From positions 1,292,081 to 1,356,080 of the forward strand of contig CM018606.1 of assembly GCA_009192285.1 (NCBI GenBank): a DNA stretch of 64,000 nucleotides, given 5' to 3'. The notes under the pieces are model-generated. The model did not search any database, was not told where the DNA came from, and saw only the letters and a list, made by a program, of their open reading frames with translations. Both the position numbers and the translations under genes were made by a program. Shown piece after piece: positions 1 through 64,000 of the stretch (the stretch's first letter is position 1; every line of letters begins with the position of its first letter). The stretch is from Morchella semilibera. Taxonomy: Eukaryota > Ascomycota > Pezizomycetes > Pezizales > Morchellaceae.

Positions 1-3000
1 AACGGAACAAAATAAAATGCATATTTCCCGTAAATCTGCGCCTGACGGCGCCTGACGCCGCCCGCTAAGTGGTCCCTTTGTTGGTAACTTTAATATAATT
101 CGTTTGAACGAATAGGATGGTTCCAAACACAAAAGCACTCCAGTGCAGTACGTAGACCACTGTGCATAAGCACTGCCGGTCTGTATGCAGATCATTACTT
201 TATCATTAAAGGGGATCATCTCAGCTTTATCCATGGGTCCATCGATCACCTGCGTAGTGGATCCGCAGTTACCAGGTCTCACCCAAGGAGTCACCCACAA
301 TAAAATAACATCTTGGCACGCATAGCTCTCAGTTTCTCATCCTCTTCCATACCAACCACACCTGCATCATTACCAAAAAAAAAAACAGTATCCCCCTCTA
401 CTGCACGCCAACCAATACCCTCGAGGGAGTATACTTAATCACCCCCCAAGCCTCTCGGCTCAACGTTTGTGCTCAGCTTGTGGTGATAGCGAGAGCTGGT
501 GGTCTCTGCAATAGCTTTGGATGCTGTCAAGGGGCTAGTTGGTGAGTTACGTTGCTTCGGTTCCGCTTGTTGCTTGCGGGGTGGGTACGATCTAGATCTC
601 TACACCATATCATGACCCTTTGCGGTTTTGGCTGATATAGTGGATTCCCGGGAGAGTGCTACTGGCTGCGCCAGCAGTGGTATTAATAGCTAAAGGGGGC
701 CACATGCCCCTTTAACTGCACCTAGGCTCCCGTAGGGTCTACAGCGGGTATGTATCATGCTGTAGCAGGTATACCAGCAGAAAATAGTTGATTGGCGGAA
801 ATTTCCAATATAATTCTCCTTTCCAGCCCCGGGAAACGGAAAATGCTGAACCCCAGACGTAGACAACTTCTCGTGCGGACGGAGACGATATATCAGCCGG
901 GGAACTGAGCTACTGCTTTGGTTCCTTCCGCGTGGCTAAGTGCGCAGAATGACCTATATATAATTCTCCCACCCTAATCCTTCATGTTCATGAAGAACTA
1001 GGGCGCTAAATATAAACCTGTGGTGTTGGGGCTTTCTTAGTGACCCTTTGTAGATGGTGCTTGCGTGCATGGGGGGTTGAGCTTGGATAGATGCGGAAAG
1101 CTACGCGGCGGGCAGTCTCGCTCCCAGGCTGTTGTCGCACAGCAGCCACACACACAATCAACCACCACAGGCTGGGCGCGAGACTATGCGGCGGGATTGG
1201 TTAATCTTGGCTGGAGTGGTCTTGGCTAAGCTGGACTTTGAAGTATGGCCTATCGGTTGTGGCTAGCTTTAAGTTTTCCCGAGTTCCGCACATTTAGGTA
1301 AGAAGGAAGCTGGAAGCCTTATTGCTGGCTATCGGGCAGGTGTGAAATCTAGGTCTGTATAAAATGTAAAAATGTAGTAAGGAGCTTATATCGGGAGCTA
1401 AGTAACAAATAAATAAAAGATACAAGAGCATAAACTTGCGAATAACGATTAAACCCTTATGATTATTTATTTTAAAGTTTTTTCGGGGTTACTTCACGTT
1501 ACTGGCTATCGATCACGTGGATACATGTATTTTATTCAGGGCATCGATTTCTTCTCTATAGAAAGCAAAGCATAACATACATGTACTTACATGTATCTAC
1601 CCAGAGACAGTCAGTTTGTTCGGGGGTGCAGCAACTACCACGGGTGATACTACAAGACTGAAGTTGAAACCGGATACACGCGTGGTATGCCCAGCTGAAT
1701 TCCCACCAAGGAGCGGGAGCTTGTGACTGGTCCTCTCTATAAGCCCTAAGACCCACCAACACCAAACCTTAAACTTACCCGCAACCTCCCTCTCTACCAC
1801 ACCTTCTCTATCCTCCACTCCCTATCAACCACTAAATAGAAATAATCCCAGAAAGCCGCTTATTCGTTCGAAAAACAGCGCACAGGGTCTGCCCCGTTAC
1901 GGGACGCATTCTGTCTCCCTGCCCCCTCGCCCCTTCTTTCACCCTTCCACCTTCACATACTCTCTTGCAAGCCTCTAATCCTAAGCAAAGCTCCGACGGT
2001 ACGATAGGTAAGATTTGCGTATGCGTAGTAGCATGGAATGTGCGGGGCTTACCTGTCGCTCTGTGGGATGCAGTGGATCTTGTTTTTTTTTTTTGGCTCT
2101 TTGTGGGTTTTTGGCTCCTTGTGGGTTTTTGGCTCTTTGTGGGTTTTTGGCTCTTTCTCTGTGGGGTTGGTTCTTTCTCCAGGTTTGGCTTTTTCTCTGT
2201 GGGTTTTCTTTTTTGTTGGTATCGGCCCTGGCTCTACAAAAACACCCCCGACGCAATGACATGTCTTTACCAGCCTCCATGTCGGTGACTTCATCCTCCG
2301 TGGGATGCCCCCTCCAATGGGAGAGGTATGTAGGTTTTTATTAGCCTCCGCCCTGTATGGGGAGAGCCAAGAAGGGCCTGTTTCGACTCTTGTGGGATTT
2401 TCGGCTCTCGACCGATGGCGGGAGCGGTCAGGATTCATTGTGGTCGGTGCGTAGAGGCGCGGCCGGATGGTGCTGACCATTTCGGTTATGGGATGTGTGG
2501 GGCTTTGGGCTTTGGGCTTTGGGCTTTGGGCTTTTTTATACGGATATGCATATGAGCACTCCGATACTTGGAGGGAGAGGCCAAGACTTAATAAGATCCA
2601 TTCAGTAGGATGTTTCTGAGTCTCTATGGGATGTGGCTTCTGTCATTCGTTGGGTTTTTGGGTTTTTATTTGATGTGGCTTCTGTCATTCGTTGGATTCG
2701 TGGGTTTTTGGGTTTATTTGATGGGTTTTAGTCATAGACGCCTCGATGGGAGATATTTTTGGAAGAGATAGCGCGTGGGTTGCATAAGGCGGTTATACTA
2801 TTGGCCTTTCCCTCCATGGGATGAAGGGTACCTTTTTGGAAGCGCTGTGAGGGGAGGGGAGGGGTTCTTTTGGCGCGAATGTATATCGTGGGATGATATA
2901 GTGCTTTGGCTTTTTGTGGTATAGTAGATCTATGCTCCGATAGGAGGGTATGTTTCAGCTCCTTGGATATGCTGTTCCTGATTGGCCTGGTGGAATTTCC

Positions 3001-4841
3001 TTCTAAGTACATGATAGATAAGCTGTACGAAGATCACTGGTGAAGAAGCTCCGAAAATCCGATCTCCCTCCTCACGTCCCTCGATTTGCAAGAAGCTATT
3101 TCTAGAAAAAGCACCTCTTGCAAATGATTTCTTTGGTCCCTCTTCGCAGTTCTTACCACCCATAGGTTATGGGGGGGAATATTGTCGAGATTTACCGATG
3201 GGTTTCTTAACAATGAATGGTGAGTGGTGGTGCATGTGCTAGGGGCCGGGAGAAACATATCCTCTCATGGGATGCGCCCCTGGTTGCGAGTATGTTCGGT
3301 GGGGGTGTGCGGCCTGATGATCGTTCGTGGGTTTATCTGGCCGTAGCTAGGTATGGCGAGATTGGTAGATGGTAGGGTTAAGCTCATAACCATCTCCTCC
3401 AGAGTTCTGGACCAACGAGTGAAGCCGTGGATTGTGAAGAATAAAAAAAAACACTAGCGCTCACGGCAGCAAGTATTCCTAGTACCCTTTAACTAACATT
3501 CAGTCACCTTTAACTAATATCAAAAATCTAGGAGCATTATGTACTTATAAGGAATGCCGGCGTAATCATTCAACATTCGTTGTTAAGGACTAGCAATTGA
3601 GATGAACGCGCCACCGTACTGTTCAGAGCTTTGGAAAGCTGAGTAAACTGAGACATCCGACTTCACCGTGGTATCCGACTTTCCCGTGATGTACGTTTTG
3701 AGCTATTTATCTATGGACCGCCCAGGTCTTGACCTTTAATCCTTATTGCATATCCACCAGTACATAAAGCTGGCAAGGTCTCGGAGTCCCGGTAAAAGAC
3801 AAAAGCCAGGCATGGAATACAACGAATGTGCACATCAAAGGCGACGGGAATTGAGATATGGCTATCAAACGATGCCAGGACTCAAGTGGTTGAATTGAAG
3901 CGGTTTACGGCGGGGAGTCAAATATGTGGGTGGGCTCTCTCTAAAGCGATGGACTCGGAATTGAATATCGCACCACGGATTTATATCTCTAGTACGACGC
4001 AAGGAAACACAAGAAATATTGGTTCAAATAGGTAGGGATCTGACGCCTCTTTTTTCTCAGGCGCCTCTACCCCCGGTTCCTGAACTATCGTAAGGGTAAA
4101 CCACAATCATGACAAAACTCCATGGATCCAACATGTGTGGCCCTGTATACGGCCATCAAACACCGACACGTCTATATCACTGGAAGCGCGATTCAAGACT
4201 AGCTCTTGATCCGGATATCAATGTGGAAAAGAGAACCTACAATCATAGAAAATCACTCGTTTTACAGGAGCTAGACGGTAACGCACAGGAATACTTCGTA
4301 CTAAACACATACCCATAGTAAGCATACCTAAACATACGGAATCCCGCTCCGCGAGCACCTGCCGACTCCTCTCTGTCTTGAGGGCGTTGATGGCGGGATT
4401 AGCTGTAGGCATTTTCCAATTAGATAGTTAAACTCGAGTGATGATTTATGAATTCCCCTGAGTGTTAAGGGTGTGATAGCTAAATACAGGGCTTTAAGCT
4501 GCTGCCCAAGCGAGGGCTAACCATGCGTGCACAACAACGAATCGAAGAAAAAAGTGAACGTGCGGGACGCTCACCCCATATTTGACAAGATTCACATTCA
4601 CATTCCTTCTTCAGCGGCCTAACCACCCAAGAACGTCTGTTCGCCAGAAGAAATTCAATTCATGATTGTGGATTGACCCAAACAATAGATACACGAAATA
4701 GCCCAATGGGGTCTATGGGAGAAGCAGGCATTTGTAACAGACCTATCTATCTGCAGAGCACGAATAAAATAATGGGAAGGAAAATAAAAACAGTAATAAA
4801 AAGCGACTTTTATCCGTTGAGTACAATACCAAGTAATACGT
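1..4841. other. gene-poor 5' flank
   Basis: No open frame here has recognisable family similarity or a convincing exon chain. The first 1.5 kb is mixed AT-rich sequence; 2.0-3.3 kb is GT-rich on the + strand and carries short tandem repeats (listed separately); 3.4-4.8 kb again shows only short frames. One copy of the dispersed 18-nt motif lies at 4435-4452. Confidence 0.6.
2040..3300. repeat. GT-rich degenerate repeat tract
   Basis: The + strand is strongly G/T biased. It contains a repeated unit of the type ggctctttgtgggttttt at about 2095-2165, five head-to-tail GGGCTTT heptamers at 2500-2534, and two copies of a 24-nt block (2630-2653 and 2672-2695, 42 bp apart). The heptamer TGGGATG recurs near 2066, 2300, 2488, 2626, 2817, 2890 and 3267. 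It resembles a decayed minisatellite; the long frames crossing it are by-products of the bias. Confidence 0.5.
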
Positions 4842-7800
4842 TTATACCATGACCAGTGAAAGCAAAGCCATTCTGCAGTAAAGACCATATCTCATCTGTT
4901 GTGATTGGTCAGCACTTAAGCAAAGCTTTTGATAGATGTTAAACGAAATCCTACCTGTCTAAAATAAGCTGCCCTTTGGTCGAAGTCCAATTCCTCCCCA
5001 ATCTCCGCATTTCTTGGTAATGGGTGCATAACAACCATATGGCTCTTTGCATTCTTCATAACTGTGTTGTCAATCACGAAGCTGTCCTTCAATTTCTCGA
5101 ACTCGGCTAGGTCTTCAAAGCGTTCCTTCTGAACACGGGTGCAGTAAAGAACGTCCGAGTTGGCAACAACATCGGGCGTAAGCTCGGTATACTCCTCGAT
5201 GGTCATGCCAGAAGCTCGGAGTGCCTCGATGATCATTGGCGGCATGGCAAGCTGCGATGGAGAGACAAAGTTGATGCGAACGTGGTAATGCTGGAGAAGC
5301 TTCGCTAGGGAGTGTACTGGGCGGCCAAATTTAAGATCTCCCACGAATGTGATCATAAGACCGTTGACAGTTCCCAGTTCTTCACGTATAGTGAAGAGAT
5401 CAAGGAACGCTTGCGTGGGATGCTCAAGACTACCATTTCCTGTATAATATATTAGTAATATAATTGATAAAATGAGACGTATTGATTCTCACCTCCGTTG
5501 ATGATAGGGACTGGAGAGAATCTAGCGGCTGTGGCAGCACTGGATTCGTCTGGGTGTCTTAATACAACAGCATCTCCGTAACATGCGAGAGTACGGATTG
5601 TATCTTGCAGGGTCTCCCTTTCACTTGGCTCGAATGCGCAGCTGAGATAGCTACAGTTCGTCCCCCAAGGCGTTGCATCGCGGCATCAAAAGATGCTGAA
5701 GTGCGGGTTGATGGCTCAAAGAACATGGTGCAGAGTAAGCGGCCCTTGAGAAGGTCAATGACTCCCCAGCGCTCAACAGCTAGTCGCATCTCTTGTGCAA
5801 CAGTAAAGAGGTGATGCAGGTCCGCGCGGTTGAACTGGCTGACGGAAAGAATATGACGGCGTTTGAACATGTTCTCTCGGGATAGAAGTTTCTGAAGTGA
5901 AGGAGATACCATGGATACAGGCGGCAGGATCTGGGAGGGCAAGCTTGGTGCTGGCTCTACGATCGGGCTTCCTACATGAAGTACCGGCATCTCGTTGTTG
6001 ATGGAATGCATACGTGCCATCAAGCTTGGACTCAAGATCTGGCGGGCATGCGAAGCCTCGGGAGCACGAGAAGGCTCAGGCGCCGCGGCTGGAGCATTAG
6101 AAACCGGGTTATGGAATGTGACAGAAGCCTGCGATCCCAATGTCCCATCGCTGTTTACACGGCCGTCAAGGTTGACAGTTGTATTTTCAAAAGTGACCCT
6201 CTTCACAGTAGCTTTGAGCTTGCGCCCGACAAGAGGAGACCAGACCTCGGATGGTTGCAGGACATATGATCTGTCCATTTCAACCTCTACAGAGGAGAGT
6301 GGCTGATCATGAAGTTCGAAGATTGCCTTTGGATTATCGTGCAAGCGAAGCTTAACATCCTCAATAGTCAAGCGACCATCGCAGACGGCAGTGATCAATA
6401 GAGGAAGCGAGTCTGAAATACCAATAGAAGAGCAAGGGCCATTCTTGGTGTCGTGAGCCAATTGATAAGGTAGACTTCCAACAGAGAAACAGTCAATGCT
6501 GGCTAAGTTCTCCCAGAGAGCCTTTTGGTCCTTGAGAGTCGGGAGTGAGGTACACTCAGGGTAATCCTCCTGTGTTAAAAATAGGGCGTAAATAGCTACA
6601 TCGCACGTGACCTTGAGACCCTTTTCCTTACTCAACGCAATCAATTTGATGTCATCCTTGGTCGTCACGCTAGTTACGTGGACATTGCGGTTGTGCAGAC
6701 TGGCGAGAAGAAGAATTGAAGCCAAGTCCGTAGTTTTTGCATCAGTCATCATAGGCTTTTGTGCAGGCCAAACCTCAAAATGCGAAGTGGCCGCTGCTAC
6801 CTTGTTGATGTTGCCAGACAGGTGGTTGAAGGGAATGAAAAGAGAGCCGACCTGGGTAGTAAGTTGGCCAAGCTGCTGGGCGTTGGTTGATGTAGCTGCA
6901 ACAGAAAAGTTGAAATCACAATGAGCCTTCTTACTGTTTGCCTGTGCGGTTTGCAAAGCCTTGGCATCGGTCAGACTGTTCTCGACACCGAGGGGCAACA
7001 CTCTAATCATCGAGAATCCAGAAGCAACAGACTCTTTAGTGACACGCTCAAAATCTTTGCTACCTTCCTTGGCTAGACCAGGAACGAAAGCGGCAATATT
7101 CACCAGGCCAGGGAGTGTGATGGTGCGGTGGCTTGTTTGGTAGTCAACAGTATCGACATCGAGCTTAAAGCCACGAGCAATAGCTTCAATCAGTAGCTTG
7201 GCGTTCTTGACATTAGTGACCAGGGGAGTGTGGTAATCAACGGCCATGCGTCTGGTCTGGTAACCTCTTGACATGTATGAGGCAGGTCTACGAAACCTAT
7301 TGGCAGAAGGCAAATTGATGTACAAATCAATCAAGTTATTGGCCAGATGTTGAGTCAAGGAGTATTCAGACTTCTGGTCGTTTGACTCCCCAGCCCCGCC
7401 TTCCCCAAGAACCTCGAGATATTGGACGGGGATTCCGTGTTCCTGAATAAAATCTGCGGTGCCTGCGGTTGCGAAGAGCTTATATCCGAGCTGGTGTAGC
7501 TTCTTGACAGATGGGAGCATCTCCATCTTCTCCTTAAAAGAACCAATAGACAAGAGAATGTTCTTCTTCGGCAAACGGAATCCGGTAGAGAGCAGTGCCT
7601 TGAGGTATGCCTCAAATTTGTCGCGGCCGAAGCATGCAACCTCACCAGTAGAGGCCATCTCCACACCAAGGACTGGATCAGCACCTGATAAACGGGAGAA
7701 GCTGAAATGTGGCACTTTAATTCCAACATAATCCTTTGGAATATCAAGAGCAGGGTAAGCATCCACGGGAAGTCCCATGATAGCCATAGTTGCCATCTCT

Positions 7801-10800
7801 ATCAGATCAACACCCATGACCTTGGACACGAATGGGAATGATCGTGAAGCTCGAACATTGCACTCAATCACCTTGATTTCGTTGTCTTTCGCAATGAACT
7901 GAATGTTGAACGGACCAGTGACATTAAGGGCGTTTCCGATCTTTCTGGTGGCTTCTTCAATTCTGCGCACTGTCTCTGGGTCCAAATCCTGCGGAGGCAG
8001 AATTAGGGTAGCGTCGCCTGAGTGGACACCAGCATTCTCTACATGCTCAGAAATGAAATGCATAATCATCTTTCCGTCTTTAGCCACAGCATCCATCTCA
8101 ATCTCCTTAGCATTTTCGATATACTTGGTGATAACCACAGGGTGCTCCTTTGAGACATCGGCTGCTTGATTGAGATAATTTGCAAGATCGTCCCTTGAAT
8201 ATACGGTGTTCATAGCAGCACCAGAAAGTACATAGGATGGGCGGACCAGTACGGGGTAGGTGACCTTGTCGCAAAAATCTGCAGCTTCTTCGATGCTCGT
8301 GAGTTCCTTCCAAGCAGGCTGATCCACCTCAATTCTATCCAACATGCGAGAGAATTTATAACGGTTCTCAGCACTGTCAATCATTTCTGGCGAGGTTCCC
8401 AGAATCTTAACGTTCAGGCGATGCAGAGGAAGAGCGATGTTATTAGGGGTTTGACCACCCATTGCAATAATCACACCACTTGAGGACTCAAGCTGGTAGA
8501 TATCAAGGATAGTCTCGAGGTTAATGTTCTCGAAATAAAGTTTATCGGCCTCATCATAATCGGTACTGACAGTCTCGGGGTTGTAGTTGACCATGATCGT
8601 CTTGACACCCTTCGATCGAAGAGTTCTGACAGCGCGAACAGCACACCAATCAAACTCCACGGAAGATCCAATTCTGTAAACACCAGAACCAAGAACCATG
8701 ACACCTTTATCGTTGAAATCCACGTCATGTTCAATACCGTTGTATGTCATGTAGAGATAATTGGTGAAAGCAGGGAATTCCGCGGCGACTAAGTTACGAT
8801 TAGAATCCTATAGCTAAATCGAAGGGATGAAACCTACCAGTGTCGATCTGCTTTACAATAGGCATGATACCCTGTTCAACACGCAACCTCCTAACCGCAA
8901 CTTCGTTCGAACCCCAGAAATCAGCCAACTGCCTGTCCGAAAATCCCAGCTGCTTTGCCTGTCTGAAAAGTGGTGCAGTGATAGTTGATGCGTTATAAGT
9001 GCTCATGATTTTACCGAAGTTAATTAGTCCCATAAGCTTATTCAGGAACCATTTGTCGATTTGGGTAAGGTGCCAAATCCTGTCCACGGTATAGCCTTGG
9101 TGCATGGCGTTCGCGATGGCAAACAATCTTTGGTCTGAGGGAGTCTGTAACTCCTGGTCAATACTCATCAAGGCCTGGGTCTGGTTGAAACCAATGTTGT
9201 GGAAATCGATTGCCCGGATTGCCTTTTGAATTGCCTCCTCGAAAGTACGACCAATGCTCATGACCTCTCCGACACTCTTCATTGAAGAAGAGAGGAGGGT
9301 AGAGACACGAGTGAACTTCTTCAGATCCCAACGTGGGATCTTGACTACAACGTAATCAAGAGAAGGCTCAAAGCAAGCGCATGTCACTTTGGTTACAGAA
9401 TTCTTAATCTCATTGAGTGGGATTCCTAGACCTAGTTTGGCAGCAATGAAGGCAAGTGGGTATCCGGTAGCCTTTGAGGCTAGTGCCGACGACCTAGAAA
9501 GACGGGCATTGACCTCAATAATGCAATATTCCTTGGAGAAAGGGTTTAGTGCATATTGAATGTTGCATTCGCCAATAACACCTAAGTGCCTGATGACATT
9601 TACGGCTGTTGTTCTGAGCATATTGTAGTCTTCATCGGACAATGTTTGAGATGGTGCGACGACAATTGAGTCACCTGTATGGATTCCAAGCGGATCAAAA
9701 TTCTTAAATAGCGATTAGTTTTCCGTCTAAACAGGCAGAGAAGCAGATCTTACCTCCATATTGCACACAGTGATACAGTTATCACGGCAATCCCGAACAA
9801 CTTCATACTCAATTTCTTTCCAGCCCTTCATAGACTTCTCGATGAGCACCTGGGGACTTGCGGCAAATGCCTTGTTGCATAGATCAACTAGCTCTTCCTC
9901 GTTGTTTGCAAACCCACTTCCAAGGCCGCCAAGGGCGTAGGCGGCACGAACAATAACCGGGAATTTGATGTCCTTGACTACCCTCAAAGCTTCCTCGACT
10001 GAGGAGGCGGACGCAGACTTGGCGCACTTCTCTCCAATCTCTTCCATAGCCCTGGCAAAAAGCTCTCGGTCCTCTGTCTGGATGATTGTCTCGATTGGCG
10101 TACCGAGAACCCTGACTCCGAGTTTTTCAAACTCATCCTTAAGCTCGATACCAACTTGTAGGGCAGTTTGACCACCAAAAGTAACATAAATGGAATCTGG
10201 CCGTTCGTGGATGATGACCTTCCGGACAAACTCAGCCGTTACAGGAAGGAAGTAGACCTTGTCTGCGAGACCCTTCGAGGTTTGAATAGTGGCAATGTTG
10301 GGGTTGATCAAGATTGTGTAGATACCCTCCTCCTTTAGGGCTTTGATTGCCTGTGGAGTGTATTAGTCTATAAAATACTGAAATCCCAACACTCTATCTA
10401 TAATTCCCTATGAAGGAACGTGCTGCATTATTTCCAAAACACACGCTAGTATATAATGGGGTCAATATGACTAGCTTCACGTACCTGGCTTCCTGAATAA
10501 TCAAACTCTCCAGCCTGTCCGATACTTAAACCCCCACTTCCCAAAACAAGAACCTTCTTTACTGAAACCTTAGGGTACACCTTCTCGTTATCAGCGAGAA
10601 GCCCACCAGGCATCTCGACGGGAGTATTCATAGCAGTGCTCTTATTAGGGCCCAAAGTCTTCTTCACAGCGTTGAGGAAAACATCGAACAAGAATTCAGT
10701 GTCTTTAGGACCGGGGGTGCTTTCAGGATGGAATTGGACACTGAAGAAAGGTTTTTGTGTGTGCCAGATACCCTCGTTTGAACCATCGTTGGCATTGACA

Positions 10801-12159
10801 AATAGCTCTTCCCACCCATTCTTTAGCGTTTCAGTGTCTACGGCAAAACCGTGGTTTTGAGAGGTAATGTAGCATCGCCCGGAGATGAGATTGGTGCAAG
10901 GGATGTTATGCCCCCTGTTACCGAATTTCATCTTCTTCGTCTCTGCGCCGGCAGCTCTAGCAAGAAGTTGATGCCCAAGACAAATACCAAAGATGGGGGT
11001 CCTAGCATCGGCAAGAGCCTTTTCAAGGTGCTTCACCGTCTTGGAGAGGGTTGCTGGATCACCGGGACCGTTACTAATGAAAAGACCATCGTATTCACCA
11101 TGTTCCTGAGAGATATCGTAATCCCAAGGAACAGCCTTGACCTCTACACCCCGAGAAAGAAAGCAACGGAGCTGATTGTTCTTTCCACCAACGTCAACAA
11201 AAAGGATACGAATAGTTTTGCCATCGGGTCGCTTCAGAGCATTATTCGCAGGTGGCGAAAAGATTTTCGGCTCCTTGATGGAGACTACGCACTAGTTATT
11301 AACAATTAGTACCAGGGGGTTCGTAGATGAATTACCTTCCGCGACAAGATTTTTAATGTTAGGATCAACCCAGTCCACCTCTTCGAAGTCGTCGCGCCAG
11401 CTTTGGCCCACACCTTTAGTGCCAACGATAGAGCTCAAGCCACTAGCAATTTTGTCTCCAACGCTGGTGGTCTTTTGGAGCAACATCTTCCCAAGCATGC
11501 TTCCTTGAGTTCGGATTTTCTTCGTGAGGGCCCTGGTGTCAACACCATAAATTGCAGGAACACCCTGCTCCTTCAACCATGTTCCTAATGAGCTCTCCGC
11601 AAGATAATGACTGTAATCCTCTCCTGAGTAAGAAGCACAAATCATTCCCGCGACGTGGATTTCCTTGGATTCAAAGTACGGAGACAAAGACCCAAGAAGC
11701 TCATCTATAGTATCTCTAGAAGGTACACCTAAGGTCGAAATGAGCATTATTCAGTGGCAGTATATTAATAAGGTATCCTACCATAGTTTCCAACTAGGGG
11801 AAAGGTCATGACCAGAATCTGACCCCGGTAGGAGGGATCAGTTATCGTTTCCGTGTATCCCACCATTCCTGCAGGTGGGAAGCTGTCAGAAAATGTATTC
11901 CGTAGATCATTCTTGGAAAAGGGAATATAAAGGTAAGGAAATCAATGATGTCACATGCTCAATTACCTGTTTGAAAAACCAATTCTCCAGATACGCTCTT
12001 TTCGGCTCCAAAAGAGAACCCTTGGTAGGCACTTCCATCCTGCAACTCAATTGTCATGAGGCGTTCTTGAGTAGGTATTTTACCATCCTTTCCCACAAAT
12101 TGGGCCGCAACCGGCGGGTGCGGCACAATCAAAGCCTTTGTCTGACCATCTTTCGACAT
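4842..12159 (-). CDS. ura2: URA2-type carbamoyl-phosphate synthase / aspartate carbamoyltransferase
   Basis: Multifunctional enzyme for the first two steps of pyrimidine synthesis (glutamine to carbamoyl phosphate to carbamoyl aspartate). Exons by eye: 12159-11967, 11868-11782, 11728-11336, 11284-10485, 10350-9754, 9702-8838, 8788-5493, 5439-4955, 4895-4842. Order: glutamine amidotransferase with GICLGHQ (Cys near residue 326) and FHPES; two ATP-grasp CPSase halves ([17 protein letters not shown]); a DHOase-like region with no metal-binding HxH, as known in fungal proteins of this type; then ATCase ending in [10 protein letters not shown]. About 2256 aa, normal for the family, if one missing base is allowed for: at 5616-5618 the run reads GGG on the coding strand where GGGG would keep ...SSQVKGETLQDT in frame. 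The last intron (4896-4954) splits off an 18-codon exon. The ATCase loop reads GRPVHS rather than GRTVHS. Confidence 0.95.
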
Positions 12160-12620
12160 TGTAACTACTGTTATTTGCCCTTGATAACGTGGTTTTGGAG
12201 AGGTTTTGCTGTGGATGGCGGGGGTAACGCAATGTACCAGGCGGTGGTGGAGCAAGGAATGGTATTCCGCAATAAGACACCCAATCCTCAAGTGTGAGAG
12301 CAAAAATGTTTGAGAAAGGTTGATGGGGGCAGAAAGGAATCACGGTGGTAGTGTGAGGATGATGAGTGCACACCTTGCTGGAAAATGAGAGCCTTCCATA
12401 TAAAAGAAAAAGAGAGAGGGAAGGGGGGGAAAAAAAAGAAGAGAAGAGGGAAGGGAAAAAAAAAAAAACTCTCACCCAGCCTGGGCTATTGGTAGGCACC
12501 ACCCCGCTTAGTGGCTGAATTGCCCCTCCAATATCAGATGAGGCAGGGGTCCACCTGCCAAGATTTACTAGTACATGCCGCGTCTGAAGAACACCGTCAC
12601 CCGTCGCTCGCTGTTCCAAA
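12160..12620 (-). promoter_or_regulatory. probable ura2 promoter with polypyrimidine tract
   Basis: Upstream of the ura2 start codon the coding strand carries long C/T runs (purine-rich on the + strand at about 12405-12470), a composition common in promoters of fungal housekeeping genes. A TATA-like tatatgg lies beside it at about 12396-12402. No specific regulator site could be recognised. Confidence 0.35.
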
Positions 12621-12989
12621 CTGCATTAACCAAGCCTTTTGTAGTGCGGCTGGTGGGGCTGTCCGGAATCCAAATCGAAAAATGGGACTGATGATATCTA
12701 TTTGGATCAATTGTCTAAGAGTACCGATATGACAAAGTTACGTTCATTGTTCATATGTTTCAACGCATTTGCTCGTACTTACATGTATCTTTAGACAGAA
12801 CTTCCTGCGTAATTATGTACATGTACTTGTATTTCGGTTCCATGTAACCGTCAACTCTCTAAAGAGGATAAGAGGTGGTGGCGTGGGGCCATGTACCTAG
12901 CTAGGGTACCAATAGGTAACCCTTATGATTGGTAAGTACGAGGCATGTATTGAACGTGAGTTACGGGGTTTTGAGGCCTGGTGCCACAA

Positions 12990-13057
12990 TAGAGCGATTT
13001 GGCCAATTCCTGTTTTTCAAATATTTAGATTCAGAGGTTGTTGGCCAAATCGCTCTA
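12990..13057. repeat. perfect 17-bp inverted repeat
   Basis: TAGAGCGATTTGGCCAA at 12990-13006 is exactly mirrored by TTGGCCAAATCGCTCTA at 13041-13057, leaving a 34-nt loop. A second perfect hairpin begins 25 bp downstream. Confidence 0.85.
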
Positions 13058-13081
13058 ATAGCCTTAATGTACTCGCGCGGA

Positions 13082-13133
13082 TTGAAGCCGCTCAGACAAG
13101 GATCGCTCGCAACAGTTCATTGAGCGGCTTCAA
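13082..13133. repeat. perfect 13-bp inverted repeat
   Basis: TTGAAGCCGCTCA at 13082-13094 pairs with TGAGCGGCTTCAA at 13121-13133 across a 26-nt loop, in tandem with the hairpin at 12990-13057. Confidence 0.85.
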
Positions 13134-14630
13134 ACCAGCAGCACAAGTATATATCACGCTCAAAAGAAATTTAATGATGTCAGCAACCCTCTCTGATTGG
13201 CCTGGGCTTTAAGTAATCTAACCAGATGATACGAATTGCAAGGTTTTCAATTGGCCAATATTTCCTTTTAGCTCATATATACATGTATATATGGTGGTAC
13301 CACAAGCACGATTACTGATAAGCGTGATTAGCGGCACTGGCTGTATTATACAGTGATATGCATGTCTTGCCCCTCCGCCTGGGCTAGTGAAGAAACTAAG
13401 CTCATCAAACAAAGCTTCTTATAAATACTCCTATAGTCGACCTAGCACTAACTACATGTACGTCACTATCCCTATTTCAACAGACCCTCTAACACAATAC
13501 CTCAAGAATAATAGATAATGATGATTACCTAGAACAAACCTCGATTAGATTTCTATCTTAGTTGTGGTCTCCACTGTGGGTTGATATTTATCAATATCAT
13601 ATGGCCTTAAACCCCATAGATTTTATCGATACATACATGTATATATATACGTCAATAAGTACATACATGTAGTCTTCACGAAAGGGGATCGCCACCTTAT
13701 AAAAATCATCACTCTCCACATCATACTATGTATCTAGATATGTATGTACATGCCCCGATGTCAACATGCAAATTAAGGTTTGGTATCCCTACCTAAGTGA
13801 AATTGAATCTAGAAATATATACCTTATGATTTTCGGTGGTTTACTCGACTAATATGATTTTGGGAAAGTCTCATGATGCCTCGCATTGTGGTCCTAGGGC
13901 TTAGTCTATACATGGCCCTTTACCGATTGCTGGAAGATCGGCGCTAATCAGGTTATTAGAACTTGGAGCTGGACCCTCTTGCGCAAAGGGTCTAATATAC
14001 ATATTAGTATGTTATTTAATATTTATGAGTATTTTTGGCTAGTTCTAGAGTCATTCCTCATTGAACTATGCTTTACTGTCGTTAGTCAGTGGCACACTAA
14101 TGTGAAACATGAGTACATGCGCGCGCAGCTATCAAATATTTCATGATCGATCGTAGGTCTTGGAAGTATTTCGAATTAGGGTACCATTGGCGTATTCTGG
14201 ATATTGTACATAATCTTATGTCTTGAACTATTTCCAGTGCCAACAAGAGAGTTAGTGTTCTTATAGGGTCGAGTTGATCGTGCGTACTTTCGGACCTGTG
14301 AGCTGTGAAGAACTACAGCTAGCAATTGCAATACTGTTACCACACAACGTCTCTGGCATGTAACCTGTTTTTCTTCCTTTTCGAGAGATCTAGTATATAT
14401 CTACATGTAGTTAATAAAATCCCTAAATCTAAGAAAGATGTGGGTCGAAATGCTTTTCCAATGCCAAAACTAGGTCTTGATGTTCCAGAACATGACTGGA
14501 GGTGGCTGTGTAGTGCCAAGAGAGCCAAAACTCGTGCTAGTGCTATATGTAGTCTAGAGGGTCATGATTCATCACTCGACGCGACAGGTATGAAATTTCA
14601 TGATAGATTCGCGCCAGGTTGATAGCTGAA

Positions 14631-14700
14631 AAGTGATCAGAATCTTATAAGACAAACACACGCATTCACTTCAACATTCCTTATCCGATTCTGATCACTT
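14631..14700. repeat. perfect 14-bp inverted repeat
   Basis: AAGTGATCAGAATC (14631-14644) and GATTCTGATCACTT (14687-14700) form a 14-bp stem. The 42-nt loop can extend it with ttataag/ccttat. It may be a small MITE or a transcribed hairpin; nothing decides this. Confidence 0.8.
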
Positions 14701-17700
14701 ACCCACACACCCGAGTACATATAGATGCATACATACACGCGTAAATAAACATCTATATAGTACAAGTACATGTACTTAAGTGTATGCATGGCTGTCTTGA
14801 GTGTTGGAAGTACTAGATGTACAGTACCAAGAAGGGGGTTGGGGTCCCCACAATATTCCCATTGATACACTAGCAATGGCATTCCTCTAATGCCTGTTTA
14901 ATTCGATATTCGTCACTAAATTCCACATTCCGATGGTCTAGTGAATTCACCCCGTTTTCTCACACTGCATATACGTACCTATTTACTACGTGTGTGCTTT
15001 AGAAAGACTCCGCCGCATATATATAGGTACATGTAGCTTCAATCAGAGGGTTCGGTCAGAGGGCCAACCCATGAAATAGATGAACTACCCGGGCCCAGGT
15101 CTGGCCCAGCCCAAGAAGCCATAAGCCTCTCCAGAAAAATCTGCCCCTTTATGGGCTGTTCAAGTCATCCCGCAACCCGACCTGCTAATTGACAGCTCGG
15201 GACATAGCAAACGTAGAGGTCTATAAAAAGTAAAAACAAAACTTACGTGCTATATAACACTGAATGCCGTTTTTCTAGTTGGAAGAAATGGTGCGTATGC
15301 TTTTTGAGCACATCTAGCGCTCCATACGTTTACCGCTCTATACATATAGCTTTCGATCCACCCATAACCTAGTGCCAGGGGTCGCGTCGTGCTTTCAGTA
15401 ATAATATAATGATTATTTATAGTTTATATATGTTTAAATACCTACAGTCTATTCTCGACCGTTGGCGAAATTGGGCACAACATTTATTGGATAGCCAAGT
15501 ACGTCAAATCTTGGCGTTGTGACACAACTCCGTTGTAACCCCGCCTCTAAGCACGAGAGCATTCACAGCCTTTATCATACTAGACACTCCCGATCGGCCA
15601 ACACAAGATATTATCCGGAGGAGACAACAATTATTTCATCACTATGGCTGAAGCTCTAGGGCTTGCAGCTAGTATCATCGCGGTACTTCAAATTACAACA
15701 TCGGTGGCATCTCTGAGTTATCAATACCTCAACAGCGCAGTCCGAGCGCCTGACAGTCTTCGTGAACTTACGCTCGAGCTTCAAGCACTCATATCAATCC
15801 TAGTGAATCTGAAGATATGCGCACAAGACCCTCAAGCAGTGGTTTTACGGACACTAGAAAGCTCATTACATATATGTCATAAGGAGATGCTGCGGCTGCA
15901 GGACAAGTTGAAGCCCAGGAAAGGCACCTTCAGCTGGTTACGGTGGCCCTTAGACGAGAAAGATATTCAGGGGTATCTATCGCGGATGGAAAGATTCAAG
16001 AGTTCATTTTCGCTTGCTCTTGAGGCAGATCACGCGTACGTAATCCATTTCATGAAACTTTAGGCATTAACTTAGCCGCGGTTGTAGCGCCCGCGTAAAT
16101 TTAGTTGTGGATAGTGTTCGAAAGGTGGAAATCAGGATGGGGGGTTTAACGAGTTCTCAAAATTGCCAGACGGAAAGCCATAAAGAACGTAAGAGGAGCC
16201 TTAATTCAACTCAAAGTCTACTCCAAAAACATCTTTGGGCTAAGATAAAACCATGATCCAAAAGAAAAGCGGCGTGATGTTCTCAACTGGCTGTTTCCAG
16301 AGCCCTGCGACAAAAGGCATATTGAAATCAGTAGTCAAAGGAAAGAGAACACGGGCCAGTGGATATTTAGGACTCAAGAGGTTCAAGACTGGATTAAAGG
16401 AAATTCGAATTGTAGGCTGCTATGGGGATATGGTATCCGTATGTGCCCATTCCCATATCCCGGTACATTGACGCATTAAGCCACAAGATTAACCCACATT
16501 GCTTCTAGCGGGTGCTGGTAAAACATTCCTGAGGTATATCCACTTATAAATATATGTGTACATAAAAAGGTTTAATCTAATTTTCGGCAGCTCGTTGGTT
16601 ATAGATCATATTCAAGGGCTCCACCCGAATAACGGAGTTGGATATATCTATTTTAACTTTAAAGAGCAACAACAACAGACACCAGTCAATACCCTTTCAA
16701 GCCTTGTGAAGCAGCTTGCACTCAAAGCTAAAGTCTTACCTAAAGCGATTGAGGAAGCGCATGCGAAAGACACAAGACCTACGCTTGGTCAGTTATACGA
16801 CGTTCTTCTGGAAATTAGAAAGTCATTTACACAAACCTTTATAATATTTGATGCCTTGGATGAATGTGATCAAGTATATCAACGGGAGAGATTACTACCG
16901 GTGTTCCATCGCATGGGAGACGCTGGCATGAGTCTGTTCTTGACAAGCCGTGAATACCCAGAGGACATTCAAGAGTCATTCACAAATATCCCAAAGCTGA
17001 GACTTATGGCTCAAAATGAGGATATCTCAAGTTATATTGAACAAAAAATAGCCGAATTCCCTTGAGCTAAACGTCTGATATTAAGCCAAGGGGATAGTGG
17101 CTTGAAGGAAAAGATAATTTCAGCTCTCCAAGAGTGTGCTAACGGAATGTGAGTCAAGATCCTTTACTGTAATAAACTAAGGGCTTAAGTTGATGTCCGT
17201 TCAATAGGTTTCTCCTTGTTCGTTTTCATATTGAGTGCCTCTGCCAGCAGACAAGCCTGAAACAGATCCTCGCAGAGCTTGAAAGCATCAAAAGTTCGTC
17301 GAGCAAAGAGTATCCTATGGATCCCACCTATGACAGAGTTTGGAAAACGATCTACATGCAGCCAAAAAGCTGCATCAGGCTGGCACACAGAGTGATATCA
17401 TGGCTTATAAAAGCCCGAAGAGTACTTACGGTTCGCGAATTACAACTTGCAGTGTCGGTGGAGCAGGACAATACCATTTTCGATGAAGATAGTCTACCAG
17501 ACCGCAAGACTCTGCTGGACGTCTGTGCGGGCTTAGTAACTATTGATGAAGGAAGTGGTCGTGTTAGGTTTGTACACTTTACTACTCAGGAGTTTCTTGT
17601 TAGGAAGCAACTAGTCCCCGATGACGCAGATCTTCAAGTGGCAATAGCTTGCGCGACCTTTCTTTCCTACGACGTTTTTTCAGCAGAACGTTATTCCAGT

Positions 17701-17828
17701 ATAAATATCGACTCATATCCATTGATAAAGTATGCGGCCTGCGAACTCAAGTATCATCTTAAAAAATGCAATGAGCCCTTGACAATGGAGATCATACGGT
17801 TTCTTAGCAGCAAAGGAAACACCAATTC

Positions 17829-17933
17829 TTATATGCACCAAACCAATGATTACATGCTCCAAACCAATGATTACATGCTCCAAACCAATGATTACATGCT
17901 CCAAACTAATGATTACATGCTCCATAGTTCTCC
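17829..17933 (+). repeat. 21-bp coding minisatellite (DYMLQTN)
   Basis: Inside the NACHT-ankyrin gene a 21-bp unit is repeated about five times head to tail, encoding (N)DYMLQTN, with the first copy reading YMHQTN. Copies differ by one or two bases, so the expansion is recent. Confidence 0.85.
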
Positions 17934-18096
17934 GGAGGGAGCTTATACATATAGTGCACTTGAGGTCGCGGCCCACCTAGGAAGCAATTCTGTTGTCTCG
18001 CATTATTTAAGAGAGAGAGAAGATATCAATTCACCCTTTTTCCAAATAGATCTAAGTGCGCCGTTTGTGAGGGCAGCTAGTTCTGGAAGCGATTGT

Positions 18097-19170
18097 TGTG
18101 TAAATCTACTGCTTGATAGTGGTGCCGATGTCAACTGCCGGGACTTAGGCAACAGCACAGCCCTGCATCGGGCAATACCTGGGGGTCATGAATCGACGGT
18201 CAAGCTACTTCTTGAGAGGGGCGCCAACCCCAACCTTCGATTGGGCGGAAGAACGGCCTTGATGGTGGCAGCAGAGGGTGGGCACGGGGCTATTGTGAAA
18301 CTACTGCTTGGGGGTGGTGCCGACCCCAAGACTCGGGATTTATACCAACATACGACGCTGATGGTGGCAGCAAGGAATGGGCATGAGGCGACAGTCAAGC
18401 TACTTCTTGAGAGCGGTTCCGATCCCAACCATTGCAATTCAAACGGAGATACGGCCCTAACCCTAGCTGCATGGAGGGGTGAAGCGACAGTCAAGCTACT
18501 TCTTGAGAATGGTTCCGATCCCAACCATTGCAATTTAAACGGAGATACGGCCCTAACCCTGGCTGCCGAGTATAGGAATGAGGCGACAATCAAGCTACTT
18601 CTTGAGAGCGGCTCCGATCCCAACTATTGTAATCCAAACGGAGATACGGCCCTAATCCTGGCTATCGAGTATGGGGATGAGGCGACAGTCAAGCTACTTA
18701 TTGAGAGCGGCTCCGACCCCAACCATTGCAACTCAGACGGGGATACGGCCCTAATGCTGATTGCATGGAGGGGTGGAGCGAAAGTCAAGCTACTTCTTGA
18801 GGGCGGTTCCGATCCCGACTATTGTAGTTCGGACGGAAGTACGGCCCTAACCCGGTCTGCCGTGTGCGGGGATGAGGCGGCAATCAAGCTACTTCTTGAG
18901 AGCGGTTCCGACCCCAACCACCGCAACCCAAACGGAGATACGGCCCTAATCCTGGCTGCTGCTGCATGGAGGGGTGAAGCGAAAGTCAAGCTACTTCTTG
19001 AGAGCGGTTCCGATCCCAACCATTGTAATTCAAACGGAACTACGGCCCTAATCCGGGCTGTCGGGATTGGGGATGAAGCGACAGTCAAGCTACTTCTTGA
19101 CAGTGGCGCCAACTCTAGTATCACAAACCACCGCGGTAAGACGGCCCTAGACATTGCAAAAAGCTGGAAG
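18097..19170 (+). repeat. near-identical ankyrin repeat array
   Basis: About eleven ankyrin units. From about 18390 onward the units share the framework ATVKLLLESGSDPNHCN and NGDTALTLA almost word for word, while earlier units are more diverged. Several units lack a residue in the helix (AAWRGEATVKLL). High internal identity is the known signature of repeat shuffling in fungal NLR recognition domains. Confidence 0.85.
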
Positions 19171-19221
19171 CGCAAAAGCATAGTCCAGATGCTTGAGGAG
19201 GCAATGGAAGGCAATATCTGA

Positions 19222-19553
19222 ACTTCTTGCCTTTCCCCCCAAATAGCCAAAAGGTATATTGATCTCAAACCGCCCCTCCTCCTCCTCCTCCTCCTCCTCT
19301 GCGGCCTTATTTAGTTAGGGGACCCACCCCGATTCCATGGATGCCGTGTTCGAGTGACGTTTCATGATTTTGACATTTTCTTTTTGTTGGTATTTTTTTT
19401 TTTTTTTTTCATTTTATTTATTCATTTATTTATTCTATTTATTTATTTCATCCCTTTTTCACCTCTTGTTCTTGTTCTTTTTTTTTTTTTTTTTTAAAAA
19501 AAAAAAGTAAGCAGTCAATCAACGCCACGTCCCCGAGCCCGCAAATATTCTAG

Positions 19554-19586
<33 letters not shown>

Positions 19587-20036
19587 CAAAACATATCCAC
19601 GAGAGCTGAGAGGCACCGTTCGTACCATACCATACTATACCGTAACACCGTCAAGTGATGGAAAAAAATTCCCCTCCGTAGCGTATGTTGTAAAAAGGAT
19701 TCTCCGCCTTGAATTGAAGCTTCAACTTCCCTTCCGGTCAATCACGGGGGCGGCGGTTCTTTGGTTGATATGGATTGCTCCTTGACTAGATAGAAGGAAT
19801 GAATCGTGATACACGGGCTTGTAACTATTTGGGTAGTATTCTGAAGATGCTTGAAGTGATATCTATGGTATTACTGCTGCTGCTGGTTAAAATGGATTTT
19901 TCCCTTCACACTGCTCACATGATAAGGTACTACCTGCAAGGACCATCGCACCCAACTGCTCAAGCTCCCATTCCATTCCGATATGACTACGCTATCTATT
20001 TCTAACTACAGCGATACTACCACCGCCCCTGCACCA
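19222..20036. other. low-complexity intergenic region
   Basis: Holds (CTC)n at about 19275-19300, long T runs (19390-19410, 19475-19495) followed by an A run, a (TC)n(AC)n microsatellite at about 19555-19587, and one copy of the 18-nt motif (19351-19368). No gene is supported. Confidence 0.7.
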
Positions 20037-22714
20037 CTACGCAACCACCTCCTCCCTCTCCTCCACCACAACCTCAACCCTCTCCTCCACAACCCTCTCC
20101 TCCTCCTCCTCCACCCCCTCCTCACCGCCCCCCAAACCCCTCTGCGCGCGCACCTCCTCCTCAACGCGTGTGCGCCACGCGCGCCACTCACTCAACATGC
20201 GCATGCGCGCCTCGACAACCTCCTTGTTGGCCGCCTCGCTCTCAAACAGGTCCTCCTCGTCGAAAGCGCGCGAGTACTCGCGCAGGTTCTTGCGGATTGC
20301 CTTTTGCGCGGAGGGCGTCAGGAGCGTGGGCGGGCGGGGCCGCCAGAGGAGTTGCTTGAACTTGTCGAGGTGCGTGGAGCGTAGGAGGGTGCCGCGGAAG
20401 TCCCAGATGTGGTAGCCGTTTTCCATCTAGACGAGAGGGGGGGTTAGTATGGTTGATTTGGGGGGATAGGGGGGAGGGGCATAGTTGATAGAAAGGGAAT
20501 AACGGGTAATGATAGACATGCTATCACGCCGAGTGATGGGCCATGACAGACAAGAAAGGGAATGAGTGACAGCCCGTGACACCACGCGAGTGACATCCCA
20601 TGACCCAACCCAACCCAACCTCAAGCCAAAAAAGCCAAAAGAAAAAATGAATACATACCGGTGTCTTCCACACACTCGTACTAGTAACGACATACCTGCC
20701 AGTAGGATCCCACTCGACGTCCGTAACGCCATAGTGCTCACCAACGGCCATGAGCGCCAGGTTCGCCGCCACATCCTTCACCCTCCCCCCAGCAGTAGCA
20801 GTGGAGGCGGGGGTTTCGGCCTTGACCTTTTCGCCCTCAAAATCGCAGTCCCAGAACTCGAGCTCGTACGACAGCGAGCTGTGGACCGTGGCAACAAGCA
20901 CGAACCGGCCGCGCGGACACCAGTAGATGGCGTTGCAGCTCTTACGGTCACACGTGCGCACCAGCGTGAACTCTCCCGTCCCCGTCCCCGCACCTGCCGC
21001 TGCGCCGCGGGTCTTCTCGGGCGCATAGAAGTGGACGCTCTTGTGTGTCCCTCCTGCACCCCCCCCTGCGCCACCACCAGCGGTGGCAGCACCACCGGCC
21101 GGGGGGGCCGCATCCTCGGCCGCGATGAAGACAAACCTGTCGCCGTTGGGCTCCCACGCAAAATTGATGATTGACTGCTTGAGCTCGATGATCTCGACGG
21201 GGATGTTCTTCTCCTTGATGCGGAAGAATTCGAGCGACGTGAAGGTGGACTTTTTGGTCTTTGTGTGGCGGTCGACCTTGACGCAGAGGTATTTCCCGGC
21301 CGACTGCCAGTGTAGCTTGCAGTCGGTTACGTTGACGAGATTGCGCGTGCGGATGGTGTTGAGCGAGGGGAGGGACATGAGTGTGACGCGCGCGGTCTGG
21401 TTGTTGATTTCGGGGGTCCAGAAGGCGATGAGGTACTCGGCTACGGCGGGGATGGGGGCGGATTGCTTTTTGTTGTTGCCTGCGGCAGCGGTGGTAGTGG
21501 TAGTAGGAGCTGGAGGGGGGACTTGCGGGCACCATTCAAAGTCGACAACACCATCAATCTTGATAGGTTTCTTGCCCAGGAGAATCATCGATGGCGCCTC
21601 ATAGACCTGTATTGCCTGCCCCGGCACCACCCTCGCAACATAACGGCCGTCCGCGCTCCACTTGAACACCGGCCAAGTGACCGTCTTCCTAACAACCTCG
21701 ATCAAATCCTCATCCGGATTCTCCACGGCCGCCGGAAATGACCTCAGCAGCTTCCCCGTCCTGATGTCCCACACAATGAAGCTGTGGCCCTCCTCCTCGG
21801 ACCCCAGCGGGAATCCCGCCGGCAGCGCGTCAGGAAGAGTGATAGGCTTGTTGCTCCACGTCACGAGGTACCGCTCGCACGGCGAGAAGTCAATCAGATT
21901 GACGCTCGGGTGCGCAAAGCGCATAACGCGCTTCCAGGATGGGCCGCCCCACAGCTGCACGCCCTGCTCGTGCACGCTCGTCAGGTACGTCCCCTGCGGG
22001 GACCACTGCACGAACGACTCTGTCCAGCCAAAGCGGTCGATCACGGGGTCCGGAGCGTCCTTCTTGCGGTTCCAGAAGACGCCGACGGTGTCGCCGCGGT
22101 AGAGGGCAAACTGGTCGCGGCAGGAGGTGTCGCCGAGCCAGGAACGGAGGTGCTCGGATTCCACGAAGGGGTCGATGGACGGTGGGGTGTAGGCGTCGGG
22201 GACGCGGCCGGGACGGCCAAAGTGTTCAATGTCGGTGAGCTTGTTGACGGCGATTTTGTGCTTCTTGTCCAGGGGGGTTCCGTGGAGGATCTTGACGGCG
22301 AGGAGGGCTTGCTCGGGGGTTTCGTATTCGACGAAGGCGTAGCTGGTGGGTAGGTAGTGTTAGCATTGTAGAAGTAGACGGGGAAAAAAAATTAAAAACA
22401 GTATAAAAACTCACCCCTCGGTCATTCCTGTCTCTGCATCAATGGGCATAAAAACCGCCTCTGGCTTTGTCCTCCCAGCCTCACGGAGCCTCTTGCACAG
22501 GAATTTGATGAGGCGGTCCTTGTTGTCCTCCGAGACGATGGGGCACCCGTCCACGACCACGAAAGTGTCCAGGCCCTCGTCCAGTCGCACTGCGTGCTGC
22601 TCTATGAGGTCTGTTTTTCATGTCAGCGAGGCGAGGGGTTGGGGGGGGGGGGGACGGTGATGTTGGCACACCTGAGAAATCGATATCTTCACCATCATCA
22701 CTGTGCGGCGCCAT
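20037..22714 (-). CDS. second eIF3b (PRT1-like) protein, GC-rich paralogue
   Basis: Translation initiation factor 3 subunit b homologue, 770 aa. Exons 22714-22672, 22610-22415, 22342-20659, 20426-20037; lengths sum to 771 codons with no frame break. Starts [17 protein letters not shown] with RNP2 FVVVDGCP and RNP1 GYAFVEY; the propeller region contains [17 protein letters not shown] and WDPTGRYV; the C-terminal exon starts [10 protein letters not shown] and has [11 protein letters not shown], the part that in eIF3b binds eIF3i/g, then an acidic tail. All three introns sit at the same codons as in the gene at 58204-60631. It differs by Thr/Ala-rich and Gly-rich inserts (around [10 protein letters not shown] and GGGAGGGAGG) and by near-exclusive G/C third positions. 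The last intron (20427-20658, 232 bp) is unusually long and carries three copies of the 18-nt motif. Not a pseudogene on this evidence. Confidence 0.92.
20530..20604 (+). repeat. three direct copies of the 18-nt motif
   Basis: CGAGTGATGGGCCATGAC (20530-20547), TGAGTGACAGCCCGTGAC (20563-20580) and CGAGTGACATCCCATGAC (20587-20604) lie in the last intron of the GC-rich eIF3b gene, antisense to its transcript. Confidence 0.85.
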
Positions 22715-23106
22715 GATGGATGGAATTGTTTATGTTTTACTTGATGGGGTATATAGCAAGGGATGTAATTTCTATTTGGGGTTGGGTTTGGTGGGGGAGA
22801 GGGGGGGGAGAAGTAAGAGTTGTGGTTGGTTGGTTGGTTGGTTGAGAGGATTGAGAGGATGGGTGGGATGGGAAAGCAGTCCAGTGGTTTTTAAGTTACC
22901 CGGTCTGATTTTTATTTATTTCTTTGGGTGTGGGTGTGGAGGGATGAATTGAATAGAATTGACGGGTGGATCAGTGTGGGTGGATGGATGCGGACATGTG
23001 CAGCGGGAGGGAAAAGGTGCTGGTTCGATCATTGATAGGTATGGGTTAGGGTTTGTAATAGTGACAACGGTTATGTAATTAAGCAGTGTGGGTTATATTA
23101 GCAGAA
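22715..23106. other. upstream region of the GC-rich eIF3b gene
   Basis: Contains (GGTT)n at about 22832-22850, G-rich runs and a telomere-repeat-like GGGTTAGGGTTTG at 23043-23055. No gene is seen. It presumably includes the promoter of the eIF3b paralogue. Confidence 0.5.
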
Positions 23107-23445
23107 GGGGAATATATCAGTGCACACCCCCACCCCCCCACATCCCCCCCGAGATCACCTCAGCCGAAGTGCCCCGCGCCCTCTCCGCCTCTTCCAACAA
23201 TTCGGCTCCCGGCCCTGACACCTTCCCTCCAGTGGTATGGAAGAAGGTACACACAGCCAACCCTCGCCTCCTCCCCTTGCGCCTCTCCCCCCTCCTGAAG
23301 GCAGGGTTCCACCCCTCAAAGCTGAAAACCGCCTTCGCCCGGCCCTTCGGTGTCATCCCCCCTAAGCCCAGCATACAGAATCATCGTCCTCTTGGAAACG
23401 ATCTCCAAGTTCCTAGAAAAAGGGGCTAACTCTTCCGATTTTATT
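23107..23445 (+). mobile_element. LINE (Tad1-like) reverse transcriptase fragment
   Basis: The frame reads EITSAEVPRALSASSNN and SAPGPDTFPPVVWKKV, the segment that precedes the RT palm in fungal Tad1-type non-LTR retrotransposons. After about 23365 the continuation AYRIIVLLETISKFLEKG is in another frame, so the copy carries at least one frameshift. Only about 340 bp remain: no endonuclease, catalytic YADD or tail is seen. It sits between the extra eIF3b gene and the PD-(D/E)XK-like gene. Confidence 0.75.
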
Positions 23446-23733
23446 CAATATATATAGCTAGAATATGAGTGGGGTTTGTAATGATATTTTTTAAGACTCT
23501 CCTGGGGCTTTCCCCAGTTTTCTGCGGTTTATTTGGGATTTATTCGTCTTATTTGAACGTTGATCATTGACCCGGTCGCTTCCCCGGTGAAGCACGTTAC
23601 ATGGAAATAGTGCCACACACCATTCAAGTGCCAGATTAATTACCCGGCCTAATTGCAAGCAGGTATATAGGGTGGTGTCCCCCGCCTTTGGGACAAGAAA
23701 GCGCAAACTCCCTTACGAAGGATTTCCAGCATC

Positions 23734-24531
23734 ATGTTCAGACAACTCAGCCGTCAGACTGTCAATGCTCTTCCTAGGTTCCGCTTTGTGTCCTCGCGTC
23801 CGGTACACAGCACTCCCGAGCAGCAGTGGACTACCCCCTACTCCAAGATGATCCAGGCAGACGCAGAGGAGAGGCTGGGCGTTAGACTAGAATTACTGGC
23901 TACCTTTCCAGCTCAGAAATTGCTGGATGAAGCAGGGTCTATGGTTGCGTGGAAGGATACCATCAAGGAAATTAAGGAGCAGGTTTATAACGGCATAGTA
24001 AGACATCTCCGGTTCGAAGGCTATCCTTGGGAGGCCAATCCGGATTTCAACGGGGCCAACATCAGCGACTTGGTCTACATCACCCTCCACCCTATTCTTT
24101 CGGGTTTCATTGATAAGACGGGACGCTGTTTACGCTTACGGAGGAAGAAAGAGATTGTTGCGGTGGACACTGTGACGGAGGGATTTGTTGTGGTGGACCT
24201 GACTTCGGTGGAGGAGGATATGCTTCTTTTCGTCGTAGAGGCTAAGAAATCTTCTCTTGGAGAGGCAGTCAAGCAGTGTTTGCTGGCGATGAAGGATATG
24301 AGGGACAATAATGGTGGAGGACAGGTTTACGGCTTCGTTACAACGGGGGAGAGTTGGCGGATGCTTAGCTACGATGGTACATCGTTTCGAACGACACGCA
24401 AGATTGAGCTTGTATTTGATGGGATGGATCAGGAGAAAGCGTTATGGATGAAAGACTATTCGGTTCTAGTGGACTGTATAGTCGCCGCACTGAGCAATGG
24501 GGTTCTGGGAGGACCTTCTTGTGGTAACTAA
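23734..24531 (+). CDS. putative mitochondrial PD-(D/E)XK nuclease-like protein
   Basis: Single-exon, 265 aa. Residues 1-28 (Arg/Ser-rich, no acids, MFRQLSRQTVNALPRFRF) look like a mitochondrial presequence. The body has the pattern of the PD-(D/E)XK fold: VVVD (D155), a beta strand with E169-x-K171 (VVEAKK), then Q181 in the following helix, and GFVTTGESWRML further on. Family membership is inferred from this spacing; substrate and role are unknown. The ATG at 23734 is the first in frame and gives the targeting peptide. Codon use is mixed, unlike the very GC-rich genes on either side. Confidence 0.6.
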   Translation: MFRQLSRQTVNALPRFRFVSSRPVHSTPEQQWTTPYSKMIQADAEERLGVRLELLATFPAQKLLDEAGSMVAWKDTIKEIKEQVYNGIVRHLRFEGYPWEANPDFNGANISDLVYITLHPILSGFIDKTGRCLRLRRKKEIVAVDTVTEGFVVVDLTSVEEDMLLFVVEAKKSSLGEAVKQCLLAMKDMRDNNGGGQVYGFVTTGESWRMLSYDGTSFRTTRKIELVFDGMDQEKALWMKDYSVLVDCIVAALSNGVLGGPSCGN

Positions 24532-25508
24532 TTTGTTCAGGTAATATCACTATTTTCGCACGGGGACCGATGGGAGGAAGCGAAGGGATTGTGTATCATA
24601 GTTAATGTTTATTTAAATAATTTCAACCCTTTTTTTTTTTATAAAAAATCGCGAGAGGGGCCCCGAAAGAGTTTGGTTGTCTCATTACAAAACGGCCTGA
24701 CGAGTGTTACGGGATAGGGTCGGGGGACTGGGGCGAGGCAAGGTGTGCAAAGGAAGAGTGCTTAATACTGTAGGAGTCTGAACGTGTAGAACGGAACAGT
24801 ACTTGGGATGGAACATGACAAGAAACCTACGGTGAAACCAAAAAGCACAACTGAGGACGGGCTCAGGAGTAATCGCAGATGTAGAGGTAATAGTCAAATA
24901 TGTTTAACAGAGATACAATAAAGAACTATGAGACAGACCAAGAATCGAACCCCAAGGGAAGGGGTTAATAATTGAACGTTATGTAAGGAAAGAAAAAAAG
25001 AGAGATCAAAGGAAGCCCAACCTATACTTATGTATACCTCACGGTGGCTAATGCGCCGTTGTAGTCGATATTAGTAGTCGAGCTACTAGTCTGCGGCGTA
25101 TTGTCTCAGACACGAGCCATGTGGTGACATTGGACGCAGTAACTAACCCAGCCCTACAGATTCAAGTAATTGCCTTTCTTGGGTGTTAATTTCCCGGTGC
25201 AGGAATATATACATGTATATATATATAGCGGGGGCCTGCATGCAGTACTAATTGTGTCTTGGGGTGCGTTAATAGTAGTAGTAGGATTAATAAGTATAGC
25301 AATGTCAGCAAATATATGTGAAGAAAATATACCAATATACCCTCTTTAAGATATTAATTAGCACTCCTATCATACTAATAACTCCCCGGTCACCAACCCG
25401 GGCCCCGGCATGTAGTTGTTACCCTGCCTTCTCACCCAAACCCCACCGTGGGGTAAAACCAACAAGCCGAATCCCGGTGCAGCAACACCATAGACAAACC
25501 CGCACACG
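24532..25508. other. intergenic, no gene seen
   Basis: AT-rich with a T run at 24629-24640 and a tatacatgtatatata stretch at about 25208. A B-box-like sequence on the minus strand near 24940 has no partner A box. The last part is presumably the promoter of the EMW1-like gene. Confidence 0.5.
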
Positions 25509-28214
25509 ATGAGCGCCCCCGACACCACCACCATCTCCGACCGGGAATGGTCTCTAATCTCCGGCACCGCCCTCCCCGCCGCCCCCTCCCCTCCCGCCAC
25601 TCCCGCCCACCACCTACTCGCCCTCGTCTCATCCGGCGACTTCCACTCCGTCTTCACGCACCCCGCCGCCACCGCCCTCCTCACCCCCGACGATGCCACC
25701 CCCCTCCGCGAAACCCCCGACTACACCGCCCACCTGCACCAGCGCCTCGCCGCCGCCCCCCCCAACACAGACCCCCACACCCTCCTCGCCCTCGGCATCG
25801 CCGCCCTCTGGTCCTTCATCCAAGCCAACGTCACGGGGCCCCCCCTCCCCTTCACCCCCTCCTCCGTCCTCCTCCCACCATCAATCACCACAGACCCAGC
25901 GCTGACCGCCCGCCTCGAGAAATCCGCCATCGACTCCCTCGCCGTCGACGGCGAGACCGCATACCACCTGATGCCGTGCGCGCTCCTCCTAGCCCTCTCC
26001 AAAGCGCTGCTAACGCACGAGCGGACGGGCGCGGCGCCCACGGCGCCGTGGTGGCGCATGCGCATCAACTTCTGGCACCAGCGCGTGCTGAGCGAGGCGA
26101 CGGCCGCGCTGCACGACGCAATCTACGCGGACATCCGCGCCGTCTCTGTCCTTGCCGGGGCGCGCGGCGCGGGCGTGCAGGCCCGGTTCCTCGTCGAGCG
26201 CGCGCTGGTCGATACGTATTTCGGGCATGACGGGAGGGCGCTGCGCGGGCTGGAGGAGGCCGCGGAGCGCACGGGGTTGCGCTATGCGCTGACGGGGGTG
26301 ATGGGGAAGCGGACGCGGTTCCAGCAGGGCGATACGAGCCAGCTGGTTGTCCTTGCGCGGAGCGCTGGCGGGGAGGCGGAGAGCCACCGGGAGGGGCCAA
26401 AGGCGCTGAGGCTGGACGACGACACGCTGCTGGAGGCCATTGCGTTCACGCCAAAGAGCACGGCGGTGGTGGAGGAGACTTCGGGGCTTCCCCGGGAGCT
26501 GCAGGGTCTGGACCCGGGTGAGCAGCCGAAGCTGCAGCCGCTGGACGCCGCGATCTTGCTCCTGGTCGCCGAGACGATCAAGAACACCAACCCCGCCGAG
26601 GGCCTCACGCGCGAGGAGATGATGCCCTACGCCGAGCGGGTCCTCAAGCACCGACAAACTGGGAGGTCTACACCCTCGGCCTCCTGGTGCGCTCAAAGAT
26701 GGAGGGGTACCGCTCCCGCACGGTCGAGCGTGGGCTCCTCCAGCTGCAGGCCGTCGTCGACCAGGTCATCGCAGACACAACGCAGTCCGCCGACCCGGCC
26801 GCCAAAAACACAACAGCCACCTTCCTGCCGCGCGCAACGGAGGACGAGGCCGCCCCGGTCCGCGACCGCCTCCTCTACATCCACCAGCTCTCGGTCCCGA
26901 CGCGCTGGGACCTCGAGGCCGAGCTCGCCTCCCGCTGGATCTCGATGGGCGGCCTCCGCACCGCACTCGACATCTACGAGCGTCTGCAGATGTGGCCCGA
27001 GGTAGCACTGTGCTGGGCCGCCACCGAGAAGGAAGACAAAGCGCGCTCCGTCATCCACGCGCAGCTCTTCGACCCCCCCACCAGCACCACCGAGACCACG
27101 CCGCCGCCCGCAAACGCACCCCGCCTCTGGTGCATCCTCGGCGATATCGACAGCAACCCGGCGCACTACGAGCGCGCCTGGGCAGTCTCTGGCCACCGCT
27201 ACGCCCGCGCGAAGCGCAGCCTCGCGCGGCACCACTTCTCGGCGAGGGACTATGCCGCGGCGGCGGCAGCGTATACGGCTTCGCTCGCCGTCAACCCGCT
27301 CAACCATGCGTCATGGTTCGCGCTCGGGTGCTGCCACCTGGAGATGCAGGAGTGGGATGCGGCCGTCGACGCATTCACGCGCACCGTCTCGCTGGACGAC
27401 ACCGACGCCGAGGCATGGTCAAACCTTGCCAGCGCCCTCCTACGCCGCACCACCACGCTCCCCGCACAGCCCGAATGGCGCGCCAGCGCCCCCGACGCCA
27501 CCCCCGCAGCAGCCGAAGACCCCCAACAAGCGCAGAAGGAATCCAACAAGCGCAGCGCCCTCTCAGCGCTCAAGCGCGCCAGCGCCGCCAAACACGACTC
27601 CTGGCGCATCTGGGAGAACCTACTGATCATCGCGGCCTCCGTCGCCCCCCCAGCATGGACCGACGTAGCCGTATCCATGGGGCGCATCATCGCGCTGCAG
27701 GGCGCCACCGCCGGCGAAACCTGCATCGACGTCGACGTGCTGGAAATGCTCGTGCGCCACGTCGTCACCTCCAACCTCGACGCCGCACGGCCCCGGGCTC
27801 GCCAAGATGGTCGTCGACCTCGTCGAGCGCGAGGTCACACCACTCATCACCCGCCGCGCCCGTCTGTGGCGCGTTGTCGCGCGGCTGGCGCTATGGCGCG
27901 GCCGCCCGCGCGATGCCCTGGATGCGGAGGAGCGCGCGTGGCGCGCAGTCTCCTCGGCCCCTGGCGCAGTCGATACGACCGCTGAGGCGTGGGCGGCGCT
28001 GGTCGACGCCACGGTCGAGCTCGTCGGCGCGTATGAGAGCCTGGGGCCGCTGCAGAGGACGGAGGGGCTCGGCGCGGGCGAGCCCGTCGAGAGGGCGTGG
28101 AGGTTTAAGGCGCGCAGTTGTGTCAGGGGGGTTATGGGCCGCGGGAGGGGCGCATGGGAGGGGGGTGAGGGGTGGGAGAGGCTGGTGGGCGTCTTGGAGG
28201 GGCTGGTGGAGTAG
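25509..28214 (+). CDS. emw1: EMW1/TTC27-like tetratricopeptide protein (two apparent frameshifts)
   Basis: About 901 aa, intronless, in the size range of TTC27/Emw1, a conserved TPR protein (essential in yeast, linked to cell-wall integrity and RNA/ribosome functions). Support: LTGVMGKRTRFQQGDTSQLV, typical of the family's middle, and TPR motifs such as NPLNHASWFALGCCHLEMQ and DDTDAEAWSNLASALLR. Frame breaks: near 26651 a C appears missing (then NWEVYTLGLLVRSKMEG resumes), and at 27791-27794 a C appears extra (then GLAKMVVDLVEREVTPLI resumes). Both lie in C runs and cancel, so start and stop agree. I read these as likely consensus errors. Third positions are almost all G/C. Confidence 0.82.
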
Positions 28215-29610
28215 GGCGTGGGTTTCTTTCTTTCCCTCTTCTCTTCTCTTTGTCTTTGTGGGTCGGGTCTTGTGTAGATTAACTGGTAGAATAAAAGTTT
28301 TTCCCCTCCTGCTTCTTCTAGTCATGTGAGTATAAATGAAAAAGTGCCATTCGAAACCCATACACAACTCTCCAGCAGAACGAGATACCAGAAATATAAG
28401 TATACCAGGAAATACATCTGTAAAGACGTAGATTCCGTGCCAAGACGGCCGAGTGATCCCCCATGACCCACACCACACCACCACTGCGTACACCACGACG
28501 GTAGGCATGACGCTTAACGCACGGTCGAAACAGACAACCTTACCTTTACCTGTAGACTGGAGCGCCCACCCCACCTCAAGCACAGTAAGCGCCAAGACCG
28601 AGTGATGGCCCGTGATGCAGAAACGTCCAGTCCTCTTGAAACACCGGGTTGGGGCGGCTGTAGGCATGGGGGTATGCTGCGTTCGATACGGTGGGGGGGC
28701 GGGTTTCTGGTAGTGGGTCTGGATATCCCTTCTGGCGGAGTGTTTGGGTGGCATAGCAACCGGGCGAACCGGGCGTAGCAACCGGGCGGGATAAACAAAC
28801 CAGACACTCGGGTAGGTGCGCCGGGATGTTAAAATGCATGTATCAACACCATACAACCACCAGCTACACCCTGAACCCGGGGGGGGGATATAGTGGCCGC
28901 CCCACACAGCGGACAGTGGGAGGCTTATTACCTACTGCCCGGGGGTGAGGGACGTGGGCTTGAGAAGACAGACTACCGTCCTCCACCATCACACAACCGG
29001 GGATTCTCGCCTCTGTTTACGAGATGTCCGCACCCAAATACCTATATTCCAGGGTTAGGGTTGGTATCGGACCGCCGGTACCCCTTTCTCGCCGCGACTG
29101 AAGGGGGATCTCTCAAATAAAGGGTTGCGCTCATGTATTTCCAAGGGCTGTTCATTTGGGTCGCTGGGTCCGGGTGAGAGCTTTTACGGCCTGGGTCGTG
29201 GTTGGGGTGTACTGATTAATTAATATCGATTCGGAGGTGTATTGACTTTGACATTTCCGGGACTCCAGATATCTTGTCAAGACGGGCTGCTTGTTACTCA
29301 TTTGCAGTGCTTGGTCTTGTCTGGTGGCCTGCAGTTATTGCTTCATGCGCAGTCACTCGAGGGAATATTCCTGTGGCGACGTCGTGATTTACGCTCAACC
29401 ACACGCACGCATCGACCACGGCCAATATCAATACACAACAGACAAACCAGACATCGCCGACCTCAGCTATAAACACACACATCCACCGGAGTGGCAGAGC
29501 ACATCAAGCATCTTGGCCCAGTTCCTGACAGGGTTAGGGGTTCTTTATAATTATCCACTATCAAAAACAACCTATTCCCACATCCAACCTCCACCCCCCC
29601 ACGCCCCAAA
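28215..29610. other. intergenic between emw1-like and rrn6-like genes
   Basis: Holds three copies of the 18-nt motif (28450-28467, 28599-28616, 29342-29359 reverse), a small tandem gcaaccgggcg repeat at about 28757-28790 and telomere-repeat-like AGGGTTAGGG at 29051 and 29530. No gene is supported. Confidence 0.5.
29530..29540 (+). promoter_or_regulatory. telobox-like site upstream of rrn6
   Basis: AGGGTTAGGGG, 70 bp before the rrn6-like start codon. TTAGGG-type sites are known binding sites of Myb-like telobox factors in fungal promoters of ribosome-related genes; the role here is inferred. A second, AGGGTTAGGGTTGG, is at 29051-29064. Confidence 0.35.
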
Positions 29611-32307
29611 ATGCTCACCGACACGACCCGCCCCCCGCTCTACTCCCCCTCCCTGCATAAATGGCTGCACCACCTCCGCGCCCCAGACCGTACGTCCCCC
29701 TCCCCTCCCCCCCTTCACACCCACCACTAACACCCCCCCCCCAGCGCAGCACACGCTGCACCCCATCACCCCACCGACAGCCCTACTACCCGCCACCTAC
29801 CACCCCCCCCGCACCGCCCGCGCCCGCCTCAAATGCTCCAAGACAGAGTGGTGGTACCGGTGCCTCGCGCAGGACGCGCCGGAGACGGGCGCCGCCGTCG
29901 GCCACATCGACGCCCTCCTCGAGGAGAGCCAGGTGCTGACAACATGGGGGGAGCTGCTGGACCCGTGCGTCGGCAGCCTGCTCGCCTTTGGCTGCGCGCT
30001 CGACGAGGACACCAGCACGCGCTACACGGACACAGTCGTGTATGCGGCGGGGCGTGTGGGCGCGGACGTGGCGGCGGGGGGCGTCGTGGCGGGGTGGCGC
30101 GCCCTCGGCGGCGTGGAGGTGGGCGTGCGTGGGGTTGAGGCCCCGGCGCGGGTTGTGGCCTTGGACAGCCGGGTCAGGCAGCTGTGTGTGGCGGGCGGGG
30201 AGGACGAGGCGCGGAGATGTAAGTGTGTCTTGTCTTGCCCTGGGGGTGGTGCTGACGGGGTGGTAGCGGTTATGGCGGTGCGCACGGCGGGGGGATCGAC
30301 GCTGTATCGGCAGCGGAGGATGCAGGTGCCGTTGCCGGGGTGTGCGTCGAGGCTGGCGGCGGTCCCGTTGTCAGTGTCCCTGCCGGGACGGGCAAGCGGG
30401 TCCATGCCCATGTCGAGATCAACCCGTGGTATGAGAGGCAGTTCGGCACCATCGATGAGGGCGGTAGGTGGCGCGTCTACGACATCGAGGGCGCGCAGGC
30501 AAGGGACTGGCGCATCAGGTCCAATGCCAAGGCGGTGGACATGGCAAGGGGGTATGTGGGCTCGGAGGGGGGGGGCGGCGGCGGCTGGGGGAGGCTGCTG
30601 TGGGGGGCGGACGTGAATAGCGTTATTGCCTGTGACAGGAGGAGGGCCGGGCTGTTTGATATCAGGGTGAGTGGGCTTCTATTTTATACTACTTATAGAT
30701 TCTAACCAGAGCTATATACAGGCAAGCCCCTCCTCAAGATCCGAGATCCCCCATCCCCGTGCACCAGGGCCTCGAGCAAGGCCTCATCCTAGACCTCCAG
30801 CGCGGCCCCCCCCGCCGCCGCAGGCACAACCGACGTCTTCCTCCTCACCACCTCGACCCTCTCCTGGCACGACCTGCGCAACCCTTCCACCCCGATCCTC
30901 TCCCTCCCGCACTACCGCCACCAGAACGACATCTCCCTGGCCATGTCCCTGGTTCCCATCGAGCCCGCGACAGCAACCACGAGCGTGCTCCTCTACTCGC
31001 GCATCAACACCCTCATCACGTCCTTCCTCTTCGCGCCGAACCCCGCCGAGACCTTCCCCGTGACGCTCGGCCACCCCGCCAGCGTCCCCGGCCTGGCCCC
31101 GCGAACCGCCGACGCCCCCGTCCAGCTCACGCTCGCCGTCCTCCCCACCCCCGCCCGCCAGCGCGGCACCGCCGCCGCAACCGCCCCCGACGACGCCCGC
31201 TTCTTCACAGCATACAGCGTGGCCGCCGACCTCTCCATCACGCAGCGCACCTACAGCACCCACGCACACCCAACCCCTCTCGCCCCCCCCCGCAACCGCA
31301 CCATCAAAAGCGCCTACCTCATCCCCTCCTCCCCCACCACCTCCTCCGCCGAGGACGCCCCCCCGCCCACCTCCTCCCCCCGCACAAACTTCCGCCCCCT
31401 CTACACCCACGCCTTCCCAACCACAGACCCCACGCTGCGCACAGCAGACCAAACACACCCCGCGGCAGCCTACGCCGCCCGCCTCCACGCAGCCCTCGAG
31501 CACCGCCTCCGCCGCGCCGACCTCGGCATCGTCTCCCTGCGCGACCTCTCCCAGCCCGCAATGCTCTTTCCCAGCCTCGACGCCCTCGCCCACGCCGTCG
31601 GGACCCTCCTCGCCGACACACCGGCCCTCGCGCCCTACCGCCGCCGCTCCCTCCTCCCCGACCCCTCCTGGGGCGCGGACTCCCCGGAGGCGCTGTATCA
31701 GCGCCTCCTCGCCGCGTGGGTCCCTGGTGCCGCGCCGCCCCGCGTCAGGTTGCATCGGGAGCGCGTTGCGAGGCGGTTGGCCGCAGATATGTTCCTGGCT
31801 GCCGTGGGCGTCAATTTGTTGCCGAAGCCGGAGCCGGAGCCCCCGGGGGTCCAGCTGGAGCAGTCCCACCCCCAGTCCAAGTCTCAGTCCCAGTCCCAGT
31901 CCCAGTCCCTGCCGGAGCAGCAGCAGCAGCAGGAGCAGCAGAAGGAGCACGTCCTTGCGATACGAACGTACGCGAACGTATCCGCGCGCGTCACGCTGCC
32001 AGAGGGAATGGCCGCCGTGCTGGCCCGCTGGGAGGTGGGCGCGGATCCGGCCGACGTCGAGTATGTCCCCGACGACGACCACGGCGGCGGCGGCGTCAGG
32101 CGCGCGGCGAGGAGGAAGAAGAAGGCGGAGAGGTGGGATGCGGGGACGGGGACGGTGCCGCCGGCGGTGGTGGTGGGGAGTCAGGTGGTGGGGAGCAGTC
32201 AGGTGGCGCCGGTCGTCATGAGTCAGGTTGAGAGGGGAAGGCATGGGGGTCGACCCTCCGCCTCCGCCTCTGCGGCGGGGAGGAAGAAGAGGAGGACGGG
32301 GTTTTAG
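29611..32307 (+). CDS. rrn6: RRN6-like RNA polymerase I core-factor subunit (several apparent frameshifts)
   Basis: Probable Rrn6, the beta-propeller subunit of the Pol I core factor that helps start rRNA transcription. Exons near 29611-29689, 29745-30218, 30267-30666 (or 30670) and 30722-32307. Support: HAHVEINPWYERQFGTIDEG, RLLWGADVNSVIACDRR, DVFLLTTSTLSWHDLR, LPHYRHQNDISLAMS, a low-complexity Q/S tail, and the basic C-terminus KKRRTGF seen in fungal Rrn6. Frame changes occur in C runs at 30364-30366 (one short), 30755-30758 (one short) and 30806-30813 (one extra), so the annotated protein will look broken. The last donor is ambiguous (GTGAGT or GTGGGC). A dense GC-rich antisense frame over the last exon is a composition artefact. 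Confidence 0.72.
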
Positions 32308-35149
32308 GACTTTTGGATAGGTAGATAGGTAATCAATTGGGGTTTTTTGTGTGGCCTTTTTAGTGTGAGGGGTGTGGTTTTACTTATTTTTTTATGACCC
32401 TTGCGCGACGGTTTTTGCATGTAGGATTGTTTGTGGGTTGTAATATAGCTATCTCCACAGCTATGGAATCCCTCTATTAAGCTGTGGCTTTACTATTCTA
32501 AAATAAATATGGGATTCCGGGTCAAACCTCACATGCTGCAAGCGGGCAGACAGGCAAGCGGGACATGCAAGCGGGCACCGGAAAGCACCATGTAGGTGGG
32601 TGGGCGGGCAGGGCCAAAAAAAAAATCAACAAAAGACTTACGCCCCCACCCGGGGCGGCTTTCCTAGATTTTACGAGGGGGTTAGTGGGGGGGTCGAACC
32701 CGAGCGGTGTCGATCAGAGTGTGAGCTCTATACCGCTCGGGAAAGCCCCCGATGATAGCAGCTGCCGTTTTTACGTTTTTGGATGCGACATGGCATGACG
32801 CTAGCTTGGCGATGCTGCCCCCTCCCTTCTACGCAGGCGGGAACCCACACCCGTCGCTACATAATTACATGTACTTAATCTCTAGACTGCCCAAGCGGGA
32901 CATTCATAATTACATGTACGAGCGGTCTGTACGTTCTCTAGAGTAGGTACTTCCAATCCCTGGTATCCAAAGTACATGTAGTAAACTTCCCAAACACAGC
33001 CCCGGCCAAAATGCACCCGTATTACCGAATTAAACCAGAGTACCTACCGCATCATGGTACCCATTTTCGGTACTGGTTTTTCGAATAGGGTTGATTGATA
33101 CATGTACATATGCAGCCCGTAGGCTGTGACAAAGGGTTTTCAACATGGTGTTGCACATCTATTCACACGTTCATAGCGGGCTGTTGGAAGGGGTTGGAGG
33201 GGGTGCGCGGGCTCGAGTGATGGGCTGTGATTCGCGGGTTGTGTGGGTTGTGTGTAACAGACCACTATGTGCTAGCTACATGTATGGGCGGATCAAACCT
33301 GCGGGCGTTCTGGGAGGGGGCCGAGGGGGAGGGTATGTACGGGTAGGAATGCGACGTAGACGGCGCGTGTACTATCTCGACCCTAAGCGGGCTACAGCGA
33401 AAGGGTACGCTCGGGACTGAAAACCGGTACCCTTACCCTTTTGGAGGGAGGCTTGTTGTTTATCAGTAGGTACATGATGATCGGTGTGACGACTGTATGG
33501 ACAGAGGGGAAATATTGGGCTCGTCCAGAGTGAACGCAGATATGTACATAAGTACAGCATGATGGGTGGCGCTAGGAATGGGTCATGTATACCAAGATAT
33601 AAACTACGAAAACTCCTCAAAATACCCTAACCCTACATTTTATATAAAGGTACTCTGGAAAAACATTCTATACCTAGGTCAATGGGTATTCATTCGTATA
33701 GCAGATTTACCCTTCCTACCCGGCACCAGAAAAAAACGGGACCAAAAGGTGGTGCCCTAATAAAGAGATTACCCTTATAGTCAGTACCCTTATAGCGGGC
33801 TTTCACTGTGTTCACAATGCCGGTCGGTACTGACGTTGGTGGTATACGATCGGTTCCTCTCTAGCTGGCTGTGGATTGTCAGTTGAGGGATGTGTTTAAT
33901 CACTAGTCTGATGGTATCTTTCCCGATCGATCTTATAATTAATGCCAGAACTATTACCCCCAAGATACCGTCCCGGAACAGGTGTTCTGTGCTGTTGAAG
34001 GTAATTTGATTACTACCGGTAGAACACAGCACGCTCGGTTTCAAGACGTGCAGTTGTACGAGAGGCTGGCGTGCGGTTGATGCCTGCGGATATAGCAAAA
34101 TCTTGTCTCGAACCAGACCCGATTGTTAAGGAATGCAGTGGCCTAGTCTGTCCAGTTCTTGGACGGACTGTCCTGCAGTCGGACTCAACCGCTGGCGGCG
34201 TTGGGTTTTTATAGTACCCATTGGAGAGCCTAGACAACTTCACTAGTTCCGCTCCATTCATCAGCCACAAAGATAAACCCCGTTTGACGTACGGGAAACC
34301 TTTAGATACTTTAGTATATCGCTGCTAGTCCCAATGGTTTTGAAACCTACACCTGAATTTGCCGTTTTGGTTAGCTTTTGGGGTATTCCTGACTAGCTAC
34401 ATGTGGCTGGAAAGCTCAGTTATGGCGGAATTGAGATTTTGTGGTGTCTTTTCTCGGTCTCGGGGCCGGGGTTCTAGAGAATGTGGTGTTGGTCCGGGTC
34501 ACGCTAGTAGACTCGCCCTGTATCGCGGAATAGCTCACTATTCATGCATAGACTACGATGCTTAGGGTATAGTAGGTGGGCTAGGTGACTGCCAACACCG
34601 CCGCCACATGTGGTGAACGTTGATAGCTACAAGTATATATACAAGATATATATTACAATTGGCGCAGCATGTACTCTATGTTAAGTCCGTACCATGAAGC
34701 ACAGCACCAATTACCCTACTGACATTTGGCATTTATTCGGCGCCAAGAAGTACTCGAATTCGGTTCTATGTCATTTGGAGCTATAGGGAACCAGTCAGGC
34801 TGCAGCTGTTGAGAACTCACCCAAACTCATTTCTAGCCCAGTACTCTACATACACCTCGCGATATTACATGCGCTTTTCTAAGCAAGTGAATATGGGTGC
34901 TCGGTCGGTATCATAAAGCTACTGTACGCACTGACTGGCTGTTGCCCGCATGGACCCAAGACTACATATATTCAACTAGGTTACTGCCCGGGAGAGGCTC
35001 CCTACTTACGCTTCACCCGAGAACATCTGCTACACTACAGCTGCCGGGCAAGGGAAATACCAAGAGGATAGCCGAGTAGTTGCTTTGGCCAAAATTGAAG
35101 CATTATGGAACAGCTCTTGGTGTTTGCCCGAATACAGCTTCCTCAATGA
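32308..35149. other. gene-poor AT-rich region
   Basis: No gene is supported. It contains a tRNA-like hairpin (32690-32756), an 18-nt motif copy (33214-33231), five ACATGTA palindromes (about 32868-33279), and a direct repeat acccttatag near 33771 and 33788. Minus-strand frames at 33790-34270 have no recognisable domain. Confidence 0.5.
32690..32756 (-). other. tRNA-like hairpin, probably not a functional tRNA
   Basis: On the minus strand a 10-bp perfect stem, CCCGAGCGGT/ACCGCTCGGG, encloses AGAG/CTCT, and is followed by the B-box-like GGGTTCGACCC; CGAGCGGT resembles an A box. The acceptor and anticodon stems do not pair as in a tRNA. It may be a decayed tRNA or SINE head. Confidence 0.3.
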
Positions 35150-36290
35150 TAATGTGTCCCCGCTGGGGGTATAGGAGTGTTGCTTCAGGTAAACTCTCTC
35201 ACTTTGCTTTAGTAGGCATGGTTTGCTAATTTAATAGATTGCAAGGGAGTGGCGGGGTTACTTGGAAGAAGTAGTCGACATGCTTGTCAGCATCGGAGAC
35301 CTTCTTCCAAATCTTCTTGTTTATCAAAAGATATTTGCAGGCCATCGTGCGTTGCCTAATGCCCTACCCGATATTTACCTTGACATAACCCACTTCTGCT
35401 CGAAAGCAAAAGAGGTAGCTCCCCTATAACCCCGAATTACAAACAGCAATGTTTTAAGCTAAGATGAATCACAGGGGTCCGGGGAACAACTATTAAACTC
35501 TGCTAGAGATCCCCTGGAACAGGGTCTGGAGAAATAGTAGCGGGCCCCCGCAGACGTTGAAGATCAAGCTCATGTGGCGCGCATGATAGAGGAAAATCAG
35601 GAAGCACAACTTGAAACTTGTAGTTTGTAAAGGTGTGATGCGGTATACCTTTAGTATGGACTAGCTGGTGCCGGTACAGTGATGGAGCGACTGCGGCTTT
35701 TTGGAGGCGCTGTCGAAGATGGATCACCGATCTAGGTATCTAAAGCTACGCAAAGCACGACGTGGGAAACCAGGGGCTTGGATATTTAGCACAGAACAGT
35801 ATGAGGAATGGATTTCAGAAAAGGGCCCGTGCTGGCGATGGTGCTATGGTGTACGTGAGTTTTTGTTTTGCGACTATAAATTTAACTATGGCCAAGAGTA
35901 CTAATTGTATTCGCCCTAGATAGCTGGTTCTGGGGAGACGATGCTTATGTATTAAACTGTATACCCACAGTATTTTCAGCTAGACATTCCTAACAGGACG
36001 GCTGTCGTTGATTGACTTACGGAACGTGCTCCATCTCCTGGGATGCCGGTTGCAGTCTATTTCTATTGCGATTACCCCCATCACGATTCACTTGATGCCT
36101 CCATGATTTTCATCTTGCGGCTGCTGTCGGCGAAAAGCAAAATACCCGAGGAAACTGAGTCTGTTCTCATGAGCGCTTACAACGGAATAATCAAAGCGGA
36201 TTTCGATAAACTGGTGGGCCAGTCATCGAGCTTTTCTAATAAGTTTTTATATCGTTCTCGGTGGGGCTGACGAATGCACCGGCGGTCGTG
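35150..36290 (+). pseudogene. decayed DUF7708-NACHT NLR relic
   Basis: Fragments in changing frames, in the normal order of a fungal STAND protein: from 35244 EEVVDMLVSIGDLLPNLL and ITHFCSKAKE (DUF7708-like); about 35560-35625 EDQAHVARMIEENQEAQLE (coiled linker); 35722-35860 GKPGAWIFSTEQYEEWI and CWRWCYGV (region before the P-loop); 36043-36280 PVAVYFYCDYPHHDSL and the Walker B-like LGGADEC. The P-loop itself falls at a possible intron or is lost. Several stops and frame changes make this a clear pseudogene. No repeat domain follows. Confidence 0.7.
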
Positions 36291-36820
36291 CTGATCTTCT
36301 GAGATTTGGCCATTCCATTCTTAGGCTAGGCCTAACTGTTGTAAAGCTCTTGCTTGCAAGTCGCACAGATGTTGGCCTTTCGAGGCCAAAGTTCAGACTC
36401 TATGCTGCATTATACTACATTAATCATTCATGCCAACATTTATGAAAGTTTTCCACCGGTGGGGAATTTCGCCGCCAGTGGACAATGTTCATATATATCA
36501 CCATGATATAGCCAAAGGCCTGTGCTTTTATTCATTTGTAGGTATGAATGTTGGTACTATTTTCACCACCGGTGGTGGAATTACTTTGACACATTTACCG
36601 CCCCATAAGTACATAGAGTCACTATTTTTCATTTTAGCTATATCTAGTCTCTCTACGTAAACACTTGCAATGATTATCGTGGGAGAGACCACTCCATGAC
36701 AGGACGTTGTGCAGGTTGTCTTGATTCTCCTCTTAGCTAATTAGTTCTACTAGCTATGTAGCCTAATTGGCTGTCCAACCCTTAACGTGAGCTCTCTGAA
36801 GAAATATCAAATACTTACTT

Positions 36821-36890
36821 GCCAAATTCTTATCAATAGGACGGGTAGGTAATTGCTGAAGCAATTGAAGTCCTATCGATAAAACTTGGC
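36821..36890. repeat. imperfect inverted repeat with inner palindrome
   Basis: Arms 36821-36842 and 36870-36890 pair with a few mismatches (shared core ATAGGAC/GTCCTAT). Inside is the perfect hairpin AATTGC-tgaa-GCAATT at 36851-36866. It is compatible with a small MITE-like remnant. Confidence 0.6.
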
Positions 36891-37180
36891 TAGTACATTC
36901 CTACTAGGGGTTACGACGAGTTGTGTAAGTTTTAATCCCCTAGCTCTCTCTATGGCCGGTAGGTACATATATGTACTCTAGTTATTGGGGCCTTCGGCCC
37001 CCTCCCCCCTCCGCCCCTTCCCCCAATTCCCATTCCTGCCAGTTAGACATTTCATATGGCGGCCCCCCTCCCTCCAATTCCTACCAGTTTGACCTTTCAT
37101 TGCCCTGTGCTGCAATTCAGTTTTTTTGATGCGTTGCCAAGAAATGGAGGGCTCATAAACTACAACGGCACAAAGAAAAG

Positions 37181-37340
37181 CATCGTGGCGTGGCCTAGTG
37201 GTAATACACTGGGCTTCGTCATATGACCACGACAGGTTCAAATCCTGGTGGGAGCAGTGGTGAGAATGCCCAATATGGTAGCGACGCTCTTGAGGGATGA
37301 GTACTCATACACATAAGTCTTTTGTTGCCGGCTTTTTTTT
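37181..37340 (+). mobile_element. candidate tRNA-derived SINE (Pol III element)
   Basis: A box TGGCCTAGTGG at 37191-37201 and B box GGTTCAAATCC at 37235-37245, 33 nt apart, as in Pol III type 2 promoters; a T run at about 37331-37338 could end transcription. The head does not fold into a good tRNA (acceptor stem unpaired), and about 85 bp of non-tRNA body follow. This fits a SINE better than a tRNA; no second copy is in the window. Confidence 0.45.
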
Positions 37341-37565
37341 ATCATTTAATTATTTTTTTTAGCCTTGGGTGCTCGAGCTGTATGGCTTCGGCGGATGATG
37401 TGCCAGAGACTAGACCGCGAGTTGAGTCTTAATCCTCTATGTCCCTTCATTTTATACCTTTTGGGTAGAGTTCCGGTATTCTCATGTGTCGTGCTTAGTC
37501 AAATACCCCAGCCGTGCCCGACCAGAAACTTTCAAAACGGATGTAATCCAATACATAATAGACAT

Positions 37566-37655
37566 GTACTACGGGTGTAGGGGTAAGACTGTAGACAGCG
37601 GTCGTGGTTGCAACAGCAGTAGGTGTCTACAGACTTACCCCTACACCCGTAGTAC
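37566..37655. repeat. long hairpin, 32-bp arms with one mismatch
   Basis: The 32-nt arm at 37566-37597 is mirrored at 37624-37655 with a single mismatch in the middle; the loop is 26 nt. Core TACGGGTGTAGGGGTAAG. The size and near-perfect pairing resemble a milRNA-type precursor or a very small MITE. Confidence 0.85.
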
Positions 37656-38613
37656 TCCCACGCCTTGGCACAGATATCTTGTATATCCGATCATTGACTC
37701 TAGCTTGAAACATCACGTGCCACATCAAACCCCCAGCCCTAATACGAACCATAGTCCGTAAGGATAAGCGTCCTCTACTTCGAGGAATGAGATACAAATC
37801 CTCTTTACGATAGAAAGGTCCATATATGTACTTGTTCTGAGGTGAATCCCGTAACGTTTACCCTAGAGGCCGAAGACGGTTTGAAACCCAGCCACACACG
37901 CATCCCCGTGGGCTACGTACACCGCCGGAATAGCACCAATACAACGGTCTCTGGCTCTTAAGAACCGACCGGGCTTACTCCTGGCTCATAAGCTAACATG
38001 TTGGGCTTTTGGGCTCTTGCTACACCACACCCATACACAGTGTGCCTGTCGTGCCAATTCTACGACTCCAAGTCCGTAAGCGCTAATATATGTGTGCCAT
38101 GAGAGGCTGGAGAAAGTAATGCTATATTTCAAGTCTCTTGACAATGTGAAAGAGGGCCCCGGAAATGACCTCGATCTTTAGGATACGAGTACTAGTATTT
38201 TGGGCGGGGTTCAAAGTGGTATGCTCCTGGACGATGAGCGTCAATAGTGAGTGAACCATCTAGTACGCGATATTGGATAATTGTTGTCTTTAATGGTATA
38301 TTAGCTGCCCAGGGTTACTGGAGCACCCCATGCCGGGAGATGGGTAGGTCATACCACGATTGAATTGCCAACGCAAAAACCTTTATGAGAGGTAAAAATA
38401 AACCGTTTCATTAAGACATCTATCCATAACCACACCTAGCTTCCCCGCCACCTGATATATCATACAAAATAAAAACATGTCATCCTTCACTTTTTTTTTT
38501 CCTCTGCCAGATCCTACTCAATTTGTAACGCTGCCGACCCCATACCGAAAGAAATAACAAAAAGGGGAAAGGTATAGAAACAAATCCACACAAGACCAAG
38601 TTTTCAACTACAA

Positions 38614-41600
38614 CTATTCTTCATCCTCTTCATCCTCCTCATCTTCATCCATGCCCTCTGCCGCATCAATCTCAAACTCCTGCTCTTGATCCACGCCAAT
38701 GTAACTGTCGCTCATTAAGTACAGCTTCAACTCGTGCTTACCAGGCGTTGGAACGACATATTCCAGCCTAACATCCAACTTCTTTCCAATAGTGATTCTC
38801 TTAATGGCCAATAAGCTCTTTGTTGCTTGCTCTCCAACGACGAGCCACCAGTTCTCCATCTTAGTCTGTGGATAAAATGGCGCATGAACAGTCGTGTCAA
38901 CTTCCTTAGATTCATCGTGCTCGCGCACAATTTTAACCTTGATGTAGGCTGGCGATCCTGCAACCACAGAGTCCTCGTCCTCAAGCTCATACTCCATCTC
39001 CAGGTCAGGGTACTTCGCACCCACGAAGGTTGAGATCTGGTTGAGCTGGGATTTATCGAGATTGAGATGATTGACCATGCTAGCGCGTTTATCATCTTCG
39101 CTCATAAATGCCATAAATTCAAAGATATCATTGATCCTACAGAAAAAACCCATTAGTCATTGATCGGCAGTCCAGAAAAAAACGGAGGGAAACATACTCA
39201 TGCTGTGTTGCAAATTTGTCCATTTCCGGACTGAAGAACGGAATCTGCTTAAGTGGACTATCCCTATCCCACATTGCCTGGACACACATTTGAGACAGCT
39301 CCATTGCGTTCATCGCGTTGATATGACCCTCAGAACTCAACACATCCACACATGCACTCAGCAAATTCAGCACCTTTGACAGCACCACGGCTTGATCTGT
39401 CGCCAGATCTGCCGGAAGCTGCATCCTCGAAAAGTGCGCCTGGATCAGGACAAATGCCTTGAAATGAGGGCTTTCGTAGTTAGGCTGCGACATCTTGACA
39501 GAGACATTGTCGTAAATCCGCTTAAGTACTTTATCCTCATGGCGTCGGATCTGGATACTTTCAAACTCTGTTGCTGAAGTAACAATTTCGAGAATTCCCT
39601 TGAGCTTTGTCTTCCCAGTGAGCGAGAGAAGGAATGTCTGCATAGTGATGAATGAAATGTTGTAATAAGCTGCAATCATGGCAGCGTTGAGCGGAGTAAC
39701 AGTATCATCCTCCTCATCAACATCGATAATCTTTGCTTCAGCAAGGTCCTTCAAAGTGTTCTCCACCATTTCCGACAGATGTGTGCTAAGACCTTCATGG
39801 GATGTATCCGTCAAGCTGTAGAAACTAGGGTTCGCAAGCAACCTCCTATAAAAGTAGGTGTAAGTAGCCCAATCTACGGCATCTTGCGTGGATCCAATAG
39901 TTTTGGTACTGATTTCCGTAACGAACGCATCATGAAGGTATGCGGGTAAATGAGATTCGATCGGCAATGCCTCGTTCAAAAACTTCCTGTAGTAATCCTT
40001 CTTCACCGCGGGCGTCATAAGGATCGCTTTACCGCTCTTATCTACCCCCGCTCTAGATGCCTTTCCAAACATTTGCAAGACCTCCGAGAGGGGGTAGTCA
40101 ATATATCTGTGCTCCCTCCCTTCAAAGAATTGTGTTCCCATCACAACAACCAAAAAGGCGCTACTCTTCAGCTCCCAAGCTACCTCCCTACTTGCCAGCA
40201 ACACCTTGATCGCACCATGCTTGAACAGTCCTTCGACGATGAGCTTATCGTTCTTGCATAATGCCTCGTGATAGTACCCAATACCATGGCTCAGACTCTC
40301 TTTCAAGGCCTTTTCCTCGATGTCATTTAGATACTCGGTGATATCATCCAAATCGACGTTTAAGAGTTTATCCTCTTCCCCATCAGCAACGCAGTACGAA
40401 AGGATATCTAGCGCGGTAGCCCTGCATTGTTTGCGAGAAGGAACAAAAACAATGACGGGCTTATCTGTTGGAGTGCTACAAATTGCCAGATAAGTCGGCT
40501 TGGCCATGGCGATCATCAATGACGGCTGATGCGGTATTGTAAAAGACTGAATATGAATCTCCAATTGTGTTGGTCGGTCCCGGGGGCTGAAGTTGAAAAT
40601 AGTATGTTTGTCTGCTCCAATCCATTCTCCCAAATCTCTGGCGTTGCTCAAACTCACACTAAGCGCAATAATTCTCATCGGGTTTTCCGTTTGGACAGCA
40701 ATATAGTGCATCCTCGACACGATGATTTCATAATTATAGCCGTTTTGGCCACCGAGCATGTGTAGTTCATCTGCGATGAAAAGCTCCACAGTCTGCACAT
40801 TTTTTCTCCTTTGCCACTGCCTGGACAACACATCCCATTGTGAAGGTGTTGCCATAATCAAATCACCCCTCTCCAGCAACTTCAAATCTGCACTTGTCTC
40901 TCCCGTCAACTTAACAATTTCCTTCCCACCAGCCAAACCACTCAATCTCTCCTTCCAGTCGCTGTATCTAATATCTACCAGCTCCTGGAATGGCGCAATA
41001 TAGACTGCCCTTCCAGGCTCATCGTCATCCTTGCTCCAATGCCTCAGTAGAGCGAACTCGGCACATACGGTCTTTCCACTTCCAGTTGGCGCGCCAATGA
41101 ACACATTATCATCTGTATCGAAGAGACTCTTGAAAACCTGCGTCTGAATCTTATTGAAGTGTCTCCAGTCCGGGTATAGTTCCATGTATTCTTTCTTCTT
41201 CAACGCCTCCACTGGTAATGGTACAAGGTCTAGAAGAGGTGTGTGCGGAGGGAATTTCTCTGGTAGTAGAAGTTTTCGGAAGGACACGGCAAGTTTCGTT
41301 TCGGAGTGCATCCAGCGGTCAGACACAACAGTAATAAAATAATTAGGTGGCATTGGCTCCGTCATGGGCACCGTGAATTCAACCAAATGTTCATTGTTTT
41401 CACTCTCCGCATATTGGCGACGGAGTATGAATTGGTCATGGAACAAAATGTCTTCACCATCGCAATCCTCCACAAGAATCCAGAAACTCTCTGCTTGTCC
41501 ATGGTATTCAACATCCCACACAAAGTCAGGCGTGATAGTCAACTCCACTCTTAGCATACTCCTAGTGACAGGTTGAACTTGCGCTTGAACATCGAGCCTT

Positions 41601-44600
41601 GGAAATCTCTCGAGTAAGCTATGCACCAATTTTCCTGTCCTTGAGCTCGCGCCACCCTTACTCGAAAACAGCTCAGAGAGATGCGGCACGTCCATAGTGA
41701 AGTACTTGCTCCATGTGAATTCCGCTGCTCGTTCCGCCTTGTTCACAATCGGCGCCAATTGATTAGGCGGGATGGGAAATTGCCTAAATGGCGTCATAGT
41801 CGGCCACATTCGTTTCTCGGCCATTTTACACAAGTCAAGCGCTGTTTTCGCGACACTAGCCCATCCACGCTTGAGACAGATTTCAAAGATAGCGCGGAGA
41901 ATACGCCCCGCAGATTGTGTAACGTAAACCATATCGGCCATCAATGCGAGACCTTCGAGTTTGAGTCGCGAAATGTACGCCTGGAGGAGAACATTGATCT
42001 TTGCTTGCGGCTCCTCGATGCTCTCTTTGACGGGGATAGGCACTCGAGCCAACAGCTTTTGTAGCTCTAGTCGCTCCTCAGAACGCACGGGGATGTACTT
42101 GAACTCCTCACTGAGAGAGAACACGCGGAAGAGCTCGATCGGGGTGAGTGCAGGCTGAAGGTGGATGTTGTATGTCAACATTGAGTTGTGTGAAATGTAG
42201 TAATGAGACGAAATCCTTCCAAGCTCCGTTGACTGCAACTTTCCAGTCTTTTTGTCGTATTTAACAAGGTTACATTTCTCTAGTACCACCGCTGCAGAGT
42301 GGATCAGATCCACACGCTTTTGCTCGAGCGCTTCATCATCGGCGTAATCTGCACCAACTGAGTAGAGACCTGGGGATCGAAGCATACGAACGTAGAGATA
42401 AGTGTACCCCAACCATTCTACGGCTTCATCTCTGCTGCGAACTGTACCCAAAACAATCTCGGCGTTCAGGTTATCTGAAAGCTTCTTCATAAATTGCGAC
42501 TCGATCGGAAGCTGCTGGTTCAAGAGCGAAAGATAATACTGCATCTCCGATTGTGTGGTAATGATAATACCCTCTCCATAAGTATCATACTGAGGTCTAC
42601 CCGCACGCCCAAGCATCTGCAATACATCCTGAGGACTCAACTCAACCCAGCTTCCCTTCTCCGGGGAGTATATTTGCGTTCCTTTGATAATGACTGTGTG
42701 TGCAGGCAAATTAACACCCCAAGCCAGCGTGGCAGTGCACACCAGCACCTGGATCGCCTTGTCACCAAATAAGTCCTCCACTGTGGTCCTGTCCGCACGA
42801 CTCATACCAGCGTGATGTATGGCGAATCCGTATGGTAATAGATCTTTTAAGTTTGCATCTGTTACTTGATCCGCTTCGTGCTGGAGCAACTCTCGAGTAC
42901 CAGCGTCAGATTTGAGAATTTGCTGGATTGTTTCCAGCTCGAGTGCTTTGTCCCTGATATATTTGGCAGTCTTGGCAGTTTCCTTACGTGAGTGGACGAA
43001 AATGAGCATTTGATTGCTTGAAGCTTGCTCGATGACCTTCGTATAACAAACATCGTTCATGGTCTGTAGTTGTTTAATAGCCTTTTTGTCGGTGATACCA
43101 ATGAATTCCTGACGCAGAGGACAAGGACGGAATGTGGCATCGAAATGGAAGAGGCCTGTATTCGTATCTACTCTCAGGAAGCTGGCAACATCACGGTAGT
43201 TGGGCAGTGTAGCAGACAGGCCAACAAGTCTCACGGGCTCTAATGTTGTCTCCATTTTACGAATGGTACGAGAGACGATCGACTCTAAAACTGGGCCACG
43301 GTCGTCGTGCAGCAAATGGATCTCGTCGATGATGATAAGTCGTACCAAGTTTGTGTAGGACATGTCCGTCGCCTTACGAGTGATAACATCCCACTTCTCG
43401 GGTGTAGTGACAATGATCTGAGTCTCCATTATCTGCTGCTTCGTGAGCTGCCTGTCTCCGGTTAACTCGGACACTTTGATCCCATAGGGCGCTAGCCTTT
43501 TCCCAAAGTTTCCGACTTGCTCCTGCACCAACGCTTTCAAGGGAGCGATGTAGACAATCTTAAAGTCATCGAGCTTGATCTGACCAGTGACCGGATCTCT
43601 GTGCTTCCCAATCTCTCGAGTGATCGTAAGCATCGCGACGTTTGTCTTTCCGGAACCGGTAGGTGCACAAATGAGGAGATTCCCATCATCCTCAAACGCA
43701 GCGGGGTAGCACTTTGTCTGAATCCTATTGAGTTCTTTACTTGTGCTGAACGGAACTCTTGCCCATTCTGGCATACTAGAGATTGGAATTGCTTTAGGTT
43801 CGTTCGGATCGATCTTCTTCTTGGGAGCCGGGACATGGATTTCCTCGTAACCCTTGAAAGTGCGCTTAGTAGAGCCTTGAGGGAGTTTAACTGATGCGTT
43901 TGTCATGAGATGGTTTCCCTGCTCGAATACAAAACTCTCTAAATCGATAGTCTTTCGCGGCTGTAGGCCACCAGTTAGACCAGAAGATTTAGCAGTAGTT
44001 TCGGGCCCTGTTGGGATGGCGGATGCCGGGACATCGATATCCATTAAATCTGCTTTCCCTTTCTTGCCCGCCGTCTTCCCGTCTACATCCTCCGCCTCAC
44101 GACCCCGGAGCTCGTCAAGAATCTTACGGTATCCGCTGCTTGCCATAGTCTGTTCTATTGCTGTGCGTTCTTCAGATGACTCGCCAGCACGGGCTAGGCG
44201 TGTGCACCACACTATTTTGGCGTTATTCTTCATGAGTACCTTGACAAGTTCGAAATGCTCATAGTCAAAAACCTCCATAAGCTCATTCTCAACCTGGCGG
44301 AGAGACTTCTCGGCCTCGGGGGCCAGAATTTCGAGAACCTTGGTGGCTTTCGACGATGCAAGATGTGGATCAGGGTATTTAGAGCTGACTTGACGTTGAA
44401 GCCAGTATGCGTCGATATCATGAGCAGGGACAACATCTTTGTCGACTGTCTGCTTCCGAGCATCTCTACCTCGTTCCTTGGTCCCGCCGATAACCAACTC
44501 GTCCTCAGATTCCGCACCATCAGCAGCTTCCTCTACTGGTTTCTCTGTGTCTGACGCATCGTCCATTTCTTCGTCATCCGTCGAGTCCCCGTCCCGAACC

Positions 44601-45436
44601 TCAAACTCGGCCGCTTCGTCCTCATCTTCATCCTCTTTGTCGAAAACAACAGCAACTCCCTCCCTCTCATCTAGCTCTTCGCCACCAGCACCATCTCCGC
44701 GCCCATCCATGGCCTCGTCCTCGTCACCGGCATTCCAATCGTTAATTTTCTTTGAGAGATTTACGAGATCTGTGAACTTTTTCGAGTCCGTTTTTTCACC
44801 TATGATGTCGTCGATATCCCGTTTTTTATCGAAATCCTTCTTGGAACCGTCCTCGTCCTTTAATATCTCAAGGATCGCATCTGCTGCTGATCGCACGACA
44901 GACTGTGGCACATCACCACCTAGCAGGGTCGCAACAAGGGTAAGGATTAGAGAATACGCCTCCCGCGTTTCCGCAGTCCGAGGGTGATACACAAGCCCCA
45001 GAACATCATCTGTAGCAGACAGGATACTCCCGCCATAACTCGAAGCACTATGACGCCCCATTAGCAATCCACACGCCTAAGACCCAACGCCCACTGTTTT
45101 AACACGCGTTTCTCCAAAGCCGGGCAGCAGGGGAGAGGGTAGGGAGGGGATAGGAGGCAATACGTACTCTCTCTTGCGTTTCCGCTTCTCACGGTCCAAA
45201 ATATCTTTTCCCTCCTCCATGGCATCGATATTCAGCTTCTCTCTCTTGCCTTTCAGCTTCGCCTTCGGAGCAGTGTCGCGCAGGACGCGATCCCCCATCA
45301 TCTTGATGTCGACCTTTCCCGCCATCGACTCTGGGTCTCCGGTGGCCTCATCCGTGCGCCTGTGAATGAAGCGCTTGTCCGCCTGGAGGACCAGGTTGGA
45401 CATGTTCGCATACTTGTATTGGGACTGGTCAGCCAT
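38614..45436 (-). CDS. brr2: Brr2/SNRNP200-like U5 snRNP RNA helicase
   Basis: Ski2-like helicase that unwinds U4/U6 during spliceosome activation; 2224 aa, as expected. Exons 45436-45164, 45076-39198, 39136-38614, summing to 2225 codons. Acidic N-terminal part; cassette 1 with Walker A CAPTGSGKT near residue 565, DEIH (IIIDEIHLL) and QMLGRAGRPQYD; first Sec63 unit; cassette 2 with GAPTGSGKT, DELH (FIADELHML) and SVSLSN in place of the SAT motif, matching the known weak or inactive second cassette; second Sec63 unit with an acidic tail. The first donor must be TAC|GTATTG for frame; a stronger-looking GTACGT four bases upstream would break it. Long single central exon, as is common in this family. 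Confidence 0.95.
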
Positions 45437-46716
45437 GATTGTTGGGTCAATGCCTCAGACGAGGACTTTAGAGAGCTTCGTCGGGGGTATGGAGATAGCA
45501 AGTCGAGTAGTGGAACGGAACGTGAAATTCGGGGTGGGCAATTGATTTAAGAATGAGGTGGAGAATTATTGGCGGGTTAGGGGCCAGAGGTCGTCAAAGT
45601 GGGTGATGGTGTTGGGGTTGGACGTGCTCTGGCTGGCAGACCTGGGGCAAACGTGAGGCGAGTTGAATTTGTTGGTAGTAGCCACGCCAAGTATTGCCAA
45701 GAGCAACATGACTAACCCTTGATGATCTTGGACCTTAGTATTGAGACTATTGACCCAATAAGTACTTGTTGTACTAACAATTCAGATTTGAGACCTTACA
45801 GAATCACAATCACTAGCTCAATCCAGGTGTATTAAAGTCAAGCCGCGGTCATTTTACACTCAAAAACAGCTATATCCCACTTTAACTATGTATCATGGTG
45901 AGGTCAGATGCTATCGTGTGGGCTAGGGTGGCTGCCAGTATACATACTTTAAGTACTTGAGGGCAAAATTTTCCAAGAACCTCCTGAGTCATTTCCAGTT
46001 TGATAGAAGCTATGATGAAAATATACTACAATCATACTATATCACTCGATGGCAAAACCAGCATTCTTTGGCGACATTTCTTACACACCAGAAAAACACC
46101 CCACCTAGCTAGGTCAGAAAACCTTAGAACTACAAATCCTAGCCCCTTGTTGTAATCTTGATCCTACACGCGTTAGTCAAAATCTAGAGGAATACAGTCT
46201 AGAAATTTTCCAGGTTAACTAAGCTATTTATGTATAATATCCAAACAGCTCTCCCAACGGTAGGTCTCAAACGAACTAAAGCTCGACACTTAACAGGCCT
46301 TAAATTTACGACTCTCAGGAACCAATGAGCGTATGCATAACTCAGGGCCAGTCACCAATAAAGACCATTAACAGACCGTCACGATCACCTGGAGCATCAT
46401 AATCCCATACCTCCTGTACCCACCATTGGGAGCAAGCTGCCAGCGGCAGATGTCTCCTACCGAACACCCCAAACCACAGATTACTCCCTAGTACAGAAGA
46501 GCACAACACAATCATAGGTAAAATTTACAATGCTATACACATCTACGAAGTATTAAGTTTTGAATTCCCGCCACCGTTAACGCCAACAACCCACCTTATA
46601 TAGCAAGCAAGCACTATACTATGTAATCCCAACACGAAACCGCACAAGAAACACACGCCCCACTCTACCCAACGCTAAATGAACCCCCACCGCGCTAGTA
46701 AGCACTATTCCGCCTA
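45437..46716. other. intergenic, no gene seen
   Basis: About 1.3 kb between brr2 and the 3' end of vps45. AT-rich; one reverse copy of the 18-nt motif (46031-46048). The first 150 bp upstream of brr2 presumably hold its promoter. Confidence 0.5.
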
Positions 46717-48808
46717 CTATCTCCCCCCCACCTCTCTCCTCAACCTCCCCGCCGCAGTGAGCGGTTCCGGTGCAGGCCATGTGGGCACAATGTCGTCGAT
46801 CTCCTAAAGAGAAGTTAGCCTTACAGGCGAAAGGAGAAGGGGGCATAGAATGCATAGGGAAAGCATACATCCAAGAACGTCCTACTATTCAGCACACTCG
46901 TCCCTCCTAGTACCACCCTCACACCCGGCGTTGCCGCATTAATCTGCGCAATCAGCTTCGCTTCCTCATACGTCGTCCCACCGACCATGAACACAATGAT
47001 ATCCTGCGGTTTATCCCTTGTTCCTGTGCCCTCCACGAACGGGTGCGTCTGCTGGCTCAGTCGGCCCTTAATGAGATCATTTAGGACCTGCTCCATGCAC
47101 GGGACATGCTGCGTGTAGACGTTCTCCACGCCCTTCAACCCCTTGAATCCTGTTCGTGCCAGCGAGAAGATGGACTCCGCCTTCGAGGCGACATCCTGGC
47201 GCTTCACGGATGCCTGGTATGCCAGGAGATTCGGAATCACATTTACACGGCCTTGGGGGACGCCGTTGACGGAGAGGAGGTCGAGGAGAACAGAGATGGC
47301 GCTATTATTTGTGTTTCCGTAGCGGAGGCTGTAGAGGGCGACGAGACGGACCTTGTTCTCGTGGGGGATGTTGGACTGGAGGAGGCGCTGGATGGTCTTG
47401 AGATCGGTGGAGTGGGAGTCGTTGCAGGCGAGGCTTTGCTCGAGCTCGCTGACTTCGAGGAGGTTGTGTTTTTCGACACGCCTGCTGAGCTCCCCGACGA
47501 GGGTAACGTGCTTGCTGACGTTTCCAGAGAGACGGCGGAATTCGGGGTATTCTTCAACGAAGCGCTTCATGTCTGCTATACTCTCGATGTTCATGTTGGA
47601 TTTGGTCTTGTGTTGGTATTGGTCGACGTACTCTTTGATGTTGCCACCCAGGTCGCCGAAATTGAGGTACATATTTTTCTTGAAGAACGGATCTTGGTCT
47701 TGGGACAGCACGATTTCCTACAGCAATTAGCCCGTGCCCGACAAACGACCAGCTAGCCCTGCAAGCACACACCTTCAACTCTGGCCTCACATCCGGCACT
47801 TCTGACAAGTCCACCCGCCCATTCTGTATCCCTAGCAACTCATGTACCATGGCCTGATACGTCCACTGCGACAGCAACGGCGTAATCGGGTCGTTCCTCC
47901 TATCCAGAACCAGCAATATCGGTGGCGTATCCGCCCTCCTCCCAAAATCAAATAGCTGGTCCTCCTGCCCAATCTGGTACCTGACCTCCGCCGCCAGCTT
48001 CTTCGCCAGAGCGCTATTCTTCTCATACCGAATCAGCGGCTTCTTCTTCAAGCTCAGCAGCACCGCAAGCACGCCGTCGGCAGCCCTCGTGAGCGAGTCC
48101 ATATTCCACATGTCTGGGCTCGATGACCAGACCCGCCGCTGCGGGCCCCCAAGGCTCAGCGCAAACAGATCTGGGTTTATGACGAGGTAGTCTGCGAAGT
48201 ACTCCTGGACCACGCGGACGACCTCATGGTCGTCGGCCTCGGCGAGTCGTTCGAGCGCTGACTTCTTGACGATATTGCTAAAGTCTATACAGACATGTTT
48301 TGGTTAGCTCCGACACTAGGAAGTGGAGAGGGGACGTCAGAGAATGGAGGGTGGTACAGATGTGGTACTCCCCGTACTTCGGATCTCGGAACTCATCAAT
48401 CAGGAGCTGTATTGCGTCCGATGACGGCCGGACAAAGCACAAACAGCGCAGATGCCGCATCTTCTCACGGTCGGCGTTATCTAGGCGGCTTCAGAGAGCA
48501 TTAGCAGCCTGCCCAAACCCCCACCCCGGAAGCCTCAAGGTCACAAACTCTATGAGGTATACCTCATGCCCTAGCAGCGCCGACTGCGTTATTGCCGTCG
48601 AAACAATCGCGACCTATGTACCCACCGTATTGTCAGCTCTCCTCCTCCTCCTACTCCTCTTCCCCATTACATAGTCGACAGGGTGGGGTGGGGGACTAAC
48701 GGTTTCACTATCCAGAAGCAAGATCTTCATCTTCCCCGAGGAGCCGGCGGCCCCGTCGGCTGAGACCATCTTCCCGACATAGTTTGACACGGCAAGTACG
48801 ATATCCAT
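46717..48808 (-). CDS. vps45: Vps45-like Sec1/Munc18 protein
   Basis: SM-family regulator of SNARE assembly for Golgi/endosome-to-vacuole traffic; 583 aa. Exons 48808-48701, 48613-48549, 48488-48358, 48284-47773, 47717-46869, 46803-46717, summing to 584 codons. Support: MDIVLAVSNYVGKM start; DREKMRHLRCLCFVRPSSD; DPKYGEYHIYFSNIVKKS; LLVLDRRNDPITPLLSQWTY; FFKKNMYLNFGDLGGNIKEY; VGGTTYEEA near the end. The second exon uses the donor GA|GTTTGTGAC, chosen because it restores EVYLIDRLDNADREKM; the nearer GAG|GTATAC would not. The final 29-codon exon follows an intron after ...SRTFLD. Confidence 0.95.
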
Positions 48809-50056
48809 TGGCTAGCTAGGGAGTTGTAGATTTCTGGCAGGTATCTCTCTGTGGGAGCTGTCGATCTGGCGGGGAGGGAGCTATCGGCGGGCCCTGCGTC
48901 ATGGTTTCGTTTGGTTGAGGGTGGTGATGCCAAGACATTCATATGCTTGTTCCTGACGCGTCTAGCTCTTCCGGTTCGTTGGATCATGGGGCAGCACTCG
49001 TGCCGGGTGCTTTCAACACTGTTCAATAAGCGGTAAGTGCTGAAATGCCCCCCCCCCCCAACCCCCCAACATTCCAACGTTATGACATATTACTCCTTTT
49101 CCCAGTTGGGCGGGTAACATGGCATCACTCTACAACTTATTATCCAGGCTAATCTCTCAAGACAAGCCCACGCAGTGCCCAGTCTTTCGTACACCACTCC
49201 CAGGACAACTCACAGAGCTAGTTGACCTTCTACGGAAATACTCTCCCGATCCAAGACACCAGGATCTTTTTAGGGATTGTCTTTGGATCATTGTATGCAA
49301 ACCTTTTTCTAGAGGGTTTGGGTTATGCTGAGCCAGCTTCAGTCTGTGGTAACTCAAATAGGCGCTGGCCAATTTTAACCTCTTATTAGCCCCTCTTCTA
49401 AGTAGGGCCGAGATAAAGCTTGGGCGCCATTCAATTCTCAACATCGATATTTCCAATTGGAATAATACGACAACAGACACAAATTTGGTAGAGCCATTTT
49501 ACACTGCCATTATAATTATAAGAGAGGACAGGTCGTGGATATATAGGGTGGAGCTCAATCGCACCTGAGGCATCATGTCATCTATCCCTTCGTTATATGG
49601 GCTGGTAGAGGCTCCTGGGGAGTAGGTTCACGAACAAATACCTATAGAGGCCACCGGTTGGGACTTATTCAAATCCATGCAGAAAGCCCGGAAAGACTAT
49701 CGAAGTGGCTATATGTTTATTTCCAGCTATCGCCGATGAAAAGCAACTACACCACAGGGTTGTTTTATTTGAGTATTTGGATCATTTGGAATGCATGTGT
49801 TGCAGCTTCCAATTGCAACTACCCAAGAATAGGAAATCTCAACTAAGGATCTCCCGGGTCCTACAATCCTGTAGCTACGTAGTTTTTCCGGAAGCCTCGG
49901 GCTAAGACACACTGTGCTCCTAAAACTCATACCATTCTCTAAAGAGGAGAAAAGAAAGTCTGTATTAATACCGGGTATCTCTCGATTAATTTTTTATTAA
50001 CGGCCCACGCCTACGCCCGTCGCCGCCACCACCGCACCCATATCTCCTTATCCTCT
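48809..50056. other. intergenic, no firm gene
   Basis: A 70-codon frame at 49119-49331 and shorter ones show no family similarity or confirmed splicing. A C run lies at about 49050-49060. The region upstream of 48808 should contain the vps45 promoter. Confidence 0.45.
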
Positions 50057-50491
50057 TCAATTCTGCCTCGGCTTCACGATTCCATCATGCACAACATAGT
50101 GCACGACCGTACTATCATCTGACACCACCGCCAGCAAGATCCTCTTTCCTCTGCCCTCTCCCCAGTACCCCTCCGGCAAGCTATCAAAGACTTGCGCCCA
50201 CTTCCGCAGCGTCCACTTCTCGCGCAGGTCCACGGGGAGCACCCACTCGTGTTGCCTGCGCTCAGGTGATTCCTTGTCCTCAGTGTTGTATGTCGACGCG
50301 CGGTCAGGGTGGATGTAAACGGGGTCTGGTGGGAGGCCGGTTATGAGTGGCCGGGGGAATGAGGGTGAGCTGTGGATGACGAGGGAGGACCAGTCAGCGA
50401 GGTGCTGGAGGTTCTTGTGAACGATTTGGACGAGGTCGTTGAGGTGCGCAGCAGTAGGAGCGGGGGATGAGGACGACGTGGGAGTAGTCAT
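50057..50491 (-). CDS. sen15: Sen15-like tRNA-splicing endonuclease subunit
   Basis: 144 aa, intronless. The C-terminal pattern LLAVVSDDSTVVHYVVHDGI is typical of the Sen15 fold, the structural subunit that pairs with Sen34 in the endonuclease cutting pre-tRNA introns. The middle has EWVLPVDLREKWTLRKWAQ; the N-terminus is Ser/Pro/Thr-rich. Start at 50491 is the only ATG giving the full domain. It is divergent from icp55 with only 156 bp between start codons. Confidence 0.8.
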   Translation of the reverse strand: MTTPTSSSSPAPTAAHLNDLVQIVHKNLQHLADWSSLVIHSSPSFPRPLITGLPPDPVYIHPDRASTYNTEDKESPERRQHEWVLPVDLREKWTLRKWAQVFDSLPEGYWGEGRGKRILLAVVSDDSTVVHYVVHDGIVKPRQN

Positions 50492-50647
50492 GACTGCAGT
50501 GCGTTGCGTACAAGTGCGGTGTCAGTTACGGTGGTTGTGTAGTGGTTGGGGCGTGGATGACAGTAGTGGGGTTGATGAGTGATGGATGAGGATGAGTGAT
50601 GACAACGGACGGGCCTTCGTCAGGAATTTATTTTATTTTATCCAACC
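50492..50647. promoter_or_regulatory. shared sen15/icp55 promoter
   Basis: 156 bp between divergent start codons. Contains gatgagtgatg repeats and an attttattttat stretch just before icp55. Bidirectional use is inferred from layout only. Confidence 0.45.
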
Positions 50648-52579
50648 ATGCAACGTACTCGGTCCTTCGCCCTTCAGCGTCTCTCCTCTGCGCGATCAGC
50701 TCTATGGCGCATCAATTCTCCTGCCATTAATTCCTCCCAACAATGCATTGCTATCCCTCGATCATATCTGCAGCAGCAGCGGTCGCTCTCCTCCTCCTCT
50801 TCCGTGGCTCCCCCGCCGCAAAAGTTAGCATTCGGCCAGCCTCTCTTTGAGACACATCCCCACCTCCTCAAGCGCGGCGAAGGTTTCTTCCTTTCCCCTC
50901 CCCCCTAGCAAAAAACCACAGACAAACAAGAAACTGATACCTCAATCAATGTGTAGTTACCCCCGGCATCTCTGCCCTCGAATATGCCACCCGCCGCGCC
51001 CAACTCGCTGCAGAGCTCCCTGACAACTGCATTGCAATCCTCCCCTCAGCACACACAAAATACCGCTCTGGCCCCGTCTTCTATGACTTCCACCAGAATC
51101 CCGACTTCTACTACCTCACTGGCTTCCTCGAGCCCGAGGCTGTCTGCGTAATCAGTTCGTACTCACCCACCCACCACCCAAACTCCCCCGCAGCCAAAGC
51201 TAACATATCCACCACTAATTAGTAAAGGAGTCCAACCAGCCCCCCGGCGAGCACATCTTTCAGCTCTATGTTCGCGACAAAGATGCCAAATCAGAGCTCT
51301 GGGATGGCGCGCGCAGTGGCGTTGAAGCCGCCACAGAAGTCTTCAACGCAGACGAGGCCTTCAACATCGACAACCTTGAGCTCCACCTCGAGCCTTACCT
51401 GCGCGGCGCAAACAGCATCTATACCGATCTCTCCGTGTTCCCTTCACGCGCACAGGGCGTCTTCCATGCATCATTTGTGCACTCAGCGGCAGACACGTAT
51501 TCCTTTGTGCACCGGGTGAAGAAGAAGGCGGTACCGGTGGCGCCGATCATGCACCGGCTGCGCAACTTCAAGAGCACGGCGGAGGTTACGAATATGAGGA
51601 ATGCGGGTAAGATCAGTGGGCGCGCGTTTAATATGGCGATGCAGGAGAGGTTCCGGACGGAAAAGTTGCTGCAGGCGTTTTTGGAGTATCAATTTAAGAT
51701 GGGGGGGTGTGAGAAGGAGGCGTATGTGCCTGTGGTGGCGGGCGGAGAGGTGAGTATCAAACCCTCTAGGAAGGAGCTTAGAGCTGTAACTAACAGTAAC
51801 GATAGAACGCTTGTACCATCCACTACACCCGCAACGACGAAACTCTCAAGTACACCCACCCCCCACCCCCCCTCTCTACCTATACTAACCCCCCTTCTTC
51901 TATACAGTCCCAATGACCTTGTCCTCGTCGACGCCGGCGGCCAATACGGCGGCTACGTCACAGACATAACACGAACCTGGCCACTCTCCGGCACCTTCAC
52001 CCCCGCGCAGCGCGACCTGTACAGCGTCGTCCTCCACGCCCAAAAACAGTGCGTATCCCTCTGCCGCGCGAACGCCAACCTCTCGCTCGACGCGATCCAC
52101 AACGTTGCCGAGACCGAGCTGCGCAGAGGCCTGAAAGACATTGGCTTCGATGTGGCCGGGCGCAATATGGACACGCTATTCCCGCACCATGTTGGCCATT
52201 ATGTCGGCCTGGATGTGCATGACTGTCACAGCTTCAGTAGAAGCGGACCGCTAAAGGAGGGCATGTGTGTTACAATTGAGCCGTAAGTTTGACTTCATGA
52301 GTAGGGGGAGAGGACAGGAGACAGAGGGGCTAATGTGGGCGATAGCGGTGTGTATGTACCCAACGATGACCGATGGCCGGTGCATTTCCGGGGCATGGGG
52401 ATCCGCATCGAAGATAGTGTGTGCGTGGATACAGAGCACCCGATCGTGCTGTCCGTCGAGGCGGCGAAGGAGGTGTGTGCCGACCCCAAGGAATGACAAT
52501 ACGATGTGACTATCTAACTGACTGTCTGTGGTTGTAGATTGTCGATATCGAGACGCTGGGCGAGAGTATTGGCCCCTAG
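50648..52579 (+). CDS. icp55: Icp55-like mitochondrial intermediate-cleaving aminopeptidase
   Basis: M24-family aminopeptidase P (Icp55/XPNPEP3 type) that trims one residue from imported mitochondrial proteins after MPP cleavage. Seven exons: 50648-50882, 50957-51154, 51223-51749, 51806-51849, 51908-52282, 52346-52472, 52538-52579; 515 aa, all phases agree. An Arg/Ser-rich presequence fills the first 50 residues. AMP_N domain with FYYLTGFLEPEA; catalytic M24 domain with metal ligands in LVLVDAGG (D343), VTDITRTWP (D354), FPHHVGHYVGLDVHD (His), CVTIEPG (Glu) and GIRIEDS (Glu), all present. The 44-nt fourth exon (51806-51849) encodes ACTIHYTRNDETL. Confidence 0.93.
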
Positions 52580-54543
52580 CTAAGCGGGCTGTCTGACCGA
52601 ACAAAAGTGGAGCCGAGTGATTCCCGGTGATCTTGGTTTTTCCGCCTTGAGGAAATGGCAGTAGAAAGGAGCTACTAGGTCTTGTGTAGTCCCCTGTATA
52701 AAAAATTGCATGGCGATATCCATCGCCATGACTCTCCATCAATATATCTCTACCCTACATACCATACCCATAGCCCATCTGTTCCGCCCCGCCGCTCCGC
52801 GGCCGTATTAGCACCTACAGCCAACATAACCACCCCCATACAAAAAAGCCGAGTAAGAGGCCTTAGAATTTAGCTCTAGAAGCTATGAACGTAACATCCT
52901 CCGTGGTACCTGGAATATGCGCATCACAGACTATCACTCGGTGTCGTTGAGGTCCTAAACGGAAGTGGCTATTCCTTCAGGTGGCTCATAGATGGTTTAT
53001 TGTGGGAGGGAACTCTTTCTAGCAAATCACTGAGTGATTGGGGTTTATGTGCACTCAGGGGTGGGTGTCGTTGGTCATGAGCTATCACTCGATTGTAGTC
53101 ACATCCACCCCGTGCCCTTGGGGGGGCCCGTGCCAAAAGCACCTCCCTACGTGACATAAACATGAAGTGTGCAATATTTATCACCAGTTCATAAGCCACG
53201 CCAAACTATCCCTCAACCCACTCCACAGACTAAAAAAAAAATAGCAAATAGGGACAAAGGTAAAAAAAAAAAGAATGCCTGCATTGGTGGGAGATAGAAC
53301 CTTATGCTGCGATCACTTGGCATCATTACTTCCCCATCAAAATAGCGCATATCTCACTATGCTACCAAGGCTTAGGGTCTCCTGCGTTGGCACGCCTTAT
53401 GGAGTGCGAGAAGTGCCCCGGGATATAATGAGTCATGGGTCGTCACTCGGACTTAGCACATCGCTAGAACACACACCTAATCAAGCTCTGCTTTTGTACA
53501 ATTAGAGGCGTGAGTACTACGGCGTGGGATAGGTCATAACAGACCCCCATTACGCCGCCATGGCGGGAGTAGTGATGAGGATGTCCGACGTATGACAGAC
53601 GTTGCATTGGTAGTGGCGTCAATCACTCATGAGGGTGAAACTCATCACATAAGTCTTTTCTTCCATTAATTAACGAGAGCCCCGTTTCCCCTGACTTAGA
53701 TGGCAACTTTAGTACCGCTGTTTGGGGGAGGGGGGTCTCCTTGCTTTGGTGTACTCGTATGAAAGATAGATTATTTCTTCCACCACTTTGATGCTCTAAC
53801 TCGCACTTGTGCATCCCCGTGCTTAAATAGGTGCGGGTGGTGATCAAATAGTTGTTAATGATTGATCGTCAATACACGGGCTAATATAAACGGTACAGCC
53901 TAACAGTGACTATCTAGACGTTGGTTAAATATTTATTATAGTCTAATTACGATGGGGTCTGCTTAGAAATCAGGCCCACACGCGAGGAAGAAATCAAAAG
54001 AGGACTGGCCCAGCCACCATCTCGAGCGATCTTAACCGTACAGAAGCCAAACCCACAGTACCACCTTGACCCATTCTCCCGACTTTTTCACGGCCCCCTC
54101 GCAGCTGCCAAGAGTTCGTGAAAAAAGGATGGGAGGGCCGTAGGCACACTACTGGTCCGCAATTCGTCTCCAGCTACAAAGCTGGCAGCATCCATTGTAG
54201 AGGGTTCGTATGCCTGGGCCCTAAGAACAAGAGAGAAATAAAGGGCAGGAGGGGAGCAAAGGGGGTTATACATACAACCAAAAATAGAATGTAGCTAGCT
54301 AGCTAGCTAATTTGATACCTGCTTAACTCTTTGGGGTTGCTGTTGTTGTGTTGCCCGATTCTCCCTAGTTGTCTGTTGTTCTGGTTTGGGGTTGATGGTG
54401 TGTGGTGAGGGGGCTTTATGTATGGTAGGTGGATTTCATGGATGTCTATGTTATCAAGATGAATTTTTTTTTTTTGCTCAAGATTGTTTGATTGATTGAC
54501 TGCCTACCTAATAGTACAAATTTTTTCCAATTACCGCCCCCGC
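52580..54543. other. intergenic with motif cluster and tRNA-like relic
   Basis: Four copies of the 18-nt motif fall within 840 bp (52614, 52923, 53074, 53432), the densest group apart from the eIF3b intron. A tRNA-like sequence is at 53275-53384. An (AGCT)n stretch lies at about 54293-54310. No protein gene is supported. Confidence 0.5.
53270..53384 (-). other. tRNA-like sequence (decayed tRNA or SINE head)
   Basis: On the minus strand GCCTTGG and CCAATGC give a 6 of 7 acceptor pairing; a D arm GCAT/ATGC pairs fully; a weak B box GGTTCTATCTC follows, and a run of ten T lies just downstream, like a Pol III terminator. The T stem and anticodon stem do not pair and no anticodon can be assigned. 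Confidence 0.35.
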
Positions 54544-55540
54544 CTACCCCATAGTCACATCTCCACCTCCCTCCTTCTTCATCTTACTCCTCGCAATCCC
54601 CAGCAGCAATCTCTCCTTCACTGCCTCATTGAGCACCAACCTCACGGCCGTCGCCGTTGCGATCGCCCCATCCATCAACAGATCTAGCTCATCAGTGCCT
54701 TGATCCGCCGTTTCGATAGCCCCCTTGGTCCACAGCAGTGTGACCTCGTCTCTACCAGCCATATACCCCACCACGGCGGCAGAAAAAACCAAATGCCCGT
54801 CGGCCGGGCTCGGATCCAGCACCACCACCGGTCTTGGCGCATCAACTCCCATATCGTCGGCACTGCCAGGCACCTTCTTCACCAGCGCCGCAACCCCTCC
54901 CGACACCAGGTCCACACACTCGATACCAGCGTCGGCGACCGCAGCACTCGCGCACGTGATTGCGCCCGCAAGCACATTCATCAGCCCGACCTCCACGTTA
55001 TCATCATCATCGCCCTCCAGGCCACCCTCGCAGTCCAGCACCGTGATGAAGATGTCAATCCCGCTCTTGGGGTACGCGGCGGTCTTGATACTCTTTACGA
55101 GGGCGTTCTGTAGCTGCACGGAGAGGTCGCGCTCAACTGCGTCGCGAACGTAGCCGCGGCGCTTATGGGGCGTCGAGAAGGGCGCAAACTTGAGTTCCGC
55201 GGTAAGGCGGGCATGTGGTGAGAATGGGGCGCTGGGAGGTAGCGGGCGCGGACCGTAGACAGAAGCGGTCAGTTTGAGGGTGGGGGTACCGGCGGGGGCG
55301 GGGGAGGGGAGCTCGAGAAAGGAGGATCCAGTAGCAGGGGGCGTAAGGGAGGTCTTGAGAACTGGTTAGAGGGTTAGCTATAGTTATTTTAGGAATTGGG
55401 GACTATGGATGGGTAGACTTGCATATTTTTCGCAGGGCGTCGGGAGCTCTGGTCGGGAGCTGTTTGATCTTGGGTGTGCTGGTGAATACGGGGGGAGTGG
55501 TACCCTCTGAGGGTCCGTTTATACGTCGGCGGTCAGTCAT
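54544..55540 (-). CDS. mtr3: Mtr3-like exosome RNase PH-fold subunit
   Basis: Core subunit of the RNA exosome ring (RNA processing and decay in nucleus and cytoplasm); RNase PH fold, non-catalytic in eukaryotes. 311 aa from two exons, 55540-55423 and 55361-54544. Starts MTDRRRINGPSEGTTPPVF, a conserved Mtr3 N-terminus; later SGIDIFITVLDCEGG and ALVKSIKTAAYPK. The intron has a GC donor (T|GCAAGT): only this keeps frame and restores RKIFLKTSLTPPATGSS. No GT donor nearby works. GC-AG introns are a known minor class. Confidence 0.88.
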
Positions 55541-57056
55541 ATTGGTATCTCAATGGGTAGTCGCAATTGCCTTCAGTTCTGAAATCCTGAAATCGTCGTT
55601 GATTGCACCGACGTTGCTAGGTGCGGATCTGGACTAGCTAGGAATGAGGCTCAAGCGAAAAATCCCGCCGAAGCCAAGCAAATGGATCTCGGTGAAACCT
55701 TTAGCGGGGTAGGGTCTTGCCCTTGCCCTTGTCTCAGGCACAACTTAAATTTTCTTCACTCAGCGAAAAACGACAACTCCTCCTCCCATCATCATTACCA
55801 TCATCACCAACAGCAAAGACGTCAACAATGACGGCGGGAACCAATGAAAGGGGTTCCCAGCTAAATATGGACAATAAAGGTAAATTTAAATCTATTTCTC
55901 TCCTTTCCCTCTCCCCTTCGAAATGATGAAGTCTTATCACTTTTGTTTCGGATATTCATATGTGATCCATTAAACAAACATGCACTACCATCTGATCTTC
56001 GTCCCTCTCCCCCAATTTACATCGCGCCCTCCTACACTCTCCAATTGTCCTCAATTGCTAACAGCTTTGTTGTAAAAGATAGATAACGACCATCACCATT
56101 ACCACCACTTGCAGCACCGCACTCGTGGCCCCAAAAATAAACTGTAAGTTAGAGAAAATTTCTTCCACCTTTGCCTAGCTCCCACCGACGTTTCCGTGAT
56201 GAAAGAAAAATATTCAGTTCTGCTTCGGATATTCCGATGACGATAACCCTTTACCAAAACATTCATTCTGATCCTACGTCTAAATCCTACACTTTAACAC
56301 TTCATCCTGCACTCAATTTTACATTGATGCTAACGATTCCTCAAAGTACTTTACAAGCCCAGCGCTCCCATCTACTCACACCCCGCCCACAGGTACAACG
56401 CTAATGGTAATTACCATCCCCCCCCTCTCCCCGCCCCTATCCTACTTTCTATGATGACAATAGTCGATCCATTCAACGAGTCCCCCCACCCGCTCTACTT
56501 CCCTAGCTCCCGGCTTCCCCTTCACTACCCGTTCTTCTCCCGCCCCCCCATGCTTGACTCACCCACGACCTTATGTGCCCGTAGCGTTCTGTTGCGGTGC
56601 ACGGAGGGTACCGGGGTGTAGGAGGACGGCTTGGTTCTAGGGCGGGAAAGAGTTAAGGTTTGGGAAGGGGGTTGTGGCCGGTGTAGTTTTTACGGGTAAT
56701 TGGGCCTTTGCGTCGCTCTCCAAGCTGAAGGGTTCACCGTTTTGGGGGACCTGGACGTGAGGATTGAGGCGGGGTGGGGGGGGGAGTACACACGGCTTTC
56801 TGAGGCGCAGTGTTACAACCGTTTTTTTAAACGTTACTATTAGTCGGTATGAGTGCTAACGTACCGAAGGTTATTATTTAGTTTATTAGATCATTATTAC
56901 ACTAGCCGGATATGGCCATCAATACTAACAAAAGTTTAAGTAGAGATAAGAAAAATAAAAAATAAATTCTCCTTGATCATTGACCCATATAATTATTACT
57001 GTGACCTGTGCCATTTGACAAGTACACCATAATCTCTATTTAACTGTGAAGAATAA
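55541..57056. other. intergenic; possible small spliced gene on +
   Basis: A start in good context (caacaATGac, 55828) followed by a donor G|GTAAAT at 55879, a His-rich stretch (about 56085-56143) between AG and GT signals, and an open tail from about 56391 to a stop at 56621 could form a short multi-exon gene. No domain is recognised and the exon chain is not unique. From 56.6 to 57.0 kb nothing is seen. Confidence 0.2.
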
Positions 57057-57649
57057 TTACCTACCACCAACTGCTCTCCTTAATCCCTCCTTGAAGGCCT
57101 TCAGAGCCTCTTCCTCCTCCCGTTTCATCTCCTTCTCAAAAGCGTCCATCCGCTCTTTCAACCTCTCCTTCCTCGCTCGCTCTTCGCCCGCAGCCTGCTA
57201 CACTTAATTAGCATCCATAAACCGCCGTAGAAACCCAGTACAGAACTTACATTCTTCAACTTACACCTCAACCTCCCCTCCCTCACCTCCGCCAATTTCA
57301 CCCTTTCCCCCTCCCCCCTCTCCATCTCCTCTAGTGCGCTACTCCTCCTCCACTCCCTCTCGACCCTCTCGACCTCGACGCCCACCTCCCGCATCCTGCT
57401 AGCAGCAGTAAACAGCGTCGTGTCCTCCAACAGCGGGTCATGGTGCGCCACGAAGCTGTCCAGCAGCGGCTGCGTGAATGCCGCGGGCGGCGGGAGGAGC
57501 GTTGGCCGGAGGAGGGTGTTGTAGAGATGTATTAGCGTGGGACCCGTCGGGGGGGGAGAGGCGACAGTGATACTGGGGGCAGAGGCGGAGGCGGGGGTGG
57601 TGGGGGTGGTGGGGCGTGAGGTGGGGCGCGGGAGGGGGAGTGGGAACAT
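57057..57649 (-). CDS. unknown small coiled-coil protein
   Basis: 178 aa from two exons, 57649-57251 and 57194-57057 (179 codons with stop). Pro/Thr/Ser-rich N-terminus, a middle with LIHLYNTLLRPTLLPPPAAF, and a highly charged helical C-terminal half (EVERVEREWRRSSALEEME, then KERLKERMDAFEKEMKREE) that should form a coiled coil. I do not recognise the family. The clean intron (AAT|GTAAGT ... GCAG|GCT), intact frame and charged heptads support a real gene. Confidence 0.6.
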
Positions 57650-58203
57650 GGTGGGTGTATTGGGAGCTGATCGGAGGTGGGTATTCGAGGCTGAGTGAGT
57701 GTTGTGGGTAGGCTTTTTGTAGGTTTTGTGGATATGTAGGTAGGTAGATCCAAATGGTTGTTAAGTGTGACGTTGACAAACAAGCAATGATAGACAAGCA
57801 GGAAACAGCCGACCTCTACTAATTGTCGTCAGGCACAATCAGGTGTATGATAGAGTCGGACTTCCAGATCATTTTCTTATGTAGATTACAAGGATCCTGA
57901 AAGAACCAAAAGTAAAGAGTGTCCGCAATTGCAATCATCAAGGAATATAAACTAGAAAAATAAAGACACTGCATCCCCCAACTTTTTTGTATAGTACGTC
58001 CCTTGCCCCAATATGATATATACCACTAGATTCGAACATGAGAAGAAAGACCATACACAACCCTTCACCAATCCAGCCAACCCAATACAAGATATCCCAA
58101 CAAAAACTTTAGTCCGTGCAAAGAAAGGAAAAAGACATCGCCCGCCCGCCGGAAGTAAGTACAGAAAGGGAAGGAAAGAAAGAAGCAAACTTTCTCCCCC
58201 CCT
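57650..58203. other. intergenic, no gene seen
   Basis: About 550 bp between the unknown gene's start and the prt1 stop. It includes the presumed promoter of the former and 3' UTR of the latter. Confidence 0.5.
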
Positions 58204-60631
58204 CTACGCGACCTCCTCCTCGTGCTCGCTTATGACCTCCTCCATAATCTCCTCGATGACGGTGTCCTCCGCCTCATCCTTCTTCTGCTGGGCCGCGTTT
58301 GGGTCCTCGGGCAGGCCGCGCTCGACACGCTGGGCCCTGAGGTCCTTCTCGACCCGCTCTCTCCATGCGCGCCATTCATCGAGCTGTCTCTTCCGTGCCT
58401 CGACAACCTCGCGGTTGGCGGTCTCGGCCTCGAAGGTGTCCTCTTCGTCAAACTGTCGCGAGTACTCACGAATGTTCTTGCGGATGGTCTTCTGCTCTTC
58501 CTTGGAGAGCATGGTTGGTGGGCGGGGACGCCAGAGGAGCTGCTTGAACCGTTCGATGTGCTCTTCACGGAGAAGAGTTCCCTTGAAATCCCAGAGGTGG
58601 TAGCCGTTTTCCATCTATAGATTATGATTAGTGCATGTAGATAAAGAGACGGCCATAGAGAAACATACAGCATGCCTCCACATGCTCACGCTGGTGGCAA
58701 CATATCGCCCAGTGGGGTCCCATTCAACATCGGTCACGCCGTAGTGCTCAGAGGTGCCCATAAGTATGAGGTTTGCAGCTACATCCTTATTCTTAGTCTC
58801 TGGCTTCTGCTTCTCACCTTCAAAGTCGAAGTCCCAAAATTCGAGGTCGAAGCTCTGCTGCGAGTGGACGGTGGCAATCAAGACGAAGCGACCCCTGGGA
58901 GACCAGTAAATGGCATTGGAATTCTTCTTTTCAACAGTTTTCACAAGGCAGAATTCGCCAACACCGCTCCTGACTTTCTCGGGGGCGTAGAAGGAAATGT
59001 TTGTCTTGGGGGCCACAGCGGCGCCCTGAACGACTTCGTCGGTGGTAATGAAAACGAAACGATCGCCCTTGGGTTCCCAGGCAAAGTTGACTACTGTTTG
59101 TTTAAGTTCGACAATTTCGACCGGAATTTCCTTTTCCTTCACACGGAAGAATTCGAGAGAAGTGTAGGTTGACTTCTTAGTCTTGGTATGCTTATCAACT
59201 TTAACACAGAGATATTTGCCTTCAGACTGCCAATGAAGCTTGCAATCTGACACGTTCACCAAATTTCGTGTACGAATGATGGTCTGTGAAGGAATGCCCA
59301 TAAGGGTAACACGGGCAGTTTGGTTGTTCACTTCTGGGGTCCAGTAGGTGAGCATCTGTTCAGGCTTGAATTTTCCCTTCCCTTCTGGGATTGAAGGAGA
59401 CCACTCGAAGTCGACGACACCCTCAACCTTGACCGCTTTCTTTCCGAGGAGCATCATGCTAGGTGTTTCGTAGATTTGAATGGCTTGTCCAGGGAGGACA
59501 CGGGCAACGTACTTGTCGTCCGATGACCATTTGAAAACGGGCCAGTTAATCTTCTTGCGTCCTAAAGCCTTGACACCCTCATCTGCATCGTTCGCAGCCT
59601 CAAGAGAGGTAAATGACCGCAATAAGTTACCTGTCTTAATATCCCAGACGATAAAGTTCTTGCCATCTTCGTCTGCGGTGAGAGGAAAGCCTGGCGGTGG
59701 GTTCTCGGGGATCGAAATAGGCCTATTCGACCAGGTGACAATGTAGTTTTCGTTGGGTGAGAAATCGACTAAATTGGCAGCAGGATGGGCAAACCGCATG
59801 ACACGTTTCCAGCTTGGACCACCCCAAAGCTGAACACCTTGAGCATGGACGGAGGTGAGGTATGTTCCTTGGGGAGACCACTGGACAAACGACTCGGTCC
59901 AGTGTAACCTATCAACGACTGGATCTGGCTGATCCTTCTTTTTGTTCCAAAACACACCCACGCTCTCACCACGGTACATGACAAACTGATCACGACCGTT
60001 AGGCTCGCCAAGCCAAGAACGGAAATGTTCCCTCTCAACATATGGCTCAATCTCAGGCTCCACATACTCTTCTTTGATACGTCCTTCCCGACCAAAGTGT
60101 TCAATATCTGTAAGCTTGTTGATAGAGATGGTGTGTTTTCTGTCGAGTGGCATACCGCTCAACTGCTTACAAGCAGCAAGCGCCTGTTCGGGGGTCTCGT
60201 ACTCAACAAATGCGTACCTGAACCGTCGTCCTCAATATGGCGTCCTCTGGCATGAAGCAACAAAAAAACTAGAAACTAGAAAACAAAAAAAACCCACTGG
60301 CGAGGCCGCATGGCGAACTTACCCTTCGGTCTTGCCTTCGGCGTTCAGAGGCATTGTAACTGAGTCGGCCTTTATCTTTCCAACTTCACTCAATTTCTTG
60401 GACAAGAACTTGATCAATTTGCCCCTGTTCTCTTCCGGAACGATAGGGCACCCGTCAACAACAACAAATGTATCAAGTCCTTCATCAAGTCGTACTTCAT
60501 ACTGTTCTCGGAGATCTACACATTCAAAAGTCAAAAATTGCTGGAAAAAATATAGAAAGCTGAAAAAAGGTCCATTACTCACCTGAAAAATCAATATCTT
60601 CATCATCGTCATATGAGCTATGGGGCGCCAT
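58204..60631 (-). CDS. prt1: eIF3b (Prt1), translation initiation factor 3 subunit b
   Basis: Scaffold subunit of eIF3 in cytoplasmic translation initiation; 733 aa, as expected for fungi. Exons 60631-60583, 60515-60323, 60217-58669, 58614-58204 (734 codons). N-terminus [19 protein letters not shown] with FVVVDGCP and GYAFVEY; beta-propeller segments [17 protein letters not shown] and [15 protein letters not shown]-terminal exon [10 protein letters not shown] with [12 protein letters not shown] and an acidic end HEEEVA. Ordinary codon use, like its neighbours, and shares a 202-bp divergent promoter with pus1. It is therefore the more likely ancestral-locus copy compared with the GC-rich gene at 20037-22714. 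Confidence 0.96.
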
Positions 60632-60833
60632 GATTGCAGGTGTCTATTAATGACTAAATGATTGAAGGTGGGGTTGAGTCAATGAGGGGTGCGAAGTGAT
60701 GTTCTGTTTTTTTTTTGGTGGTTTGTGCATCACGTGGTTGTATTATCTTGGCGTGGTAACGAGTCGGCGGTCACTAAGCAAGCATACGACCTTTAGCACG
60801 CTCAAAAATTTGAAAAGTTGCTCTTTTTCCCCG
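60632..60833. promoter_or_regulatory. shared prt1/pus1 promoter
   Basis: 202 bp between divergent starts of two translation/tRNA genes. A T run at about 60710-60717; no specific factor site recognised. Confidence 0.45.
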
Positions 60834-62906
60834 ATGTCGGACAACAATGAGGTTTCAATTTCAGCTGTGGCGGCTTGCCCACAAAACCCTCCCCAGACAA
60901 CCTCCGACGAGGGCAGTCATGGCGACAAGAAAATTAACAACGAAAACCAAGACAAGAACAGCCGTGATAGAAGAGGCCAAAGGGATAGAGGTGGTGGAAG
61001 AAGCGGTGGCAGAGGCCGGAATGGCAGCTGGACTGATAAAGGCCGTAAGGAGAAACGGGCTCGTGAGGACCATGGAAGAGCTGCTTACAAGTATGTTCGG
61101 GGAGTTCGTTTCCCTCGAAGATTACAAAATCATCAAAAACCTAACAATAATAAATTTGAAAATAGTCACACAACCAAGAAACAGCGATCCTATGGAGAGG
61201 GCCATGAAGAAAACAGATTAGAGGGGCTAGATCAAGAAAAAGAGGAAAGAAAGCCCAAACGTAAGGTCGCAGTCCTTATCGGATATTGCGGGACCGGATA
61301 CAGAGGAATGCAGTTAAATCCGCCACATAAAACCATTGAAAGCGATATATTTGATGCCTTTGTTAGAGCCGGCGCGATATCAAAGGACAATTCCAATGAT
61401 CCAAAAAAGGTATATATACATGCATATCAATATAGATTCGACCTAGAAGAAGAACTGACCCCTGTAGTCATCTCTTGTTCGTTGCGCACGTACAGACAAA
61501 GGTGTTCATGCTGCTGGAAATGTGATCTCTCTAAAGCTCATAATTGAGGACCCGGATATTGTGCAGAAGATCAACGCCGAACTTCCCGGACAGATCCGTG
61601 TATGGGGAATCGTACGTACCCTTGGCTCTTTCAGTTGCTACCAGCAATGTGATAGCAGGAGATACGAATACCTTATCCCAACCCATTGTTTCCTACCACC
61701 ACACCCAAAGACATTCCTTGCAAAAAAGCTCAGGAGCATTGCCGAGAGAGAAGGTGACCTTGAAGGCTTACTCGGGAGACAAAAGGAGGTTGAAGGGTGG
61801 TGGGAGGGAGTTGATGCAAAGGTCAGGGAGCAGTTCAAAGATGAAGACCCTGATTTATTCAAGAAGGCTATGTTTGAGGAGAGCGAGTCAGACGATGAAG
61901 TCGTTTTGGGTAATGATGGGCGGCTAAGAAGCAGGTCTCCAGAGGTAGACCTAAACATGGAACCTGTGGTGGTTGAAGGGAAGATCCAGAGTGAGGCAGA
62001 AAAACTTGAGGCCTTGCGCTACAAAATTAGAGCTGTCCACCGAGTTGAAAAGAGGGCATACCGGATCTCCCAGGAGCGACTGGCGAGAGTCAGGGAAGTA
62101 TTTAAGGCCTATGAAGGTACTAAAAATTTCCACAACTATACCATTCAGAAAACTTTCCACGAAGCAAGCTCTAAACGACATATCAAGTCTTTTGAGGTAA
62201 GTTCATTAATATATCCTACTATTACTCCTTACAATTCTTTTACTAACGAAACTATTCAGGTCTTTGATCCGATAATCATCAATGATACAGAATGGGTATC
62301 TCTGCGTGTTCACGGTCAATCTTTTATGATGCACCAGATCAGTAAGTGCAATCCTCTCCGTGTTTTATGGCTGATAGCCCTAATGCTAGAGTTTTGAAAA
62401 CAGGAAAAATGGTTGGTATGGCAATGATGGTTGTCCGCACAGGCTGCCCTATTGAACGTATCGAGCAAACATTTAGACCTAGAAAAATTACTATTCCAAA
62501 AGCACCCAGTCTAGGGCTTCTTCTGGAGTACCCAGTCTTCGAAAGCTATAATAAGATGGCCATAGAAATGCATTCTCGGGAACCAATAGATTTTACCTTA
62601 TATTCCAAGGAGATTGACGCGTTCCGCGAGAAAATGATCTACTCTAAACTCTTCGAGGATGAAAGGACTGGCAACATGTAGGTCCCCAATGTTTTATTTT
62701 AAGTGAATGAGTTATATATTGACACTCCCAGATATACGGGATTTGTCCACTTTTTAGACTCGTTTAAGAGCCCATATCTTACCTACTTATCCTCCACAGG
62801 GTTCAAAGCTCTTGATGAAGAGGTTGCAGCGCAAAAAAGCATTAATTCTGAGGTTGCGATTGATTCCGAGGAAGAGGATGCCGGGTCGGGTGCTGAGGCT
62901 GGTTGA
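60834..62906 (+). CDS. pus1: Pus1-like tRNA pseudouridine synthase
   Basis: TruA-family enzyme that makes pseudouridine in tRNA and other RNAs, mainly nuclear. 611 aa from five exons: 60834-61409, 61468-62196, 62260-62341, 62404-62677, 62732-62906; phases agree. A basic, Arg/Gly-rich N-terminal region; [12 protein letters not shown]; the catalytic Asp in [15 protein letters not shown] (about residue 202); [37 protein letters not shown]. The start at ATGTCGGAC is preferred to an upstream in-frame ATG that would add an unlikely hydrophobic stretch. Confidence 0.94.
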
Positions 62907-63276
62907 TTAGAACTAGGAATTTGTTAGAAATTTATTAATTAGATAATGCTCTGCTACATGTAGATTATCTTGAGTATTATCGAGCCATAAAAAAACTTCG
63001 AAATGAAGGGAAAGGGTGATTAGAGAAGAGCTTGTAGAAGTGAATTTCTTTACACAAGTAGGTTTCTTGGTTGCGGCGACATGCATCCTGATAGAGATAT
63101 ATGTATGAACCTAAAGTAAAGTATCCTAATCGTGAGGTCACGCCAAGAGAATAGATCACGTGTGTTCATGGAAGTCTCTCGCGTCGGCACTTGGCTCAAA
63201 ATCAACCAGCGTTTGTTTGCACAAAAGACCCAACACTCCGCGACTTCCCTCTCATCCTTGAACCGCGACAACCATC
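62907..63276. other. intergenic, no gene seen
   Basis: 370 bp between pus1 and nic96; includes one ctacatgtag palindrome at about 62956. It presumably holds the nic96 promoter. Confidence 0.5.
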
Positions 63277-64000
63277 ATGGCTGCTACGGAACCCGCAAAC
63301 CACGTCTTTTCACTCTTCAGCTCATTGCTAGAGCAGTCGCGAAAACTTCGACAGGAAACTGATAATGATGGGCTAGAAACTGTCCAGCTGGGATTGAACG
63401 AGCTCGAGAGAAGGGCAAAGGACCTGAAGAAGACCCGTGAAGGGGCGCAAACCGATGCAAGAGCGTACGTGCTCTCCTGAATAGAGCTCTGTGAAGCTGA
63501 AGGCGGGGCTGACACTGATATGACTTTGGCTTTAGGCATTATTTGTTGGCTGCTGGTGGGATCAACACGGATGAGGCTTTGCGCGACTTGGATTCCATAG
63601 ATTTTCAAAACGCCTATGAGCCATCTACAGTACGAGTTGACACCGATATCGGTGTACGTATTCTTTTGACCCTCCCGTGATAGTCGCTACAAGAATTTGC
63701 GTTACTAAATCACAGGACCCCTCGAGTAGACCTACCTCCGCAATCGGAAAGAACAAAATGTGATGTCTTCGATCGAAGATGGAATGCGTCGCACATCTCG
63801 GGATTTTGATGCCTTTGTCGCTAAGAATGTTACAATAGAGTGGGAGGCACAAAAACAGCGTATCTTCGAACACTTTGGCCTTACACCACGAAACACTACA
63901 GCTCCGAGTGCTGCAGTAGATCCTCGCCACAACACATTTAATGGCGGTCTTAGCGCATTTGGTGCGTCTTCGTTTGGTGTCTCTTCTTTTGGTCGTTCCA
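63277..64000 (+). CDS. nic96: Nic96/Nup93-like nucleoporin, 5' part
   Basis: Linker nucleoporin of the inner pore ring. Exons 63277-63464, 63536-63653 and 63730 to the window edge; the rest lies outside. Support: N-terminal coiled coil; AHYLLAAGGINTDEALRDLD; YLRNRKEQNVMSSIEDGMRR; TSRDFDAFVAKNVTIEWEAQ, all typical of Nup93/Nic96 N-termini. The second donor GGT|GTACGT and acceptor ...GAGTAG|ACC were chosen for frame. Confidence 0.88.

Follow-up and report, generated by a model that had tools for sequence, protein, structure and literature searches.

Two eIF3b genes on one strand

The window, by which we mean the whole 64-kb stretch of DNA analysed here (G000:C4:1292081-1356080, on scaffold C4), comes from a morel genome of which 56,756,124 bases in 23 contigs were searched. 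It carries two genes for eIF3b, referred to below as copy A and copy B:

20037..22714, minus strand: eIF3b copy A (GC-rich), four exons (22714-22672, 22610-22415, 22342-20659 and 20426-20037), 770 aa by spliced translation
22611..22671, minus strand: copy A intron 1, 61 nt, phase 1, GT..AG, at the codon that matches copy B intron 1
22343..22414, minus strand: copy A intron 2, 72 nt, phase 2, GT..AG, at the codon that matches copy B intron 2
20427..20658, minus strand: copy A intron 3, 232 nt, phase 0, GT..AG, before MENGYH, as in copy B intron 3
58204..60631, minus strand: eIF3b copy B (ordinary composition, slower-evolving), four exons (60631-60583, 60515-60323, 60217-58669 and 58614-58204), 733 aa by spliced translation

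The splice sites of both copies were placed by eye, without RNA, from the GT..AG ends, the reading frame and the alignment to the other copy. A preliminary description of this DNA had reported two complete eIF3b genes about 36 kb apart on one strand, with introns at three matching positions, and both statements held up. The gap between the copies is 35.5 kb, the strand is identical, and the proteins are 68.4% identical over 722 aligned residues. The coding sequence of copy A comprises 771 codons including the stop, with no internal stop and no frame break over 2.3 kb. All three introns interrupt aligned codons in the same phases (1, 2 and 0), with lengths of 67, 105 and 54 nt in copy B versus 61, 72 and 232 nt in copy A. 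These common introns indicate that copy A arose by DNA copying, and rule out retroposition as its origin. Two alleles of one gene can also be ruled out, since both copies lie on one scaffold at this distance from each other.

No larger duplicated block was seen: of the 29 ORFs that are 60 aa or longer and lie at 14-35 kb, just two matched the region at 45-64 kb, both at eIF3b, and one of the two is an antisense frame of eIF3b exon 4. A genome search with copy B returned no third full eIF3b gene, the full genes being found only on scaffold C4, along with two further weak matches (28% identity, E 5e-5) at corresponding places on scaffolds C12 and C13. No relatives of copy B were found in collections of prokaryote genomes and viruses. 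To our knowledge a single eIF3b gene is the norm in fungi, which was the premise of the preliminary description, and a literature search, done almost wholly without full texts, found no report of a fungal eIF3b duplication.

Several scaffolds of this assembly come in pairs that match at corresponding places, namely C9/C10, C12/C13 (99.7% identical over 10 kb) and C21/C22 (from one match pair). In an assembly reported to come from a monospore strain, such pairs would be either copies that were not collapsed or the trace of a second nucleus type.

In both proteins, RRM_1 and PF08662 (eIF2A) score above their Pfam cut-offs, at 27.0 bits (cut-off 20.7) and 131.7 bits (cut-off 20.5), respectively, in copy A. 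The best PDB chain for copy B is 4nox_A (E 1.4e-301). The preliminary description had also noted that both copies keep the RRM and the C-terminal WRPRPPT, and that copy A carries Gly/Ala/Thr inserts, and the alignment bears this out. WRPRPPT and EWRAWR are present by sequence in both copies. The propeller is likewise kept, that of copy A being aligned over its full length with three PDB sequences (4nox, 4uer and 6ybt), and the Thr/Ala- and Gly/Ala-rich extra segments of copy A fall at loops whose length varies in these outgroups also. Within the RRM, GYAFVEY of copy A aligns with GFLFVEC of the yeast chain, an RNP1-like strand; this yeast stretch is the one termed rnp1 in the account of PMC5153249. 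An AlphaFold prediction for copy A exon 3 (561 aa), made from a two-row alignment, had a mean pLDDT of 41.3, too low to add evidence on the propeller.

Genes in and beside the GC-rich island

Three features lie between copy A and position 32.3 kb:

23734..24531, plus strand: 265-aa ORF of ordinary GC, belonging to a multicopy family of this genome by nucleotide matches of 22715-25500
25509..28214, plus strand: TPR-type gene, GC-rich, read as ORFs, whose middle piece (26651-27799) scores above the Pfam cut-offs for TPR repeats
29611..32307, plus strand: RRN6-like gene (Pol I initiation factor), GC-rich, with Rrn6_beta-prop, Rrn6_HB and Rrn6_K-rich above the Pfam cut-off on 30793-32307

A search with 22715-25500 gave 44 other matching pieces, several per place, of which 43 are spread over 14 other scaffolds. 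Most of the 44, namely 39, lie in or beside the 265-aa ORF, and five lie further left. This ORF family, for which no Pfam or NCBIfam match was found, also occurs at G000:C4:1262453-1263387, and its longer pieces mostly share 64-73% DNA identity, while the start of the ORF often shares 79-88%.

The TPR-type gene, which we take to be EMW1/TTC27-like, has no TPR match in Pfam on its other two pieces. The piece used in the genome search gave one strong match and elsewhere just one weak match of 27%. The frame of this gene shifts near 26.64 kb and near 27.80 kb while the third-position GC periodicity runs on. No intron that would account for the shifts was seen, and they point either to indels left uncorrected in this very GC-rich DNA or to a broken gene. 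The assembly paper does not use the word 'polish' in its main text (PMC7014384). The frame of the RRN6-like gene changes at about 30.2-30.4 kb and at 30.65-30.8 kb, and short introns may explain some of these changes. The piece of this gene that was searched matched a single place in the genome, and 29840-30220 matched no Pfam family. The frame breaks in these GC-rich neighbours make local sequence quality or gene integrity uncertain. The intergenic DNA at 28215-29600 matched only itself in the genome, which favours neither a native nor a foreign origin.

On its other side, copy A is adjoined by an ORF at 17194-19218 (plus strand) with ankyrin repeats, a GPIID_WHD domain and tandem units of 191-294 nt. 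The 4-kb stretch left of copy A contains short dispersed repeats that are found on many scaffolds (40 of 244 candidates were scored).

GC is raised at coding third positions

Copy A had been described as extremely GC-rich. Its GC is indeed raised, with a GC3 of 0.791 compared to 0.586 for copy B, but only to a moderate level (61.8% over the CDS), and the extreme part of the island is formed by the neighbours at 25.5-32.3 kb. Here four 1-kb segments have 67-72% GC, and 1-kb segments of at least 65% GC number four among the 64 of the whole window versus none among 200 sampled ones. GC3 is 0.897, 0.867 and 0.860 in the three pieces of the TPR-type gene, and 0.898 and 0.891 in the RRN6-like gene. 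In comparison, 54 sampled ORFs, each 200 aa or longer and drawn from 20 stretches, have a mean GC3 of 0.513 (SD 0.090), with none at 0.79 or above; these ORFs were chosen mechanically, so that some are perhaps not genes, and the stretches include both C12 and C13, which are 99.7% identical there. ORFs that presumably encode CAD and BRR2, names assigned from translations as were EMW1, ICP55 and VPS45, have GC3 values of 0.51 and 0.52.

The high GC of the island sits mostly in coding third positions. The intergenic DNA in and beside the island has 42-53% GC, and introns 1, 2 and 3 of copy A have 64, 36 and 50%; the genome GC given for M. crassipes is 47.3% (PMC7014384). Among the 494 codons that encode the same amino acid in both copies, 184 have G or C at the third position in copy A and A or T in copy B, and 48 show the reverse. 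The amino acids lean in the same direction. Changes private to copy A include 24 to GARP residues versus 11 from them, and 26 from FYMINK residues versus 14 to them, whereas the corresponding numbers for copy B are 7 and 5 for GARP and 7 and 11 for FYMINK.

A GC3 of at least 0.65 was found for six of 27 ORFs in ten stretches of the flanks within 50 kb on either side, and for none of 27 ORFs in ten other stretches, a small sample with three stretches from the same scaffold and seven from other scaffolds (Mann-Whitney p 0.016; Fisher p 0.023, for a threshold picked after the data were seen). At about 1.24-1.41 Mb of scaffold C4, ORFs with GC3 of 0.66-0.75 are scattered amid ordinary ones on both sides of the island. 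ORFs in this range are unlike those in the sampled stretches of other scaffolds, possibly reflecting a compositional trend along the whole of C4.

Copies A and B are sisters

We built a tree of five rows, consisting of the two copies and the PDB outgroups 4nox, 4uer and 6ybt, such that one outgroup is from Pezizomycotina and the others are yeast and human. We take 4nox to be from Chaetomium thermophilum, a Sordariomycete, and 6ybt to be human. The 763-aa chain derived from 4uer is most likely S. cerevisiae Prt1, given that its C-terminus fits a PRT1 primer printed in PMC5153249.

The maximum-likelihood tree groups A with B with a support of 99.6/98. The two rival topologies were rejected under LG+G4 (p-AU 0.014 and 0.005) and under LG+F+R4 (p-AU 0.022 and 0.002). 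Counts of site patterns agree, with 21 sites for A+B versus 14 and 7 for the alternatives when human is the fourth row, and 26 versus 11 and 9 when yeast is. Nothing in this tree, which includes only one other Pezizomycotina protein, points to a distant donor.

The sister relationship of A and B relative to 4nox places the duplication after that split. The shared stem has a length of 0.191 and the branches to A and B measure 0.351 and 0.112, that of A being about three times longer. At the pace of copy B, the age of the split between A and B is 0.112/0.303, or about 37%, of that of the 4nox split, a rough estimate from a single gene. The split from the Sordariomycetes is perhaps several hundred million years old. 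If so, the duplication should predate the genus Morchella, and other morels would be expected to have copy A too. The dates given in PMC7014384 are about 34 My for yellow versus black morels, about 93 My for Morchella versus Discinaceae, and about 205 My for Morchella versus Tuberaceae.

Constraint on copy A and its rate of change

Between the copies, NG86 dN is 0.249, and NG86 dS is saturated and so has no value. Of the 149 columns that are identical in all three outgroups, copy A keeps 131 and copy B 133; nine are lost in both, nine in A alone (including His, Ser, Pro and two Glu) and seven in B alone. The copies differ from each other at 18 of these 149 columns versus 161 of the 469 others. 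Neither a disrupted frame nor a loss of constraint, as would be expected of a pseudogene, was found for copy A, which by these comparisons has been held by purifying selection.

Whether copy A evolves faster depends on the reference, and a clear acceleration is seen only against the nearest outgroup. With respect to 4nox, copies A and B are 54.5% and 62.2% identical, with 92 and 38 private changes in columns of three rows and 79 and 36 in columns of five rows. Matches to yeast are private to A at 28 sites and to B at 42. However, copy A is no more diverged than copy B from human eIF3b (43.6% versus 42.7% identity), and private matches to human number 39 and 33, respectively.

Discussion

Three origins had been considered for the GC-rich copy in the preliminary description: an old duplication with a specialised eIF3 variant, introgression from a GC-rich relative, or an assembly join of foreign sequence. 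An old duplication fits the sister grouping of A and B, their common introns and the purifying selection that the sequence of A shows. We consider it probable that copy A is a native eIF3b paralogue, an old duplicate kept by selection, although intron 1 of copy A, at 64% GC, counts against this reading. If a GC-rich relative within or close to the Pezizales had donated copy A by introgression or horizontal transfer, possibly along with the GC-rich genes next to it, so that it came to lie beside the native gene, this would account for the GC3 of three genes (0.79, 0.86-0.90 and about 0.89) lying outside that of all 54 sampled ORFs, and the tree is also compatible with a donor inside the Pezizomycetes. 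Yet the searches found no second native copy of the TPR-type or the RRN6-like gene, so that transfer would need two replacements and one addition. Moreover, copy A is separated from the TPR-type gene by a member of a multicopy family of this genome, the GC of the intergenic DNA is close to the genome average, ORFs of intermediate GC3 flank the island on both sides along the scaffold, and the three intron positions are common to both copies, all of which make transfer unlikely.

The single-match genes and the multicopy family within the island, together with the dispersed repeats left of copy A and the absence of any N run from the 64-kb window, disfavour a recent foreign block and a bad join alike, while an ancient introgression would still be compatible with them. 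An artefact or contamination, in which foreign sequence was joined into the scaffold, could explain why composition changes sharply at about 20 kb and at 32-33 kb. The assembly contains near-identical scaffold pairs, and according to the assembly paper, on M. crassipes (PMC7014384), it was made with merging, mate-pair scaffolding and gap closing. Against this, raised GC3 extends beyond the island, no other full eIF3b was found in the genome search, and A and B are sisters in the tree; we judge such an artefact very improbable. A different possibility is that copy A is native, redundant and heading for loss, still intact but with no distinct role. Its longer branch, the nine universal residues altered in it alone, its loop inserts and the frame breaks in the neighbouring genes would all be in keeping with decay. 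However, the frame has stayed intact over the whole CDS although dS is saturated, and universal sites are retained nearly as well as in copy B, so we think impending loss quite unlikely.

If copy A is a native paralogue, the duplication would have taken place in the line leading to morels, with copy B remaining ordinary in composition. Around copy A, coding third positions would have risen to high GC in this gene and in its single-copy neighbours alike, and the likeliest driver would be GC-biased gene conversion acting where recombination is active. Relative to 4nox, copy A changed more than copy B and leaned to amino acids with GC-rich codons.

The most economical reading is that copy A makes a working eIF3b, given that the RRM, the propeller and the C-terminal part, including GYAFVEY and EWRAWR, are all kept by sequence. 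The RRM of yeast eIF3b is reported to contact eIF3a (and eIF3j), its propeller to contact the 40S subunit, and its C-terminal segment to carry eIF3i and eIF3g (PMC5153249, PMC4151992). The protein encoded by copy A would thus enter the eIF3 core by way of its RRM (eIF3a/eIF3j), its propeller (40S) and its C-terminal helix (eIF3i/eIF3g), and could there either supply eIF3b from a second gene or act as a variant subunit in some tissue or stage. More tentatively, morels may have two eIF3 cores set by eIF3b, with the GC-rich copy being specific to a stage such as the sclerotium or the fruiting body. Among the subunits g, c and j, we saw no sign of wholesale eIF3 duplication: eIF3g and eIF3c are each found once on C9 and once on C10, a near-identical pair, and eIF3j is found once.

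In yeast, eIF3b/PRT1 is described as one of five essential core subunits of eIF3 (PMC3836723). If a second eIF3b has indeed been retained under selection in an edible fungus, heterogeneity of a core eIF3 subunit becomes testable there, and, if the two-core reading is true, a normally invariant core initiation factor would have been turned into a specialised pair. In addition, an apparently native cluster in which coding sequence, and not the DNA between genes, has a GC3 of about 0.9 offers a clean case for studying a local rise of GC in a filamentous fungus.

Like the eIF3b/Prt1 proteins of PDB 4nox, 4uer and 6ybt, copies A and B have the full order of RRM, propeller and C-terminal helix. In contrast to them, two diverged genes are present in one genome, one with Gly/Ala/Thr loop inserts and GC-rich codons. 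Fission yeast, for which distinct complexes defined by eIF3e and eIF3m have been described (PMC1173091), sets an example of a fungus whose eIF3 comes in more than one composition. There, differing PCI subunits join a common core, whereas in the morel the gene for a core subunit is itself duplicated.

Clusters of GC-rich genes have been ascribed to GC-biased gene conversion, an example being the GC-rich arm of Lachancea kluyveri. The morel island resembles such clusters in its local rise of GC, in the leaning of protein changes to GC-coded residues, and in that its genes seem to be native. Unlike them, it spans about 12 kb, is mostly exonic in its GC rise and includes one duplicated gene, with conversion as a candidate mechanism here.
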